Below are positions 1-64,000 of a stretch of 64,000 nt of DNA, piece after piece. Within the stretch, counting starts at the first letter, position 1. Each line of letters starts with the position of its first letter. The notes below the pieces were generated by a model. The model saw only the letters and a program-made list of their open reading frames with translations, ran no database searches and had not been told where the DNA came from. Position numbers and translations under genes: made by a program. The stretch is taken from assembly GCF_009659535.1 (NCBI RefSeq), contig NZ_VJZZ01000010.1:124001-188000 (forward strand), written 5' to 3'. The DNA comes from Aggregicoccus sp. 17bor-14 (GTDB lineage Bacteria; Myxococcota; Myxococcia; Myxococcales; Myxococcaceae).

Positions 1-1
1 G

Positions 2-1783
2 CGCCGCATGCTCGACGAGGGGATGATCACCCAGGCCGAGCACGACGCCGCGCGCGACGAGGAGGTGAAGGTGTACCCCGTGGAGGACGTGTTCCACGAG
101 TTCGCCCCCTACTTCGTCGAGCAGGTGCGCAAGGACGTGGTGGACCGCTACACCAACAAGGCCCTGCTCACCGAAGGCCTCAAGGTCTTCACCACCATGG
201 ACAGCGAGCGCCAGCGCGCGGCCCAGGAGGCGGTGATGGCCGGCCTGCTCGAGGTGGACAAGCGCCAGGGCTACCGCGGCCCCGCGCAGCAGCTCGCCAC
301 CGAGGCCGAGCGCAAGGCCTTCATCGAGCGCTCGCGCAAGGTGATGGGCGAGGAGAAGCTCGAGCTGGGCAAGCTGTACGTGGGCCTGGTCACCAGCGTG
401 GACGAGGATGGCAAGGGCTCCATCGTACAGGTGGGCCCCTACAAGGGCCGCCTCCCGCTGCTCGGCATGCGCTGGGCGCGCAAGGTGAACCCCGAGGGCT
501 ACTACCCGGGCCTGATGCTCACCAGCGTGAAGAAGGTCGTCTCGGTGGGCGACGTGCTCGTGCTGCGCCACGTGGAGAAGAAGGACCTCACGGACGACCG
601 CGAGCAGTTCGACCGCAAGCTGGACGCCGAGACCCCCGAGGACCTCCCGCTCTTCCGCCTGGAGCAGGAGCCCGAGCTGCAGAGCGCGCTCGTCTCCATC
701 GACCCGCAGCGCCAGTACCTGACGGCGATGGTGGGCGGCTACGACTTCGACGCGAACGAGTTCAACCGCGCCTTCCAGGCCTGCCGCCAGCCGGGCAGTA
801 CCTTCAAGCCCTTCGTGTACTCGGCCGCCATCGAGCTGCTCGGGTGGACGCCGGCCACCGTCATCGTGGACTCGCCCATCGTGGAGCACGACCCGGACAA
901 CAAGGTGGCCTGGAAGCCGGAGAACTACGGCGAGGACTTCAAGGGTGACGTGCTCTTGCGCACCGCGCTCATCAACTCGATGAACATCCCCGCGGTGAAG
1001 ACCTTCGCCGCGGTGGGGGTGAAGAACATGGCGGAGTGGGCGCGCCGGCTCGGGATGAGCACGCCCATGAACATGGACTTCAGCGCCGCGCTCGGCTCCT
1101 CGTGCATGTACCCGTACGACCTGGCCAACGTGTACGCGACCTTCAACCGCTACGGACGCAAGAAGCCCACCTACTACGTGCGCAAGGTGGAGGACCGCTT
1201 CGGGCGCACGCTCGAGGACCACACGGCGTTCGATGACGCCTGGGCCCCGCTGCAGGACCGCGTGGCCGCCGGCTACGCGCGCCTCTACGAGCCGGGCGAG
1301 CAGGTGATGGCCCCGGAGACCGGCTTCATCCTCACCAGCCTGCTGCGCGGCGTGGTGCAGGAGGGCACGGGCGCCCCGGCGTCGAAGCTGGGCAAGCCCG
1401 CGGCCGGCAAGACGGGCACCACCAACGACTCCTTCGACACCTGGTTCGCCGGCTTCACGCGCGACCTCGTGACGGTGACGTGGATGGGCTACGACCTGAA
1501 CCCGCACCCGCTCGGCCGCTTCGAGACGGGCGGCCGCGCGAGCCTCCCGGTGTGGCTGAGCTACATGAAGCGCGCGCTCGCGGCGAAGCCCCAGGGCGAG
1601 TTCTATCCGCCGGAGTCCTTCGAGCTCGAGCGCCTGCGCATCGACGAGAAGACCGGGCAGATCGCCGCCGCGGGCGCCACCAAGGGCGTGAAGGACATGT
1701 GGTTCAAGAAGGGCACCGGCCCCACCGAGCAGGCCACGGTGAGCGGCACGGTGAACCCCGCGGACATCATGAGCATCCCGTAG
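2..1783 (+). CDS. Class A penicillin-binding protein (PBP1A family), C-terminal part
   Basis: This is the transpeptidase half of a bifunctional peptidoglycan synthase that cross-links glycan strands in the periplasm. The frame is open from the window edge, so the membrane anchor and glycosyltransferase domain lie outside. Visible in order are the linker, an OB-like domain (roughly residues 120-190 of the visible part), then the penicillin-binding domain. That domain has the SxxK motif in PGSTFKP (Ser about residue 266), the SxN motif in INSMNIP (about 326) and the KTGT motif (about 470). All three active-site boxes are intact. The C-terminus is short and Gly/Thr-rich, ending about 70 bases before a convergent dehydrogenase gene. 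The family assignment is firm; the paralogue (PBP1A or a relative) is less certain without the N-terminus. Confidence 0.95.
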   Translation, partial: RRMLDEGMITQAEHDAARDEEVKVYPVEDVFHEFAPYFVEQVRKDVVDRYTNKALLTEGLKVFTTMDSERQRAAQEAVMAGLLEVDKRQGYRGPAQQLATEAERKAFIERSRKVMGEEKLELGKLYVGLVTSVDEDGKGSIVQVGPYKGRLPLLGMRWARKVNPEGYYPGLMLTSVKKVVSVGDVLVLRHVEKKDLTDDREQFDRKLDAETPEDLPLFRLEQEPELQSALVSIDPQRQYLTAMVGGYDFDANEFNRAFQACRQPGSTFKPFVYSAAIELLGWTPATVIVDSPIVEHDPDNKVAWKPENYGEDFKGDVLLRTALINSMNIPAVKTFAAVGVKNMAEWARRLGMSTPMNMDFSAALGSSCMYPYDLANVYATFNRYGRKKPTYYVRKVEDRFGRTLEDHTAFDDAWAPLQDRVAAGYARLYEPGEQVMAPETGFILTSLLRGVVQEGTGAPASKLGKPAAGKTGTTNDSFDTWFAGFTRDLVTVTWMGYDLNPHPLGRFETGGRASLPVWLSYMKRALAAKPQGEFYPPESFELERLRIDEKTGQIAAAGATKGVKDMWFKKGTGPTEQATVSGTVNPADIMSIP

Positions 1784-1856
1784 GGCGCGTCCTCCCTCTC
1801 CCTCTGGGAGAGGGCCGCGGTGAGGGTGCCGGGCGCAGCTCGCGCCCCCCCTCGCT

Positions 1857-2612
1857 TCAGCGCTTCACGCGCCGCCCGATGGCATCGAACAGGCCATTGG
1901 GCAGCACCTTCACCAGGCGCAGCGCGTGGCGCATCGGGAAGGGGAAGGCGTACTCGCGCTTCCCCGCCTCGATGGCGTGCGCCATGTGCGCGACGCCCGC
2001 CTCGGTCTCGAGCAGGAAGGGCATGGGGTGGCGGTTCTTCTCCGTCATCGCGCTCTTCACGAAGCCCGGGTGCAGGCAGGTCACGCGCACCCCCGAGCCC
2101 TGCAGGTCCACGCGCAGGCTCTCGGTGAAGGTGGTGAGGAAGGCCTTTGAGGCCGAGTACGCGGCGTTGCCCGGCAGGCCGCGGTAGCCGGCGAGGCTCG
2201 CCACCGCGACGAGGTGGCCGCGCCCGCGCTCGAGCATCTGCGGCAGCGCTGCGCACAGCGTGGCGGCGGCGCCCGTCACGTTCACGTCGATGGTGCGCTG
2301 CACCTTCTCCCACTCGAGCGCGCGCGCCGGGGTGGCCTCGCCGACGCCGGCGTTGGCCACCACCAGGTCCAGCCCGCCGCAGGCGGCATCCAGGGCGCGC
2401 ACGCGGCTGAGCACCTCCTCGGTGCGCGAGACGTCCAGCACCACCGGCTCCACGCTGCCGCCGGCCGCGCGCGCCTCCGCGGCGAGCGCCTCGAGCTCCT
2501 CGCTGCGCCGCGCCGCCGCATACACGCGCACGCCCTTGCGCGCGAACCACAGCGCGAGCCCGCGCCCCAGCCCGCTCGAAGCTCCCGTCACCAGCGCCGT
2601 CCGGTAGTCCAT
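1857..2612 (-). CDS. Short-chain dehydrogenase/reductase (classical SDR)
   Basis: A 251-residue NAD(P)-dependent oxidoreductase of the classical SDR family. The Rossmann motif TGASSGLG lies at about residues 9-16, VANAG follows in the middle, and the catalytic Ser (VAVASLAGY) and YSASK are both present. The length is normal for a single-domain SDR. The Arg at VYAAARR after beta-2 suggests NADP(H), but the substrate cannot be inferred. The ATG start puts the glycine-rich motif at the usual distance from the N-terminus. The gene is divergent from the kinase gene to its right, leaving about 245 bases shared upstream DNA, and convergent with the penicillin-binding protein gene. Confidence 0.9.
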   Translation of the reverse strand: MDYRTALVTGASSGLGRGLALWFARKGVRVYAAARRSEELEALAAEARAAGGSVEPVVLDVSRTEEVLSRVRALDAACGGLDLVVANAGVGEATPARALEWEKVQRTIDVNVTGAAATLCAALPQMLERGRGHLVAVASLAGYRGLPGNAAYSASKAFLTTFTESLRVDLQGSGVRVTCLHPGFVKSAMTEKNRHPMPFLLETEAGVAHMAHAIEAGKREYAFPFPMRHALRLVKVLPNGLFDAIGRRVKR

Positions 2613-2858
2613 GGCGTGTCCCCGCGAGTGAAACTGCCGCGGGAGCCTCCCATCCGCAGGGGCGGGCGGGAAGCAGATCGAGGCGGGAGGGGCAGCGCCA
2701 TGGACGGGCAGCCCCTGCGAGCGCGAGGGGCGAGCCGAGAGGGACAGGGGCCTCCTCGGCCTGGGCGGCGCACCCACATCGTCTGGCCCAGCGTGGGGCC
2801 CGACGCGTGCAATGTGCGCCGGGCGTGCGAGGATGCGGAGGGTCCCTCCCGGAGCACC

Positions 2859-5996
<3,138 letters not shown>

Positions 5997-6005
5997 CGCG
6001 GCGGC

Positions 6006-7268
6006 TCAGGGCTGCTGCAGGTACACCTCGCCCGCCTTCATCACGAAGACCACGCGCCGCAGCGCCTTCATGTCCTCGAGCGGGTTGCCGTCCACCGCGA
6101 TGAGGTCCGCCGCCTTGCCCGGCTCCAGCGTGCCGATGCGCTCGGAGAGCCCGACCAGCTCCGCGGAGCCGGCGGTGCCCGCGCGCAGCGCGTCCAGCGG
6201 GCGCATGCCGTACTTCACCATCAGCTCCAGCTCGCGCGCGTTGGTGCCGGGCAGCTCGAAGGTGTCGCTGCCGAAGGCGATGCGCACCGGCGTCTTCAGC
6301 GCGCGCTGGAAGCTCAGCGTGTGCTCCTTCACCGTGTTGGTCAGCTTCGTGCGCTGCTCGGGGGACACGGGCGCGAAGATCTCCCCGTCGCGCCACATCT
6401 CGTACACGAGCAGCGTGGGCACGTAGAAAATCCCCTTCTGCGCCATCAGCCGGAAGGTCGCCTCGCTGAGGTAGAGCCCGTGCTCGATGGAGTCCACCCC
6501 CACGTCGATGGCGAGGCGCGCCGCCGCGTCGCTGTAGGTGTGCGCGGCCACCTTCACGTGCCCGCGGTGCGCCTCCTCCACCAGCGCCGACAGCTCCTCG
6601 CGCGAGTAGTTCATCGCCCCGGTGAGGATGTCGTGGCGCAGCTCGTGCTTCTCGTAGGACTCCATGTAGATCTTCACCACGTCCGCCCCTTGCGAGAGCA
6701 GCCGGCGCACCTCCTTGCGCACCTCGCCCACGCCGTCCGCGCTGGTGGAGAGCGGCGGCACGGCGAGGTACGGCGAGTAGCCGGTGAGCCCGTAGGCCCC
6801 GGTGCTGGTGATGGGGCGGATGGCCGCCACGATGCGCGGGCCGGGTACCAGCCCCTTCTCGACCGCGTCGCGCAGCGCCACGTCCGCGAAGCCCGAGCCC
6901 TCGTTGCCCAGGTCGCGCAGGGTGGTGATGCCGCTCTCCAGCGTCTTGCGCGCGTTGGCCGCGGCCCACAGCGTGCGCAGCTCCGGCGTCTCGCGCAGCA
7001 CCTGGCCGTCGTAGTCGCCCGCGTGCAGCGCGATGTGCGTGTGCGCGTCCACCAGCCCCGGCAGCACCGTGCGGTTGCCGAGGTCGATGACGCGCGCGCC
7101 GGCCGGGATGGGCAGGTCCGCGCCGACCTCGGCCACCTTCCCGTCGCGCACCCGCAGCGTCACGTGCGAGCGCGGCGCGCCCTTGCCGTCCAGCAGCTGG
7201 CCGGCCTCCACGTAGAGGTCGGGCGGGGGAGTGGCGGCGAGGGTCGCGGCGAGGAGGAGGGCGAGCAT
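6006..7268 (-). CDS. Exported metal-dependent amidohydrolase (prolidase/imidazolonepropionase-like)
   Basis: A 420-residue binuclear metal hydrolase with an N-terminal signal peptide (MLALLLAATLAATPPP), so it probably acts outside the cytoplasm. Amidohydrolase landmarks are LPGLVDAHTH (HxH metal ligands), DVVKIYM (the bridging Lys position), VAAHTYS and DSIEHGL (His ligands) and FGSDTFEL (catalytic Asp). Members of this group cleave Xaa-Pro dipeptides or cyclic amides; the substrate cannot be deduced here. A longer in-frame start exists about 140 bases upstream, but it adds basic low-complexity residues before the signal peptide, so the internal ATG is preferred. It ends 9 bases past the kinase stop on the opposite strand. 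Confidence 0.88.
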   Translation of the reverse strand: MLALLLAATLAATPPPDLYVEAGQLLDGKGAPRSHVTLRVRDGKVAEVGADLPIPAGARVIDLGNRTVLPGLVDAHTHIALHAGDYDGQVLRETPELRTLWAAANARKTLESGITTLRDLGNEGSGFADVALRDAVEKGLVPGPRIVAAIRPITSTGAYGLTGYSPYLAVPPLSTSADGVGEVRKEVRRLLSQGADVVKIYMESYEKHELRHDILTGAMNYSREELSALVEEAHRGHVKVAAHTYSDAAARLAIDVGVDSIEHGLYLSEATFRLMAQKGIFYVPTLLVYEMWRDGEIFAPVSPEQRTKLTNTVKEHTLSFQRALKTPVRIAFGSDTFELPGTNARELELMVKYGMRPLDALRAGTAGSAELVGLSERIGTLEPGKAADLIAVDGNPLEDMKALRRVVFVMKAGEVYLQQP

Positions 7269-7469
7269 GGCGCGGCAGCGTAAGGGGCGGCCGCGGGGCT
7301 CCACGAGCAGGTGCGCGCGCGGGCGTGCGCTCGCGAACGACCGTGCGCGACACCTCGCGCCCGGCGCATGTGTGCTCCACCGCCATCTCCCCGCACAGGG
7401 TCCCACCTTTCCCGTGCCCCACGTCGCGCTACAGTGTGCGCGTCATTTCGCTGCCTGAGGGGATCCGCC

Positions 7470-8021
7470 TTGAATCGAAAAGTGAAGGGGACCCTCTTCG
7501 TGGACTACGTGCGCATGCTGCGGCTGCGCAAGGACGTGGACTGGTCCGAGCGGCTCCTGCCCGAGGACCTCGCGCTGCTGCAGAGCCGCGTCGAGCCGGG
7601 CGCCTGGTACCCGATGGACAGCTTCGAGCGGCTGGGGCTCGCCATCCTCAACGTGCTGGCGGAAGGAGACCTCGCGCTGGTGCGCGAGTTCGGCCGCGCG
7701 AGCGTGGACTGGATCCTCGCTGCAGAGCCGCGCCTGCTCGCGCCCGGAGACCCGCGCGAGTCGCTGATGCGCTTCCACGTCCTGCGCCAGAGCTTCTTCG
7801 ACTACCCCGCGCTCGAGGTGCGCAACCTCAGCGACCGCGGGGCGGACCTCGTCATCGACTACCAGATGGGGGCGGTGGCCGAGGAGGCCGCGTCCACCCA
7901 GGCGATGGGCTTCTTCGAGCAGCTGCTCGAGCGCGCCGGCGCCCGCGAGGTGACGGCGCGCTCCACGCAGGAGCGCTGGAGGGGCGCCCCGCAGACGGTG
8001 ATCGCGCTGCGCTGGCGCTGA
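7470..8021 (+). CDS. DUF2378/TIGR02265-like protein
   Basis: A 183-residue cytoplasmic protein with the pattern of the myxobacterial paralogous family TIGR02265 (DUF2378). It has an N-terminal KGTLFVDYVRML segment, a WYPMDSFERL motif near residue 45-55, and a C-terminal alpha/beta part ending in IALRW. A second, more typical member lies on the opposite strand at about 34 kb and has the same length. The start is a TTG with GAGGGG seven bases upstream; the long in-frame extension further upstream is Arg/Cys/Pro-rich and not protein-like. A TACAGT hexamer about 35 bases upstream could be a -10 element. The molecular function of the family is not established. Membership here is by eye and less secure than for the other copy. 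Confidence 0.7.
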   Translation: MNRKVKGTLFVDYVRMLRLRKDVDWSERLLPEDLALLQSRVEPGAWYPMDSFERLGLAILNVLAEGDLALVREFGRASVDWILAAEPRLLAPGDPRESLMRFHVLRQSFFDYPALEVRNLSDRGADLVIDYQMGAVAEEAASTQAMGFFEQLLERAGAREVTARSTQERWRGAPQTVIALRWR

Positions 8022-8040
8022 GGCGCGCCCGCTCCGGAGC

Positions 8041-9729
8041 TCAGGGCCCCGCGGGCGCGGGGTGCTCGGTGAGCTGCTCCTCCAGGAGGCTCACGGGCAG
8101 CAGGCCCGCGTCGTTGAACTGCGCCATGAACTCGCGCAGGTCGAAGGGGGCGGGGTCGTGCTCGCGCGCGTACTGGGCGATGAGCCGGTCCACCAGCGCC
8201 TTGCCGGACACGTAGCTGGTGCCGTAGCCCGGCTGGCGCAGGTAGAGCAGCTGCTCGGTGGCCGTCAGCTCGCTCGTTGCCGGGGCCCAGCCGCGCGGGG
8301 TCCAGTGCTGCTGCAGCTGCCCGGCCTCTACCAGCGTCAGCGCGTTGGCCTGCACGTAGAGCGAGGCAAGCCCGCGCGCGGCGCGGTTCGCGAGCATCAC
8401 CCAGACGAGCTCTCTCGCGCGCGGGTTGTCGTCGTAGAGGCCCGCCTGCATCGTGAGCTCCTCGAAGGCGGTGGCGAAGCCCTCCGCGCGGCTGTCCCAG
8501 ATGTTGAAGAGCGAGGGCACGCGGCGGATGGGGCTCGCGTGGGGCTCGTCGCGCAGGCGCGCGAGGTCCAGCCAGTGGTACTGGTGCGCGAGTAGCAGCA
8601 TGGGCTCGCGGTGCGTCACCTGGAGGAAGAAGTTGCGCTTGTCCGGCGGCACCCAGGGCCCCAGCTGCGCCGCGAGCGCCGCGCGCACGTAGGGCCGCTC
8701 GGGGATGACCCGGCCCGTCCGGGTGAGGAAGCGCACGAACTTCTCCAGCCGGTCCTGCTCGAGCTTCGCGAAGGCCTCGGGGCTCGCCGCGGGCTCGAGC
8801 GGGGGCAGAGCGCGGTTGTGGTACTCCTCGAGCCGCAGCGAGGCGTGCGCGCGCTCGAGCTCGCGCCGCAGGAGCGCCACCTCGTCCTCCCAGGTGTAGG
8901 GCACGAGGTGCACGTTGCGCAGGTACCAGGTGTAGTTCTCCTTCCCCACGCCGGAGGGGCCCTTCTTGCGCGGCGCCTGGGCCTCCACCCAGTGGGCGAA
9001 CTCCTCGGTCGCCGTGCGCGCGTGCGCCACGGCCGCGCGCAGGGCAGGGGTCGCGCCCTCCAGGCTCGCGGTGCGGGTGCCGGTGGCCGAGTGCACCGAG
9101 AGCGTGCCCGCCTCCAGCTCCGCGAGCGCGTGGGCCTGCTCGCGCAGCGGCCCCGCGCCGTGCAGCCACAGCTCGCGCGCGTCGCCGTCCTTCAGGTTCT
9201 CGCGCGCCTGGACGAGCAGCGGGGCCACCGCCTCCAGCTGCCGCGCGAGTGCGCCCTGGTCCGCGGCCGGAAGCGGGTACGCATGCGCCCAGAGCTCGAT
9301 GGCGGGCAGCGCCGAGCGCCCCTCGTGCGCAGGCGTGTCGCTCTGCTCGGAGAAGACGGTGGCGTAGAAGGCGGGGTCGCGCGCCCAGGGCCGCAGCACG
9401 CGCAGCTCGAAGTCCAGCCCGTTCATCTCCGCGCGCACCAGCTTCAGGTCCACCTGCTGCGCGCGCGTCCAGCCGCGCGTGTCCAGGGCCTCCAGGCGCT
9501 TGCGCAGCGCGGGCAGGCCTGCTGCCTTGCGGGCGATGGCAGCGGGCCGGTAGTCGGGCACGTCGCCCACCCGCGCGGGCTCGACGAAGCTGCGCCACTC
9601 CTCGAAGAGCTTCAGCAGCGCCGTGTAGCCCGGAGGCTCGGGCGCCGCGGGGGCGGCCGCGGAGGCCGGCGCCGCGGCGAGGAGCAGGAGGAGGGCGGCA
9701 CAGGCACGCGGCAGGCGGCAGAAGGGCAT
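8041..9729 (-). CDS. Exported DUF885-like protein, possibly with a degenerate metal site
   Basis: A 562-residue protein with a clear signal peptide (hydrophobic ALLLLLAAAP, then ASA-A cleavage region near residue 24). The helical body resembles DUF885 (gluzincin-type peptidases or lipoprotein-like hydrolases), with RAEGFATAFEELTM in the place of the usual EGWALYAE segment. The expected HExxPGH metal-binding sequence is not seen; the best positional match is AHQYHWLDLAR, with Gln in place of the catalytic Glu. It may therefore be inactive or use another chemistry. The coding region ends 20 bases from the convergent upstream gene, and the start is a simple ATG at the signal peptide. Family call moderate, export confident. 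Confidence 0.78.
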   Translation of the reverse strand: MPFCRLPRACAALLLLLAAAPASAAAPAAPEPPGYTALLKLFEEWRSFVEPARVGDVPDYRPAAIARKAAGLPALRKRLEALDTRGWTRAQQVDLKLVRAEMNGLDFELRVLRPWARDPAFYATVFSEQSDTPAHEGRSALPAIELWAHAYPLPAADQGALARQLEAVAPLLVQARENLKDGDARELWLHGAGPLREQAHALAELEAGTLSVHSATGTRTASLEGATPALRAAVAHARTATEEFAHWVEAQAPRKKGPSGVGKENYTWYLRNVHLVPYTWEDEVALLRRELERAHASLRLEEYHNRALPPLEPAASPEAFAKLEQDRLEKFVRFLTRTGRVIPERPYVRAALAAQLGPWVPPDKRNFFLQVTHREPMLLLAHQYHWLDLARLRDEPHASPIRRVPSLFNIWDSRAEGFATAFEELTMQAGLYDDNPRARELVWVMLANRAARGLASLYVQANALTLVEAGQLQQHWTPRGWAPATSELTATEQLLYLRQPGYGTSYVSGKALVDRLIAQYAREHDPAPFDLREFMAQFNDAGLLPVSLLEEQLTEHPAPAGP

Positions 9730-9907
9730 CGGAGCCTCGGGGCGGGCCCGGAGCAGGCCCCGGGCGTGGCGGCCGCGACGCTACTCCGCGGGCCCGGTGC
9801 CGCGCGCGCCGGAGGGCCGCGGGCGCTCACGGAGCGGACACTGTGGAAAGCGCAGGATTGGAGCCCGGGCGCCGCCCGCGGTGTGCGAGGCTCCCGGGCC
9901 TCCGACC

Positions 9908-11182
9908 ATGCCCTCCGACAGCTCCACAGCGCCTTCGACCACCGCTCCTCCGACCAGCGCCCTGCGCATCCGCGGCTACGCCACCTTCCTCGCCACCTTC
10001 ATGCTGGCGATGATGGCGGACAACATCGAGCACGTGATCAGCTACTGGGTGGCGTTCCAGAAGTTCCACTCGGCGGCGCTCGGCGGCTTCGCCGTCGTGT
10101 CGCACTGGCTGCCCTTCCTCGTCTTCTCGGTCCCGGTCGGCGCGCTCAACGATCGCTTCGACTCGCGGCGCCTCATCCAGGCGGGGATGGTGCTCTTCAT
10201 CGGCGCCTCGGTGGGCTGGGGCTACTTCTTCGCCACCGGCACGCTGCAGCTCTGGCACGCCATGGCGCTGCTCACGCTGCACGGTTGCGCGGGCGTGCTG
10301 TGGAGCACCTCGAGCCAGATGCTGCTCTACGACATCGTCGGCCCGGCCTCGCTCGCCAGCGCGGTGCGCCTCAACGCCACCGCGCGCTACCTGGGCGTGC
10401 TCATCGGCCCCGGCGTGGGCAGCCTCATCCTGCGCACGCTGGGGCCCACCCACGGCATCTTCCTCAACACGCTCTTCTACCTGCCGCTGCTGCTGTGGCT
10501 CGTGCGCGCGCCCTACGGCCGCCACTTCCGCGCCAGCTCCGCGCCCGCGCCGCGCCGCGCGGTGCGCGGGCTCGCGGACATCCTGCACACCATTCGCGAC
10601 GTGCGGGGGCTGCCCGTGGTGGGCGGCATGGTGCTGCTCGCGGGCGCTGCATCCTTCTTCGTGGGCAACAGCTACCAGGCCCAGATGCCCGGCTTCGCGG
10701 AGGACCTCGGCCACGCGGACCCGGGCCTCACGTACACGCTGCTGCTGGGCGCGGACGCGGCCGGGGCGCTGCTCGCGGGCGTGCTGCTGGAGGCCCGCGG
10801 GCGCTGGCTGCGGATGACGCCCGCCTCCGCCCTGGGGCTGGCGCTGCTCTGGGGCGTCGCACTCGCCACCTTCGCCGCCATGCGCTCCTATCCCCTGGCG
10901 GTCGCCGTGCTCTTCGTCGCCGGCTTCCTCGAGCTCTCCTTCAGCAGCATGACGCAGGCGCTGGTGCAGCTGAACGCCCCGGACGACATCCGGGGCCGCG
11001 TCCTCGGGCTCTTCAGCATGTCCGCGATGGGGCTGCGCACCTTCAGCGGCTTCACGGTGGGCCTGCTGGGCAGCCTCACCAACATCCACCTGTCGCTCGC
11101 GGTCTCGGGGCTCGCCTTCTCCGCTGTCGCGGCAGGGCTGCTGCTGCGCCTGCGCACAGGTGCCGCCCCGCGCGCACCCTGA
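9908..11182 (+). CDS. MFS transporter
   Basis: A 424-residue integral membrane protein with about twelve hydrophobic segments, starting with TFLATFMLAMMADNIEHVISYW and containing the MFS loop-2/3 signature region GALNDRFDSRRL. It probably moves a small molecule across the inner membrane using an ion gradient; the substrate is unknown. The N-terminal 20 residues are Ser/Thr/Pro-rich and cytoplasmic. The chosen ATG directly precedes them; an upstream in-frame ATG would add an Arg/Gly-rich tail and is not favoured. The gene is divergent from the DUF885 gene, with about 180 GC-rich bases between them in which I recognise no operator. Confidence 0.9.
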   Translation: MPSDSSTAPSTTAPPTSALRIRGYATFLATFMLAMMADNIEHVISYWVAFQKFHSAALGGFAVVSHWLPFLVFSVPVGALNDRFDSRRLIQAGMVLFIGASVGWGYFFATGTLQLWHAMALLTLHGCAGVLWSTSSQMLLYDIVGPASLASAVRLNATARYLGVLIGPGVGSLILRTLGPTHGIFLNTLFYLPLLLWLVRAPYGRHFRASSAPAPRRAVRGLADILHTIRDVRGLPVVGGMVLLAGAASFFVGNSYQAQMPGFAEDLGHADPGLTYTLLLGADAAGALLAGVLLEARGRWLRMTPASALGLALLWGVALATFAAMRSYPLAVAVLFVAGFLELSFSSMTQALVQLNAPDDIRGRVLGLFSMSAMGLRTFSGFTVGLLGSLTNIHLSLAVSGLAFSAVAAGLLLRLRTGAAPRAP

Positions 11183-11287
11183 GGCTTCGGCCACCGGGGG
11201 CGCGAGCGCCCACCATCGGACACACCGCGCGGGCGCCGCAGTCGGGGTGGCGGCTGCGGGGGGGACCGGGGATAGTGGCCGGAGATC

Positions 11288-13372
11288 ATGCATGACCTCG
11301 CCGCCTCCTCCCGGCTCATCGAGCACCTGAGCGCGCTCACCGATGAGCTCCGGGTCACCCTCCAGCACCAGGGCGAGTCGCTCGCCGAGACCCAGCGGCG
11401 GCTGAGCACGCTCTTCGAGCGCGCGCCGATGAGCATGCAGCTCATCGACCGGGACGGCCGGACGCTGCAGGTCAACGCCGCGTGGAAGGCGCTGTGGAAG
11501 ATCCCCGACGCCATCGTCGAGGGCTTCATCCTGCGCAGCTACAACATCCTGAAGGACCCCCAGCTGGAGGAGAAGGGCATCGCCCCCTACTTCGTCCGCG
11601 CGCTGCAGGGCGAGAACTGCCACATCCCGGCCGCCCTCTACGATGCGACCGAGCAGGGCATGGAGGGCCGGGCGCGCTGGGTCGAGGGCTTCCTCTACCC
11701 GGTGAAGGACGACGCCGGCCGCGTCGAGCAGCTGGTGCTGATGCACCAGGACATCACCGAGCGCAAGGAGGCCGAGGCCCTCATCCTGCGCAAGAGCGCG
11801 GAGTTCGAGGCGGTGTTCCTGCACCTGCCCGAGCCGGTGGTGATGGCCTCGGCGAGCCGGGACATCGTGCTCGTGAACCCCGCGGCGTGCGCGCTGCTGG
11901 GCTACGCCCCGGCCGAGCTCGTGGGCAAGCCGCTCGCGTTCATCCAGCACGAGGCGGACGGCTCCGGGGGCGCAGGGCAGGGGGAGGCAGACGCCTCCGC
12001 CCCCACAGAGCGCCACTACCGCCACCGCACGGGCGACCCCATCCTCACCGAGACCACCACGTCGGTGGTGCGGACCCCGGACGGCACCGTCCTCGGCTCC
12101 GTGAGCCTCGTGCGCGACATCCGGGAGAAGCGCCGCGCCGAGCGGATGATGGCCTTCCTCTCCGAGGCGGGGAACGTGCTCGCCGCGTCGCTCGACCACC
12201 CGCAGACGCTGTCCGCGCTGGCGCGACTCGCGGTGCCGGCCCTGGGGGACTGGTGCATCGTCGACCTGCTCGAGGACGACGGCACGGTGCGCCGCGCGGA
12301 GGTGGTCGTCGCGGACCCGGCGCAGCAGCCGCTCGCGGCAGAGGTCGTGCGGTACGCGCCGGGCCGGGACCACCTGCAGCATCCCCCGGCGCGGGCGCTC
12401 TTCGAGGCGAGGCCGCTGCTGCTCCCGCGCGTGGACCCCATGCAGGTCGCCGAGCTCTCGCGCGGCGATGCCCACGCGCGCACCATGGCCGCCACGGGGT
12501 TGCACTCCATGATCTGCGTCCCGCTGGTGGCGCGCACCCAGACCCTGGGCGTGCTCACGCTGTTGCTCGCGGGCACGAAGCGCAGCTACGACGAGAAGGA
12601 CCTCTCTTACGCGAAGCAGCTCGCGAGCAAGGCGGCGCAGGCGGTGGAGAACGCGCGCCTGTACCAGCGGGCCACGGAGGCGATCGCCGCGCGCGACGAG
12701 TTCCTCGGCGTCTGCTCGCACGAGCTCAAGACGCCCATCACCTCGATGAAGCTGCAGCTGCAGGCGGCCACCGCGCAGAGGGGCGTCGGCAGCACCGCGG
12801 CCACCCTGCCGCCGGCGCTCGGCAAGCGGCTCGAGGTCGCGACCCGCCAGCTGCGCCGCCTGGAGAAGCTCATCGAGGACATGCTGGACGTCTCGCGCAT
12901 CGTCAGCGGCCGGCTCACCATGACGCTGGAGCCGCTGTCGGTGCGCGAGCTGGTCGCGGACGCGCTCGACCAGATGGGCGAGAAGTTCGCCGCCGCGGGC
13001 GTGCCCCTCTCGCTCCAGGTCGAGGCGGACGCGCGCGTGCAGGGAGATCGCCTCCGGCTCACCCAGGTGATCGACAACCTGCTCTCCAACGCGCTCAAGT
13101 ACGGCGAGGGCAAGCCGGTGCGCGTGCGGGTGCACCAGGAGGGCGGCCGCAGCCAGGTGGCCGTCGAGGACCAGGGGCCCGGCATCGCCGCTGGCGACCG
13201 GCAGCGCATCTTCAAGCGCTTCGAGCGGGCCGCGGCGACGCGGAACATCGGCGGCCTGGGGCTGGGGCTCTACATCAGCCGGCAGATTGCCGAGGCCCAC
13301 GCCGGAAGCCTGGAGGTCCACAGCGAGCCCGGACAGGGTGCGCGCTTCGTGCTCGAGCTTCCGCTCGCCTGA
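11288..13372 (+). CDS. PAS-PAS-GAF sensor histidine kinase
   Basis: A 694-residue soluble sensor kinase with no membrane segment. In order: a coiled N-terminus, PAS domain 1 (about 40-150, ending HQDITERKEAE), PAS domain 2 (about 165-285, ending VRDIREKRRAE), a GAF domain (about 295-460), the dimerisation/phosphoacceptor helix with CSHELKTPITSM (His about 475), and an HATPase_c domain. The ATPase domain has the N box (NLLSNALKYGEG), the G1 box (DQGPGIA) and the G2 box (GLGLGLY). All catalytic boxes are intact. No response regulator gene is adjacent, so it is an orphan kinase, as is frequent in myxobacteria. It is followed after 14 bases by a small membrane-protein gene, probably co-transcribed. 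Confidence 0.95.
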   Translation: MHDLAASSRLIEHLSALTDELRVTLQHQGESLAETQRRLSTLFERAPMSMQLIDRDGRTLQVNAAWKALWKIPDAIVEGFILRSYNILKDPQLEEKGIAPYFVRALQGENCHIPAALYDATEQGMEGRARWVEGFLYPVKDDAGRVEQLVLMHQDITERKEAEALILRKSAEFEAVFLHLPEPVVMASASRDIVLVNPAACALLGYAPAELVGKPLAFIQHEADGSGGAGQGEADASAPTERHYRHRTGDPILTETTTSVVRTPDGTVLGSVSLVRDIREKRRAERMMAFLSEAGNVLAASLDHPQTLSALARLAVPALGDWCIVDLLEDDGTVRRAEVVVADPAQQPLAAEVVRYAPGRDHLQHPPARALFEARPLLLPRVDPMQVAELSRGDAHARTMAATGLHSMICVPLVARTQTLGVLTLLLAGTKRSYDEKDLSYAKQLASKAAQAVENARLYQRATEAIAARDEFLGVCSHELKTPITSMKLQLQAATAQRGVGSTAATLPPALGKRLEVATRQLRRLEKLIEDMLDVSRIVSGRLTMTLEPLSVRELVADALDQMGEKFAAAGVPLSLQVEADARVQGDRLRLTQVIDNLLSNALKYGEGKPVRVRVHQEGGRSQVAVEDQGPGIAAGDRQRIFKRFERAAATRNIGGLGLGLYISRQIAEAHAGSLEVHSEPGQGARFVLELPLA

Positions 13373-13386
13373 GAGGAGAGGACCCC

Positions 13387-13911
13387 ATGGGTGCCGTCGG
13401 CGCAGTCATCATGAGCTTCTTCGGCGCGGTGTTCGCGGCGCTGACCCTGCACTCGCAGCGGGGGTGGAGCGGGCCCTCGCTCGCGGCCCCCTTCGCGGTG
13501 TTCGCCGCCCTCGCGCTCGCCGCGCGGACCGCGAGCCGGCTTCCCGGCCCGGGGCTGACCCACTCGGCCCGGGCGGGGCGCGCCATCCTGTGGAGCAGCA
13601 CGGCGGAGGGGGTGGGCATCTTCGTCGCCGCCAACGTGGTCGACAACCTGGGGCACCCCGAGCTGCTGCTGCCGGCGATGGCGCTGGTGGTGGGCCTGCA
13701 CTTCCTCCCCATTGCGTTCGCCATGACCTTCCGGCCCTTCTACGTCCTCGGCGCCGCGCTGCTGGCGGCCTCGGCTGCCGGCTTCCTCCTCGCTCCGCCG
13801 CTGGGGCCGCAAGTGTCGGGCTTCGCAGCCGCACTGAGCCTCTGGGGGGCCGCCGCGCTCGCCGTGCTGCGCGAGCGCCGCGCGCGCAGCCGTCCTCCGG
13901 TGGCCGCCTGA
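13387..13911 (+). CDS. Small multi-spanning membrane protein, unknown function
   Basis: A 174-residue protein with about five or six hydrophobic helices (for example GAVIMSFFGAVFAALTL, AAPFAVFAALALAA, LPAMALVVGLHFLPIAFAM and a C-terminal AAALSLWGAAALAVL) and a short basic tail RERRARSRPP. A strong AGGAGAGGA ribosome site precedes the ATG. It starts 14 bases after the sensor kinase stop, so a single transcript is likely and it might contribute to sensing at the membrane; that link is inference from position only. I do not recognise the family. Confidence 0.8.
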   Translation: MGAVGAVIMSFFGAVFAALTLHSQRGWSGPSLAAPFAVFAALALAARTASRLPGPGLTHSARAGRAILWSSTAEGVGIFVAANVVDNLGHPELLLPAMALVVGLHFLPIAFAMTFRPFYVLGAALLAASAAGFLLAPPLGPQVSGFAAALSLWGAAALAVLRERRARSRPPVAA

Positions 13912-13966
13912 GGCCACTCGACCCCGCGCGCCTGCTCGGGCGCGCTCACCTGAAGGAGTCCCGCCG

Positions 13967-14512
13967 ATGAACCTCTTCGACATCCCCCTCACGCGCATCG
14001 ACGGTGCGCCCGCGAGCCTCGCCGCCCACCGCAGCAAGGTGCTGCTGCTGGTCAACGTGGCGTCGAAGTGCGGCCTCACCCCGCAGTACGCGGGGCTCGA
14101 GGCGCTCTACCGCGAGAAGCGCGCGCAGGGGCTCGAGGTGCTCGGCTTCCCGGCGAACAATTTCCTCGGCCAGGAGCCCGGCACGGAGGAGGAGATCGCC
14201 ACCTTCTGCTCCAGCTCCTACGACGTCACCTTCCCGCTCTTCTCGAAGATCAGCGTCGTCGGTGTGGACAAGCACCCGCTCTACCGCGAGCTCACGCAGG
14301 CCGCGCCGCAGGCGACGGGCGAGGGCCCCATGCGCCAGCGGCTGCAGGGCTACGGCATCGCGACGAGCCCTCCGGGCGAGGTGCTGTGGAACTTCGAGAA
14401 GTTCCTCGTCGGCCGCGACGGGCGCATCCTCGGCCGCTTCGCGCCGGACGTGGAGGCGAGCGACCCGCGGCTGCGCTCCGCCATCGACGCGGCGCTCGCT
14501 GCCTCCGCCTGA
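13967..14512 (+). CDS. Glutathione peroxidase-like thiol peroxidase
   Basis: A 181-residue thioredoxin-fold peroxidase that should reduce hydroperoxides using a cysteine thiol. The peroxidatic Cys is in VASKCGLTPQY (Cys35), and the WNFEKFLV segment supplies the family Trp and Asn. The third family segment reads FPANNFLGQEPG where most members have FPCNQFGGQEPG, so the position of the catalytic Gln is Asn. This variant is seen in related bacterial proteins as far as I recall, but activity should not be assumed identical. A second Cys (TFCSSSYDVTFP) may act as resolving partner. It lies 55 bases after the small membrane-protein gene and may belong to the histidine-kinase transcript. Confidence 0.9.
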   Translation: MNLFDIPLTRIDGAPASLAAHRSKVLLLVNVASKCGLTPQYAGLEALYREKRAQGLEVLGFPANNFLGQEPGTEEEIATFCSSSYDVTFPLFSKISVVGVDKHPLYRELTQAAPQATGEGPMRQRLQGYGIATSPPGEVLWNFEKFLVGRDGRILGRFAPDVEASDPRLRSAIDAALAASA

Positions 14513-14589
14513 ACCGCGAAGGGGGGAGGGGGGCTTCCCACCGTCTCGCACCTTCGCCTACGTTCCCCCTCCTCACGAGGGGGGAGTGC

Positions 14590-16116
14590 ATGTTCGAGTC
14601 GAAGCGCGGGTGTGTCCTGGCGGTGCTCGCAGGTCTGTGGCTGGGCGGCTGTGAACCCGGAAGCGCGCTGCAGACGGACCCGGGCGCGGCCGGCAGCGAC
14701 GTGCGGGCCACCTCCGAGGCGGAGCTGCAGCGCGCGGTGGTGCCGGGCAAGGAGCTGGTCATCACGGACCGCTCCGTCCTCGAGAGCCCGGTGGAGACCA
14801 CCTTCGACCCGGCCCACCCGGACGGCCTCTCTCCGCAGGGGGCGTGGAGCTTCGGGCGCCTGGTGCACAACATGCTGCCGCGCGGCCAGCGCGGGGATGC
14901 GCGCGCGGCCTCGCGCTTCACCGTGCAGTGGCTGAAGAGCTGGGAGAGCGCCCAGTCCCCGAGCACCAGCGTGCGCGCCTCGGCGCCGCGCGCCACCATG
15001 CGCACCGTGGTGCTCGAGCCCTGGAAGCTCGCGAGCGGCTGCAGCGCGGGCCCCGAGAGCGACGACACCTGCGTGCTGGACTTCCGCCGCGCGCCCTTCC
15101 AGCTGATCGCGATCGTGAACCGGCCGGACCTGCGCATCGTGGCGGGTGACGACACGGCCATCGGCGGCGAGGGGCGCTTCGTGTTCCAGGCCGTGGGCCC
15201 CACCCTGAGCCAGACGCCCGAGGGCATGACCTTCATCGCGGACGCGACGCCCACCCCGCAGAAGCTCACCGTCATCTTCGAGTACTCGCTGCCCGTCTCG
15301 CACCGCTTCGAGACGCTGCTCTGGGCGCAGCGCTGGCACCTGCTGGGCGCGCTGCCCTTCGGCCCCGCGTACAACGCGCTGCTGCGCACCGTGACCGCGG
15401 GCTTCAGCGGGCCGGACATGGACCTGCGCCGCCCCAACGGCAGCGCGCTGAACCAGCTGCGCACCAACGAGGTGGCGCTGCTGGGCAGCCGCACTGTGTC
15501 CCCCAGCCTGCCGCCGCAGATCTGGGAGCTGCGCGAGTTCCACCTCTCGCGCGAGACGGGGCTGCTGCAGCAGCACACCGTGAACCTCGAGCCCTCGCGC
15601 GAGTTCGACCTCCCGCCGCGCGGCACCCTCGAGCGCTCGCAGCAGCTCGCCGAGGTGTTGCTCGCCAACCGCGACGCCGTGCTCTCCAACACGCACCGCC
15701 TGCCGCCCGAGATGCTCGCGAACTCCACGCTGGTGGGCACGGGGCTGCCGGCCTGGGGCTCGGGCGGCACCTTCACCACGGCGGACGGGCGCACCGTGGA
15801 CCCGGCGCTGCGCACCGCCTTCGCGCTCAACACCTGCGGCGGCTGCCACCGCCACGAGACGGACACCCGCCACACCCCCGAGCGCGCCGCTACCACCGGC
15901 ACCTTCCTGCACCTCACGAACCCGCGCGCGCTGGACACCGTGGACCGCCCCGCGGACCTGGACCACACCAGCCTCTCCGCGTTCCTGCGCTCGGAGATCG
16001 CCGCGCCCACCCCGGAGCGCCCGCTGGGTGGCCCGCGCTACGCGGACTTCACCCAGCTGCTGCGCATGCAGCCGCAGGACGTGTGCAACGCGACCGGCCT
16101 GCGGGTGTGCGGCTAG
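14590..16116 (+). CDS. Outer-surface or periplasmic lipoprotein with one c-type heme motif
   Basis: A 508-residue lipoprotein with signal peptide and lipobox LGGC (acylated Cys21). Most of the protein has no family I recognise; it is beta-rich with many Asp/Pro turns. Near residue 418 it has NTCGGCHRHE, a CxxCH heme-attachment motif followed closely by more His, so a covalently bound c-type heme is plausible. A second CxxCH is not seen, and two further Cys near the C-terminus (DVCNATGLRVCG) could form a disulphide. Similar large lipoproteins with one late CxxCH are common in myxobacteria. The ATG follows a GGGGGGAG ribosome site. The stop codon shares a CTAG with the convergent LysR gene. Confidence 0.82.
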   Translation: MFESKRGCVLAVLAGLWLGGCEPGSALQTDPGAAGSDVRATSEAELQRAVVPGKELVITDRSVLESPVETTFDPAHPDGLSPQGAWSFGRLVHNMLPRGQRGDARAASRFTVQWLKSWESAQSPSTSVRASAPRATMRTVVLEPWKLASGCSAGPESDDTCVLDFRRAPFQLIAIVNRPDLRIVAGDDTAIGGEGRFVFQAVGPTLSQTPEGMTFIADATPTPQKLTVIFEYSLPVSHRFETLLWAQRWHLLGALPFGPAYNALLRTVTAGFSGPDMDLRRPNGSALNQLRTNEVALLGSRTVSPSLPPQIWELREFHLSRETGLLQQHTVNLEPSREFDLPPRGTLERSQQLAEVLLANRDAVLSNTHRLPPEMLANSTLVGTGLPAWGSGGTFTTADGRTVDPALRTAFALNTCGGCHRHETDTRHTPERAATTGTFLHLTNPRALDTVDRPADLDHTSLSAFLRSEIAAPTPERPLGGPRYADFTQLLRMQPQDVCNATGLRVCG

Positions 16117-17006
16117 GGGACGGCCCCCTCGGCCCGGGCCTCGCGCTCGAGCCACGCGATGAAGCGCTGCGCCGCGGCCCCCGGCACGCGGTGCGGCGGG
16201 TACACCACGTAGTAGGCGAGGCCCAGTGACACGCTGGGCCCCGGCAGCCGCACGAGCCTGCCGTCTTCCAGGTACGCGGCGGCGAGGCGCTGGCGCGCGA
16301 GCACCGCGCCCAGCCCCGCCGCGGCCGCGTCCAGCGCGAGCGCCGAGTCGCTGAAGGTGTGCGCCGCCTCGGGCCGCAAGCCCCGCACGCCCGCCTCGCG
16401 AAACCACTCCGACCAGCGCGGCGACACGTCGTCCACCAGCGGCAGGGCGGCCACGTCCTCGGCCGTGCGCACCCGCTTCACGCCCGCGAGGCGCGGGGAG
16501 GCGGCGGGAAAGAGCACGTCGTCCATGAGGAAGCGCGCCACCAGCCCCGGCCAGGGCCCCCGGCCGTAGCGCAAGGCGAAGTCCGGCCCGCCGTCCTCGA
16601 AGCGCGCGGCGCCCCGGTCCGCGTCCACCACCAGCCGCAGCTTCGGGTGGGCCTGGGTGAAGCGCCCCAGGCGCGGCAGCAGCCACGAGCGCGCGAGCGA
16701 GGGCAGCACGCTCACCCGCACCCGCGGCTCCTCGCGCGAGGCGTGCAGTTGCGTGAACGCTGCGTTGAGCTCTCCCAGCGCGCCGCCCGTGGCGTCCGCG
16801 AGCAGCTGCCCCTCGGGGGTGAGCGCGACGCCGCGCGCCTGGCGGCGGAAGAGCACCACGCCCAGCATCTCCTCGAGCCGGCGCACGTGGTGGCTCACCG
16901 CGCTCGCGGTGAGGTGCAGCTCCTCGCCGGCGCGGGCGAAGTTCAGGTGGCGCGCGGCTGCCTCGAAGGCGCCGAGCGCGGGAAGCCAATGCGCACGCAG
17001 GGACAT
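16113..17006 (-). CDS. LysR-type transcriptional regulator (GcvA-like)
   Basis: A 297-residue DNA-binding regulator. The N-terminal winged helix contains FARAGEELHLTASAVSHHVRRLE (about 23-46), typical of the GcvA/AmpR branch, followed by a substrate-binding domain that would sense a small metabolite. It is transcribed divergently from an EamA transporter gene, the usual layout for a LysR regulator and its target. The shared intergenic DNA holds a perfect inverted repeat (GTTTGGG and CCCAAAC, seven bases apart) that may be its operator. Its stop codon overlaps that of the convergent lipoprotein gene by four bases. Confidence 0.95.
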   Translation of the reverse strand: MSLRAHWLPALGAFEAAARHLNFARAGEELHLTASAVSHHVRRLEEMLGVVLFRRQARGVALTPEGQLLADATGGALGELNAAFTQLHASREEPRVRVSVLPSLARSWLLPRLGRFTQAHPKLRLVVDADRGAARFEDGGPDFALRYGRGPWPGLVARFLMDDVLFPAASPRLAGVKRVRTAEDVAALPLVDDVSPRWSEWFREAGVRGLRPEAAHTFSDSALALDAAAAGLGAVLARQRLAAAYLEDGRLVRLPGPSVSLGLAYYVVYPPHRVPGAAAQRFIAWLEREARAEGAVP

Positions 17007-17024
17007 GCTCGAGCCTCAAATCCG

Positions 17025-17045
17025 GTTTGGGTCTGCCTCCCAAAC
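17025..17045. promoter_or_regulatory. Candidate LysR operator in the LysR/EamA divergent region
   Basis: A perfect inverted repeat, GTTTGGG-N7-CCCAAAC, lies 19 bases upstream of the LysR start and 65 bases upstream of the EamA start. Spacing and symmetry fit a LysR dimer site. An overlapping partial arm (CAAA, bases 17017-17020) extends it to the left. Assignment to this regulator is inferred from position. Confidence 0.5.
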
Positions 17046-17109
17046 GATGCGCTTGTGAGGCGGCGACTTCAACGGCACATCTGCACCACCCACGAAAGAG
17101 GTGCGTGCC

Positions 17110-18018
17110 ATGTCGGTCCCCGCGATGCCTTCCGCTGCCTGCACTGCTGCTCCTGCCGCCGCGTCTCCGCGCGACTGGGTCACCCCCGTGGAGCTGACCG
17201 TGCTCGGCGCCATCTGGGGCGGCTCCTTCCTCTTCATGCGCGTGGCCGCGCCCGAGTTCGGGCCCCTGCCGCTGGTGGGGCTGCGCCTCGCCCTGGGGGC
17301 CTCCGTGCTGCTGCCGCTGGTGTGGCACCAGCGCAGCGCCTTCTCGCGCAAGCACCTCTGGCAGGTGCCGCTGCTCGGGGTGGTCAACTCGGCCCTGCCT
17401 TTCGCCCTCTTCGCCTGGGCGGCGCAGCGGGCGCCGGCGGGCATCGGCGCCATCGCCAACAGCATGGCGCCGCTGTTCACGGCGCTGGTGGCGCTCGCCG
17501 CCTTCGGAGAGCGCATCAGCGCCCGGCGCGCGCTCGCGCTGGTGACCGGCTTCGCGGGCGTGGTGGTGCTCGCGAGCGGGCGCACCCACGGCAACGCCTC
17601 CACGCTCGCGGCGCTCGCCGGGGTGCTCGCCTCGCTGTGCTACGGCATCGGCGCGAACCTCATCCGCCGCCGCTTCAGCGGCCTGCCGCCGGTGGCGCTC
17701 GCTGCCGGCACGCAGCTGGGCGCAGCGCTCCTGTGCGCGCCCTTCGCCGTGGCGCAGTGGCCCTCGGCGCCCGTCTCGGCCCGCGCGTGGGTGAGCGCGG
17801 TGCTGCTCGGCGTGCTGTGCACGGGGCTCGCGTACGCCTTCTTCTTCCGGCTCATCTCCCGCGTGGGCGCACCGCGCACGCTCACGGTCACCTTCCTCGT
17901 GCCGCTGTTCGGCCTCGCCTGGTCCTGGCTGCTGCTCGGCGAGGCGCCCACCGCGAGCATGCTCACCGCCGGCGCGCTCATCCTCGCCAGCGTCGCCGTC
18001 AGCCAGCGCGCCCGCTGA
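17110..18018 (+). CDS. EamA/DMT-family transporter
   Basis: A 302-residue inner-membrane protein with ten predicted helices in two EamA repeats. The first begins ELTVLGAIWGGSFLFMRV and the second begins around LAALAGVLASLCYGIGANLIRR. It is of the drug/metabolite transporter superfamily and probably exports a metabolite or amino-acid-like compound. The ATG is preferred over a GTG nine bases upstream because AGAGGT lies seven bases before it. It is probably controlled by the divergent LysR regulator. Confidence 0.92.
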   Translation: MSVPAMPSAACTAAPAAASPRDWVTPVELTVLGAIWGGSFLFMRVAAPEFGPLPLVGLRLALGASVLLPLVWHQRSAFSRKHLWQVPLLGVVNSALPFALFAWAAQRAPAGIGAIANSMAPLFTALVALAAFGERISARRALALVTGFAGVVVLASGRTHGNASTLAALAGVLASLCYGIGANLIRRRFSGLPPVALAAGTQLGAALLCAPFAVAQWPSAPVSARAWVSAVLLGVLCTGLAYAFFFRLISRVGAPRTLTVTFLVPLFGLAWSWLLLGEAPTASMLTAGALILASVAVSQRAR

Positions 18019-18118
18019 GGGGGCAGGCGCGTGCACCGCCCGACAGGGCCGTGCACGCGGAGGTGGCGCACACGGCCGCGCTCCGCTCTGGTCGCCTTCC
18101 CCTTCCGGGAGGACCACC

Positions 18119-18859
18119 ATGAGCACCGAGCGCACCGAGCTGGACATCAAGACGGCGGACGGCACCGCCCACGCCTGGCTCTACCGCGGCGGCGCGGGCG
18201 CGCGCCCCGCCGCCATCCTCTACCCGGATGCCTTCGGCGTGCGCCCGGCGACGCACGCCATGGCCGAGCGGCTCGCGGGGCTGGGCTACGTCGTGCTCCT
18301 GCCCCACATCTTCTACCGCGCGGGCGACTTCCCGCCCTTCGCCACGGATGCCTTCAGCCACCCGCCCGAGCGCGCGCGGCTGATGGCGCTCATCCACTCC
18401 ATCACGCCGGAGCGCATCCGCATGGACAGCGCCGCGTACCTGGACGCGCTTGCCGCGCAGCCCCGCGTCCGCGCGGACCGGGTGGGGCTCACCGGCTACT
18501 GCATGGGCGGGCGCATGGCCTTCCTCACGGCCGCGATGCACCCGGAGCGCGTGCGCGCTGCCGCCGCCTTCCACCCGGGCGGCCTGGTGACGGATGCGCC
18601 CGAGAGCCCGCACCGGCTCGCGGGGCAGGTGAAGGCGGCGCTCTACCTCGGCGCCGCAGATGAGGACCAGGGCTTCAGCTCCGAGCACCAGGCCGCGCTC
18701 GCGCAGGCGCTGGGCGCAGCGCACGTGGACTACTGCCTCGAGCTCTACCGCGGCAAGCGGCACGGCTACGCGATGGCCGACACGGCCGTGTACGACGCGG
18801 ACGCGGATGCGCGGCACTGGCGCCGGCTCACGGCGCTCTTCGCCGAGCAGCTCGGATAG
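18119..18859 (+). CDS. Dienelactone hydrolase-family protein
   Basis: A 246-residue alpha/beta hydrolase with the dienelactone hydrolase triad: nucleophilic Cys in GYCMGG (about residue 124), Asp in LGAADEDQ and His in KRHGYAM. All three are present, so it is probably active. In classical pathways the enzyme opens dienelactones during chloroaromatic breakdown; no such pathway is evident nearby, so the true substrate is unknown. A GGGAGGA ribosome site precedes the ATG. It follows the EamA gene after 100 bases and converges with a lipoprotein gene. Confidence 0.9.
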   Translation: MSTERTELDIKTADGTAHAWLYRGGAGARPAAILYPDAFGVRPATHAMAERLAGLGYVVLLPHIFYRAGDFPPFATDAFSHPPERARLMALIHSITPERIRMDSAAYLDALAAQPRVRADRVGLTGYCMGGRMAFLTAAMHPERVRAAAAFHPGGLVTDAPESPHRLAGQVKAALYLGAADEDQGFSSEHQAALAQALGAAHVDYCLELYRGKRHGYAMADTAVYDADADARHWRRLTALFAEQLG

Positions 18860-18877
18860 GCCGCGCCCCGCGGCGGC

Positions 18878-20503
18878 TCAGGGGGCGCTGAGGAGGCCGG
18901 TGACGGCGTCTGCGAACTGCCCGGGCAGGCGCTGCTGGGTCTCCCGGCGGGCGAGGTCCCAGGTGGGAACGTCCATCGCGGTGACCACGAAGACGTAGTG
19001 GCGGCCAGGCTGGAGCATGCCCGCGGGCAGGCGCAGCGAGCGCAGCTCTGCGGGCAGGTCCACCTGCCCGGCGGTGGTTCGGCTCACGGTTCCCGGAGAG
19101 GGCTCGGTGAGACGGTAGAGGGTGAGCCGGTACGCGGTGGGGGTCCCGGTGGTCGGCGCGCCCCAGCTCAGCGTGGGCGTGAGGCTCGCGAGCGTCTGCG
19201 AGGCCGTGGCCGGGAGGCCATCCACGCGCAGGTCGGTAGGCGGGGAGAGCGTGGGGACGATCGGCGCGCCGACGACGTTCGCGAGCAGGTCCGAGCCGCC
19301 GATGCTGCGGTAGAGAAAGTGCTGGCTGCCCGACGGCAGCGTGAGCCGCACCCGGTAGAGGCAGGACGCGCCGCCCACCTCGGCCCAGCTGGACGGATAA
19401 GGATTGCCGTAGCTGAAGGTGGCGGCGAGGTCCGGCGCGTCCGGCGCGGTCTCGTAGTAGGAGAAGAGCTCGCCCGAGTAGCCGACCCAGCCGTACTCCG
19501 GGTGGATGCCGTAGGCGGCGGGGGTCACGTCGAACTGCATGCCCTCCAGCTCGGCGTCCGGGTGCACCTGCGCGCGCAGCGCGCGGAAGGCGCTGCTGCG
19601 AAGGTCCAGGGTGACGGAGCGCTGGGGCATCTCCTCGAGCCTCATGCCCAGACGCAGCGGTCCGCTGTCAGCGACGGAGGGCGCTGCGACCGTCCCCGCA
19701 CGGCGTGCCACCATCGCGATGCCGGAGGTGCCCACGTTCTGGGCCGCACGCTGCACGAGGGTGAGCGTGTCGAGCGTTGGGTCGAAGTGCGGCAGTGAGG
19801 CGCTCGTGACCGGGAAGATGTCCGCCGGCGCATGGGAGACGGAGGTGGCGCCCGTGGCCGGCTGAGGATTGAAGGCCAGCTGCGCGGTGCTGCCCGTCTC
19901 CAGCCCCACCATCTCGAAATCATCGACGGCGCCGCCCTCGTTCCACGGGCTCAGCCCTTCGAGCGTGAGCTCCGCGGTCCTCACGCCGGGGCCCGAACCC
20001 TCAATGGAGACCCCCGAGTACGACACCCCCTGGCGCTCGAGGCGAGCCCAACCCCGGTTCACGCTGCGCGCGCTCGTGTACACGTAGCTGTTGCCGCTGC
20101 GAACGAGGTAGCCGCCGGCGTCAGGCACCCCGTGCACCGAGGCGATGCCGATCCCGAGCGAGGTGCTCGCGAGGCGCGTGTAGCCGCCGTCCGGCGCGGG
20201 CACCAGCACCTCGACCGGATTCGAGAGCACCTCGTAGCGCTCCGAATTGTCGTAGAGGTAGGGCACCCGGTTCGTCACCCGCACCTCGTCCTCCGTCATG
20301 GGCGGCACGCTCGCGTCCGGGTGGCCCGCATCCGGGGTGCCCACGTCCGGGTAGCCGGGCGGGACGCTCGCGTCCGGGGTGACGACGACGACCTCGGGGC
20401 CTCCCTCGGTGCCGGCATCGGGGGCGCGTGCGGGCGCGTCCGGGAGGCAGGCGGAGAGCAGCAGGGCGAGGCACAGCGGCGCAGCGAGGCGGGAGGAGCG
20501 CAT
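18878..20503 (-). CDS. Lipoprotein with Pro/Asp-rich linker and Fn3-like C-terminal region
   Basis: A 541-residue lipoprotein with signal peptide and lipobox LSAC (Cys19). After the lipid anchor comes a flexible linker built of xPDAG/xPDxS-like units (TPDAG, HPDAS, YPDVG), then a beta-rich body of about 300 residues without a family I recognise. The C-terminal 130 residues (TDLRVDGLPATASQ... LSWGAPTTGTPTAYRLTLYRL) look like a fibronectin-III-type strand pattern. A second in-frame ATG two codons upstream is possible. It probably sits on the cell surface or in the periplasm. The linker style matches the large Asp-box protein at 34.6-38.5 kb. Confidence 0.82.
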   Translation of the reverse strand: MRSSRLAAPLCLALLLSACLPDAPARAPDAGTEGGPEVVVVTPDASVPPGYPDVGTPDAGHPDASVPPMTEDEVRVTNRVPYLYDNSERYEVLSNPVEVLVPAPDGGYTRLASTSLGIGIASVHGVPDAGGYLVRSGNSYVYTSARSVNRGWARLERQGVSYSGVSIEGSGPGVRTAELTLEGLSPWNEGGAVDDFEMVGLETGSTAQLAFNPQPATGATSVSHAPADIFPVTSASLPHFDPTLDTLTLVQRAAQNVGTSGIAMVARRAGTVAAPSVADSGPLRLGMRLEEMPQRSVTLDLRSSAFRALRAQVHPDAELEGMQFDVTPAAYGIHPEYGWVGYSGELFSYYETAPDAPDLAATFSYGNPYPSSWAEVGGASCLYRVRLTLPSGSQHFLYRSIGGSDLLANVVGAPIVPTLSPPTDLRVDGLPATASQTLASLTPTLSWGAPTTGTPTAYRLTLYRLTEPSPGTVSRTTAGQVDLPAELRSLRLPAGMLQPGRHYVFVVTAMDVPTWDLARRETQQRLPGQFADAVTGLLSAP

Positions 20504-20580
20504 GACCATCCAGGCGGGGAGATGGCCACGAAAGCTAGAAAGTCATCATCTCCGGGTCAAATCGGAGGGACACGAAAGGT

Positions 20581-21567
20581 TCACGGGCCCGCAACCCTCC
20601 ACAGCCGCCGCGCCTCCTCCGCGATGACGTCCGGGAACTCCTCCTGGAAGAAGAGCTTCCCCTCGGGCACGCGGCGAATGCCCTGCGAGCGCGGGAAGGT
20701 GCGGTCCAGGTAGTCGGCGTCCGCGAGGGAGAAGATGGTGTCGCTCGCGCCCCACACGATGCGCACGGGGACCGTGCTGCGGCGCAGCTGCGCCTCGATG
20801 CCCTCGAGAGGGTTCGGCGCCAGCGCGAGGTGGAACTGGTGGTACTGCCGCCTTCGCAAGGGCGAGCTGACGAGCGGCTGCACGTAGTACTCGATGGTCT
20901 CGTCCGCGAAGCGCGCCGGGTCGTGGAACACCGCCGCGCCGAAGGTGGAGCGCGCCAGGGCCTTGTCGCTCAGCCACTTCGCCGTGGCGTCCGCGAGCGT
21001 CCCCGCGCGCGCCATCTCGATGACGGGCTGCACGCCCTTCGGAGGGCTGTCGGGCTCCACGTCGCAGTTCGTCAGCAGCAGCGAGCGCACGCGCTCGGGG
21101 TAGCGCAGCAGGAACAGCTGCGCCACGGCGCCGCCGCTGTCGCTCGCGACGAGGTCCGCCTTCGCCACGCCGAGCGCGTCCATCAGCGCCTCGAGCATGG
21201 TGGCCTGGGCCCCGGCCGCGATCGACTGGCCTTCGGGGACCTCCGAGTATCCCAGCCCCATGAAGTCCAGTGCGATGCAGCGCCGGTGCGCGGAGAGCCG
21301 CTCGAGCGCGCCGCGCCACTGGAAGCCGTTGAGCGGGGCTCCGTGCAGGAACAGCGCAGCGGCTCCCGCGCCGCGCTCCACGTAGGCGATGCGCCCGAAG
21401 GGCAGCTTCGCGAAGCGGCGCGCCGCGCGATACCCCGCGGCATCCAGCGGCGGGAGCCGCGCTGGGCGGGGCGTGGGCGAGCGGGCGTCTGCCCAGGAGA
21501 GGAGGGGGGCTGCGGCGCTCGCCGCGAGGGCGGCGCCGGTGAGCTGCAGGAAGTCTCTTCGCTTCAT
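20581..21567 (-). CDS. Tat-exported alpha/beta hydrolase with substituted catalytic His
   Basis: A 328-residue alpha/beta hydrolase with a twin-arginine signal (KRRDFLQLTGAALAAS), related to haloalkane dehalogenases and epoxide hydrolases. The oxyanion segment is FLHGAPLNGFQWR, and the nucleophile elbow is VASDSGGAVAQ, where either Asp or the following Ser could be the nucleophile. The C-terminal motif EGKLFFQEEFPDVI aligns with the family GLHYLQEDNPDLI, putting Leu where the catalytic His should be. It may be a distinct subfamily or inactive. GGAG lies seven bases before the ATG; a longer frame exists but would bury the Tat signal. The gene is divergent from an AraC regulator. Confidence 0.87.
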   Translation of the reverse strand: MKRRDFLQLTGAALAASAAAPLLSWADARSPTPRPARLPPLDAAGYRAARRFAKLPFGRIAYVERGAGAAALFLHGAPLNGFQWRGALERLSAHRRCIALDFMGLGYSEVPEGQSIAAGAQATMLEALMDALGVAKADLVASDSGGAVAQLFLLRYPERVRSLLLTNCDVEPDSPPKGVQPVIEMARAGTLADATAKWLSDKALARSTFGAAVFHDPARFADETIEYYVQPLVSSPLRRRQYHQFHLALAPNPLEGIEAQLRRSTVPVRIVWGASDTIFSLADADYLDRTFPRSQGIRRVPEGKLFFQEEFPDVIAEEARRLWRVAGP

Positions 21568-21736
21568 CGGGAGTCTCCAGCCATCCGTGAGGGTGCACGA
21601 GAGACGGTAGGAGCGCGGCCCCGGGCCCCGCGCGCACGGGCGGCCGGCGCCGAGCACGGGCGGATGAATTCCGGTTCCATTGCGGGGGGCTCCGGAGCGG
21701 TGCAGTGTGGTGTCTCCCGCGTCCAAGGAGCGTCGG

Positions 21737-22594
21737 ATGAGCAGACCCTCTTGCTACCCCGCACCGCCCGCCGCGCTCTCGCGCGAGGGCCTGGGCGACC
21801 TGCCGGGCCTGGACGTGCTCACCTCGCCGGTGCCCTCCGGACGCTTCGACTCGCCGGTGGACGCGCGGCACGTGCTCTGCCTCCACGTGGGCGCGCCCGT
21901 TCCGGTCTCCTACCGCGCGGGCCGCGCGGAGCGGCAGGGTGTGCGGCTCCACGGTCAGTTCTGCGTCGTGCCCGGGGGCTCGAGCACCCGCTGGACCCTG
22001 TCGCAGCCCGCGACGTCCCTGCTGCTGCGGCTCTCGCCCGCGCTCCTGCGGGACACCGCGGAGGCCATGGGCGTGGGCGCGCAGGACGCCGCGCTCGTGC
22101 CCTCCATCCACATCCGCGACCCGCGCATCGAGAGCATCGGCTGGATGATGCAGGCGGAGGAGCGCGACGCGTATCCCGGCGGCCGGCTCTTCGCGGACAG
22201 CCTCGCCGCGGCGCTCGCCGCACGGCTCCTCGCGCTGCAGTCGCACGCGAGTGCTCCGCCCCCCGAGGCGCGGCGCGCCCTGCCGCCGTGGCGCCTGCGC
22301 CGCGTGCTCGAGTACGTGGAGGCGAACCTCGACCAGGACCTCACGCTCGCCGAGCTCGCGGGCGTCGCGGGCTTCAGCGCCTCGCACTTCAAGGCGCTGT
22401 TCCGCAACGCGGTGGGCAAGCCCATGCACCGCTACGTCCTGGAGCGGCGCGTGGAGCGCGCGCGGGTGCTCCTGTGCGAGGGACACAAGAGCGTCACGGA
22501 GGTCGCGCTCGAGGCGGGCTTCGCCCACCCGAGCCACCTCGCACGCTGTCTGCGGCGCGTGCTGGGCGTCACGCCTTCGCAGCTGCGGGGGTAG
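21737..22594 (+). CDS. AraC-family transcriptional regulator
   Basis: A 285-residue regulator. The N-terminal half is a cupin-like effector domain (about 1-170); the C-terminal 100 residues hold two helix-turn-helix motifs, LTLAELAGVAGFSASHFKALFR and SVTEVALEAGFAHPSHLARCLRR, ending in LGVTPSQLRG. AAGGAG lies six bases before the ATG, which rules out the longer upstream frame. Because it is divergent from the Tat-exported hydrolase gene, with about 170 shared bases, it is likely to control that gene. Confidence 0.93.
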   Translation: MSRPSCYPAPPAALSREGLGDLPGLDVLTSPVPSGRFDSPVDARHVLCLHVGAPVPVSYRAGRAERQGVRLHGQFCVVPGGSSTRWTLSQPATSLLLRLSPALLRDTAEAMGVGAQDAALVPSIHIRDPRIESIGWMMQAEERDAYPGGRLFADSLAAALAARLLALQSHASAPPPEARRALPPWRLRRVLEYVEANLDQDLTLAELAGVAGFSASHFKALFRNAVGKPMHRYVLERRVERARVLLCEGHKSVTEVALEAGFAHPSHLARCLRRVLGVTPSQLRG

Positions 22595-22607
22595 GTCGCG
22601 GCCCGCG

Positions 22608-24098
22608 CTACGGGCTCGCGGTGGTCGCAGTGCCCGCGGGCTTGCAGCGCTGCTCGTAGTCCTCGAGCCGCATCGACATCCGGGGGGCAGAGGGGTCTCC
22701 CTGCGTGATGCGGGTGAGGGCCCGCCGCTGAAGGGCCCGGGCCTCCTCGCAGTGCCCCAGCTTCGCCATCACGAGCGCGTAGGTGTCCACGACGTAGGGG
22801 TGGTGGGGCGCGAGCCGCATCGCCGTGCGCGCCGGCTCCAGTGCGCGGGCCGCGTCAGCGCCCTCGTTCGCGAAGTACCACGCGTAGCTGTTGAGCGTGT
22901 GGGGGAGCTGGGGTGCGAGCGCCAGCGCTCGAGTGAGCGCCTCCGCGCGCTCCCCGGCGGGACCATCGGCCAGCTCGAGCATGTCGGCCAGCAGCTGCCA
23001 TGCCTCCGCCTCCTGGGGGAAGTCGCGTGCGAGCTGGCGCGCCGCATCCAGGCGCTCCGCGACGGGCCGCGCGGCGGCGGCGAGCCAGCGCGTGGAGAAG
23101 CCCGCGGCGTCGTGCTGCTGCGCGAGCGCCGCCTCCTCGCGGACCCGCTGCTGGTGCGCCGCCGCGCCCTGGCCGCTCCACGCAGCGAGCTCGGCGCGCA
23201 GCCGATGCACGTCGCCATCCTCCATCCGTCGCAGCTGGGGATCCACGAACACCTCCGGCAGCTCCGTGCGCACGATGCGGTAGTCGCCCTTCATCGCGTA
23301 GGCCGCGAGCCGTTGCTGCTCCTGGTTCCAATCCACGCCGGCGAAGGTTGCCTGGAAGGCCGCATACGCCTCCTCGCCGTGGTGCAGCCGCGTGCGGAAG
23401 TCCGAGAAGCGCTGGGGCTGGGCGCTGAGCAGGTAGTGCACCCAGAGCCAGGCCGAGGCCCCCGCGTGCTCGGGCGCATGCACGCCCCAACGCCAGAGCT
23501 GCTCGATGGACAGCAGCCGGCCGTAGTCGCGCAGCGCCTTGAGCGCAGCGCGCTGGGGATCTCCGAGGGTGACGTGCCCGCCCTTCTCCAGCTGCACCGT
23601 CTGCACGTAGCGCGCGAGTCCCTCGGCGAGCCAGCGCGGCTCGGCGGGCATGGCCTGCCAGGTGAGGGGATAGGCCAGCACGTACAGCGGGCTGAGCGTG
23701 GTGCTGCTGCCCACCTCGTCCAGCCGCGCGAGCTGATCTGCCGAGAGCAGCAGCTCTGCACCGTCCAGGGTGACGCGGCCCGCCCACAGCGCGCGCCGAC
23801 CGATCAGCGTCTGGAGCGCCCTCGAGTCCTGCAGCAGGACCACGTCGGTGGTGCCCGGCGGGTCGAAGTGCTGCACCCAGTCCAGCAGGACGGCGCGCCG
23901 GTAGCGCTCGAGCTGCACGAGCGCGCGAGCGGCCTCCTGCGACTCCAGATCCGTGCGCAGCCGGAAGTGCTCGCTGCGCAGCTCGCGCCAGGTCGCGCCG
24001 TGCTCGGCGGGACAGGTGGTGCTCGAACGGGTGGCAGCGCAGCCTGCGAAGAGGGCGCAGCACAGGAAGAGGGCCAGGGAGAGCCGCAGCGGGTGCAT
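22608..24098 (-). CDS. TPR lipoprotein resembling an inactivated gluzincin metalloprotease
   Basis: A 496-residue lipoprotein (signal peptide with lipobox FAGC, Cys20). The middle part follows the peptidase MA-like/DUF1570 plan: a strand-rich lead, then a helix that in active members carries HELTH, and then WLAEGLARYVQ, the second-helix Glu motif. Here the zinc-binding sequence is replaced by AYPLTWQ, so both His ligands and the catalytic Glu are missing. The C-terminal 200 residues are TPR-like, with repeated helical pairs such as LPHTLNSYAWYFANEGADAARALEPA. It is probably a non-catalytic binding or scaffold protein at the cell envelope. It ends 14 bases from the convergent AraC gene and is divergent from a methyltransferase. 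Confidence 0.83.
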   Translation of the reverse strand: MHPLRLSLALFLCCALFAGCAATRSSTTCPAEHGATWRELRSEHFRLRTDLESQEAARALVQLERYRRAVLLDWVQHFDPPGTTDVVLLQDSRALQTLIGRRALWAGRVTLDGAELLLSADQLARLDEVGSSTTLSPLYVLAYPLTWQAMPAEPRWLAEGLARYVQTVQLEKGGHVTLGDPQRAALKALRDYGRLLSIEQLWRWGVHAPEHAGASAWLWVHYLLSAQPQRFSDFRTRLHHGEEAYAAFQATFAGVDWNQEQQRLAAYAMKGDYRIVRTELPEVFVDPQLRRMEDGDVHRLRAELAAWSGQGAAAHQQRVREEAALAQQHDAAGFSTRWLAAAARPVAERLDAARQLARDFPQEAEAWQLLADMLELADGPAGERAEALTRALALAPQLPHTLNSYAWYFANEGADAARALEPARTAMRLAPHHPYVVDTYALVMAKLGHCEEARALQRRALTRITQGDPSAPRMSMRLEDYEQRCKPAGTATTASP

Positions 24099-24196
24099 CC
24101 CCCACTCGTAGCATGCCGTGCACGCGCGCCGCACCCCGCGGCCTGCGGGGTCCCTGCCCACCCACGGGCGCTGCAATGCCGTAGGCTCCAAGGCCC

Positions 24197-25141
24197 ATGC
24201 GCTTTCACGCGGAGCCCCTCGCCCTCATCGTGCGCCACCTGCGCGAGGCGCTCGCGCGCGGCGAGCCCCGGGTGCTCATCGAGGTGCCCGACCCGGACCT
24301 CGGCCGCGGCCTCTACGCCGGCGAACGCACAGGCCCGCAGGGGGAGCTCGTCGCGCGCTCGCTGCGCGCATGGGTGGACCTCGCGGAAGGCCTGGGCTGC
24401 CGGCTCCTCACCCCGCGCGCCCTGGACGCGACTCACGTGCGCCTCACCTTCGAGCGGCTCGGCGCGGAGGCGGCCTTCCACGGCGGGGGCGAGGCGGGGC
24501 CGCGCCACGAGCGCTATGGCGCCGCGTCCGCCTTCGCGCGGGTGCAGAAGCTCGAGGAGCCGGGCTTCCTGCTGCCGCTGCTGGAAGCGCTCGGGCGCGT
24601 GCGGCTGCGGCCGGGCGCGCGCGTGCTGGACCTGGGCGTGAACCGCGGCGACGAGCTCGCGGCCTTCTCCTGGCTCGAGCCCGCGCGCGAGGACCTCGCC
24701 TTCGTGGGCGTGGACCACAGCGCGAGCGCGCTCGCGGAGGCCCGCGCGCGCTTCCCCGACCCGCGCCACCTCTTCCTCGACGTGGACCTCGCGCACCTGC
24801 CCGCGTCCCTCGGCCGCTTCGACCTGGTGCTCTCGGTGGGCACGCTGCAGAGCCCCGGGCTGGACGGGCAGGCGCTGCTGCGCCGCCTGGTGCAGCAGCA
24901 CGTCGAGCCGGCGTGCGCCCTGGTGCTGGGCCTGCCCAACTCGCGCTTTCGCGATGGAGAGGTGGTCTACGGGACGCGGGTGAGGAACCTGCGCGAGCCG
25001 GACCTCTCGCTGCTGGCGAAGGATCTCGCCTTCTACCGGCGCTACCTGCACCAGCACGGCTTTCGCACCTTCCTCGGTGGCAAGTACGACCTGTTGCTCA
25101 CGGCGGTGCGCGGGGCAGGAGAGGAGGGCAGGGCGCCGTAG
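24197..25141 (+). CDS. Class I SAM-dependent methyltransferase
   Basis: A 314-residue protein whose second half is a Rossmann-like methyltransferase: motif I VLDLGVNRGDEL (about 140-152), the acidic residue after beta-2 in VGVDHSASAL, and motif IV-like FDLVLSVGTLQS. The first 110 residues are an unusual N-terminal extension with LIVRHLREAL and an alternating charged pattern; they may recognise the substrate. The substrate is unknown. The gene starts about 100 bases from the divergent TPR lipoprotein. Confidence 0.85.
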   Translation: MRFHAEPLALIVRHLREALARGEPRVLIEVPDPDLGRGLYAGERTGPQGELVARSLRAWVDLAEGLGCRLLTPRALDATHVRLTFERLGAEAAFHGGGEAGPRHERYGAASAFARVQKLEEPGFLLPLLEALGRVRLRPGARVLDLGVNRGDELAAFSWLEPAREDLAFVGVDHSASALAEARARFPDPRHLFLDVDLAHLPASLGRFDLVLSVGTLQSPGLDGQALLRRLVQQHVEPACALVLGLPNSRFRDGEVVYGTRVRNLREPDLSLLAKDLAFYRRYLHQHGFRTFLGGKYDLLLTAVRGAGEEGRAP

Positions 25142-25253
25142 ACGGAGAGGGGCGCTCGGGCACCCTCGCCCTGCGGGCAGGCAGCCGGGTGCAGAACGCC
25201 GCGCGGCTCACGGGACGGCGCGTTAGTGGGCAAGGTTCGCCAAGGAGAGGCAC

Positions 25254-25754
25254 GTGTTTCGAATCGAGAGTGACCAAGCGCTGGTGCAGGCCTTCCGGCC
25301 GAGGGACCGCCGGCTCATCGAGATGCCTGCCGAGGTGCGCTTCCCGCACTTCGTGCGCGACTACCTCGTCTGGACGGAGACGAGCGGCGCGCGCGTGTAC
25401 CTCGTGTTCGGCGCGCCCGGCACGCGCAAGCCCGTGGGCGTCATCTTCCGCCGCGAGGTGCAGCCGAGCCAGGAGCCGGGCGCGAACATGTGCGACTGGT
25501 GCCACACCTTCGGCTCCAACCTGGAGGTGGGGCTGCTCACGGTGGACGTGACCAACCGGCGGCGCGCGGGCATGTACCTGTGCCGCGACCTGCGCTGCAA
25601 GGAGAAGGTCGAGGACGCGGCGGACCGCGCGGGGCGCCACCCTCTCGAGGCCTTCCAGCGCCTCAACGAGCGCATCTTCCACTTCGCCCAGGAGGTGCTG
25701 GGCATCCCCGCGGGCGGCGTCTCCGCTCAGCTCGCGCCCAGCGTGGGCCAGTAG
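25254..25754 (+). CDS. FBP-domain (EF-G-binding, FusB-like) zinc-finger protein
   Basis: A 166-residue cytoplasmic protein with the treble-clef zinc finger found at the C-terminus of elongation factor G-binding proteins: CDWCHTFG at about 79-86 and CRDLRC at about 109-114 provide four Cys ligands. FusB-type members bind EF-G and help release it from the ribosome, including in the presence of fusidic acid; the role in this organism is inferred. The start is GTG with AAGGAGAGG close upstream. The last 28 bases overlap the end of the convergent deacetylase gene. Confidence 0.85.
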   Translation: MFRIESDQALVQAFRPRDRRLIEMPAEVRFPHFVRDYLVWTETSGARVYLVFGAPGTRKPVGVIFRREVQPSQEPGANMCDWCHTFGSNLEVGLLTVDVTNRRRAGMYLCRDLRCKEKVEDAADRAGRHPLEAFQRLNERIFHFAQEVLGIPAGGVSAQLAPSVGQ

Positions 25755-26758
25755 GGGCGCAGCGCCGCGCGGGACTCCGCGAGCGCCGCCGCGGCCGCGC
25801 GCGACACGCCGTCCGGAAAGCCGTCCCCGCGCCCCGTGAGCACCTCGAGGCAGGCGTGCACGCTGCGCGCGAGGCCCGAGAGGCTGTAGCCGCCCTCCAG
25901 CAGCAGCACCAGCTTCCCGTCGCACAGCTCCTCGGCGAGCGCGCGCGCACTCGCGCACATGGCTGCGAAGCCGCGCTCGGTCACCACCATCCCACCCAGC
26001 GGATCGTCCTCGTGCGGGTCGAAGCCCGCGCTCACCAGCACCAGCTGGGGCCGGAAGGCCTGCGCCACGGGCAGCAGCAGGCCGTGGAACACCGCGCCGT
26101 AGTCCGCGTCCGTGCAGCCCGGGGGCAGGCCGCAGTTGACGGTGAAGCCCTGGCCCGCACCCGCGCCCACCTCCCACGGCGCGCCCGTGCCCGGGTAGTA
26201 GGGGAACTGGTGCACGGACTGGTAGAGCACGTCGCGGCGGTCCCAGAAGCAGGCCTGGGTGCCGTTGCCGTGGTGCACGTCCCAGTCGAGCACCAGCACG
26301 CGCTCGGCGCCGAGCCGGCGCGCGGCCTCGGCCGCCACCGCCACGTTGTTGAGGAGGCAGAAGCCCATGGCGCGGCCCGGCTCCGCGTGGTGGCCGGGCG
26401 GGCGCACCAAGGCGAAGGCGTTGCGCGCGCGGCCCTGGAGCACCGCCTCGACCGCGCCCACGGCGGCGCCGGCGGCGAGCACCGCGGCGTCGTAGCTGTC
26501 CGGGCACATCCCGGTGTCCGGGTCCAGCTGGGCGCTGCGGCCGCGCAGCCCGGCGAGCGCCTGCAGCAGCGCGGGCGCGTGCGCAGCCTGCAGCTCGGCG
26601 GGGAGCGCCGGGCGCGGCGCCTCCAGCACCAGCCCCTGCACGGGGGCGCGCGCGAGCAGCGCGTGGATGCTCTCCAGGCGCGCCGGGCACTCGGGGTGGC
26701 CGCGACCCGGGTCGTGGCGGGCGAAGAGGGGGTCGGAGAGGAGCAGGGTGTGGGGCAT
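25727..26758 (-). CDS. Histone deacetylase-superfamily hydrolase (AcuC/HDAC-like)
   Basis: A 343-residue zinc-dependent deacetylase. Signature motifs: RPPGHHAEP (catalytic His pair), LDWDVHHGNGTQ (zinc Asp/His), SAGFDPHEDDPLGG (zinc Asp) and LEGGYSL (catalytic Tyr). All expected active-site residues are present, so it is probably active on acetyl-lysine, acetylpolyamines or similar acetylated amines; bacterial members have varied substrates. The ATG follows GGTGAG. It is divergent from the chemoreceptor gene, with about 80 bases between them. Confidence 0.95.
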   Translation of the reverse strand: MPHTLLLSDPLFARHDPGRGHPECPARLESIHALLARAPVQGLVLEAPRPALPAELQAAHAPALLQALAGLRGRSAQLDPDTGMCPDSYDAAVLAAGAAVGAVEAVLQGRARNAFALVRPPGHHAEPGRAMGFCLLNNVAVAAEAARRLGAERVLVLDWDVHHGNGTQACFWDRRDVLYQSVHQFPYYPGTGAPWEVGAGAGQGFTVNCGLPPGCTDADYGAVFHGLLLPVAQAFRPQLVLVSAGFDPHEDDPLGGMVVTERGFAAMCASARALAEELCDGKLVLLLEGGYSLSGLARSVHACLEVLTGRGDGFPDGVSRAAAAALAESRAALRPYWPTLGAS

Positions 26759-26800
26759 GGGGCTCACCGGAGGATAGAACAGGGGAGGGGACCCGCTTTC

Positions 26801-26830
26801 TTGCCCTCGCGGGTGCTTGCTTCCTACAGT
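26801..26830 (+). promoter_or_regulatory. Candidate sigma-A promoter of the chemoreceptor gene
   Basis: TTGCCC and TACAGT are separated by 18 bases. Transcription would begin about 10 bases before the proposed TTG start codon, giving a nearly leaderless mRNA. The same hexamer pattern (TTGCAC-N18-TACAGT) occurs upstream of the dockerin/cohesin unit. Confidence 0.5.
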
Positions 26831-26839
26831 CCGTGGGCT

Positions 26840-28921
26840 TTGTCGCGTCGACTGCTCAATCCCGGTCTCCGGGGCGCCATCTTCGGGGCGTTCTCGCTCG
26901 CCCTCGTGCTCGTGCTGGGCGCCCTCTTCCTGTACATCCCGGCCCAGGTGGAGCAGTTCCTCCAGGATCGGCAGGTGGCGCATGCGCGCGCCAAGGCCCA
27001 GGAGGCCGTGCGCGCGTTCGCCGGACGCCCTCCGGACGGACGCACCGCCGCGCTGCTCGACGAGATGATCGCGGGCGACGAGGACCTGGACTTCCTCGCG
27101 CTGCTCTCGCCGGACGGCCGGGTGCTCGTGCGCACGCGCCGCGGGCCCGCGGACGTGCCCGACCAGCTCGAGCAGGTGCGCCTGCAGCGCTTCCCGCGCA
27201 CGCTGCCCCAGCGCGGCGCGCCGCGCGTCGTGACCGAGCCGCTCACGGGCACCGACGCCGCGGATGCGGCAGGTGCGGCGGCCCCCGGCGGGGTGGGCTA
27301 CCTCTCGGTGGGCGTGGACCACGGGGCGCTGTCCGGAGTGCTCGGAAGCCTGCGCACGGTGGTATTCGTGGCCTTCATCGTGGGGCTCGCGCTCACGCTG
27401 CTGCTGGTCTTCCTGCTCAGCCGCGCCTTCATCCTCGAGCCGCTGGACAAGATGATGATGGTGGCGCGCAAGCTGTCGGAGGCGGACCTCACCAGCCGCG
27501 TGGACGCGGACAGCGACGACGAGCTGGGCGCGCTCGCCGAGGCGCTCAACCGCATCGGGCAGAGCCTGCGCGACACGCTGGGCCGCGTGCGCGGCGTGAG
27601 CGAGGGCGTGGCCGGGGTCATCGAGCAGCTGAGCCGCACCGGCAACACGGTGTCCAGCGGCGCCGGCACCATCCAGGCACGCGTGGAGGAGACCAGCACC
27701 TCCATGGTGGAGATGATGGCCTCCCTGCGCGGCATCGCGGACAACGTGGAGGTGCTCTACCAGAGCGCCGAGGAGAGCAGCTCCTCCATCATCCAGATGG
27801 CGGCCACCAACGACCAGGTGGCGGAGAACGTCCAGGCCATGGCCGCGAGCGTGGAGGAGACCACCAGCGCCATCGAGGAGATGATCTTCAGCATCAAGGA
27901 GGTCGCGAAGAACATCGAGGAGCTCTACACCTCGACCGAGGAGACCAGCGCCTCCATCAGCCAGATGGACGCCTCCATCGGGCAGGTGGGCGCCAACGCG
28001 GACGAGACGGCGCGCCTCTCCGAGCAGGTGAAGGAGGACGCGCAGACGGGCGTGGAGGCGCTGCAGAAGACGCTCACCGGCATCGACCGCATCAAGGACA
28101 CGAGCCGCACCGCCTCCAGCGTCATCGAGAGCCTGGGCAAGCGCATCAGCGCCATCGGCAACATCCTCAACGTCATCGACGACGTGGCCGAGCAGACGAA
28201 CCTGCTCGCGCTCAACGCGGCCATCATCGCCGCGCAGGCGGGCGAGCACGGCAAGGGCTTCGCCGTGGTGGCAGAGGAGATCAAGGACCTCGCCGAGCGC
28301 ACCGGCGCCTCCACCAAGGAGATCGCCGAGCTCATCCGCGGCGTGCAGGAGGAGAGCCGCAACGCGGTGAGCGTGATGAACCAGGGCGTGAAGAACGTGG
28401 AGGAGGGCGTGAAGCTGGGCCGCGAGGCGGAAGGGGCGCTGCGCAAGATCAACGAGAGCGCGCAGAAGAGCACCCAGATGGTGAAGGCCATCGCCAACGC
28501 CACCGTGGAGCAGGCGCGCGGCAGCAAGCAGGTGACGGCCGCCATCCAGCGCATCGCGGAGACCGTGCAGCAGATCTCCACCGCCTCCAACGAGCAGGCC
28601 AAGGGCGGCGAGCAGATCATGAAGAGCGCGGAGCGGATGAAGAGCATCACCGCGCACGTGCAGCGCAGCAGCCAGGAGCAGGCGCACGGCAGCAAGCAGA
28701 TCACCCGCTCCATCGCCAACATCAACGAGATGGTGACGCACCTCAACCGCGCCCAGAAGGAGCAGACCGAGGGCAGCGGCCAGGTGCTCAAGGCGGTGGA
28801 GGCCATCAAGGGCGTGAGCGAGCACCAGACGCGCAGCGTGCGCCAGCTCGAGGAGGCCATCGACGGCCTGCAGAAGCAGGCCGAAGTGCTGCGCGCCGAG
28901 GTGCGCCGCTTCCGCGTGTAG
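26840..28921 (+). CDS. Methyl-accepting chemotaxis protein (transmembrane, HAMP)
   Basis: A 693-residue chemoreceptor: first membrane helix IFGAFSLALVLVLGALFLYI (about 12-32), a short periplasmic domain of about 135 residues, second helix VVFVAFIVGLALTLLLVFLL (about 174-193), a HAMP linker, and a long coiled-coil signalling domain. The hairpin tip is EQTNLLALNAAIIAAQAGEHGKGF; the residues equivalent to Tsr Glu385 and Arg388 are Ile and Gln. After the tip the helix runs to the end, with no C-terminal NWETF-like tether. The start is uncertain: TTG is chosen because a promoter abuts it and the first helix begins soon after; an in-frame GTG 27 bases upstream is the alternative. No che genes are adjacent. 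Confidence 0.93.
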   Translation: MSRRLLNPGLRGAIFGAFSLALVLVLGALFLYIPAQVEQFLQDRQVAHARAKAQEAVRAFAGRPPDGRTAALLDEMIAGDEDLDFLALLSPDGRVLVRTRRGPADVPDQLEQVRLQRFPRTLPQRGAPRVVTEPLTGTDAADAAGAAAPGGVGYLSVGVDHGALSGVLGSLRTVVFVAFIVGLALTLLLVFLLSRAFILEPLDKMMMVARKLSEADLTSRVDADSDDELGALAEALNRIGQSLRDTLGRVRGVSEGVAGVIEQLSRTGNTVSSGAGTIQARVEETSTSMVEMMASLRGIADNVEVLYQSAEESSSSIIQMAATNDQVAENVQAMAASVEETTSAIEEMIFSIKEVAKNIEELYTSTEETSASISQMDASIGQVGANADETARLSEQVKEDAQTGVEALQKTLTGIDRIKDTSRTASSVIESLGKRISAIGNILNVIDDVAEQTNLLALNAAIIAAQAGEHGKGFAVVAEEIKDLAERTGASTKEIAELIRGVQEESRNAVSVMNQGVKNVEEGVKLGREAEGALRKINESAQKSTQMVKAIANATVEQARGSKQVTAAIQRIAETVQQISTASNEQAKGGEQIMKSAERMKSITAHVQRSSQEQAHGSKQITRSIANINEMVTHLNRAQKEQTEGSGQVLKAVEAIKGVSEHQTRSVRQLEEAIDGLQKQAEVLRAEVRRFRV

Positions 28922-28936
28922 CGCCGGCGCCCCGAC

Positions 28937-30169
28937 ATGCCGCGCTCTCCCTCTGAGCGCGCCGTGGTGTTCCTCATCGGCGCGGTGCAGTTCGTCAACA
29001 TCCTGGACTTCGTGATGGTGACGCCCCTGGGCCCCTTCTTCGTGAAGGGGCTGGGGGTGGAGGCGAGCCACATCGGGCTGCTCGCCGGCAGCTACACCGC
29101 GGCCGCGAGCGTGGCGGGCTTCGTGGGCAGCTACTTCCTGGACCGCTTCGACCGGCGGCGCGCGCTGGGCCTGGCCATGGCGGGGCTGGTGGCGTGCACC
29201 GCCGCGGGGGGCCTCAGCACGGGGCTCACCTTCCTGGTCGCCACCCGCGTGCTCGCGGGCGTGTTCGGTGGCCCCGCCACCTCGCTCGCCTACGCGATCA
29301 TCGCGGACGTCATCCCGGTGGAGCGGCGCGGCCGGGCGCTGGGCGCGGTGATGGGCGCCTTCTCGGTGGCGAGCGTGGTGGGCGTGCCGCTCGCGCTGCA
29401 GGCCGCGCAGCTGGGCGGCTGGAGGTTGCCCTTCTTCAGCGTGGCGGGGCTGGGGCTCCTCGTGGTGCTGGGCGCGGTGCTGCTCCTGCCCCCCTTGCGC
29501 GGCCACCTCGCGCAGGGCCCGCGCGCGCGGGTGCCCCTGCGCGCGCTGCTCGGCCGGCGCGAGGTGCAGCTGAGCTACACGCTCACCGCCACGGCCATGG
29601 CCGCGGGCTTCGTGGTCATCCCCAACTTTCCCGCCTACCTCGCGCAGAACCTGGGCTACCCCGTCACCAGCCTCTGGAAGGTGTACCTCTTCGGCGGGGT
29701 GGTGAGCTTCGCCACGCTGCGGGTGATGGGGCCGCTGGTGGACCGGCTCGGCTCCTTCCGCGTGGGCAGCGCCGGCACGGTGCTCGTGGTCGCCTGCACT
29801 GCGCTGCTCTTCCTGCACTACCCGCGCGGCCTGCCCGTGCCCCTGCTCTTCATGGCCTTCATGCTCGCCATGGGCACGCGCAACGTGGCCTACAACACCC
29901 TCACCTCGCGCGTGCCCGAGAACCCGGTGCGCGCGCGCTTCATGTCCCTGCAGTCTGCGGTGCAGCACCTCGCCTCCGCGAGCGGGGCCTTCCTCGGCTC
30001 GCAGCTGCTCACCGACCTGCCGGATGGGCGGCTGGGCGGGGTGGGGCGGGTGGCGTGGGTGTCCATCGTCCTCACCGCCTGTGTGGCCCCGTTGCTGCTC
30101 CTGGTGGAACGGCGGGTGCGCCGGCTCGAGGCGGCGCGCGCTGCGGGTTCCGGCCGCCCCCGGTCCTGA
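28937..30169 (+). CDS. MFS transporter (DHA1-like)
   Basis: A 410-residue inner-membrane protein with twelve hydrophobic helices. It has the N-terminal family start LIGAVQFVNILDFVMVTPLGPFF, the loop motif GSYFLDRFDRRRAL, and the motif in TM5 (GAFSVASVVGVPLALQ) often seen in drug:proton antiporters of the DHA1 group. It probably exports a small molecule. It starts 15 bases after the chemoreceptor stop, so the two may share a transcript. A GC-rich hairpin follows the stop. Confidence 0.92.
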   Translation: MPRSPSERAVVFLIGAVQFVNILDFVMVTPLGPFFVKGLGVEASHIGLLAGSYTAAASVAGFVGSYFLDRFDRRRALGLAMAGLVACTAAGGLSTGLTFLVATRVLAGVFGGPATSLAYAIIADVIPVERRGRALGAVMGAFSVASVVGVPLALQAAQLGGWRLPFFSVAGLGLLVVLGAVLLLPPLRGHLAQGPRARVPLRALLGRREVQLSYTLTATAMAAGFVVIPNFPAYLAQNLGYPVTSLWKVYLFGGVVSFATLRVMGPLVDRLGSFRVGSAGTVLVVACTALLFLHYPRGLPVPLLFMAFMLAMGTRNVAYNTLTSRVPENPVRARFMSLQSAVQHLASASGAFLGSQLLTDLPDGRLGGVGRVAWVSIVLTACVAPLLLLVERRVRRLEAARAAGSGRPRS

Positions 30170-30190
30170 AACTCGCCCGAAGCCCGAAAA

Positions 30191-30219
30191 GCAGGCGGGG
30201 GGGCGGCGCGCCCGCCTGC
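30191..30219 (+). terminator. GC-rich hairpin after the MFS gene
   Basis: GCAGGCGGG and CCCGCCTGC form a perfect nine-pair stem 22 bases beyond the stop codon. No U-run follows on the plus strand, so it may pause or protect the RNA end rather than act as a classical intrinsic terminator. Confidence 0.45.
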
Positions 30220-30253
30220 CCGGCTGCTCCCACGGCGGCGGCGCATCGCGTGG

Positions 30254-30282
30254 TTGCCTTGGGGGGACTTGGGCGCGATAAC
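30254..30282 (+). promoter_or_regulatory. Candidate promoter of tatB-tatC
   Basis: TTGCCT-N17-GATAAC, with transcription predicted about 37 bases before the tatB ATG. Both hexamers resemble the vegetative sigma-factor consensus. Confidence 0.5.
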
Positions 30283-30325
30283 CCCCTGACTCCCGAGCCC
30301 CACCCCCCTCCCGGGAGCCCACCTC

Positions 30326-30886
30326 ATGTTCAATGTCGGCGCGGGCGAAGTCGTCTTCATTCTCGTAGCGGCCCTCATCATCCTCGGGCCACAGCGGCTG
30401 CCGGAGCTGGCGCGAGGCCTCGGCAAGTTCATGCGCGAGTTCCGCCGCCAGACGGATGAAGTGCGCGGCACGCTGGAGCGCGAGTTCTACCGGATGGACC
30501 AGGAGCTCGCGCGGGAGGAGCCCCCGGCCAAGGCTCCGGCTGCGACGCCTCCTGCGCCCGCCGCCTTCCCGCTGCCCGCGCTGCCGCCTGCGCCGCTCGA
30601 GGCGGCCCCCGCGCTCGCCGCGGCCGCCGCCGCTGCTGCGGCTCCCGCGCCGGAGCCCCTGGAGTCCGGGCCCCTGCTGGGCATGGACCGGCCGCCCCTG
30701 GACCCCAGCGTCGCGCGCACCCAGGCGCTCGAGCCGCTCACCCCCGAGGCGGCCGCCGCCGCGCTCGCCGCGCCCGCTTCGGAGAAGGAGCCCGGCGCGG
30801 AGCCCGAGCTGCCGCGGCTGCAGCCGGTGCCCGGCACCATCGCGCGCAACGCGCTCAAGCGCCCGCCCTCCGGCGACGAGATCTGA
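30326..30886 (+). CDS. tatB: Sec-independent protein translocase TatB-like
   Basis: A 186-residue component of the twin-arginine translocase. The short N-terminal membrane helix (GEVVFILVAALIILG), the hinge GPQRLPELARGLGK and the amphipathic helix with FMREFRRQTDEV are the TatA/TatB pattern. The following 110 residues are an Ala/Pro-rich tail with long Ala runs, probably disordered. TatB is favoured over TatA because tatC follows after only six bases and the tail is long. No separate tatA lies in the window. It receives folded Tat substrates together with TatC; the hydrolase at 20.6-21.6 kb has a Tat signal and could be one client. Confidence 0.9.
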   Translation: MFNVGAGEVVFILVAALIILGPQRLPELARGLGKFMREFRRQTDEVRGTLEREFYRMDQELAREEPPAKAPAATPPAPAAFPLPALPPAPLEAAPALAAAAAAAAAPAPEPLESGPLLGMDRPPLDPSVARTQALEPLTPEAAAAALAAPASEKEPGAEPELPRLQPVPGTIARNALKRPPSGDEI

Positions 30887-30892
30887 GCCCCC

Positions 30893-32119
30893 GTGAATCC
30901 TGAATTCCGAATGAGCCTCGCGGGGCACCTGACGGAGCTGCGCTCGCGGCTCATCAAGTGTGTCATCGCCGTCTGCGTGCTGGGCGTCGTGGCCCTCATC
31001 TTCGCCCGCCCCATCTTCGGCGTGCTGATGCGCCCGGTGCTCGCGGCGCTGCCCCCCGAGAACCGCGCCCTCGTCTACACCTCCGGCATCGAGGAGCTGA
31101 ACGTCCTCATGAAGGTGGGCGTGTACTGCGGCGTGTTCCTCACCACGCCGGTCATCCTCTGGCAGCTGTGGGGCTTCGTCTCGCCGGGGCTCTACGTCGA
31201 GGAGCGGCGCTTCGCCGCGCCCTTCGTGCTGCTCGGCTCGCTCGCGTTCCTCATCGGCGGGCTGTTCTGCTACTACGGCGTGCTGCCCTCGATGTTCCAG
31301 TTCCTCCTCAACGAGGAGAGCACCGGCGCGCTCGAGCAGCGCCTGGACACGGCGCGCCTGCACGGGGACGAAGCGCTGCGCTTCCTGCGCATCGGCGAGA
31401 CGGAGCGCGCCGGCCAGCTCGCCAAGAGCACCAGCGCGGCCCTCACCGCCGCGGGGGACGGGCAGCTCGAGGAGCCCGGCCTGGTGCCCACGCTGGACGT
31501 GGAGATGCCCGCGCGCATCGACGCGCTGGGGCGCATGCTGGACGCGGCGAGCGTGGGCTTCGGCCCGCCTGCGCGCGGCGTGCTGCGCCAGGCCACCGAG
31601 CACCACGCCGAGGCCGTGGAGGCCTACGGGCGCGGCCAGCTGGAGGCCGCCGCCAAGGCGCTCGATGCCTCGGCGAGCCTGCTCGCCGGCGCGGCCCCCA
31701 CGCGCAGCGAGGAGATCTCCAGCGTGTGGCGCCTGCAGAAGGAGCTCGCCAGCGGCAAGGCCCGCTACGACCAGCTCAACTGGACGCGACCCATGCTCAC
31801 CATGAACGAGCAGCTCTCGCTCGTGCTGCTGCTCATCCTCGCCTTCGGCGTCATCTTCGAGATGCCCATCGTGATGGCGCTGCTGGGCGTGGTGGGCGTG
31901 GTCAACAGCCGCTTCCTCTTCAAGTACCAGCGCCACGCCTTCGTGGTCTGCCTCATCGCCGCCGCCATCATCACCCCCACCGGCGACGTGGTGAACCTCT
32001 CGCTCATGGGCGGCCCCATGATCCTCTGCTACGAGCTGGGCCTGCTCGCGGTGTGGATGATCGAGCGCAAGCGCGCCAAGCGCCTCGCTGCCTCCGGGGA
32101 CATCACCCCCGCTCCCTGA
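30893..32119 (+). CDS. tatC: TatC with a large periplasmic insertion
   Basis: A 408-residue TatC, compared with about 250 in most bacteria. The N-terminal signal-recognition region is normal: GHLTELRSRL (Glu15), then LWGFVSPGLYVEERR. Helices 1-3 end near residue 138 and helices 4-6 begin at MNEQLSLVLLLILAFGVIFEMP (residue 304). Between them, in the second periplasmic loop, are about 160 extra residues rich in Ala, Glu and Leu that look helical (for example LDTARLHGDEALRFLRIGETERAGQLAKS and AVEAYGRGQLEAAAKALD, TPR-like in spacing). The frame is uninterrupted and codon use matches its surroundings, so this is a true domain insertion. The start is GTG; an ATG six codons later is possible. Confidence 0.95.
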   Translation: MNPEFRMSLAGHLTELRSRLIKCVIAVCVLGVVALIFARPIFGVLMRPVLAALPPENRALVYTSGIEELNVLMKVGVYCGVFLTTPVILWQLWGFVSPGLYVEERRFAAPFVLLGSLAFLIGGLFCYYGVLPSMFQFLLNEESTGALEQRLDTARLHGDEALRFLRIGETERAGQLAKSTSAALTAAGDGQLEEPGLVPTLDVEMPARIDALGRMLDAASVGFGPPARGVLRQATEHHAEAVEAYGRGQLEAAAKALDASASLLAGAAPTRSEEISSVWRLQKELASGKARYDQLNWTRPMLTMNEQLSLVLLLILAFGVIFEMPIVMALLGVVGVVNSRFLFKYQRHAFVVCLIAAAIITPTGDVVNLSLMGGPMILCYELGLLAVWMIERKRAKRLAASGDITPAP

Positions 32120-32224
32120 GTTTCCGGTTTCGACACTGTGCTCTTCCCTTGGAGCCGAAGGCCCGCTAAGCCCTCGGCCCTGCTTTCGCAGTTCCCCTTC
32201 TCCTGACGTGACGAGGTGACGACG

Positions 32225-33013
32225 ATGCGCAAGAGCCTGCTGTTTGCCGCACTGCTGAGCCTGGCGGCGTGCCAGAAGGAGGGCGCCTCCTCCTCTTCCG
32301 GTGGCGCCACCGCCTCCGCCGGTGCGCCCCAGACCGAGGACCAGAAGACCCTCTACGCCATCGGCCTCGTCGAGGCCCGCCGCCTCGGGGTGTTCAACCT
32401 CACCAAGGAGGAGCTCGCCCAGGTGCAGCAGGGCCTCTCCGACGGCGTGACCGGCGCCAAGCCCCAGGTGGAGCTCGAGACCTACGGGCCCAAGATCAAC
32501 CAGCTCGCCCAGGCGCGCATGGGCGCCAAGAGCGAGACCGAGAAGAAGAAGGGCCAGGACTACCTCGCCCAGCACGCGAACGATCAGGGCGCGCAGAAGA
32601 CCGAGAGCGGCGCGCTCTACATCGAGAAGCAGGCGGGCAGCGGCGCGCAGCCGGCCGTGAGCGACACCGTGAAGGTGCACTACAAGGGCACCCTCATCGA
32701 CGGCACCGAGTTCGACAGCTCCTACAAGCGCGGCCAGCCGGCGGAGTTCCCGCTGCAGGCCGTCATCAAGTGCTGGACCGAGGGCGTGGCCAAGATGAAG
32801 GTGGGCGGCAAGGCCCAGCTGGTGTGCCCCTCGGACGTGGCCTACGGCGACCAGGGCCGCCCGCCGCAGATCCCCGGCGGCGCCACGCTGCTCTTCGACG
32901 TGGAGCTGGTGGACATCACCACCCCCAAGGCGGAGCCCACCGGCGCCGCGGGCAAGCCGGGCACCAAGGCCCCCGCCGCCCCGAAGGCCGCTCCCAAGCC
33001 CGCGACGAAGTAG
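32225..33013 (+). CDS. FKBP-type peptidyl-prolyl isomerase lipoprotein
   Basis: A 262-residue envelope folding factor with signal peptide and lipobox LAAC (Cys16). An N-terminal helical dimerisation-type region (about 38-130, like FkpA/Mip) precedes the FKBP domain. That domain has VKVHYKGTLIDGTEFDSSYKRGQPAEF, the VIKCWTEGVAKMKVGGKAQLVCP core and a PGGATLLFDVELVDI end. The Lys/Pro/Ala tail is flexible. The ATG is preferred over the GTG nine bases upstream because GAGG lies eight bases before it. It follows tatC by about 100 bases. Role: proline isomerisation of exported proteins in the periplasm. Confidence 0.93.
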   Translation: MRKSLLFAALLSLAACQKEGASSSSGGATASAGAPQTEDQKTLYAIGLVEARRLGVFNLTKEELAQVQQGLSDGVTGAKPQVELETYGPKINQLAQARMGAKSETEKKKGQDYLAQHANDQGAQKTESGALYIEKQAGSGAQPAVSDTVKVHYKGTLIDGTEFDSSYKRGQPAEFPLQAVIKCWTEGVAKMKVGGKAQLVCPSDVAYGDQGRPPQIPGGATLLFDVELVDITTPKAEPTGAAGKPGTKAPAAPKAAPKPATK

Positions 33014-33039
33014 TCCGCGAGCTTCCTGAGTCCGTGCGC

Positions 33040-33069
33040 GCGCGCCGTTCCCTCCCGGGGGCGGCGCGC
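33040..33069 (+). terminator. Probable terminator after the FKBP gene
   Basis: GCGCGCCG and CGGCGCGC form an eight-pair stem with a 14-base loop, followed by GTCGCCGTTTG. The T-run is short, so strength is uncertain. Confidence 0.4.
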
Positions 33070-33099
33070 GTCGCCGTTTGGGGAGCCTGGGAGCCACGC

Positions 33100-33465
33100 A
33101 TGAGCGAGCCCCTCTTCCGCTCGAGCCTCCCGCCCCCTGGCGGGGAGCGCCCGCTGCGCCTCACGCTGCTCTGCGCCGTCGGCGCGCTCGCGGCCACCAG
33201 CGCGCTCGCGCTGGGGCTCACCGGGGACCTCGCCCAGCAGGTGGGCCCGCTGTTCTGGCCCTACCTGCTCGCGAGCGCCGGCGGCACGCTGCTCGCCGTG
33301 GCGGGGCTGTGGCGCCTGAGGCGCTGGGGGGTGGGCGTGTACGCGGCCACCGCGCTCCTGGACAACGCGGTGCTCCTGCTCACCGGGGACTGGCGCTGGT
33401 TCACGCTCGCCATCCCGCTCTTCGTGCTGGGCGTGTGCGCGAGCGTCTGGCGGCGCCTGCGCTAG
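33100..33465 (+). CDS. Small membrane protein, unknown function
   Basis: A 121-residue protein with three or four hydrophobic helices (LTLLCAVGALAATSALAL, LFWPYLLASAGGTLLAVAGL, VYAATALLDNAVLLL, FTLAIPLFVLGVCASVW) and basic ends. I do not recognise the family. It lies between the FKBP gene and a small cytoplasmic protein gene on the same strand. Confidence 0.7.
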   Translation: MSEPLFRSSLPPPGGERPLRLTLLCAVGALAATSALALGLTGDLAQQVGPLFWPYLLASAGGTLLAVAGLWRLRRWGVGVYAATALLDNAVLLLTGDWRWFTLAIPLFVLGVCASVWRRLR

Positions 33466-33504
33466 CTGGACTTTGGCTCTTCCTTCGCCTGTTGTGGGTG
33501 ACCC

Positions 33505-33915
33505 ATGCCCTTCACCCGCCATGACGCCGTGCTGCAGGCCGTGCGCGCGCTCGGCCGCCACGCCTCGCAGCTCGCCGAGGCGCCCGCGGCCGAGCAGCCG
33601 GGCCCCGCGCTGCAGAGCATCCGCGAGGCCTGCCTCGCGGCGCTGGGCATGGAGTTCGACGTGCTCACCCGCTTCGACGCGCGCTCGGTGACGGGGCTGT
33701 TCAGCCACCCCGAGCAGGTGCGCATCCTCGCGCGGCTCGTGGACACCCAGGCGCGCGTCCTCCACGCGCACGGCGAGGTGGCGCGCGCGCTCGCGGACAG
33801 CCTCTATGCCTGGCAGCTGCTCACCGCCTCTCGCGCGCGCTTCGGCGTGGGGCGCGACGGGCACGCCGCAGACGCGCTGCACGGCGCGCTCGGCGGGCTG
33901 CCCCCGCTCGACTAG
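33505..33915 (+). CDS. Small helical protein, possibly DUF6483-like
   Basis: A 136-residue, all-helical, soluble protein. The layout (an N-terminal helix with HDAVLQAVRALGRHASQLAE, a central LGMEFDVLTRF turn, a LFSHPEQVRILARLVDTQARVLHAHGEVARALADSLYAWQLL helical hairpin) resembles DUF6483 proteins, whose function is unknown. This is a resemblance by eye only. The stop codon shares a CTAG with the convergent DUF2378 gene. Confidence 0.7.
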   Translation: MPFTRHDAVLQAVRALGRHASQLAEAPAAEQPGPALQSIREACLAALGMEFDVLTRFDARSVTGLFSHPEQVRILARLVDTQARVLHAHGEVARALADSLYAWQLLTASRARFGVGRDGHAADALHGALGGLPPLD

Positions 33916-34463
33916 CGCTCCTCCCAGCGGATGCGCAGGGTCGCCTCCGGCGGCGCGTAGCTCTCCACCTCCACCTGCGCGCGCGTGCCGCCCGAGCCTT
34001 CCACCACGCCCTCGAAGAAGCCGCGGTAGTAGCTGGGCATCCCCAGCGCGTCGTTGAGCCACAGGCTCACGTCCCGCTCGCCGCGCGCGGTGAGCCGCGT
34101 CTGGGTGAAGGTGTCCGAGCTGCGGAAGTTCTTGCTCATCTGCAGGAGCGTGCGCCGCGTGCCGATCAGCCGCGCCACCCCGCGCACCGCCCGCCCGATG
34201 GGGGTGGCGAGGTAGCCGTCCAGCACCGCGCGCCCGAGCAGCCTCAGGGCCTCGGCCTGCGGCAGCTGCGGGTGCAGCGCCGCGGCGAGCTCCTGCACCG
34301 TCACCACGAAGAGCTCGGCGGGGTAGGCGGGGAGCACCGGGCGGCGGAAGTCCACGCCGCGCTCGCGCAGCCGGTCCAGCGTCGCGCCGGGCACCTGCGG
34401 CGCGACGTGGCGGTAGAGCCCCGCGAAGGTGTTGCCGAAGATGATGCGTGCGGGGGGAGCCAT
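33912..34463 (-). CDS. DUF2378/TIGR02265 family protein
   Basis: A 183-residue member of the myxobacterial TIGR02265 family: IIFGNTFAGLYRHV at the N-terminus, the conserved YPAELFVVTVQELAAALHP segment, LLGRAVLDGY, and GTRRTLLQMSKNFRSSDTFTQT, followed by a C-terminal beta sheet. The family is multiplied in myxobacteria and its biochemical role is not established. It is a better match to the family than the copy at 7.5-8.0 kb. The ATG lies about 160 bases from the divergent Asp-box protein gene. Confidence 0.85.
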   Translation of the reverse strand: MAPPARIIFGNTFAGLYRHVAPQVPGATLDRLRERGVDFRRPVLPAYPAELFVVTVQELAAALHPQLPQAEALRLLGRAVLDGYLATPIGRAVRGVARLIGTRRTLLQMSKNFRSSDTFTQTRLTARGERDVSLWLNDALGMPSYYRGFFEGVVEGSGGTRAQVEVESYAPPEATLRIRWEER

Positions 34464-34621
34464 GGCCTCGGGGGTGGAAGGAGCGCTCCCGGGCCCCCCT
34501 GGCGCGCGAGGCCCGAGGATAGGGCACTGTCGGGAAGTGGCGCCAGGGCTCGGCCGAAGGGGCAGTGCCCGCAGGCTGCCCGGCCCCCCACCTTCCGGGC
34601 TGCGCCCCGGAGACTCCCTTC

Positions 34622-37600
34622 ATGCCCCTCTTGGCCCTCGCGCTCGCCGGCGTCCTGGCTGCGTCACCCTCCACGCTCGCCCGCATCTCGGACGGCAACG
34701 CCCTCACGCTGCCTGCGCAGCGCCACGTGGTGCGGGTGGACCCCGGAGACGGCGCGGCCATCTGGCTGCTCGCGCTGCAGCAGGGTGGGGTGGACGGCCA
34801 CGGGCTCGTCTTCTACCGCAGCGACGACGAGGGGCAGACCTGGTCGCTCGCGGACCCCATCCAGAACGACGCGACCCACACGGACCGCGCGGACCTGCTC
34901 GTGGTGGGCCGCGACGTGGCACTCGTCTACTCCTACGAGGGCCCGGACTTCACCGGCTCCACGCGCCACGACGTCTTCTTCCAGTGGTGGCGCTACGTGC
35001 CGGAGACGCGCGGCTTCCAGCCCGAGCCCGCCGTGCGCGTCTTCGACTCCACCTCCAGCAGCACCGGCTACGCGCGCGGCCAGCTCGCGCGCGACTCGCT
35101 CGGGCGGCTGTGGGTGATGGCCTTCAGCCTGGAGTCGGGAGGCGGCAGCCGCGTGGTGCTCTCGGTGAGCACGGACGGCGGGCACACCTTCGCCGCGCAG
35201 CCAGACCTCGCGAGCCTTCCGCGGCGCGGCGGCGGGCGCCTGCTGCACCTGGGCCAGCGCCTCATCGCCCTGTGGGGGATGCACGACAGCGGAGGCACGG
35301 CCTCGCGCTTCCGCCTGCACGAGGACGCCGCCGCGCCCGGCAGCTGGGGCCCGAGCACGCAGGCCTTCCCCGAGGCCATCTACCACGGCGCCGCGCTCTC
35401 GGCGGTTGCCACGCCCGAGGGCGGGATGCACCTCGTCTACAAGGACGAGAGCGAGGTGCTGCTGCACCGCTACTTCGACGGCACCTCCTTCGGCCCGCGC
35501 ACGGTGCTGTTCGCAGGCGAGTGGGCCGCCCAGCCGGCGATCACCCGCGTGGGCTCGCGGCTCGTCATCTGCACCAACCGCGCCCTCACCGACACCAGCT
35601 TCCGCCTGGAGGAGCGCGTGCTCGAGAGCGGAGTGCTCTCCGCCCCCGTGCTGCTGGACGGCAGCGCCACGTGGAAGGGCTACCCGGCCGCGGTGGAAGT
35701 GCTGCCCGCGGGCGTGGCCGTGCCCTGCGTCTACTCGAACACCGCGAACGCCGGGGTGGGCGGCAACGAGCTCTATGCCTTCAGCGACGCGCTCGCCCCC
35801 GAGGTGGACGGCGGCACGCCGGATGCGGGCTCGCCCGATGCGGGCAGCCCGGATGCGGGCATGCCGGACGCGGGCGCCGGGGACGCGGGTGCGCCCCCGC
35901 CTCCGCCTGCCGGAACGTTACTGCTCTCGGATGACTTCGGCCGCAACGCGGCGAGCCTGGGGTCTGCGTGGACGCAGGTGAGCGGGGTGTACTTCACGGA
36001 CGGCCGGGCGGCCTCGGACCGGGACTCCGGGAACCAAGCCTACGCCAACGGCGCCACTTGCCGCGACTGCCGCGTGGAGGCCACCGTGCTCGGCTTCGGA
36101 GTGCCCGAGACGGGGCTGTTCCTGCGCGCGCCGGCGCTGCGCCCCGATGACCGCTACGACGCGGTGCTGCTGGGAGATGGGCGCGTGCAGGTCCATCGGC
36201 ACCGCGCGGGCCTGGTCACCGTGCTCGGCTCGGCGGCGAGTGGCCTCGCCGCGTTGGACACGCCCGCGAAGCTCTCGCTGAGCGCCGTGGGCAGCGCGCC
36301 CGTGTCGCTCGTGCTCGCGGTGAACGGCGTGCCCCGGGTGAGCACCGAGGACACCGGACCGAGCGCCCTCGTCGAGGCGGGCTACGGCGGCCTGTGGACG
36401 AACCGCGCGGGCGTGGTCTTCGATGCCTTCCGGCTCTGGATAGAGGGCACGAGCGGTACGCCGGATGCGGGCGTTCCGGATGCGGGCGTTCCGGATGCGG
36501 GCGTTCCGGATGCAGGAGCGTCCGATGCTGGAGTGCCGGACGCAGGTCTTCCCGATGCCGGAGTTCCCGATGCCGGTACTCCTGATGCGGGCCTGCCGGA
36601 CGCGGGTGCCCCGGACGCAGGGCCGCCGGACGCCGGCGTGCCGGATGCGGGAGCGCCTGATGCGGGCGCCCCGGACGCAGGGTCGTCAGACGCAGGCGTG
36701 CCCGATGCGGGGCTGCCGGATGCAGGCGCACCCGACGCGGGCCTCCCCGATGCCGGAGCGCCGGATGCAGGGACACCCGACGCGGGCGCTCCAGGCCCTG
36801 GCGGCGTGCTGTTCTCCGACGACTTCACGCGCACCAGCCTGGGCACCTCTTGGCAGGCAGTGCGCGGGCTGTGGTTCCTCTATCGCAACAACGTTGCATC
36901 TGACCTCGACGGCGCGGACCAGCTCGCCGCGCTCGGGGCGAGCTGCCGCGACTGCGAGGTGCAGGCACTGGTGACGAGCTTCGGCGTGTCCGAGGCTGGC
37001 GTGTACCTGCGCTCGCCCACGGCCGGTGCGACCGGCGACCGGTACGATCTCGTCCTGCGCTCGGACAACAGCGTGCAGATTCGCCGCTTCCGTGGGGGCA
37101 CGAGCACCGTGCTCGGCACGGCCTCGAGCGGCCTCGCCTCCGCGAGCACGGGCGGTACCCTCAAGCTCAGCGCCTCGGGCAGTGGGCCCGTGCAGCTCAC
37201 CGCCTCGGTGAACGGCAGCGTGCGGCTGCAGGTGACGGACAGCTCCAGCAGTGCGCTGGGCACGGCGGGCTACGCGGGCCTGTGGACGTTGCGCGCGGGC
37301 GTGGTCTTCGACGACTTCGTCCTCACCTCGCTCGGCGGCGCACCGCCCCCGACGGACGGAGGCGTCCCGGACGCGGGGACTCCGGATGCGGGTGTGCCAG
37401 ATGCCGGCTCGCCCGACGCCGGGACGTCGCCGGATGCAGGCGTTCCGGACGCAGGCACGGGCACCCGCCTCACGCTGTCGGTGACGCTCACCGAGACGCG
37501 CTTCAACTTCCTCGGCGTGGACGGCAGCGGCACGGCCTACGCCACGCGCTTCGGCGAGTCGGAGTCGCGGCTCTACGCGAGCACGGACAACGCGCGCACC

Positions 37601-38476
37601 TGGACCCTGCGCGGGACGCACCCGAACGGCAGCAGCTTCAAGGAGCTGGCGGTGCTCTCCAACGGCACGCTGATCGCGGACACGCAGCGCAGCAGCTCGC
37701 ACTGGCTCTCGCGCTCGACGGACGGCGGGCGCACCTGGAGCGAGGTGCTGAGCGCGGGGGTGTACCGGATGCTCACGCCGCACAGCATCGCCGAGCTCGA
37801 CGGGACCGTGTACTGGGCGGAGTACCAGACCTTCACCGGTGAGGCGACGCCCATCCGGGTCTGGGCGAGCACCGACAACGGCGCCACCTGGAGCGTGCGC
37901 GCCACGCTCAACGGGCACCGCCACGCACACGGCCTGCGGGCGGACCCTGCGCGCAGCGCGCTGTGGATCTACTTCGGGGACACGACGCCGCAGGGCGCCA
38001 CGCTGCGCTCCACGGACGCGGGGCGCACCTGGACCACGCTGCTTACCGGGCAGGAGGGCATCATCGTGGACGCGGAGGTGCTGCCCAACGGGGATCTGAT
38101 CTTCGGGCAGGACATCTCCTTCCTGCCCGAGCGCCCGGCCATCGGGCGGCTCTCACCCACCGGCGTGTACACGGTGCTCGCGCAGCTCCCCGGCCCCAGC
38201 TACTCGGGCCATACGGTGCGCAGCGGCGGCTTCGTCATCGGGGCCACGCGCGAGCCGGGCGGAGACATCTACCCGCCGGGCGCGGAGAACGCCTACCTCT
38301 ACGGCAGCCTGGACGGCGTGACGTGGGAGCCGCTGCTCTCGTACCGGCGGCTCAACACCGTCGACAACGCGCGCATGGACGTCTACTGGGAGCTGCCCAC
38401 GGGCGAGCTGGTGCTCGAGCTGGAGAACGTGCAGCCGGCGAACGGCTACCAGCTGCTGCGGCCGGGAAGGCGCTGA
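34622..38476 (+). CDS. Large exported Asp-box (BNR) protein with xPDAG linkers and duplicated beta domains
   Basis: A 1,284-residue exported protein (signal peptide MPLLALALAGVLAASP). Layout: an N-terminal Asp-box beta-propeller-like region (about 25-395) with YRSDDEGQTW and STDGGHTF, a short xPDAG linker, a first jelly-roll-like domain (about 430-608), a long linker of 22 xPDAG-type units (about 613-722), a second copy of the same domain (about 727-905), another linker, and a C-terminal Asp-box region (about 947-1284) with five or six boxes such as ASTDNARTW, SRSTDGGRTW, ASTDNGATW and RSTDAGRTW. The duplicated domains share SDDF...TW and CRDC segments. Asp-box propellers occur in sialidases and in binding proteins; no catalytic residues can be assigned. 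It is probably a surface or secreted binding protein. Confidence 0.87.
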   Translation: MPLLALALAGVLAASPSTLARISDGNALTLPAQRHVVRVDPGDGAAIWLLALQQGGVDGHGLVFYRSDDEGQTWSLADPIQNDATHTDRADLLVVGRDVALVYSYEGPDFTGSTRHDVFFQWWRYVPETRGFQPEPAVRVFDSTSSSTGYARGQLARDSLGRLWVMAFSLESGGGSRVVLSVSTDGGHTFAAQPDLASLPRRGGGRLLHLGQRLIALWGMHDSGGTASRFRLHEDAAAPGSWGPSTQAFPEAIYHGAALSAVATPEGGMHLVYKDESEVLLHRYFDGTSFGPRTVLFAGEWAAQPAITRVGSRLVICTNRALTDTSFRLEERVLESGVLSAPVLLDGSATWKGYPAAVEVLPAGVAVPCVYSNTANAGVGGNELYAFSDALAPEVDGGTPDAGSPDAGSPDAGMPDAGAGDAGAPPPPPAGTLLLSDDFGRNAASLGSAWTQVSGVYFTDGRAASDRDSGNQAYANGATCRDCRVEATVLGFGVPETGLFLRAPALRPDDRYDAVLLGDGRVQVHRHRAGLVTVLGSAASGLAALDTPAKLSLSAVGSAPVSLVLAVNGVPRVSTEDTGPSALVEAGYGGLWTNRAGVVFDAFRLWIEGTSGTPDAGVPDAGVPDAGVPDAGASDAGVPDAGLPDAGVPDAGTPDAGLPDAGAPDAGPPDAGVPDAGAPDAGAPDAGSSDAGVPDAGLPDAGAPDAGLPDAGAPDAGTPDAGAPGPGGVLFSDDFTRTSLGTSWQAVRGLWFLYRNNVASDLDGADQLAALGASCRDCEVQALVTSFGVSEAGVYLRSPTAGATGDRYDLVLRSDNSVQIRRFRGGTSTVLGTASSGLASASTGGTLKLSASGSGPVQLTASVNGSVRLQVTDSSSSALGTAGYAGLWTLRAGVVFDDFVLTSLGGAPPPTDGGVPDAGTPDAGVPDAGSPDAGTSPDAGVPDAGTGTRLTLSVTLTETRFNFLGVDGSGTAYATRFGESESRLYASTDNARTWTLRGTHPNGSSFKELAVLSNGTLIADTQRSSSHWLSRSTDGGRTWSEVLSAGVYRMLTPHSIAELDGTVYWAEYQTFTGEATPIRVWASTDNGATWSVRATLNGHRHAHGLRADPARSALWIYFGDTTPQGATLRSTDAGRTWTTLLTGQEGIIVDAEVLPNGDLIFGQDISFLPERPAIGRLSPTGVYTVLAQLPGPSYSGHTVRSGGFVIGATREPGGDIYPPGAENAYLYGSLDGVTWEPLLSYRRLNTVDNARMDVYWELPTGELVLELENVQPANGYQLLRPGRR
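35816..35890 (+). repeat. xPDAG linker block A (5 units)
   Basis: Five 15-base units encoding TPDAG, SPDAG, SPDAG, MPDAG and AGDAG, joining the N-terminal Asp-box region to the first jelly-roll-like domain of the large exported protein. Probably an extended flexible linker. Confidence 0.9.
36458..36787 (+). repeat. xPDAG linker block B (22 units)
   Basis: Twenty-two consecutive 15-base units encoding x-Pro-Asp-Ala-Gly, with the first residue varying among Val, Ala, Leu, Thr, Pro and Ser and two units reading ASDAG and SSDAG. The repeat is perfect at codon-frame level, so unit number can change by slippage without frameshift. Confidence 0.95.
37364..37456 (+). repeat. xPDAG linker block C (6 units)
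   Basis: Six xPDAG units with one extra Thr codon between the fourth and fifth, connecting the second jelly-roll-like domain to the C-terminal Asp-box region. Confidence 0.9.
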
Positions 38477-38480
38477 GCCC

Positions 38481-39245
38481 CTACGGCGAGGGCGCCGCCG
38501 ACTCGCCACCCCCGAAGCGGCCGCGCCCGCCGCCGGGCCGCTCCTCGCGGCGCATCTGCTCGTAGGCGGCGCGCTGGCTCTCGTCGAGCACGCGGCCCAC
38601 CGCGGCGTCCGTCTCGCTGCGCAGCGCGCGCATCTGCTCGCGCACCGGCTGCCCGTCGCCACCCGCGCCTGCCTGGCGCTGGGCGAAGAGCGCCTCGCGC
38701 TTCTGGGCCTCGGTGTCCAGCAGGCGCGTGAGCTCCCGCTCCTGGCTGCCGCTCAGGCGCGCCTCCTGGACGAAGCGCTGCAGCCGCTCCTGGCGCGCCT
38801 GCGTCGCCTGCTGCTGGCGCGACTGGAAGCGCTCCTGCATCAGCTCCTGCTGCGCGGCGACGACGGCCGCCTTGAGCTGCTCGCGCCCCTCGGGGCTGTT
38901 CATGGACTCGCCCACGATGAGCCCCTGCACGTCCGCGCGCAGCTGCTGCACCTGCTCGGCGAGCGCCGCCGCGTCCGCGGGCACCTGCGCGCCCGTGCCC
39001 ACGGGCGCTGCGCCCGGTGCCCCCGTCATCCCGTGCTCGAGCGCCGCCGCCCGCCGCGCGAGCGAGAGCGTGGTCACCTCGAGCGCCTCCACGCGCCGTG
39101 CGTACGCGTCGAACTGCGCGCGGGTGGGGCCCTCCACCGCGTCAGCGGTCCCGGGCGGAGGGGGCGGCGGCTCGTGCCGGAGCAGCGTCACGGCGAGCGC
39201 GGCGAGCGAGACGGCGAGGGCACTCCACGGAAGGACTCGATTCAT
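38481..39245 (-). CDS. Membrane-anchored coiled-coil protein, Spy/CpxP-like repeats
   Basis: A 254-residue envelope protein. An N-terminal hydrophobic stretch (WSALAVSLAALAVTLL) anchors or exports it; the rest is Gln/Glu/Arg-rich helix. Two segments, LSGSQERELTRLL and LDESQRAAYEQMRRE, recall the LTxxQ repeats of Spy/CpxP-type periplasmic chaperones and sensors, but the similarity is short. It ends in a Gly/Arg-rich tail. It converges with the large Asp-box gene, four bases apart. Confidence 0.72.
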   Translation of the reverse strand: MNRVLPWSALAVSLAALAVTLLRHEPPPPPPGTADAVEGPTRAQFDAYARRVEALEVTTLSLARRAAALEHGMTGAPGAAPVGTGAQVPADAAALAEQVQQLRADVQGLIVGESMNSPEGREQLKAAVVAAQQELMQERFQSRQQQATQARQERLQRFVQEARLSGSQERELTRLLDTEAQKREALFAQRQAGAGGDGQPVREQMRALRSETDAAVGRVLDESQRAAYEQMRREERPGGGRGRFGGGESAAPSP

Positions 39246-39306
39246 GGCACCCCGCGTGACGGTTCGAGCGCGGGATTATTCCACGCTTCGGGGGTGCCCG
39301 GACTGC

Positions 39307-40119
39307 CTACACCGCGATGCTCAGCTGCAGCGCGCGCGTCTCTCCGGGCGCGAGCCACAGCAGCCCCTCGCCGGTCTTCAGCGCGCCGCCGCGCGCCGTC
39401 CATGGCTCCACGCAGACGAAGTCGCGCCCGCCCAGGGTCCACACCACCATCGTGTGGAACTCCGGGCTCCACGCGAGGCGCACCGGCCGCAGGCCCTGCC
39501 CGCGGTGCACGACGGTGCCGTGCGGCGAGTGGTCGAGCAGGTGCAGGTCCACCTCGGGGTCCTCGAGGGGAAAGCCCTGGAAGGGGCGCTCGCGGCCCTG
39601 CAGGTTGTCGAAGGCGCGCGTCGCGTCCGTCTCGATGCGCACGTGCGCCTTCTGCGGCTGCGGCACGTAGAAGTAGGGGTGCATCCCGAGGTGCAGGGGC
39701 ATGCGGCGCGCATCCCGGTTCTTCACCTGGAAGGCGAGGTGCAGCGCCGGGCCCTGCAGCCGCACGAAGAGTCGCGCCTCGAAGTCCCAGGGGAACTCGC
39801 GGCGCGTCTGCTCGCTGCTCTCGAGCCGCAGCACGGCGCGGTCTGCCTCCTGCGCCTCCAGCGTCCAGGGCAGGTCGCGCGCGAAGCCGTGCTTGCGCAT
39901 CGAGACCTCGCGCCCGTCCACCGCGTACTTCCCGCCGGGGATGACGCCGGGGCTGGGGAAGAGCAGCGGGATGCCGCCGCGCACGCTCTTCTTCGGATCC
40001 GCGAGCGTGCGCTCGTCGAGGAAGAGCACCGGCTCGCTCGCTACGCTGAAGCGCGAGACGAGCGCGCCGCGCTCGGGGACGATCTCGGCCCGGGAGGGGC
40101 CCTCCACCAGGGTGACCAT
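39307..40119 (-). CDS. Aldose 1-epimerase / hexose-6-phosphate mutarotase family
   Basis: A 270-residue mutarotase-fold protein. Typical residues are KHGFARDLPW (substrate-contacting Arg/His region), LGMHPYF (catalytic His about 144) and CVEPWTA (catalytic Glu). It catalyses interconversion of alpha and beta anomers of a hexose or hexose-6-phosphate; the short length and RGGIPLLFPSPG motif favour the D-hexose-6-phosphate type. It starts 12 bases after the pruA stop on the same strand, so the two are probably co-transcribed. Confidence 0.9.
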   Translation of the reverse strand: MVTLVEGPSRAEIVPERGALVSRFSVASEPVLFLDERTLADPKKSVRGGIPLLFPSPGVIPGGKYAVDGREVSMRKHGFARDLPWTLEAQEADRAVLRLESSEQTRREFPWDFEARLFVRLQGPALHLAFQVKNRDARRMPLHLGMHPYFYVPQPQKAHVRIETDATRAFDNLQGRERPFQGFPLEDPEVDLHLLDHSPHGTVVHRGQGLRPVRLAWSPEFHTMVVWTLGGRDFVCVEPWTARGGALKTGEGLLWLAPGETRALQLSIAV

Positions 40120-40131
40120 GGGCGCGCCCCG

Positions 40132-41769
40132 CTATTTGTCGAGGTAGGGGTAGGGGACGCGGGTGGGCGGCACGAAGTTCTCCTTGATGGTACGCGGGCT
40201 GGTCCAGCGCACCAGGTTGAGCATCGAGCCGGCCTTGTCGTTGGTGCCCGAGGCGCGGCTGCCGCCGAAGGGCTGCTGGCCCACCACGGCGCCGGTGGGC
40301 TTGTCGTTGATGTAGAAGTTGCCGGCCGCGTGGCGCAGCAGGTCCATCGCCGTCTCGATGGCCTTGCGGTCGCGCCCGAAGATGGCGCCGGTGAGCGCGT
40401 AGGCCGCGGACTGGTCCACCTCGCGCAGGGTCTCCTCGAACTTCGCGTCCGGGTAGACGTGCAGGCCCACCACGGGGGCGAAGATCTCCTCCTGCATGAT
40501 GCGGTGGCGCGGGTTCTCCAGCTGCACCAGCGTGGGCTTCACGAACCAGCCCTCGCTGCGGTCGGCGTCGCCGCCGGCGACGATGCTGGCCTCGCTGCCG
40601 CCCTGCTTCGCGAGCTCCAGGTACGCGCTGGTCCGCTTGAAGCTCTTCTCGTCGATGACTGCGCCCATGAAGTTGCGGAAGTCCGTGGGGTCGCCCATGC
40701 GGAGCTCCGAGATGAACTCCTGCAGGCGCGCCTTGAGCTTGGGCCACATGCTCTGCGGCACGTAGATGCGGCTCGCGGCGGAGCACTTCTGGCCCTGGTA
40801 CTCGTAGCCGCCGCGCACGATCGCGGTCGCCACGGCGTCCAGGTCGTCCGCCGCCGAGGCGTGCACGAAGATGAAGTCCTTGCCGCCCGTCTCGCCCACC
40901 AGGCGCGGGTACTGCTTGTAGCGCGCGATGTTCTCGCCCACGGTGCGCCACATCGACTGGAAGGTGGGCGTGGAGCCGGTGAAGTGCACGCCGCCCAGCT
41001 GCGGGTGGGTGAGCGCCACGTTGCCGATGGTGGGGCCGTCGCCGGGCACCATGTTGATGACGCCGTCCGGCAGGCCCGCCTCGCGCAAGAGCTCCATGAT
41101 GTACCAGGCGCTGTAGGCCGCGGTGCTCGAGGGCTTGAACAGCACCACGTTGCCCATGATGGCGGGCGCCGTGGGCAGGTTGAGCGCGATGGAGGTGAAG
41201 TTGAACGGGGCCACCGCGAAGACGAAGCCGTCCAGCGGGCGGTAGTCCGTCATGTTCCAGTTCTGCGGCGCCGCCTCCGGCTGCTGCATCAACAGCTGCT
41301 CGGCGAAGTGGACGTTCCAGCGCAGGAAGTCGATGGACTCGCAGGCCGCGTCGATCTCCGCCTGGTGCGCCGTCTTGCTCTGCCCCAGCATGGTGGCCGC
41401 GTTCAGGATGGGCCGGTAGCGGGTGGCGAGCAGCTCGGCGGCGCGCAGGAAGATGGCCGCGCGCGCGTGGAAGGGCATGCGGCTCCACTCGTCCTTCACC
41501 GAGAGGCCGTTCTCGATGGCGCGCTGGGTGATGGCGGCGTCGCCCTCGTGCAGGGTGGCCAGCACGTGGCTGTGGCGGTGCGGCATGCGCACCTCGTCCG
41601 TCTTGCCGGTGCGCACGTGCTTGCCGCCGATGATGACCGGGATCTCGATCTTCTCGGCCGCCATGCGCTTGAGGGCCGCCTGCACCTCGGCGCGCTCGGG
41701 GGTCCCGGCGGCGTAGGAGAGGACCGGCTCGTTCTTGGGCGGGGGAACGCGGGGGAAGGCGTTGATCAC
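40132..41769 (-). CDS. pruA: Delta-1-pyrroline-5-carboxylate dehydrogenase
   Basis: A 545-residue aldehyde dehydrogenase that oxidises L-glutamate gamma-semialdehyde to glutamate with NAD+, the last step of proline breakdown. Family features are VAPFNFTSIALNLPTAPAIMGN, the catalytic Glu in LVGETGGKDF, the catalytic Cys in YEYQGQKCSAASR, and the C-terminal GQQPFGGSRASGTNDKAGS with RWTSPRTIKENFVPP, typical of the single-function P5C dehydrogenases (about 540 residues). The start is GTG with GAGG about eight bases upstream. No proline dehydrogenase is in the window. It is divergent from the second Ser/Thr kinase. Confidence 0.96.
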   Translation of the reverse strand: MINAFPRVPPPKNEPVLSYAAGTPERAEVQAALKRMAAEKIEIPVIIGGKHVRTGKTDEVRMPHRHSHVLATLHEGDAAITQRAIENGLSVKDEWSRMPFHARAAIFLRAAELLATRYRPILNAATMLGQSKTAHQAEIDAACESIDFLRWNVHFAEQLLMQQPEAAPQNWNMTDYRPLDGFVFAVAPFNFTSIALNLPTAPAIMGNVVLFKPSSTAAYSAWYIMELLREAGLPDGVINMVPGDGPTIGNVALTHPQLGGVHFTGSTPTFQSMWRTVGENIARYKQYPRLVGETGGKDFIFVHASAADDLDAVATAIVRGGYEYQGQKCSAASRIYVPQSMWPKLKARLQEFISELRMGDPTDFRNFMGAVIDEKSFKRTSAYLELAKQGGSEASIVAGGDADRSEGWFVKPTLVQLENPRHRIMQEEIFAPVVGLHVYPDAKFEETLREVDQSAAYALTGAIFGRDRKAIETAMDLLRHAAGNFYINDKPTGAVVGQQPFGGSRASGTNDKAGSMLNLVRWTSPRTIKENFVPPTRVPYPYLDK

Positions 41770-42025
41770 GCGGGGTACCTCGGGAGGAGGGTGGGAACGC
41801 TGGAAAGGTGGCCGGCACCCTACAACCCCAGGGGCGGGTTGGGGGTGCGCCGTGCTGGGGGAAGAACAGCCGGGCGCACCGCTGCACATCCCCGGACCAT
41901 TGCCCGGAGGTCCAGTGACCCGGGAAAAACCCGCGCCGCTGTCTGGCTTTGCCCGCAGGGGCCCGCCTACACTCCGCGGGCTTCCCGCCTCTCCCCCTCT
42001 GGACACCTTCCGCCGAGCCCTCCGC

Positions 42026-43645
<1,620 letters not shown>

Positions 43646-43683
43646 GGCAGGCGGGCGGCGCGCGTGCTATGGCGCGGGCCACC

Positions 43684-44697
43684 ATGTCCCAGCTCTCCCC
43701 GCCGCTCAGCATCGAGTCCACCCGCTCCGGTCACCGCGAGTCCGTGCACCGCGTGCACGTGGCGGTGGTGGACGCGCGGGGGAGGCGGGTGGCGAGCGCG
43801 GGAGACCCCGGCCTGGTCACCTTCTGGCGCTCCGCCTGCAAGGCCTTCCAGGCGCTGCCGCTGGTGCAGGACGGGGCCGCGGACGCGTACGGCTTCGGGC
43901 CGCGCGAGCTCGCGCTCGCGTGCGCCTCGCACTCGAGCGAGCCGGTGCACCGCGCGCTCGCGCAGCGCATGCTGCAGCTCGCGGGCAACACCGAGGCGCA
44001 GCTCGCCTGCGGGCCGCACCCGCCGCTGTCGCAGGCCGTGGCAGACGCGGCGGCGCGCGAGGGCGTGGCCCCCACGCCGCACTGGAGCAACTGCTCGGGC
44101 AAGCACGCCGGCATGCTCGCGCTCGCGCGCCACCGGGGCTGGCCGCTCGAGGGCTACGAGCGGCGCGGGCACCCGCTGCAGGAGCGCATCCTGGACGAGC
44201 TCTCGCGCTGGACGGACGTGCCGCGCGAGCAGGTGCTGCTCGCGGTGGACGGCTGCACGGCGGTGAACTTCGGGGTGCCGCTGCACGCCATGGCGCTCGC
44301 CTACGCGCGGCTCGGCACCTCGGCCGAGCCCGCGGCGCAGCGCCTGTGCGAGGCGATGGCCGCCCACCCCGAGCTCGTGGCGGGCACCGGGCGCCTGTGT
44401 ACGGAGCTGATGGCGCTCGCGCGCGGGAGCGTGCTCGCCAAGGTGGGCGCCGAGGGCATCTACAGCGCCGTGGTGGTGCCCCTGGGGCTGGGCATCGCGC
44501 TCAAGGTGGAGGACGGCGACATGCGCTGCGCCCCGCCCGCGCTGCTCCACGTGCTGAAGGAGCTGATGGCCCGGAGTGGCGAGCGCTTCGCGCTGGACCT
44601 CGCCCCGCTCGCCCACCACGCGGAGCCCGCCCTCCGCACCACGCGTGGTGAGCAGGTGGGCTCCCTGCGTGCGGTGGGTGCGCTGCACTTCGCCTGA
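43684..44697 (+). CDS. L-asparaginase II-family amidohydrolase
   Basis: A 337-residue protein of the asparaginase II family (PF06089 type, as in Rhizobium asparaginase), distinct from the E. coli enzymes. Characteristic stretches are FWRSACKAFQALPLV (conserved Ser/Lys) and HWSNCSGKHAGML, with GCTAVNFGVPLHAMALAYARL and VVPLGLGIALKVEDGD nearer the C-terminus. It should hydrolyse L-asparagine to aspartate and ammonia in the cytoplasm. An in-frame ATG five codons upstream is an alternative start. It follows the kinase gene by 38 bases. Confidence 0.9.
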   Translation: MSQLSPPLSIESTRSGHRESVHRVHVAVVDARGRRVASAGDPGLVTFWRSACKAFQALPLVQDGAADAYGFGPRELALACASHSSEPVHRALAQRMLQLAGNTEAQLACGPHPPLSQAVADAAAREGVAPTPHWSNCSGKHAGMLALARHRGWPLEGYERRGHPLQERILDELSRWTDVPREQVLLAVDGCTAVNFGVPLHAMALAYARLGTSAEPAAQRLCEAMAAHPELVAGTGRLCTELMALARGSVLAKVGAEGIYSAVVVPLGLGIALKVEDGDMRCAPPALLHVLKELMARSGERFALDLAPLAHHAEPALRTTRGEQVGSLRAVGALHFA

Positions 44698-44711
44698 GCC
44701 CCGAAAAGGGT

Positions 44712-44768
44712 GGGGCCGCCCCGCGCCCGGAGCCCCTCGGGTGAGAGGCTCCGGAGCAAGGCGGCCCC
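44712..44768. terminator. Bidirectional terminator hairpin between convergent genes
   Basis: Outer arms GGGGCCGCC/GGCGGCCCC (nine pairs) enclose inner arms CGGAGCC/GGCTCCG (seven pairs). Reading the minus strand, the stem is followed by CACCCTTTTCGG, a short U-run, so it should stop transcription of the Ig-repeat lipoprotein gene. It also lies just after the asparaginase stop. Confidence 0.7.
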
Positions 44769-44790
44769 GGAGGTGAGACGGAGCCCGGCG

Positions 44791-47535
44791 CTACGGCGCG
44801 CCGAGCACCTCGAGCTTGCCGATGCCGAAGCCCGCGCGGCCCACCACCGTGTTGCCGGCGTGGTCGCGCAGCGCCGCATCGAACGCGGTGTTGCTGCTGA
44901 GCGCCGCGCCGTCGAACACCACGCTGGACGTGGTGATGCCCGGCTGCAGGTCCAGCGCGACGGAGAAGAGCACCGTGCCGGCCGGGATGACCGTGTCATC
45001 CGGGACGCCGCCGCTGCCCCCTGCCTTCTGGCTCTGCACCGCGACGAGCGTGCCGCTCATCGGGCCGGACGCGGGCAGCTTCGCCAGCGCCGCCATCGGG
45101 GCCTTGCCGGGGTTGAGCACCGTGCCCGGGGTGAACTTGGCCAGGCGCACCGTGGCCGGGTTGACCGGCAGGTTGAAGCCCACGCCGAAGCCCGTCAGGG
45201 CCTCGCTCGCCACCAGGTCGAGCACCAGGTGCGAGGCGGTGGAGGCCGGGTTGGTCACCAGGCGCACCGAGCCCGTGCTGGGCGCGGTGTAGGCGAGGCC
45301 GGACGCCACCACGGAGAACGCCGCGCTGTCCCCGTGCAGGTCGCCGAGGGTGGCGCGCAGCGTGTAGCCGGTGCCCACCGTGTCCACGGTCAGGCCCGTG
45401 AAGGTCACGATGCCCTTGTCCGGGGTCGCGGTCAGCGTCCCGCCCAGCTTCGCGCCCGCCGCGCCGCCCACGAGCGAGAGCGTCACCTCGCGCGTCTCGG
45501 TGGCCGCCACGTTGCCGAACGCATCCTTCAGGGTGAAGGACACGTCGAAGGGACGGCCCACCACCACCTCCGCCGGAGGCGCCCGCGCGGCCAGCACCTC
45601 GGCCGCCGGGACGGGCACCGCCGCGAAGGCAGCGGTGTCACCGTGGAGGCTGCCGAAGGTCGCGCGCAGCACGTAGCCGGTGCCGACGTCGCTCACCGAC
45701 ACGCCCTCGAAGGTCGCGGTCCCGTTGGAGACGGGAACGGCGACCGTGCCGCCCAGGGCCGCACCCGCAGGGCCCCCGACGAGCGAGAGCGCCACGGAGC
45801 CCGCCTCGGCGGTGGCCACGTTGCCGAACGCATCCTTCAGCGTGAAGGCGACGTCGAAGGGACGGCCCGCACCCACCTCGCTCGGCGGGCCGCTGGAGGA
45901 CACCACCTGGGTGGCAGCCGCCGGCGTCACGTCGAAGGCCGAGGTGTCCGCGTACACGGTCTCGCTGACCGCGGCGCGCAGCACGTAGCCCGTGCCGGCC
46001 TGGGACAGGGACACGTCCGAGAAGCTCGCCACGCCCTGGCTCGAGCTCGCCGTGAGGGTGCCGTGCAGCGGCGCACCCGAGGGGCCGCCGACGAGCGACA
46101 GCGTCACCGTCTGCGCGGTGGGAACCACGTTGCCGAACGCATCCTCGAGCCGGTAGGAGAGCGCGAGGCTCTGACCCGCCACGACGGAGGAGGCCGGCAC
46201 GCGGGTGGCGACGACCTGGGCCACCTCCGCCGCAGAGACCTCGAAGGCGCTGCCCACCGAGGGGGCCCCCGAGCCGATGGCGACCTGCAGCGTGTAGCTC
46301 CCCGCCACCCGCGCGCTCACGCCGGTGAAGGTGGCCACGCCGCCGCTGCTCGCCTGGGACAGGGTGCCCTGCAGGGTGCCACCCTCGGGGGCGCTGGCCA
46401 CCGAGAGCTTCACCACCGCATCGGCGGGGTTGCCGAAGGCATCCACCACCGCCGCCGTCACCACCGGCGTGAACGCCACCCCGGCCACGGCGCCCGCCGG
46501 GGTCGAGGTCAGGCTCGCGGTCACTCCGGCCGCGGCCGTCACGTCGAACGCGGTGCTGGTGCCGCTCGCGCGCCCGCTCGCGGTCGCCTTCAGCGTGTAG
46601 CCCGTGCCGGCCTTCTCCACGCTGAGGCCCCGGAAGGTGGCCACGCCCGAGACGAAGGGCGCCGTCGTGAGGCCCTGCAGCTCGGCGCCGTTCGCGTTGC
46701 CGAGCGAGAGGGCAACCTCGCCCTGCGCCTTGGTGTCCAGCTTGCCCGCGCCGTTGCGGGCCTCGACCTTGATGGTGCCCAGCGAGGTGCCGGCCACGGC
46801 GCTCGCGGCGGGCTGCGCCGCGAAGGTGAGCCGGCCGTCCTTCACGTTGAAGGCCTCGGTCTTGGAGGCGGTGAGGGTGCCGCCCACCACGCTCAGCTGG
46901 TAGTCGCCGGGCTTGTCCACCGCGAGGTCCGCGAAGGTGGCCTCGCCGTTGACCACCGGTGCCGTGAGCGTGCCGCTCAGGGTGGCGCCGGTGTGGTTCA
47001 CGTCGATCAGCGTCACGCTGACCGCACCGCTCGCGCCGGTCGCCGGGTTGCCGTACGCATCCTTGAGCAGGACGTGCAGCACCGGCAGCTCCTGGCCGAT
47101 GGAGACGTCGTCCAGGGGGGTCGTGGTCCCGGTGAGCGTCACGGCGGCGGCCGCACCCGCGCTGACCTTGAAGGCGCTGGTGCTCGCCTCGTGGCCCTGC
47201 TGGGTGGCCTTGATCACCACGCCCTCACCCGCCTGGGTGAGCACGAGGCCGCTGAACACCGCCACGCCCTTGGTGGGCGCGCGGTGGGTCACGCCGGAGA
47301 GCGTGGCGCCTGCCGGAGCGCTGGCGAGCGACAGCTCCACCTCGCCCTTGGCGTCCTCCACGGTCTTGCCCTTCTCGTCACGCACGGTGACGGTGAGCGA
47401 GAACTCCTTTCCGGCCACGGTGTCGCCGGGCTGGGAGGTGACGGCGAGGGTGTTGTTCGAGTCGGAACCTCCGCAGCCGGCGAGCACCGCCAGGCCGAGG
47501 AGGAGCGAGGCAACTACTGCAGACGGGTAACGCAA
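44791..47535 (-). CDS. Lipoprotein with seven Ig-like repeats and a C-terminal cohesin-like module
   Basis: A 914-residue surface lipoprotein (signal peptide with lipobox VLAGC, Cys21). Seven consecutive Ig-like repeats of about 100 residues follow, each with a KDAFGNV-like turn, a VxLSLVGGPAGA strand, a G(T/V)ATFxG(V/L)SV strand and a GTGYxLRA strand. The C-terminal part (about 746-914) changes to a cohesin-like strand pattern: LVLDLVASEALTGFGVGFNLP, ATVRLAKFTPGTVLNPG and IPAGTVLFSVALDLQPG. The start is set at a TTG with GGGAG nine bases upstream, which gives a perfect lipoprotein signal; a GTG 19 codons earlier overlaps the upstream stop (GTGA) and is the alternative. The neighbour just upstream ends in a dockerin-like module, so the two products may bind each other. 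Confidence 0.88.
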   Translation of the reverse strand: MRYPSAVVASLLLGLAVLAGCGGSDSNNTLAVTSQPGDTVAGKEFSLTVTVRDEKGKTVEDAKGEVELSLASAPAGATLSGVTHRAPTKGVAVFSGLVLTQAGEGVVIKATQQGHEASTSAFKVSAGAAAAVTLTGTTTPLDDVSIGQELPVLHVLLKDAYGNPATGASGAVSVTLIDVNHTGATLSGTLTAPVVNGEATFADLAVDKPGDYQLSVVGGTLTASKTEAFNVKDGRLTFAAQPAASAVAGTSLGTIKVEARNGAGKLDTKAQGEVALSLGNANGAELQGLTTAPFVSGVATFRGLSVEKAGTGYTLKATASGRASGTSTAFDVTAAAGVTASLTSTPAGAVAGVAFTPVVTAAVVDAFGNPADAVVKLSVASAPEGGTLQGTLSQASSGGVATFTGVSARVAGSYTLQVAIGSGAPSVGSAFEVSAAEVAQVVATRVPASSVVAGQSLALSYRLEDAFGNVVPTAQTVTLSLVGGPSGAPLHGTLTASSSQGVASFSDVSLSQAGTGYVLRAAVSETVYADTSAFDVTPAAATQVVSSSGPPSEVGAGRPFDVAFTLKDAFGNVATAEAGSVALSLVGGPAGAALGGTVAVPVSNGTATFEGVSVSDVGTGYVLRATFGSLHGDTAAFAAVPVPAAEVLAARAPPAEVVVGRPFDVSFTLKDAFGNVAATETREVTLSLVGGAAGAKLGGTLTATPDKGIVTFTGLTVDTVGTGYTLRATLGDLHGDSAAFSVVASGLAYTAPSTGSVRLVTNPASTASHLVLDLVASEALTGFGVGFNLPVNPATVRLAKFTPGTVLNPGKAPMAALAKLPASGPMSGTLVAVQSQKAGGSGGVPDDTVIPAGTVLFSVALDLQPGITTSSVVFDGAALSSNTAFDAALRDHAGNTVVGRAGFGIGKLEVLGAP
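45290..47400 (-). repeat. Seven tandem Ig-like repeats, last two nearly identical
   Basis: Units of about 300 bases. Repeats 6 and 7 of the protein (roughly bases 45290-45890) share long stretches of identical DNA, for example around 45510-45580 and 45820-45880, indicating recent duplication or gene conversion; earlier repeats are more diverged. Confidence 0.85.
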
Positions 47536-47588
47536 GATCTGGGACTCCCGGTGGAGGCTGGAGTTGGAAGAGGGGCGTCGCGTCGCGG

Positions 47589-50500
47589 TCACGGGCGGCC
47601 TCCCACGTGCGTGAGCACGGCGGCGAGGTCCGCGTCGTCGATGCCGTTCACCGTGCCCGTCAGGTCCATGTTCCAGTCGTAGTAGGGCTGGCTCGTGGTG
47701 GCGGGGCTGGTGCCGGTGCGGTTGGCGGCCGCGAGCACGTCGTTGAAGTCGATGACGAGGTTGCGGTCGAAGTCACCGTTGCCGTTCACGCCCTTCTCGG
47801 CGGTGGCGGACGGGTAGATCTCCCAGAGCCCGCGGCCGAAGGTGGCCACGCGCACGAAGGAGCCGGTCTTGCTGACCACGATGTCGCGCACCGAGACCAT
47901 GGGCAGGCCCTGGCCGAAGCGCTCCCAGGTCTGGCCGCCGTCCGTGGTGCGGTACACGCCGAGCGCGTTGCCCACGTACAGGGTCTGGTTGCTCAGGTCG
48001 CTCGGGTCGTAGCGCACCACGTCGATGGGCAGGTTGGGCAGGTCGGAGGTGCCGTTGCCCTTGAGCGGCCGCCAGGTGGCGCCGCGGTTCTCGGTGATGA
48101 AGAGGCGGCCGAGCGCGTCCGGCACCGGGGCGCCGTCTGCCGTGGAGGGCGTCACGCTGGCCACCACGAACACGTCCCCGGGCTGCTTGCCGGCCACCGG
48201 GCCCGGCGGGAAGTCGATGCTCGAGGTGGAGGTCATCCGCTCGCTCGCGTCGACCGTGCCGTTGCCGTTGAGGTCCGCGCCCATGGGGTTGGTGCGCGTC
48301 CAGGTGCACTGGCTCGCCGGGGTGGTGAGGGTGCAGTTGCTCGTCACGCGGAAGCGGCCGCCGCTGAGCGCCACGCCGATGAGGCCGTCCTGCGTGGCCG
48401 CGACGCCGAGGTTGCGGTTCACCGCGCCGCCGGGGGCGCAGGCGCCCGCGGTGGTGGTGTCTGCCGGGTTGCCGAGCATCTCCCAGCTGCCCGCGCCCGC
48501 CGCGAAGGGGTCACCGCGGTAGCGCCACACGCCGAGGTCCGTCACGGTGTAGACGCCGGGGCCGGTGGCGGCCGTGGCCGCGCGCGCCGGCTGCAGGCGG
48601 GTGATGAACTGGTTCGCCACGTTGTCGCCCGGGCAGATGAGCGACGGGTAGTCGTCCGTGGGCCCGTAGTAGTACCAGTTCTCGCCGCGGTTGCAGTCCG
48701 AGTGGTCCGGGTCACAGACCGTGGAGCTCGTGTAGTAGAGCGAGCCCCAGTACACGCTGTCGCCCGGGGTCTCGGCCACCGCCGCGCCGAAGCCGTCGCC
48801 GCCGACGACCTGGTTGAAGGTCGTGGGCTGGCTCGCGCTGTCGCGGAAGCGGGTGCCGTTGTCCTGCAGGCCGCCGAACACCACCGCCTGGGTGCCCATC
48901 GCGGTGTCGCCGGTGCCCAGGTTGTAGAAGAGGTGGCTGACGATGCCGCGGTTGGGGAAGTCCCAGGTGACCGTGGTGTCGTCGATGGGGCCCGGGGTGA
49001 AGGCGTCGCGCGAGACGAAGAGGCCGCCGTCCGTGCCGGCGATCACCATCGTGACCGGCGTGCCGAACACGTTCTTGCTGGTCGCGATGCGGATGGTGTG
49101 CCAGTCCGCGTGCACGTAGGCGAGCCGGCCCTCGGCCGTGGTGCCGCCCGCGCCCGCGGGCAGCCAGTGCGAGATGTTCTCCCAGACGGGGCTCGCGGCC
49201 AGGCCGTCCAGCGTGCGGATGCTGCAGTAGTTGCCGCCCATCACCACGCGCTTGTCGTCGCGCGGGTCCACGGCGATCGCCTGGTTGTACCAGGCCTGGC
49301 CGTGCTGCACGTCCTGGGTGTCGCAGTAGTTGCTGCCCCAGGGGGTGACGAGGGTGGGGTTGCGCAGGGTGCCCCACGCGCTCACCCAGGTCTGGCCGCC
49401 GTCCGTCGAGCGCCAGATGTCCACGCCCGCGTCGCCCGGCAGGCTCGCCACCTGCGCGTAGAGCACGGTGGTGGCGGGGTCCGCCTTCGCGCTGCCCGCG
49501 GCCACGTCGATGCGGCCCGCGCCGCCCGTCACGGCGGGCACGCCGCCCGCCACGTTGCTGCGCGAGGTGAAGCTCGCGCCCGCGTCCGTGGAGAGCCAGA
49601 TGTCACCGACGCCGGTGCCCAGGTCCACGCCGCTCACCACCCAGCGCGAGACGCCGCCCACCTGGCCCGTGTACGCGACCGACCAGACCTCCTCGGCGCT
49701 GGGGCTCGCGTTGGGCAGGTCCACCAGCGCCCAGGTGGCGCCGGCGTCCGTGGAGCGGAAGAGGCCGATGTCCGTGCCCGCCAGCACCAGGTTGGAGTTG
49801 GCCGGGTCCACCGCCAGGGAGCGGAAGCGCGCCGCATCCACCGGGATGGGGGTGGTGTAGCCCAGGGTGCCGGCCGGGTACTGACCGCTCACCTGCACCG
49901 GCGCGGACCAGGTGGAGCCGCCGTTGGTGGTCTTGATGACCTGGCCGCCCGCGGTGTCGAACGCGTCACCGAGGCCGAGGAAGAGCACCTGCGGATTCGC
50001 GTGGTCCATGGCCAGCGCGCCGATCGCCAGGTTCCCGATGCCCTCGGTCACCGGGTACCAGGTGGGGTTCTTCGCGCCGAAGTTGAAGGTCTTCCAGAGG
50101 CCGCCGCCCGAGGTGGCCGAGTAGACGATGTCCGGGTTGGTGGGGTCCACCTCGATGCCGGTGGGCCGGCCCGAGTCGACCTGGAGGTACTCCACGCCGT
50201 TGGACTCGTAGTTCGCATCGGTGGGGCCCAGGTTGACCCACGCCTTGCCGGGGCCGGCGAGCGCGCCCGCCACGGGCTCGGCCACGCCGTTGCGCTGGCG
50301 CAGCGCCGCGGGCAGCGTGCTCTTCCAGCGCAGCGCCTCCTGGGCGGCGGTGCGCACCAGCTGCTGGCGCAGCGGCGCGGTCTGCTCGCCGTAGTAGTTG
50401 CGCATCGCCATCTGGCGCATGCGCGCGTCGTCCCACTCGCCCTTCTCGCTCTCCCCGGTCTCGCCGCGGATCGCCTCCAGGCGCAGCTTGGCCAGGTTGG

Positions 50501-50669
50501 GCTTGAGGCGGAAGGGCATCTCCGCATCGCCCGTCTTCTCGAAGTCCGTGGGCTGCGCCCGCACCGCGGGGTTGCGCCACTGGTTGTACGCAGCCACTCC
50601 ACCTGCGCCTGCTGCCGTCACGCTGACGCCGGCGATCAAGCCGACGAGTACTCGCTTCTGCCCTGGCAA
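47589..50669 (-). CDS. Exported Asp-box/sortilin-like propeller protein with C-terminal dockerin-like module
   Basis: A 1,026-residue exported protein (N-terminal hydrophobic VLVGLIAGVSVTAAGAGGVAAY). The body has at least six Asp-boxes (KTTNGGSTW, RSTDAGATW, STDAGASF, RSTDGGQTW, TENRGATW, RTTDGGQTW), as in VPS10/sortilin or BNR propellers. An EF-hand-like loop, DLNGNGTVDASE, lies near 796-808. The last 69 residues form a dockerin-like pair of calcium loops: DFDRNLVIDFND (966-977) and DWNMDLTGTVNGID (998-1011, with a two-residue insertion). The start is TTG with GGGGG seven bases upstream. A promoter of the TTGCAC-N18-TACAGT type precedes it. The cohesin-like lipoprotein gene follows at once, so co-expression is likely. 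No catalytic site is recognisable. Confidence 0.88.
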   Translation of the reverse strand: MPGQKRVLVGLIAGVSVTAAGAGGVAAYNQWRNPAVRAQPTDFEKTGDAEMPFRLKPNLAKLRLEAIRGETGESEKGEWDDARMRQMAMRNYYGEQTAPLRQQLVRTAAQEALRWKSTLPAALRQRNGVAEPVAGALAGPGKAWVNLGPTDANYESNGVEYLQVDSGRPTGIEVDPTNPDIVYSATSGGGLWKTFNFGAKNPTWYPVTEGIGNLAIGALAMDHANPQVLFLGLGDAFDTAGGQVIKTTNGGSTWSAPVQVSGQYPAGTLGYTTPIPVDAARFRSLAVDPANSNLVLAGTDIGLFRSTDAGATWALVDLPNASPSAEEVWSVAYTGQVGGVSRWVVSGVDLGTGVGDIWLSTDAGASFTSRSNVAGGVPAVTGGAGRIDVAAGSAKADPATTVLYAQVASLPGDAGVDIWRSTDGGQTWVSAWGTLRNPTLVTPWGSNYCDTQDVQHGQAWYNQAIAVDPRDDKRVVMGGNYCSIRTLDGLAASPVWENISHWLPAGAGGTTAEGRLAYVHADWHTIRIATSKNVFGTPVTMVIAGTDGGLFVSRDAFTPGPIDDTTVTWDFPNRGIVSHLFYNLGTGDTAMGTQAVVFGGLQDNGTRFRDSASQPTTFNQVVGGDGFGAAVAETPGDSVYWGSLYYTSSTVCDPDHSDCNRGENWYYYGPTDDYPSLICPGDNVANQFITRLQPARAATAATGPGVYTVTDLGVWRYRGDPFAAGAGSWEMLGNPADTTTAGACAPGGAVNRNLGVAATQDGLIGVALSGGRFRVTSNCTLTTPASQCTWTRTNPMGADLNGNGTVDASERMTSTSSIDFPPGPVAGKQPGDVFVVASVTPSTADGAPVPDALGRLFITENRGATWRPLKGNGTSDLPNLPIDVVRYDPSDLSNQTLYVGNALGVYRTTDGGQTWERFGQGLPMVSVRDIVVSKTGSFVRVATFGRGLWEIYPSATAEKGVNGNGDFDRNLVIDFNDVLAAANRTGTSPATTSQPYYDWNMDLTGTVNGIDDADLAAVLTHVGGRP

Positions 50670-50722
50670 GTTGGACCCCCTACAGGTTCAATTTCACAGC
50701 TCTGCAGTTCTGCGGGGCCGGG

Positions 50723-50752
50723 ACTGTAGTGGGGTGATCGTTGGTCGTGCAA
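50723..50752 (-). promoter_or_regulatory. Candidate promoter of the dockerin/cohesin transcription unit
   Basis: On the minus strand, TTGCAC-N18-TACAGT. Transcription would start about 45 bases before the TTG start codon of the Asp-box/dockerin gene. It lies immediately downstream of the preceding lipoprotein gene, implying a separate transcription unit. Confidence 0.5.
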
Positions 50753-50768
50753 ATGCCCCCCGGGAGGG

Positions 50769-51464
50769 TCATTTTTGCCCTGGTCCCGCGAGCGTCTTGA
50801 TTTGCTTCGTGACCTCCTGCTGGTGCGCCGCGCACAGGTGCGTGCCGCGCGCGTCCATCTCGCGCACGTCCTCGACGGGGGCGAGCACGCACTCGCGCGT
50901 GCCACAGGGCGCGCTCACCCCGAGCAGCTGGGCGACGGCAGCGGTGAGCTGGAACTCGAGGCGCGCGGTGGCGCGGGCGCGCGCGGCGGCATCCACCGGC
51001 GCGCCCGGTTGGGTGGGCTGACCCGCGGGGTCGCGCAGCCGCGAGAGCGAGACCACGGCGCGCGAGGTCTCGGCGTCGTGCGCGGAGAACACGTGCTCGC
51101 GCTGCTGGGTGCGCAGGTCCTCCTCCACCACATACACGTCGCCCGGGGCGCCGGTGCTGGTGGAGAACAGCTTCTCCGCGCTCGCCTGCGTGGCGCCGCC
51201 CTTGGGGCGCGCCGCGGGGGCGAGCAGGCGCCGCGACCCCACCCGCACGCGCAGGCCGGGGAAGTGCTGCTGCACGGCGGGCGCGGCCGCCGTCAGCTCC
51301 GGCAGCTCGGACATGGACATCGGCACCAGTGCCACCTCGGTGAGCTTCGCCGCGTGCTCCCGCTCGCGCTCTTCGGCCTCCTCCTCCTCGCGCTCGGAGG
51401 CGCGCTTGCAAGCGGTGAGGTCGAGGCAGAGCAGCAGGAGCAGGGCGAGGGGACGAAGGGTCAT
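50769..51464 (-). CDS. Lipoprotein, unknown function
   Basis: A 231-residue lipoprotein with signal peptide and lipobox LTAC (Cys19), followed by a highly charged Glu/Arg stretch (SEREEEEAEEREREH) and a domain of about 180 residues that I do not recognise. Four Cys late in the chain (APCGTRECVL... HLCAAHQ) include a CxxxxC pair, so a disulphide is possible. It is upstream of the dockerin gene on the same strand; a promoter between them makes joint transcription uncertain. Confidence 0.78.
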   Translation of the reverse strand: MTLRPLALLLLLCLDLTACKRASEREEEEAEEREREHAAKLTEVALVPMSMSELPELTAAAPAVQQHFPGLRVRVGSRRLLAPAARPKGGATQASAEKLFSTSTGAPGDVYVVEEDLRTQQREHVFSAHDAETSRAVVSLSRLRDPAGQPTQPGAPVDAAARARATARLEFQLTAAVAQLLGVSAPCGTRECVLAPVEDVREMDARGTHLCAAHQQEVTKQIKTLAGPGQK

Positions 51465-51530
51465 GGCGGGCGCCACCCTAGCGCGCCCGCGGCGCGGCGT
51501 TGGAGCCCGTGCGCGTGCCCGAGGGCTGGG

Positions 51531-51589
51531 ATGCAACCCGGAGGTTGCATGTTCACTGCGCCCGGGTTATTGGGCAACCCGGAGGTTGC
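51531..51589 (+). promoter_or_regulatory. Paired palindromic operators and promoter of the SRPBCC-ArsR operon
   Basis: Two copies of GCAACC-CGGA-GGTTGC lie 41 bases apart (51533-51548 and 51574-51589), close to four helical turns. The first is extended to a 20-base palindrome with eight-base arms and its right arm contains TTGCAT, a plausible -35. A -10-like TTATTG or TATTGG sits just before the second copy, and the ribosome site GGAGG (51581-51585) lies inside it. A dimeric ArsR repressor bound here would block both promoter and transcript start. Confidence 0.65.
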
Positions 51590-51591
51590 AC

Positions 51592-52089
51592 ATGAGCCCG
51601 TCGAACGCAGTGAGCCCGTCGAGCACGGATCGCATCGAGCAGCGCATCGAGCTGAAGGCCACCCCGGCGCGCGTGTGGCGCGCCCTCACGGACCACCGGG
51701 AGTTCGGCGAGTGGTTCCGGGTGAAGCTGGAGGCGCCCTTCGTCCCCGGCCAGCGCACGCGCGGCCACATCACCCACCCGGGCTACGAGCACCTGGTGAT
51801 GGAGGTGCAGGTGCAGCGCATGGAGCCCGAGCGGCTCTTCTCCTTCACCTGGCACCCGTACGCGGTGGACCCCAAGGTGGACTACTCGAAGGAGCCGCCC
51901 ACGCTGGTGGAGTTCACGCTCGAGCCGCGCACTTCCTCCGTGCTGCTCACGGTGACCGAGTCCGGCTTCGACCGGTTGCCCCCGGGCCGCCGCGACGAGG
52001 CCTTCCGCATGAACGCGGGCGGCTGGGCGCAGCAGGTGCGCAACGTCCAGGCGCACGTGGAGTCCGCCCATGTCGGCGCGAAGCCGTAG
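51592..52089 (+). CDS. SRPBCC (AHSA1-like) ligand-binding protein
   Basis: A 165-residue START-like protein: RIEQRIELKATPARVWRALTDHREFGEWF at the N-terminus, VPGQRTRGHITHPGYEH, LFSFTWHPYA and a C-terminal helix GGWAQQVRNVQAHVES. These proteins bind hydrophobic ligands or act as AHSA1-type cochaperones; the ligand is unknown. The following ArsR gene overlaps its end by 20 bases, so translation is coupled, a very common pairing in bacteria. GGAGG lies six bases before the ATG. Confidence 0.9.
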   Translation: MSPSNAVSPSSTDRIEQRIELKATPARVWRALTDHREFGEWFRVKLEAPFVPGQRTRGHITHPGYEHLVMEVQVQRMEPERLFSFTWHPYAVDPKVDYSKEPPTLVEFTLEPRTSSVLLTVTESGFDRLPPGRRDEAFRMNAGGWAQQVRNVQAHVESAHVGAKP

Positions 52090-52423
52090 CGGCGAGCTGC
52101 TCGCGCGCCGCCTGCGCGCGCACGCTCCGGTGTTCGCCGCGCTGGGGGACGAGACGCGGCTCGCGCTGGTGGGCAAGCTGAGCGCGGGCCCGTCGCTCTC
52201 CATCTCCCAGCTCGCGGCCGGCGCGGCCGTCACCCGCCAGGCCATCACCAAGCACCTGCGGGTGCTGGAGGAGGTGGGCCTGGTGGAGGCCGCGCGCCAC
52301 GGACGCGAGAGCCTCTACGCGCTGCGCCCGGAGGCGCTCGCCGGCGCGCGCCGCTCGCTCGACGCGCTCTCGCAGCAGTGGGCGGACGCGCTGGGGCGGC
52401 TCAAGGCCTTCGTCGAGGACTAG
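52070..52423 (+). CDS. ArsR-family transcriptional repressor
   Basis: A 117-residue winged-helix regulator: FAALGDETRLALVGKL, SISQLAAGAAVTRQAITKHLRVLEEVGLVEAARHGRESLYAL. No Cys is present, so the usual metal-binding thiolates of ArsR/SmtB are missing and it probably senses something other than soft metals or acts as a simple autorepressor. It is translationally coupled to the SRPBCC gene and probably represses the operon through the paired palindromes upstream. Confidence 0.93.
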   Translation: MSARSRSGELLARRLRAHAPVFAALGDETRLALVGKLSAGPSLSISQLAAGAAVTRQAITKHLRVLEEVGLVEAARHGRESLYALRPEALAGARRSLDALSQQWADALGRLKAFVED

Positions 52424-52601
52424 CGCGCACCTTCCGTGCGTGCGCGCCCAGCCGGCTCGTGCTGCCGGCGGCGCGCCCGCGCGGGGGAGTCCGCGGGAGG
52501 CCTGCGCGAATCAGCCTGCAATCTCCGCAGGTTGAGCCCCCTCGTCCGGATGCCGGACGAACGCCTCCTTTCGCGCGTGCACTGCCGGGCATCTCCCGCT
52601 A

Positions 52602-52620
52602 GGAAAAGGGGCCCTTTTCC
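52602..52620. promoter_or_regulatory. Palindrome upstream of the thiolase gene
   Basis: GGAAAAGG-GGC-CCTTTTCC is a perfect eight-base inverted repeat ending 27 bases before the thiolase ATG. It may be an operator for a fatty-acid-type repressor or a small hairpin ending the ArsR transcript. Confidence 0.4.
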
Positions 52621-52647
52621 ACCCCTCTGCGGAGGCCCGGCCGAGCC

Positions 52648-53844
52648 ATGAAGAGCGCGTCGCGAAGCGAAGAGATCTACTTCCTGTCGGGCAAGCGCAC
52701 GCCCTTCGGCACCTACGGTGGCGCGCTCAAGGACCTGAGCGCCACGGAGCTCGCGGTGGAGAGCGCCCGCGCGGCGCTGGCCCAGGCGAAGGTGGCGCCC
52801 GAGGACGTGCAGCACGTGGTCTACGGCAACGTGGTGCAGACGAGCGCGGACGCCATCTACCTGCCGCGCCACGTGGGGCTCAAGGTCGGCGTGCCGGTGC
52901 CCGTGCCGGCGCTCGGCGTGAACCGCTTGTGCGGCTCCGGCTTCCAGGCCTTCGTCACCGCCGCCGAGCAGATGATCACCGGCCAGGCCGAGTGCGTGCT
53001 CGCCGGCGGCACCGAGAGCATGAGCCAGGCGCCCCACGTCATCCGCGGCGCGCGCTTCGGCCTCCCGCTGGGCAAGGGCGGCATGGAGGACATGCTCTGG
53101 AGCGCCCTCACGGACAGCTACACCGGCCAGGCCATGGCGCTCACCGCCGAGCAGCTCGCGGTGGACTACGCCCTCTCGCAGGACGCAGTGGACGAGTACG
53201 CGGTGCTCAGCCAGCGGCGCTTCGCCGCGGCGCAGGAGGCGGGCCGGCTCGCGCAGGAGCTCTCCCCGCTCACGCTCAAGGGCAAGAAGGGCGACACCGT
53301 GGTCTCCCGCGACGAGCACAACCGCCCGGACACCACCGTGGAGGGGCTCAAGAAGCTGCCCAAGGTGTTCAAGAAGGACGGCGTGGTGCACGCGGGCGCG
53401 GCCAGCGGCATCTGCGACGGCGCGGGCTCCATGGTCATGGCCACCCGCAGCTTCGCCGAGAAGCGTGGACTGCAGCCGCTCGGGCGGCTCGTCAACTGGG
53501 GCATCAGCGGGTGCGATCCACGCGTGATGGGCATCGGCCCCGCGCCCGCCATCCGCCAGCTGCTCGAGCGCGCCGGGTGCAAGCTCTCGGACGTGGAGCT
53601 CTTCGAGGTGAACGAGGCCTTCGCGCCCCAGTACCTCGCGGTGGAGAAGGAGCTGGGCCTGCCGCGCGAGCACACCAACGTGAACGGCGGCGCCATCGCC
53701 GTGGGCCACCCGCTGGGCGCGAGCGGCGCGCGCATCACCATGACGCTGCTCTACGAGCTCAAGCGCCGCGGCGCCCGCTATGGTATCGGTTCGGCCTGCA
53801 TCGGCGGCGGCCAGGGCATCGCGGTGCTCGTCGAAGCACTCTGA
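52648..53844 (+). CDS. Acetyl-CoA C-acyltransferase (thiolase)
   Basis: A 398-residue thiolase. The acyl-accepting Cys is in NRLCGSGFQA (about 93), the HEAF-equivalent segment is NEAFAPQ, the catalytic His is in VGHPLGASGAR, and the second Cys is in GSACIGGGQG. All active-site residues are intact. Thiolases either condense two acetyl-CoA (biosynthetic) or cleave 3-ketoacyl-CoA (beta-oxidation); the sequence resembles acetyl-CoA acetyltransferases, but the direction cannot be proven. It stands alone, with no beta-oxidation partners adjacent. Confidence 0.95.
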   Translation: MKSASRSEEIYFLSGKRTPFGTYGGALKDLSATELAVESARAALAQAKVAPEDVQHVVYGNVVQTSADAIYLPRHVGLKVGVPVPVPALGVNRLCGSGFQAFVTAAEQMITGQAECVLAGGTESMSQAPHVIRGARFGLPLGKGGMEDMLWSALTDSYTGQAMALTAEQLAVDYALSQDAVDEYAVLSQRRFAAAQEAGRLAQELSPLTLKGKKGDTVVSRDEHNRPDTTVEGLKKLPKVFKKDGVVHAGAASGICDGAGSMVMATRSFAEKRGLQPLGRLVNWGISGCDPRVMGIGPAPAIRQLLERAGCKLSDVELFEVNEAFAPQYLAVEKELGLPREHTNVNGGAIAVGHPLGASGARITMTLLYELKRRGARYGIGSACIGGGQGIAVLVEAL

Positions 53845-53919
53845 AGTGCCCTCTGAGGGTCCTCCGGGGTCCTCTGGACGCTCCCCCAAACTTTTCTGAT
53901 TTCCGAGCAGGTGCTTGAG

Positions 53920-54129
53920 ATGAGCAACGAGGTGGATGGGAAGTCGGCCCGCGAGCGGGCCAAGGAGATCGCCGAGCAGCGCCGCGCCGAGCGCCGCAAC
54001 CGCAAGCGCAAGTGCGTGCTGTGCGGGGTGGAGGAGAGCGACAAGGCGCCGCTGGGTCCGCACCCCGAGGGGCTGGGCCCCTCGTGCAAGGACGAGGTCG
54101 CCTGCCAGGCCCGCAAGGCCGGCCGCTAG
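53920..54129 (+). CDS. Small Cys-containing basic protein, unknown function
   Basis: A 69-residue protein. The N-terminal half is a charged helix (SARERAKEIAEQRRAERRNRKRK); the C-terminal half has CVLCG and two further Cys (PSCKDEVACQ), enough to bind one zinc. It may be a small nucleic-acid-binding or ribosome-associated protein; that is speculation. The ATG is preferred to an in-frame GTG nine bases upstream. A likely terminator follows. Confidence 0.65.
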   Translation: MSNEVDGKSARERAKEIAEQRRAERRNRKRKCVLCGVEESDKAPLGPHPEGLGPSCKDEVACQARKAGR

Positions 54130-54150
54130 GCCCACCCCCGGGCGGTTTTT
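54130..54150 (+). terminator. Short intrinsic terminator
   Basis: A four-pair GCCC/GGGC stem with a six-base loop followed by GG and five T. The stem is short but the T-run is the best in the window for this strand. Confidence 0.45.
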
Positions 54151-54162
54151 GCACCCAGTTCC

Positions 54163-54191
54163 TTGCCGCTCGCGGGAAGGCACGGTAAACG
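54163..54191 (+). promoter_or_regulatory. Candidate promoter of the Cse60-like gene
   Basis: TTGCCG-N17-TAAACG, with transcription predicted about 25 bases before the ATG. Confidence 0.4.
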
Positions 54192-54222
54192 TCCGGAATC
54201 ACGGGTTACATCGAGGGTCGGA

Positions 54223-54420
54223 ATGGGTGGACCAGTCTTCTCGGGCATCAAGGTGTTCAGCACCACGCTGGCGCGTGACCGCGAGAACATGGGTGAGAAC
54301 ATCACCAAGTGGATCAAGGACAACCCGAACGTCGAGATCGTCGACAAGATCGTCACGCAGTCCTCCGACAAGGAGTTCCACTGCCTGACCATCACGTTGT
54401 TCTACCGCCAGCGCAGCTAG
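54223..54420 (+). CDS. Small protein resembling sporulation protein Cse60
   Basis: A 65-residue protein with the plan beta (GIKVFSTTLARDRE), helix (MGENITKWIKDNP), beta (VEIVDKIVTQSS) and beta (EFHCLTITLFY). This order and several positions resemble Cse60, a small protein of endospore-forming Firmicutes, whose function is poorly known. The similarity is by eye and short. GAGGG lies six bases before the ATG and a promoter-like pair lies upstream, so it is probably expressed on its own. Confidence 0.72.
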   Translation: MGGPVFSGIKVFSTTLARDRENMGENITKWIKDNPNVEIVDKIVTQSSDKEFHCLTITLFYRQRS

Positions 54421-54610
54421 CGCTGGCCTCTGGCCGCAGGCCCCAGGGCGTCCTCCGCACGGTGCGGGGGGCGCCCTTCGTGCGTCCGGTGACGAGCGCC
54501 CCGGGAACACGGGCCGCGCGAAGTGGTTGCACCCAGGCGTCGGGTCCACCACCTTGGGGGGACCCCCGGGGGCTGTGGCACCCGTGAAGCGGGCGAGAGG
54601 ACGTACACGG

Positions 54611-55336
54611 ATGCGACCGATGCGCGGCGGAGGATTCGGAGGCTTCGGCGGAGGAGTGGGCCTGGACACCATGGCGGCCAAGCTCGCGGTGGGCCTGGTG
54701 GTGGGCTCGGTGCTCGTGGCGCTCACCCACGGCGCCGCGGGCGACCTGCTCATCCTGCGCCCGGCGTCCTTCCTCTACGGCCTGCGGCTCTGGCAGCCCC
54801 TCACCTACGCCTTCGTGGAGACCAGCCCGCTCGGCGTCATCTTCGGCGTGCTCATCACCTGGAGCATCGGCGGCGCGCTGGAGATGAGCCTGGGCTCGCG
54901 GCGACTCTTCATCCTGGCGGTGGGCTGCACGGCCCTCGCGGGCCTGCTGACCGTGGCCGTGGCGCTGCTCTTCACGCCGCTGCTCGGCGTGCCCTTCCCG
55001 GGTGGCACGGTGATGACCTCCGTGCTCTGGGTGGGCTACGGCCTGTACATCGGGCGCGGGCAGGCGAACTTCTGGGGCCTGCCGATGACCGGCAATGGGC
55101 TCGCCGCCGTGGGTGTGGGCTTCGTGGTGCTCAACGCCGCGTTCAGCAGCATCTGGCTCGTGCTCCCGGACCTCTTCGGCATGGCGCTCGCGTTCCTCTA
55201 CGTGCGCGGCGGCAGCCCGCGCACGCTCTGGCTGCGCTTCAACCACAAGCGCCTGCAGCGCCGGCTCACCGGGCGGCCCAAGCACCTGCGGGTGGTGAAC
55301 CGCAACAAGCCGGACCGCGACCAGTACCTGAACTAG
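54611..55336 (+). CDS. Rhomboid-like membrane protein without the catalytic serine
   Basis: A 241-residue protein with six hydrophobic helices. RLWQPLTYAFVE matches the rhomboid WR-type loop and ITWSIGGALEMSLGSRRL resembles the helix-2 region. Where active rhomboids have GxSG, this protein has GGTVMTSVLWVGYG, with no Ser in the expected place, and no helix-6 His is evident. It is probably a non-proteolytic rhomboid relative. The cytoplasmic C-terminal tail is basic (KRLQRRLTGRPKHLRVV). An in-frame GTG nine codons upstream is a possible alternative start. Confidence 0.8.
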   Translation: MRPMRGGGFGGFGGGVGLDTMAAKLAVGLVVGSVLVALTHGAAGDLLILRPASFLYGLRLWQPLTYAFVETSPLGVIFGVLITWSIGGALEMSLGSRRLFILAVGCTALAGLLTVAVALLFTPLLGVPFPGGTVMTSVLWVGYGLYIGRGQANFWGLPMTGNGLAAVGVGFVVLNAAFSSIWLVLPDLFGMALAFLYVRGGSPRTLWLRFNHKRLQRRLTGRPKHLRVVNRNKPDRDQYLN

Positions 55337-55349
55337 CCCGGGCCCGGGC

Positions 55350-55751
55350 TCACGCCACCGCGGCGAGCCGCTCGGCGATGAACGCCCCGAGATGGGCGCG
55401 GTCCTGCTCGGCCATCTGCTCCTCGGCGAAGGCCACGCCCAGGCCCTGCGCGTGGCCGCGTGGGTCGGTGTCCACGCGCGCCACGCTGCCCACCAGGGTG
55501 AGGTAGCGCGGCCCGTCCTGCGAGGGCAGGGCGAGCGCCGCGCGCACCGGGGTGCCCTCGCGCGCCGGCTCGTGCGTGCGCAGGTAGAGCCCGCCCAGCG
55601 AGAGGTCCGCCACCGGGTCGCGGATGAAGCGGGTGCCGATGCGGCAGTGCGCGGTGAGGTTCACGCTCACCCGCGGGGTGCGCCGCTTGTCGGCGCCGCG
55701 CAGGCTGCTGCTGGAGGTACTGCGGGGCTTCTCGCCCGGGTCCTGGTTCAC
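55350..55751 (-). CDS. PilZ-domain protein
   Basis: A 133-residue protein. The PilZ c-di-GMP-binding motifs RxxxR (RRTPR, about 24-28) and DxSxxG (DLSLGG) are both present, so cyclic-di-GMP binding is likely. There is no partner domain. In myxobacteria such single-domain PilZ proteins influence motility or exopolysaccharide, but the target here is unknown. A GTG start is chosen with AAGAG close upstream; an upstream TTG in the same frame would add a Ser/Arg-rich tail. Confidence 0.87.
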   Translation of the reverse strand: MNQDPGEKPRSTSSSSLRGADKRRTPRVSVNLTAHCRIGTRFIRDPVADLSLGGLYLRTHEPAREGTPVRAALALPSQDGPRYLTLVGSVARVDTDPRGHAQGLGVAFAEEQMAEQDRAHLGAFIAERLAAVA

Positions 55752-55881
55752 GGCTGCTCTTGTCCTGCGCGGGCTGAGAGGTTCGGAGGAGAGGGGAGTC
55801 AATCCGCGACGCGCCGCATCTGAGGGTCGGTTCAGGTTCGACGCAAGTTCTGGTGCGTCATCTCTTCCAGCGCATCGCGCG

Positions 55882-57519
55882 CTACGCGTCCTGCGCCTGC
55901 CCGTAGGCCTTGAGCTTGCGGTAGAGCGTCGCGGGACCGATGCCCAGCTGCGCGGCGGTGTGCGCGCGGTTGCCCTCGTTCTGCGCGAGCACCGCGAGGA
56001 TGTACGCGCGCTCCATGTCCTCGAGCCGCTGCGGCGCGCCCTCGCCGGGCAGGAGGCTCGGGGGCGCGGCGCGCACCTCTTCCGGCAGGTCCTCGGGCTC
56101 CACGCGCGTGCCCTCGCACAGGGCCACCGCGCGCTCGAGCGCGTTCTGCAGCTCGCGCACGTTGCCCGGCCACGCGTAGCGCAGCAGCTGGTCCGCGGCC
56201 GCCGGCGTGAGCCCCGTCACGCGCCGGCCCAGCCGCTCGCTCGCGTCCGCGAGCAGCAGGCGCGCGAGCGGCAGCAGGTCCTCGCGCCGCTCGCGCAGCG
56301 GCGGGACCTTCAGCTCGATGACGCGCAGCCGGTAGTAGAGGTCCTGGCGGAAGCGCCCCGCGGCCACCTCATCCAGGAGGTTGCGGTGGGTGGCGGCGAG
56401 GATGCGCACGTCCACCTTGCGGCTCTGGTTCTCGCCCACGCGCCGCACCTCGCGCTCCTGCAGCGTGCGCAGGAGCTTCGCCTGCATCGCGAGCGGCACC
56501 TCGCCCACCTCGTCGAGGAAGAGGGTGCCGCCGTGGGCCGCCTCGAAGAGGCCGGGCCGGTCGTGCGTGGCGCCGGTGAAGGCGCCCTTCGCGTGGCCGA
56601 ACAGCTCGCTCTCCAGCAGGCTCTCGGTGACGGCGGCGCAGTTGACGGCCACGAAGGCGCGCGCGCTGCGCGACGACTCGTCGTGGATGAGCCGCGCGAT
56701 GCGCTCCTTGCCGCTGCCGCTCTCTCCGGTGACGAGCACCGTGGAGTCCACCCGGGCCGAGCGCCGCGCGAGCCCCAGCACCTGCTGCATGCGCTCGGTG
56801 CGCGCCACCATCCCCGCCGGGTCCTCCTTCACGCCGGACACGCGCGCGAGCGCCTGGCGCTTCACCCTCAAGCGTCGCTCGGCGTCCTTCAGCGCCTCCG
56901 TCACGCTGGCCAGCTGCGTCTCCATGCACTGCGTCTCGTAGAAGCGCAGCTGGTCGGCGAGCTCTTTCGGCCACTCCTCCTGCGGCAGCCCCAGCACGCG
57001 GCAGTGCGCGTCCCCCTTCCCCACGCAGTGCGTCTCCAGGCAGTAGATGGGCCGGCCGTTGCAGAAGCTCATGTAGCCGGAGGCGAAGCCGGTGAGGCTC
57101 CAGCACACCGGCTCCTCGGCGCGCCCCAGGTGCAGCAGGTGCTGCTCGGCCTCGTACGAGTCGTGCCACAGCGCCTCGGCGAAGGGCTCCGGGCCGTCCT
57201 CGGGCCCGCGCGGCACCCGCTCCAGCTGCACCTGGCCCATCAGCGTGTGCAGCCGCCCGCCCGCCGTGCGCCACTCGCGCTCGCTCTCCCAGGGGAAGGC
57301 GTCCTTCAGCGCCTCCGCGGTGCGCCAGCCGTGCGCGTAGCCCAGGCGGGTGAGGGTGCCGCGCGCAGGCGTCAGGCCCACCAGGCCGATCAGCTCCTTG
57401 CGCAGGAGCCCCAGCGCCACCGGGTCCATCAGGAGCACCCGCTGCCCCGCGAGGCTCATCCGTCCCCCGGCCGGGTTCACCTCCAGCAGCTCGCGCAGGT
57501 CCAGGTCCAGCCGCTTCAT
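55882..57519 (-). CDS. Sigma-54-dependent activator with XylR-N and V4R sensor domains
   Basis: A 545-residue enhancer-binding protein. N-terminal XylR-type effector domain (about 20-125, [20 protein letters not shown]), V4R domain (about 130-190, with [12 protein letters not shown]), a linker helix, the AAA+ domain with Walker A GESGSGKE (about 266), the sigma-54-contacting loop GAFTGA (about 312) and Walker [12 protein letters not shown], and a Fis-type helix-turn-helix [24 protein letters not shown]. This is the architecture of DmpR/XylR, which respond to aromatic compounds by releasing the AAA+ domain. It is divergent from an extradiol dioxygenase with a -24/-12 promoter, so it is probably that gene's activator. 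Confidence 0.96.
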
Positions 57520-57534
57520 CCGCCGCCACCTCTC

Positions 57535-57567
57535 GCTCAAAGTGAGCGATCCTTCTATCAATGTGAG
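57535..57567. promoter_or_regulatory. Candidate upstream activating sites for the V4R regulator
   Basis: Two direct copies of TCAAwGTGAG (57537-57546 and 57558-57567) lie exactly 21 bases apart, two helical turns; the first sits inside the palindrome GCTCA-AAG-TGAGC. They are 56-86 bases upstream of the -24 element and just upstream of the regulator's own start, fitting both activation and autoregulation. Confidence 0.5.
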
Positions 57568-57622
57568 AGTCGCCTTGCCACGGCGGCGAGCTCGAAGCCA
57601 GTGTTTACAGTGGGTTGGAGTG

Positions 57623-57638
57623 TGGCCCGGAGGTTGCT
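57623..57638 (+). promoter_or_regulatory. Sigma-54 (-24/-12) promoter of the dioxygenase gene
   Basis: TGGCCCGGAGGTTGCT matches the consensus TGGCACGN4TTGCW at every fixed position but one (C for A). The predicted start of transcription is near 57649. Confidence 0.8.
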
Positions 57639-57699
57639 CTAGGAAGCGCCCACGATGGCGACGACGCGAGCAGCGGAGCGGGGAGCGGGGCAGGGCGCG

Positions 57700-58479
57700 G
57701 TGGCGCCGGCGCTCTTCGTCTCCCACGGCGCGCCCACGGCGGCGCTCGCGCACGACGCGTACACCGATGCCCTGGGGGCGTTCGGTCGCCAGGCTGGCAG
57801 CCCCACGGCGCTCCTGGTGGTGAGTGGGCACTGGGAGGTCTCGGGCCCGCTGCGCCTCACCGCCACCGAGGCCCCGCGCCTCATCTACGACTTCGGCGGC
57901 TTCCCGGACGCGCTCTACCGCGTGCGCTACCCCTGCCCGGGCGCGCCTGCGCTCGCCGAGGCGGCCGCGGCGCTGCTGCGCGCGGGCGGGCTCGCCGCGG
58001 AGCTGGAGCCCTCGCGCGGGCTGGACCACGGCGTCTGGGTGCCGCTGCTGCACGTGTTCCCCGAGGCCCAGGTGCCCGTGGTGCAGCTGAGCCTGCCGCG
58101 CGGCGCGGGCCCGGGCGAGGTGCGCCGCATGGGCGAGGCGCTCGCGCCCCTGCGCCGTCAGGGCGTGCTCCTGGTGGGCAGCGGCGGCCTGGTGCACAAC
58201 CTGCGGCGCATCGACTTCTCGGGGCCGGACGCCCCGCCCATGCCCTGGGCGCAGGCCTTCGACAGCTGGATGGCCGAGCGCATCGCCGCGCAGGACCTCG
58301 AGGCCCTGGACGACTGGGAGCAGGCGCCCGGCGCCGCGCTCGCCCACCCGAGCCCCGAGCACCTGCTGCCGCTCTTCTTCACCCTCGGGGCCGCGCTCCC
58401 CGGAGACCACCCGCGCCCGGTGTACGAAGGCATCCAGTACGGAAGTCTTTCCTTGCGCAGCTTCGCGCTGGACCACTGA
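57700..58479 (+). CDS. LigB-type extradiol dioxygenase (DODA/YgiD-like)
   Basis: A 259-residue non-heme iron/zinc-dependent ring-cleavage dioxygenase of the DODA class. The four conserved His are in [23 protein letters not shown] and GGLVHNLRR, so an active site is likely; substrates are catechol-type compounds such as DOPA. The GTG start gives the usual family N-terminus and a leader of about 50 bases after the sigma-54 start site; an ATG 15 codons upstream would leave only about six bases of leader. Control by the divergent V4R activator is likely, since that class senses aromatics. Confidence 0.92.
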
Positions 58480-58540
58480 ATTCCGGCGCCCTCACCGCAG
58501 TCCCTTTCCCCGCAGCTCAGTTCAACCCCTGGAGAACGAC

Positions 58541-59224
58541 ATGAAGCTCAACCTCAAGTCCGCCGCCCTCGTCCTCGCGCTCGCCCCCGGCTTTGCGATG
58601 GCCGCGACCACCACCTGGAAGATCGACTCCACCCACTCCAGCTCCAACTTCACCGTGAAGCACCTCGTGGTCTCCGAGGTGAATGGTCAGTTCGGCAAGA
58701 CCGAGGGCACCATCACCCTCGATGACAAGGACCCGAGCAAGTCCTCCATCGAGGCCACCATCGACGCGACCAGCATCGACACCCGCGAGCCCAAGCGCGA
58801 CGCGCACCTGAAGAGCCCGGACTTCTTCGACGTCGCGAAGTACCCGACCATCACCTTCAAGTCGACGAAGGTGGCCAAGGCCGGCAAGGACAAGTTCAAG
58901 GTGACGGGCGACCTCACCATGCACGGCGTCACCAAGCCGGTGGTGCTCGACGTGACCGCCCCCGCGCAGACCGTGAAGGATCCGTGGAACAACGTGAAGC
59001 GCGGCGCGAAGGCCGTCACCACGCTGAGCCGCCACGCCTTCGACCTGAAGTGGGACAACAAGATGCAGGACGGCAGCGCCGTCGTGGGTGACGAGGTCAC
59101 CGTGACGCTGAACCTCGAGCTCACCCAGCAGCAGCCCGAGGCCGCCGACGCCGCCAAGGCCACCGACACCACCAAGGGCACTGCGAAGCCGGCCACCCCG
59201 GCGCCCGCGACGCCCGCGAAGTAG
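58541..59224 (+). CDS. YceI-family periplasmic lipocalin-like protein
   Basis: A 227-residue exported protein: signal peptide LKSAALVLALAPGFAMAA, then the YceI domain (WKIDSTHSSSNFTVKHLVVSEVNGQFG, DAHLKSPDFFDVAKYPTITFKST, VTGDLTMHGVTKPVVLDV). YceI proteins form a lipocalin-like barrel that binds polyisoprenoids such as isoprenoid quinones. A Thr/Ala/Pro/Lys tail of about 30 residues is added. TGGAG lies close before the ATG. It follows the dioxygenase after 61 bases; whether it shares the sigma-54 transcript is unknown. Confidence 0.94.
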   Translation: MKLNLKSAALVLALAPGFAMAATTTWKIDSTHSSSNFTVKHLVVSEVNGQFGKTEGTITLDDKDPSKSSIEATIDATSIDTREPKRDAHLKSPDFFDVAKYPTITFKSTKVAKAGKDKFKVTGDLTMHGVTKPVVLDVTAPAQTVKDPWNNVKRGAKAVTTLSRHAFDLKWDNKMQDGSAVVGDEVTVTLNLELTQQQPEAADAAKATDTTKGTAKPATPAPATPAK

Positions 59225-59263
59225 TGCCGGTACGGGCGCGCGCAACGGCGCCCGGGAAGCGAA

Positions 59264-59297
59264 GAGGGGGCCCTCGCCTGGTGCGAGCGGCCCCCTC
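59264..59297. terminator. Bidirectional terminator between YceI and the giant repeat protein gene
   Basis: GAGGGGGCC/GGCCCCCTC with a continuing CTCGC/GCGAG stem and CTGGT loop gives about 14 pairs with one bulge. It lies between the stop codons of two convergent genes. T-runs are weak on both sides. Confidence 0.7.
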
Positions 59298-59317
59298 GTC
59301 GTGTCTGCAGCGCGGCT

Positions 59318-62300
59318 TCAGCCTTCAGCGACCGCGTGCACGCTCGAGCGGTAGATGAAGATGCGCGCGGTGTTGGTGCGGTTGTCCGCCGGGGTGATGA
59401 AGAAGCCGTTGCCCGCGGTCTTGTGGTCCGTGGAGAAGCCGGCCACCTGGCGCCCGTCGGTGAAGGTGACGCGCACCTTCTGCCCCGCGGCGGCCGGCTG
59501 GCGGCTGCCCGTGGGCAGCATGAAGAAGATGGCCTTCATGCGGCGCGTGGGGATGCGCTCCGGAGTGAAGCCCGTCTGCTGCTCGAGCGCCACCACCTCG
59601 TCGAGCAGGTCCACGTCGCGGATGGTGCCGCGCTTCACCTGGCCCTCCACCGTGTGGACGATGACCCGGTGCTCGCCCTCGACGAAGGAGAGCGGGGTGA
59701 GCGCGTCGGGCATGCCCAGCACGGCGTCCGGGACGTCGAAGAGCGGCACCTCGTCCTCGAGCTCGGGGCTGTAGGGCGCCGAGGAGAGGCCCAGCGAGGC
59801 CACGGCCTCCGGGGACACCTGCGCAGCCGTGCTCGCGGGCGAGGAGAGGGCCGCGGCCTGCAGCGCCGCGGTCGCCTGCGGCAGCACGCTCGTGGAGACC
59901 CAGGCCGCTGCGGGCGCCTGCTCGGCGACCGCGACGGGGGCAGGGACGGGCTCGGGCGCGGCAGGCTCTTCGACGGCCGCTTCCACGGCCTCTTCGACCA
60001 GCTCGATCTCCTCGAGCTCCGGCTCCAGCACCGGCTCCTCGACGGCCGGCGCACTCTCGGCCTGCACCGCGGGAGCAGGCTCTGCGTCCCAGCCGCCCGC
60101 GGGCGGGGCTCCCCAGGCCGGGGCAGCCGGCTCGGCGCTGCTCCAGTCCGTGGACACCTCGACGGGCGCGACCTCTGCGCTCTCGGGCGCGGCCGCGCTC
60201 CAGCCGCCCGCGTCGTACGCCGGCTGCTCTTCGACCGGCGCGCTCCACTCGGGCGTGGCCAGCTCGGGCTGCTGCGGCGCGGCCCAACCCTCGGCGGCCG
60301 GAGCCTCGGTGGCCAGGTCGGGCTGCGCAGCCGCCTCGCTCCAGCCCTCGGTGCTCACCTCGGCCTGGACCGGTGCGGCGCTCCACTCCGCGGCGGCGTC
60401 CGGCGGGACGGGTGCGGCGCTCCACGCCTCCGCGCTCGCCTCGGTCTGCGCGGGCGCAGCATTCCACTCGGAGGGGCCTGCCTCGGGCGCGGCGCTCCAC
60501 TCCGGGGCAGCGGCCTGCACCGGCGCGTCACTCCACTCCTGGGCAACCGGCTCGGACCCGGCAGCGGCGTCGCTCCACTGCGCGGCGACCTCCTCCACCT
60601 GCGCAGGGGCGTCGCTCCACTGCTGCGCGTCCGGCTGCGCAGGGGCGGCACTCCACTCCTGAGCGACCGGCTCGGCCTCGACAGGCGCCTCGCTCCACTG
60701 CTCGGCGACCGGCTCGGCCTGCGCGGGCGCCTCGCTCCACTGCTCGGCAGCGGCCTCGGGCTGCGCCGGCGTCTCGCTCCACCCCTCGGCACCCTGCGTG
60801 GGCACGGAGCCCCACTGCTCGGCCTCGGGCTGGGCGGGCGCTGCACTCCAGCTCTCGCTGCCCAGCTCGGGCTGCGCGGGCGCGGCGCTCCACTCGGACG
60901 TGCCGGCCTCGGCCGGTGCGTCCGTAGACGGGCTCTCCCACGCGGCGGCAGCGGCAGGCTCCAGTGCGGAAGGCGCCTGCTCGGCAGCGACGGGCTCCTC
61001 CTCGAGCGGAACGGCGTCCTCGATGACCTCCGCCTCCATCACCTCGAGCATCGGGAGGGCGTCGGCGTCGGCCTCCGCCGTCGCGGTGGCGGGAGCCTCG
61101 GCGACTGCGGCGGCAGCGGACTCCTCGGGCTGCAGCGCGCCCCACTCGGGCGTCGGCGCCGCGGACCAGTGGCCCTCGGCCAGCGGCACCTCGGCCGGTG
61201 CGGACTCCGCCTCGGCGCTCCAGTCAGGCGTGGGCTCGTGGGCCCAGCCCTGCTGCACGGGGGCCTCGGCGAGCGGCTCGGCCGCGGCCTGCGCTGCAGG
61301 CGCGTCGCTCCACTCCTCGGCCACGTCGACGGACAGCGCGTCCTGCGCCTCGGGCGCAGGGGACGCCCACTCGGAGGAGACCTCCACGGCCTCCGGGATG
61401 GCCTCGGCTGCGGGCGCCTCGGGCGCGAGCGCCGGCTGCTCTGCCGCGGGCGCGTCGCTCCAGATGGACTCGACGGGCGGCACGAAGCTCGCGAGCTCGC
61501 CGGACTGCACGTCGCCCTCGGCAAAGGCCGGGGCCGCGGACGGTGCCTCGGGCGAAGCCGCCTCGGCAGAGGCCACGTCGCCGTAGCCCACGAACTCGCC
61601 CGCAGTGGCCAGGGGGACTGAATCCTCGGGCTGGCCACTGAGGTCGAAGGTCTCCTCGTTCGCAGGCACGCCGAGCGCTTCGGGCGGCGCCTCGCTGCCC
61701 GCGGGCGTCGCCGCCTGCGCCTGCAGCTCGGCGGGCGCGACGGCGCGCAGGGGACGCAGCTCGAGCGCGGACACGGCACTCGCGAGCGCCTCGGGCGGCG
61801 CCTCGACGACCTCGAAGGCGGACTCGCTGCTCGGTGCAGCGGGCGCCTCGTCGATGCTCAGCTCCGCGTCCGACAGCTCGAGGCTCGGCGCGCGCGCCGG
61901 CGTGGTGAGCGCGACGGGCTCCTCCTCGGTGAGCTCGAACCCGTCCTCCGGAGCCGCGAACGCGGACTGCGCCGGCGCGGCCTCGGCCGCAGGGGCGCTC
62001 GCGTCGGTGAGCTCCACGTCCTCGGTGAGCGCAGGTTCCGGCGCGGCCGCGAGCTCGAGGTCACCCTCCACGGGCGCCACGGTGCTCGCCGCGTCGAGCG
62101 GCACCTCCGCGGTCTCATCGAGCTCGATGGGCTCGGCGGGCAGCTCCTGAGCAGCCTCCTCGACGGAGATGGCGTCGAGGCCTGGCGCGGTCACCGCCTC
62201 GGCGCTCACCGGAGCGGAGGGCGCTGCTTCGGCCACGTCCTCGGCCTGCAGCGGCGACGCTGCGGTGAGCTCGGGCGCGAGCGGCTCCGCGTCCCACTGC

Positions 62301-64000
62301 GTGGCCTGCGTGAACTGCTCCGCGGTCAGATCCGACGCGGGCTCGTCGGAGAGAGGCAGGGCGTCGTGCGACGCAGAGAGCTCTGCGGGCGTCGCGTGCT
62401 CCGTGCCCGACACCTCGTCGGCCAGCGGCGCTGCGCTCGCAGTCATCCACTGCTGCTCCGGCGCGGCTGCCGGGAACGCCTCCGCGGCCTCCCAGCTCTG
62501 CAGCGGTGCGGACTCCGCGCTCGGTGCGGCGACGGTCTCGATTCCGGGCGCTGCGGCCTCCCAGCCCTGGGCAGCGACTGCCTCGGCCTCGGGCACCGCC
62601 TCGAGCTCGGGGGCTGCGGCCTCCCAGCTCTGAGCGGGCGCGGCTTCGACTTCAGGAGCGGCGGTCTCCCAGCTCTGCGCAGGAGCAGTCTCCACTTCGG
62701 GCGCAGCGGCCTCCCAGCGCTGAGCCGGCGTCGCCTCCGCCTCGGGCGCAGCGGCTTCCCAACTCTGAGCAGGCGTCGCCTCGGCCTCGGGCGCAGCGGC
62801 TTCCCAACGCTGCTCCGGCACGGCCTCGACTTCCGTTGCCGCGGCCTCGAGCTCGGGCTCCGCGGCCTGCCATGCGTCGGCGGCAACGGCCTCGGCGGGC
62901 TCCGAGAGCTGCGCGGCCTCGAGCTCGGCGCTGGGCGCCCCGTCCTGCACGGACGCCCAATCCTGTGCGGGCGCAGCCTCGACTTCGGCTGCATCCGAGG
63001 CGGACTCGAGCGAGCGGGTCGCCGCGAGTGCCTCCGTCGCAGGCTCCCAGCCCTGCTCGGCCACGGGCTCGGAAGCGCCTTCGTCGCTCGATGCCTCCCA
63101 GCCCTGGGCCACGGGCTCGGCGCCCGGAAGCGGAAGGGCCTCGGCCGCAGTCACCTCGGTCGCGGGCTCCCAGGCCTGCGCACTCAGGGGCTCAGCGTGC
63201 GCCTCTGCCTCCGCGAGCATCGAAGGCGCAGCGGACTCCTCACTCGTCGTCTCCCCGAGCGGAGCGGCTTCGGCGGGCACGTCGGTCTGCGCAGCCGCCG
63301 CGCTCTCCCAACCCTCGGTGGCCTCGGAGGAAACGGGCTCGGCAACGTCCAGCGCCTCGGCAGGGGCCTCGTCGGTGACGGGGACTGCGGGCGCTGCGTC
63401 CCACGCGTCAGGCGCCACGGGCTCGGACGCGCCCGGTGCGTCCGGCGCCGGGAGGGCAGGATCCTGCTGAGCTGCGAGGAGGTCCGCGTGGCCGGCCTCG
63501 GGAGCCGCGAGCTCCGCCATCGGCTCGGAGGCCTCGGCGAGCGCGGCCGGCTCGGCCTGCATCTCGACGAAAGAGCTGTCGGCGCCGGAGGTCTCCACGG
63601 GCTGCACGTCGCCCTCGGCCACCTCGTAGACGTCCTCGATCGGCAGCTCGACGAGAGGCAGCTCGGGCGCCGCGGCCGGAGCCTCGGGCGCGCGCTCGGC
63701 CGTCAGCGGCTGGGGCTCGGCGTAGGTCGGGAGCTCGAAGTCCTCGGCGCCTGCGTGGGCGGCGTCGGCCTCGTGCGCATAGGCCTGCTGCGCTGCGGGG
63801 TCCGCGCCGTAGCCGAGCTGCTGCTGCTGCTGCGCGTACGCGGCGTAGGCCGCAGGGTCCGCGGGGTAGGGCGCTGCGTAGCCCTGCGCGTAGCCCGGGT
63901 GCTGCTGCTGCGCATAGGCGGCGTTGGGATCGTACGGGTACTGGGCCGGGGCGTAGCCGTAGGCCGTGGGATCGTAGCCCTGCGCGGGGTAGGGCTGCGC
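59318..64000 (-). CDS. Giant Ala/Glu/Pro protein with Trp repeats and a C-terminal DUF6982-like domain (5' end outside window)
   Basis: At least 1,560 residues; the frame is still open at the window edge, so the N-terminus is missing. From the edge inwards: a Tyr/Pro/Gln-rich segment (AYAQQQHPGYAQGYAAPYPADPAAYAAYAQQQQQ), then about 1,300 residues of Ala/Glu/Pro/Ser with about 45 Trp spaced 12-18 apart. It includes 15-residue tandem repeats of the form QSWEAAAPEAEATPA and a later block of WSxAPAQxE units. It is very acidic and probably disordered. The last 110 residues are a compact beta domain, HRVIVHTVEGQVKRGTIRDVDLL... MKAIFFMLPTGS... KVRVTFTDGRQVAGFSTDH... GFFITPADNRTNTARIFI, resembling DUF6982. 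Localisation is unknown. Confidence 0.88.
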   Translation of the reverse strand, partial: AQPYPAQGYDPTAYGYAPAQYPYDPNAAYAQQQHPGYAQGYAAPYPADPAAYAAYAQQQQQLGYGADPAAQQAYAHEADAAHAGAEDFELPTYAEPQPLTAERAPEAPAAAPELPLVELPIEDVYEVAEGDVQPVETSGADSSFVEMQAEPAALAEASEPMAELAAPEAGHADLLAAQQDPALPAPDAPGASEPVAPDAWDAAPAVPVTDEAPAEALDVAEPVSSEATEGWESAAAAQTDVPAEAAPLGETTSEESAAPSMLAEAEAHAEPLSAQAWEPATEVTAAEALPLPGAEPVAQGWEASSDEGASEPVAEQGWEPATEALAATRSLESASDAAEVEAAPAQDWASVQDGAPSAELEAAQLSEPAEAVAADAWQAAEPELEAAATEVEAVPEQRWEAAAPEAEATPAQSWEAAAPEAEATPAQRWEAAAPEVETAPAQSWETAAPEVEAAPAQSWEAAAPELEAVPEAEAVAAQGWEAAAPGIETVAAPSAESAPLQSWEAAEAFPAAAPEQQWMTASAAPLADEVSGTEHATPAELSASHDALPLSDEPASDLTAEQFTQATQWDAEPLAPELTAASPLQAEDVAEAAPSAPVSAEAVTAPGLDAISVEEAAQELPAEPIELDETAEVPLDAASTVAPVEGDLELAAAPEPALTEDVELTDASAPAAEAAPAQSAFAAPEDGFELTEEEPVALTTPARAPSLELSDAELSIDEAPAAPSSESAFEVVEAPPEALASAVSALELRPLRAVAPAELQAQAATPAGSEAPPEALGVPANEETFDLSGQPEDSVPLATAGEFVGYGDVASAEAASPEAPSAAPAFAEGDVQSGELASFVPPVESIWSDAPAAEQPALAPEAPAAEAIPEAVEVSSEWASPAPEAQDALSVDVAEEWSDAPAAQAAAEPLAEAPVQQGWAHEPTPDWSAEAESAPAEVPLAEGHWSAAPTPEWGALQPEESAAAAVAEAPATATAEADADALPMLEVMEAEVIEDAVPLEEEPVAAEQAPSALEPAAAAAWESPSTDAPAEAGTSEWSAAPAQPELGSESWSAAPAQPEAEQWGSVPTQGAEGWSETPAQPEAAAEQWSEAPAQAEPVAEQWSEAPVEAEPVAQEWSAAPAQPDAQQWSDAPAQVEEVAAQWSDAAAGSEPVAQEWSDAPVQAAAPEWSAAPEAGPSEWNAAPAQTEASAEAWSAAPVPPDAAAEWSAAPVQAEVSTEGWSEAAAQPDLATEAPAAEGWAAPQQPELATPEWSAPVEEQPAYDAGGWSAAAPESAEVAPVEVSTDWSSAEPAAPAWGAPPAGGWDAEPAPAVQAESAPAVEEPVLEPELEEIELVEEAVEAAVEEPAAPEPVPAPVAVAEQAPAAAWVSTSVLPQATAALQAAALSSPASTAAQVSPEAVASLGLSSAPYSPELEDEVPLFDVPDAVLGMPDALTPLSFVEGEHRVIVHTVEGQVKRGTIRDVDLLDEVVALEQQTGFTPERIPTRRMKAIFFMLPTGSRQPAAAGQKVRVTFTDGRQVAGFSTDHKTAGNGFFITPADNRTNTARIFIYRSSVHAVAEG
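62622..62801 (-). repeat. Four near-identical 45-base repeats
   Basis: Units begin at 62622, 62667, 62712 and 62757 (a diverged fifth follows), each encoding a 15-residue W-E-x-A-A-P-E-x-E-x-x-P-A-Q-x unit of the giant repeat protein. The high DNA identity suggests recent expansion. Confidence 0.9.

Follow-up and report, generated by a model that had tools for sequence, protein, structure and literature searches.

The tatC gene of Aggregicoccus sp. 17bor-14 encodes a TatC protein that carries an additional, predicted helical domain in its second periplasmic loop. Judged from its sequence, this domain is homologous to the insert known from Myxococcus xanthus TatC. It was gained a single time within the myxobacteria, and its role is probably a structural one.

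An inserted domain in the second periplasmic loop of TatC

In the window, i.e. the whole stretch of 64,000 nucleotides that was analysed, tatC is an intact open reading frame on the forward strand (30893-32119), with 408 aa counted from a GTG and 402 aa from the ATG at 30911. The latter codon (Met at residue 7) is the likelier start, because M. xanthus TatC begins at the aligned position. A search with PF00902 finds one copy of TatC in the whole 6.9-Mb genome; it scores 201.6 bits (cut-off, 25.1) with the core covered, and hence belongs to this family. The profile aligns in two pieces (profile positions 2-130 and 133-208) that are separated by the extra stretch. The signal-peptide-binding acidic residues, which had been correctly recognized in the first-pass annotation of this DNA as Glu15 (HLTELRSRL) and the FVSPGLYVEER segment, are both present and (nearly) invariant across the alignment. 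Thus the window protein has the six-TM core and the signal-peptide-binding residues in common with standard TatC (E. coli, Aquifex aeolicus 4b4a; PF00902); in the E. coli and A. aeolicus proteins, however, the second periplasmic loop is short and devoid of a domain.

The boundaries of the insert were set by aligning the window TatC to 24 Myxococcota TatCs that lack it. The inserted periplasmic domain comprises 151 aa (residues 144-294; 31322-31774, forward strand) in the loop between TM3 and TM4, where a large extra stretch had indeed been noticed earlier. The interval originally given for it, 31313-31801, covers the insert, but on its 3' side it overruns by about 9 residues into the conserved core, namely the start of TM4 (WTRPMLTM; 31775-31801, forward strand), which lies outside the insert. 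Since the position of the insert is identical in every recovered Myxococcaceae TatC (90 genomes including that of the window), it does not represent an open frame that arose by chance.

The AlphaFold2 model of the insert, computed with an alignment of the window sequence and the genome-scan loci, predicts a confident helical domain (pLDDT 85.9) with helices at positions 6-39, 43-58, 74-95, 98-119, 123-138 and 142-170 in segment numbering, in agreement with the initial proposal of a folded, all-helical domain on the periplasmic side; for the full-length TatC model the pLDDT is 78.7. The insert does not correspond to a known Pfam domain, as no family exceeded its cut-off and the weak matches to DUF6118 and Phasin_2 are probably compositional. 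Mean column conservation amounts to 0.81 in the core vs 0.60 in the insert, and the median dN/dS over 677 pairs, a rough estimate, is about 0.30 for the core and about 0.50 for the insert; as the high GC content of third positions pushes dN/dS upward, we used these values only for comparing core and insert. They indicate an insert that is under constraint, yet evolves faster than the core.

Homology to the insert of M. xanthus TatC

A phmmer search against the PDB retrieved two entries of M. xanthus TatC, 9e03 with the whole protein (E 5e-181) and 9e0s with the insert only (E 2e-62). With a profile of 52 inserts, 9e03 and 9e0s were again the only matches (E 3e-77 and 3e-74), the next one having an E of 0.18. 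The inserts of the window and of M. xanthus are about 62-64% identical, and the insert model superimposes on 9e03_A with Z 24.4 (rmsd 2.8 across 164 residues) and on 9e0s_A with Z 22.8. The possibility that the insert is a relative of another fold was dismissed, as the best unrelated PDB chain reached a Z of 6.4, a value that carries no weight where helical bundles are compared. We therefore regard the window insert, on the strength of these alignments, as a homologue of the M. xanthus insert in the same place (TM3-TM4), and the model indicates that the two share their fold. The two proteins agree in loop, length and fold of the insert and in having tatB directly upstream (9e03, 9e0s; Deme et al. 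2026, PMC13323110); M. xanthus differs in belonging to another genus of the Myxococcaceae and in the gene 3' of its tatC.

In the work of Deme et al. 2026 (PMC13323110), M. xanthus TatC was picked on account of its insert. The isolated insert (9e0s) formed a homotrimer in the crystal, with a sulphate sitting on the three-fold axis, and the insert is ordered within the TatBC complex (9e03; produced in E. coli, without cargo), where it adds TatC-TatC contacts. The insert trimer sits over the centre of (TatBC)3 and obstructs it, from which the authors argue that cargo does not pass through the centre and that substrates cross peripherally. Likewise, a 2026 review (PMC13186574) points to the contact between the M. 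xanthus loops when arguing that TatBC has no central pore. Since the structure of the M. xanthus insert is published, the finding in the window is not new, either as a kind of insert or as a structure; what is added here is the distribution of the insert, with a single gain and four families.

The same structures bear on the earlier suggestion that the insert may act as an exit gate or as a receiving site for folded cargo. Its location on the trans side is the sole point in favour, whereas the centre is obstructed by the trimer and the published structural evidence points to peripheral transport (PMC13323110, PMC13186574), so that we hold such a function to be extremely improbable. Also very unlikely is a trimeric lid under regulation, in which a periplasmic ligand or an anion bound at the three-fold axis would tune the stability of the core complex or the recruitment of TatA, an idea based on the sulphate on that axis in the M. 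xanthus crystal (PMC13323110). If true, a ligand-regulated lid would be a myxobacterial control over Tat export.

As in the window TatC, a big extra segment in a periplasmic loop is described for TatC of Nitratifractor salsuginis (PMC13323110). It is located in a different loop, is unrelated to the insert of the window and, according to the authors, is disordered in the cryo-EM map.

Distribution and origin of the insert

We surveyed 195 Myxococcota genomes (families coded f1-f31). Every one of the 90 Myxococcaceae genomes with a recovered tatC has the insert (two of them split at contig ends and two truncated at the start), and it also occurs in the families f2, f3 and f6. In six Myxococcaceae genomes no TatC match came up, but as the scoring there covered just 9 candidates, they do not constitute evidence of absence. 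Among the surveyed genomes the insert is absent from five other families of the order (f4, f5, f7, f8, f9) and from f10, which belongs to the same class; f5 presumably corresponds to Anaeromyxobacter. TatC of the other Myxococcota classes sampled in the survey is present but lacks this insert.

The most distant inserts, those of f6, match a profile of the remaining inserts with E 4e-5 and 5e-4 (best shuffled control, 0.11), and hhalign gives 42.5 for f6 against the others, with column-shuffled controls of at most 18.5; the comparison was weaker when the profile held fewer families. These scores argue for homology of the f6 inserts to the rest. In a tree of the TatC core, from which the insert columns had been removed, all insert-bearing rows (24/24) form one clade (support 98/92) that requires one change, which implies one gain, and no loss was seen in about 97 genomes across the four families. 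Taken together, the insert was gained once, in the ancestor of the Myxococcaceae and the three related families, in line with the lineage-specific insertion that had been suspected. A loss in the Anaeromyxobacter-type families is not needed to explain the pattern, as the tree fits one gain.

For a wider scan we searched 84,980 prokaryote species with two short motifs from the junction between insert and TM4. This yielded 55 loci, all from myxobacteria or deltaproteobacterial bins, with one labelled Comamonas; the last of the 55 (L179) is an f10 TatC without the insert that was caught via the junction motif. Hence the insert, which might in principle have turned up in most bacterial TatCs, was not found outside the myxobacteria among these species, although a highly divergent relative could escape a scan with two motifs. 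The locus labelled Comamonas (L143; Comamonas sp. KCTC 72670, BNCN01000001.1) carries a tatC whose insert is 63% identical and which is preceded by an MFS gene and tatB, as in myxobacteria; from this identity and the same upstream genes, the record is probably a mislabelled myxobacterium.

A different extension was observed in f17, a family of another Myxococcota order. In all four genomes (G074-G077; five TatC copies) an insert of about 135 residues occupies the first periplasmic loop, between TM1 and TM2 (loci L112, L108, L124 and L183-L187); G075 has two tatC copies (L185 and L187), both with this insert. It is unrelated to the insert of the window, looks alpha/beta and is conserved within the group. 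Searches of it against Pfam, the PDB and CheY gave no significant match, and a reading as a receiver-like domain is thus unsupported.

Genes adjacent to tatC

Just upstream of tatC lies tatB (30326-30886, forward strand; PF02416), with Glu8, the residue that marks TatB, in the motif MFNVGAGE. We detected tatB beside tatC in 75 of the 82 distinct loci that bear the insert, and 6 of the other 7 are cut at a contig end. Two more PF02416 genes, probably of the tatA type, are found elsewhere in the genome.

On the 3' side, tatC is followed by a gene for an FKBP-type prolyl isomerase lipoprotein (32216-33013, forward strand; PF00254, PF01346; lipobox LAAC), which the first-pass annotation had put forward as a partner of the domain. 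By tblastn, this gene was found downstream of tatC at no other locus, and 79 of these loci bear the insert and extend 1 kb or more beyond tatC (0/79); as it adjoins tatC in the genome of the window only, we ruled it out as the TatC partner. In an M. xanthus strain the downstream gene is TrkA-like (named by eye from its translation). The neighbourhood also bears on the notion that the insert serves myxobacteria as the docking site of a periplasmic factor, such as a chaperone or an envelope or peptidoglycan protein. A conserved, surface-exposed domain on the trans side with a predicted fold would suit such a function, but the candidate FKBP gene is not kept beside tatC and no other downstream gene was established as conserved, and we consider docking rather unlikely.

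A probable clamp on the Tat core complex

We propose that the insert probably forms, as a trimer in the periplasm, a constitutive clamp on (TatBC)3 that reinforces the complex structurally. The window tatC is an orthologue of M. xanthus tatC, with an extra helical domain in the second periplasmic loop of its product. Outside the membrane, three inserts, one per TatC, would pack against one another at the three-fold axis; they would thereby hold together the TatC subunits of (TatBC)3 in its resting state and close the complex on the periplasmic side. Transport of cargo would take place at its edge, like in other bacteria, and the insert would therefore reinforce the structure and not act as a gate. 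The present analysis shows the insertion and its homology for the window protein and predicts the fold, while the trimer, its position and the added TatC-TatC contacts were demonstrated by others in M. xanthus. At 62-64% insert identity, trimerization of the window TatC inserts seems a reasonable expectation, and stabilization may be what selection has favoured in them.

The clamp is supported by the sequence and model matches to 9e03 and 9e0s, by the homotrimer, extra contacts and obstructed centre of the M. xanthus structure, and by the single gain and the retention across the clade, with no loss seen. Against it speak that most bacteria form a Tat core complex without such a domain, and that the insert evolves faster than the core. 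The faster, less constrained change of the insert would also suit a near-neutral decoration that was fixed after its gain and has been retained as well-folding and harmless, and so would the unrelated, independent loop inserts in TatC elsewhere (N. salsuginis, PMC13323110; loop 1 in the other Myxococcota order). The absence of any loss in about 97 genomes of four families and the ordered trimer of the solved M. xanthus structure (PMC13323110) speak against mere decoration, which we judge to be quite unlikely.

From the published M. xanthus structure it has already been argued that Tat has no central pore. To this our analysis adds an evolutionary frame, with one gain, about 97 genomes that retain the insert and close sister lineages without it. 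This frame offers natural pairs, e.g. the insert-bearing TatC of Myxococcus and an insert-less TatC of the Anaeromyxobacter type, with which the role of the insert as a lid may be tested.

Follow-up and report, generated by a model that had tools for sequence, protein, structure and literature searches.

Two adjacent genes on the minus strand of the analysed window, a stretch of 64,000 nucleotides from Aggregicoccus sp. 17bor-14, encode an exported propeller protein and a lipoprotein, and all features described below lie on that strand. The upstream gene (47589..50669, TTG start) encodes an Asp-box (BNR) beta-propeller protein of 1026 amino acids, as indicated by the open reading frame, a Pfam BNR match (1.3e-8) and homologues in many genomes. 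Its N-terminus reads as a probable Sec signal peptide (50589..50669), with KR followed by a hydrophobic stretch and a break expected between GVAA and YNQW. The Asp-box propeller region (residues ~140-951; 47817..50252) is supported by matches to BNR models and by the alignment with homologues. The profile of this region matches the GH74 oligoxyloglucan cellobiohydrolase 1sqj at 1.5e-12, in a partial alignment covering profile positions 166-311, and other BNR proteins also match it over parts only. Judged by sequence, part of the propeller appears to resemble GH74 xyloglucan enzymes. The GH74 xyloglucanases are twin seven-bladed propellers with catalytic aspartates.

The downstream gene encodes a lipoprotein with a cohesin-like C-terminus (44791..47535). 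Its reading frame opens at 47592 and spans 44791-47592, and the TTG codon at 47535, 53 bases past the propeller stop, is the preferred start because the lipobox cysteine then becomes residue 21, as in relatives. A GTG overlapping the propeller stop is an alternative start and also possible. With the TTG start, the shared strand, the positions and the 53-base spacing given in the initial annotation all hold, and its description of a lipoprotein with seven Ig-like repeats is likewise borne out: a lipobox LAGC (47473..47484) is followed by a stalk of seven such repeats with a period of ~100 residues (45292..47454), recognised from repeat motifs, whose Invasin_D3 match is weak and below the cut-off. 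Of 58 pair records, 46 had a lipobox that a script recognised, and inspection by eye added ten more. The idea that some relatives have no lipobox was rejected for these ten records, as the script had been too strict, and lipoprotein signals are near-universal among proteins carrying the cohesin-like module. The distance between lipobox and module ranges in relatives from ~90 to ~1900 residues. In some of them the stalk takes the minimal form of a short proline-rich linker, and the Ig stalk is absent in genome G011 and in some Acidobacteriota.

The propeller protein ends in a dockerin-like module (residues 960-1026; 47592..47792), supported by a family profile, a module search and hhalign. In a type I dockerin there are two calcium-binding F-hand loops, and a helix follows each of them. 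Loop 1, DFDRNLVIDFND (residues 966-977; 47739..47774), is a canonical 12-residue F-hand, D966-F-D-R-N-L-V-I-D974-F-N-D977, of which D966, D974 and D977 are invariant among relatives. Loop 2, DLTGTVNGIDDAD (D1002..D1014; 47628..47666), is degenerate and non-canonical in the window copy; in the relatives L081 and L083 it has the canonical 12 residues. The initial annotation had proposed two dockerin loops, the second with a two-residue insertion. The canonical nature of the first is upheld, but the insertion in the second amounts to one residue (13 instead of 12).

The dockerin pattern rises above chance because a profile of 27 homologous C-termini matches the PDB dockerin 2y3n_B end to end, including both loops, with an E-value of 2.9e-5. 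The same profile matches the Clostridium perfringens NagH dockerin 2jnk at 5e-4. Furthermore, PF00404 is matched by 13 of the 27 family members (best 9.6e-6) and by 16 of 16 tested partner dockerins on other cargoes, which are of a second type, and an hhalign comparison of the window-type family with the PF00404-positive partner dockerins of the same system gave 1.4e-16. These profile matches show by computation that the family of the C-terminal module is homologous to known dockerins. The AF2 model of the window dockerin has a pLDDT of 68, and helices lie at 20-30 and 57-66 in this low-confidence model. Taken alone, the C-terminus of the window protein gave no PF00404 match. The sole PF00404 trace in this protein is weak (13.6 bits) and covers residues 791-810, around a single internal EF-hand-like loop in the propeller, DLNGNGTVDASE (residues 799-810; 48240..48275); equating this trace with the C-terminal module was rejected on account of its internal position. 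A relative from the Acidobacteriota, L212, carries a complete dockerin internal to the propeller, with a cohesin gene next to it.

The lipoprotein ends in a module of 166 residues (44794..45291) that was assigned to the cohesin fold by an AF2 model combined with Foldseek and VIA-align. Built on an alignment with 34 homologues, the model is a beta-sandwich with a pLDDT of 96.1 and a pTM of 0.90. In a Foldseek search of the PDB, cohesins occupy every one of the first 25 rows (best E 1.1e-3, probability 1.00); E-values for cohesin matches reach only ~1e-3. With VIA-align, the best hit has a Z-score of 11.1 (rmsd 3.0, 133 aligned residues), and the first ~47 entries are cohesin or cohesin-dockerin structures with Z-scores from 11.1 to 7.6 at ~10% identity, followed by YcnI as the first non-cohesin at 7.2. 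Cohesins fold as a nine-strand jelly roll. The model thus predicts a nine-strand jelly-roll cohesin fold for the module, a match of fold and no proof of function. The cohesin-like strand pattern noted in the initial annotation is therefore borne out by the predicted structure and by the fold searches, in both of which cohesins fill the top of the list.

The match to the Pfam cohesin model PF00963 that the initial annotation had anticipated was found neither in the window protein nor in its own genome or the 34 relatives, and for this reason the module is named cohesin-fold or cohesin-like and not a member of PF00963. Searches of Pfam, NCBIfam and PDB sequences for cohesin returned nothing for the module, and the profile of the 34 relatives showed no sequence-level link to known cohesins. 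A profile-profile comparison with six cohesins that Pfam recognises in the phylum gave a collinear alignment without significance (E 0.067). The Pfam cohesin model has matches in 6 of 193 genomes of the phylum; the window-type module was found in 46 of 195. The module is probably a divergent, Pfam-invisible cohesin that would bind the dockerin.

Separate searches for the two modules across genomes yielded 72 cohesin-like modules, spread over 46 genomes, and 67 dockerins from 44. A detected dockerin lies within 8 kb of 65 of the 72 cohesin modules, with a median gap of 1.6 kb, and partner genes abut or overlap. The gene pair is thus conserved, and it extends beyond Myxococcaceae to other families of Myxococcota and to Acidobacteriota. 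Three of the seven unpaired cohesin modules (G026, G080:C277 and G082:C213) are truncated matches or lie on small fragmented contigs, and the other four, all in G011, adjoin M4 proteases with degenerate dockerin-like ends (seen by eye); the two unpaired dockerins sit near contig ends. The 6.9 Mb genome from which the window derives (G000, window at C10:124001-188000) groups with Archangium, Myxococcus and Pyxidicoccus in one family and has three cohesins and three dockerins in three pairs, at C10, C2:549-557 kb and C1:528-535 kb. Dockerins occur in 44 of the 46 cohesin-positive genomes versus 0 of 14 sampled cohesin-negative ones (Fisher 7e-12). Propeller paralogues without a dockerin serve as a natural control. 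No neighbouring cohesin was found beside such paralogues in myxobacteria (L072, L102-L105; in G000:C3 and as second copies in G007, G027, G050 and G057). An exception is Holophagaceae G196, in which two dockerin-bearing propellers have no cohesin module beside either.

The two modules also mirror each other in their trees. Across 56 pairs, cohesin and dockerin tree distances correlate with r 0.88, and shuffling partners among paralogues within genomes lowers the mean r to 0.63, with 0 of 2000 shuffles reaching 0.88. Together with the linkage and the co-occurrence, these shuffles led to the rejection of chance neighbours as an explanation. When Acidobacteriota are included, a 26|41 split divides each module tree, with support of 1.0 and 0.99, and the two sets are the same in both. 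This split ignores the cargo: propellers fall into either set, and one set contains M4, S53 and propeller cargoes together. There are accordingly two matched cohesin-dockerin types, and partners are not swapped inside genomes. Co-inheritance as an operon would by itself yield mirrored trees. Operon inheritance alone would nevertheless leave unexplained that the modules keep to their partners even as cargo and stalk vary.

The variety of cargo bears on the further claim that the docked protein is a propeller, which appears to hold for the window but not always for relatives, since M4 and S53-type proteases share the system. At 17 sampled myxobacterial loci, the cohesin gene comes after a dockerin gene that does not encode a propeller. 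Full scans of four of the 17 revealed M4 thermolysin-like proteases that are ~1420-1495 residues long and contain Ig domains; three of the four show a C-terminal PF00404 trace of weak or better score. A fifth locus, L162, has the same M4 core, and the remaining ones were placed in the M4 class by length and near-identical dockerins. An S53-type (pro-kumamolisin) protease was seen once as cargo, at L188. Among 80 GTDB propeller loci, Acidobacteriota such as Geothrix and Holophagaceae combine propeller, dockerin and cohesin lipoprotein; these loci were gathered with the propeller as query, and the names recovered are consequently skewed towards propeller pairs. Bacteroidota propellers of the same family have sorting-like C-terminal tails (by eye) and neither module.

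Taken together, these observations make it probable that the two genes encode a dedicated one-to-one cohesin-dockerin pair in which the lipoprotein stalk holds the propeller on the envelope; we infer the binding, its dependence on calcium and the location of the lipoprotein. A Sec signal peptide would export the propeller protein with its terminal dockerin, and the Ig-like repeats of the lipoprotein encoded by the next gene would form a stalk tipped by the divergent cohesin. The cohesin would bind the dockerin, probably through calcium, so that the propeller would be held at the envelope by non-covalent contacts, most probably on the outer side of the outer membrane. The system would be modular, with one cargo and one anchor: dockerin and cohesin remain paired, while the cargo (propeller, M4 or S53-type protease) and the stalk may vary. 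We give about even chances to a broader proposal, in which the modules represent a cohesin family that had so far escaped recognition and serve Gram-negative bacteria of soil, predators in many cases, as a general display platform. Dedicated pairs would tether different secreted proteases or propellers to the cell on lipoprotein stalks of tunable length and would have moved from one cargo to another as a unit over deep evolutionary time.

Three other readings of the gene pair have to be weighed. The lipoprotein module might merely share a beta-sandwich with cohesins and be some other stalk or adhesin domain in an ordinary operon, with no docking involved. The commonness of beta-sandwich matches and the lack of a significant sequence link to known cohesins speak for this; however, cohesins head both structure searches and are set apart from the first unrelated fold, and the module accompanies the dockerin on cargoes that are not homologous to one another and is missing both from the sampled genomes and from the propeller paralogues that have no dockerin, which makes such a coincidence of fold very unlikely. 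Docking itself would be retained if the cohesin lipoprotein faced the periplasm and acted as a chaperone or secretion adaptor that collects dockerin cargo before export. The orientation of a lipoprotein cannot be read from sequence, the genes abut or overlap, and the Ig stalk is missing in G011 and some Acidobacteriota, all of which would suit an adaptor. Stalks of ~90 to 1900 residues, on the other hand, are better suited to outward reach than to a confined periplasm, and Bacteroidota copies of the same propeller carry sorting-like tails, so this arrangement is considered unlikely.

We regard it as quite unlikely, too, that the pair acts between cells, with the cohesin binding a dockerin protein that comes from kin or is fixed in the matrix, in adhesion or kin recognition. 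Matched types without partner swapping within genomes would fit such a role, and an adhesin function has been proposed for adjacent cohesin and dockerin genes of ANME archaea and of syntrophic sulfate reducers (PMC9012536, PMC10553843), but cargoes that are M4 and S53-type proteases point to the tethering of enzymes more than to adhesion, and one anchor per cargo exceeds the needs of a common adhesin. Capture of the secreted propeller by a lipid-anchored cohesin remains the simplest reading.

Few known protein contacts are as strong as the binding of cohesin to dockerin, which has mostly been studied in cellulosomes. A cellulosome combines a multi-cohesin scaffoldin with glycoside hydrolase cargo; here, there is one cohesin per lipoprotein and the cargo is a propeller or an M4 or S53-type protease. 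With proteases as cargo and a cohesin missed by the standard model, the pairs would constitute a one-cargo, one-anchor system in myxobacteria and Acidobacteriota. If true, this would account for the retention of secreted enzymes at the cell by some of these bacteria, and it would offer many orthogonal pairs for engineering; cohesin-dockerin display also makes a prediction open to direct test in cultured strains. In the open-access literature searched, we found no account of such a cohesin-dockerin system in Myxococcota.

Several known systems share features with the proposed pair. In C. perfringens, a Gram-positive bacterium, the NagH/NagJ cohesin and dockerin belong to glycoside hydrolases that the bacterium secretes. 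The dockerin and cohesins of this type (2ozn/2jnk, 2jh2, 2o4e) are among the best matches to both modules and likewise represent a non-cellulosomal pairing of secreted proteins, whereas the cohesin described here is carried by a lipoprotein stalk, occurs in Myxococcota and Acidobacteriota, and is paired one-to-one with the neighbouring gene. The sorting-like tails of the same-family propellers in Bacteroidota resemble, by eye, the surface-sorting tails of type IX secretion; such a tail is a sorting signal in the same chain, while the window system has a separate docking partner. Both bacteria and archaea are known to have cohesins and dockerins outside cellulosomes (PMC9012536), and adjacent genes for them have been proposed to encode adhesins of syntrophic sulfate reducers (PMC10553843). 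These ANME and sulfate-reducer pairs are likewise non-cellulosomal, extracellular and encoded by adjacent genes, but were found by standard domain libraries, whereas Pfam misses the present cohesin, and both cargo and lineages differ. The anchoring scaffoldins of cellulosomes (Clostridium thermocellum OlpA/OlpC; 3ul4, 4dh2) also present a surface-anchored cohesin that captures a dockerin protein, as we infer for the window pair, which differs from them in having a single divergent cohesin per anchor, a lipid instead of an SLH anchor, and a propeller or protease as cargo.

Three loci of relatives (L100, L101 and L263) encode M4 proteases with degenerate dockerin-like C-termini, and the protease genes adjoin stalkless cohesin lipoproteins, arranged in tandem. 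Since dockerin profiles found no match to the degenerate C-termini of these proteases, the loci suggest a third type of pair. Two dockerin propellers of a Holophagaceae genome (L265 and L266, on contigs C149 and C19 of G196) have no neighbouring cohesin gene, and one cohesin encoded elsewhere may be common to both.

Within the window, the sole site of a Pfam dockerin trace is an EF-hand-like loop inside the propeller (DLNGNGTVDASE, 48240-48275, minus strand). The relative at L212 carries a complete dockerin inserted in the interior of its propeller. By eye, the ORF at 43664-44697 (plus strand), whose end is convergent with the lipoprotein gene, looks like one for an asparaginase-type protein.

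A further propeller (L173) is located in a metagenome-assembled genome titled Klebsiella pneumoniae, a record that is probably mislabelled. Among the propeller loci retrieved from GTDB, Bacteroidota members (in L198-L244) belong to the propeller family of the window, and their C-terminal tails resemble type IX secretion sorting domains; judging by this appearance, the tails look like a parallel path to the cell surface.
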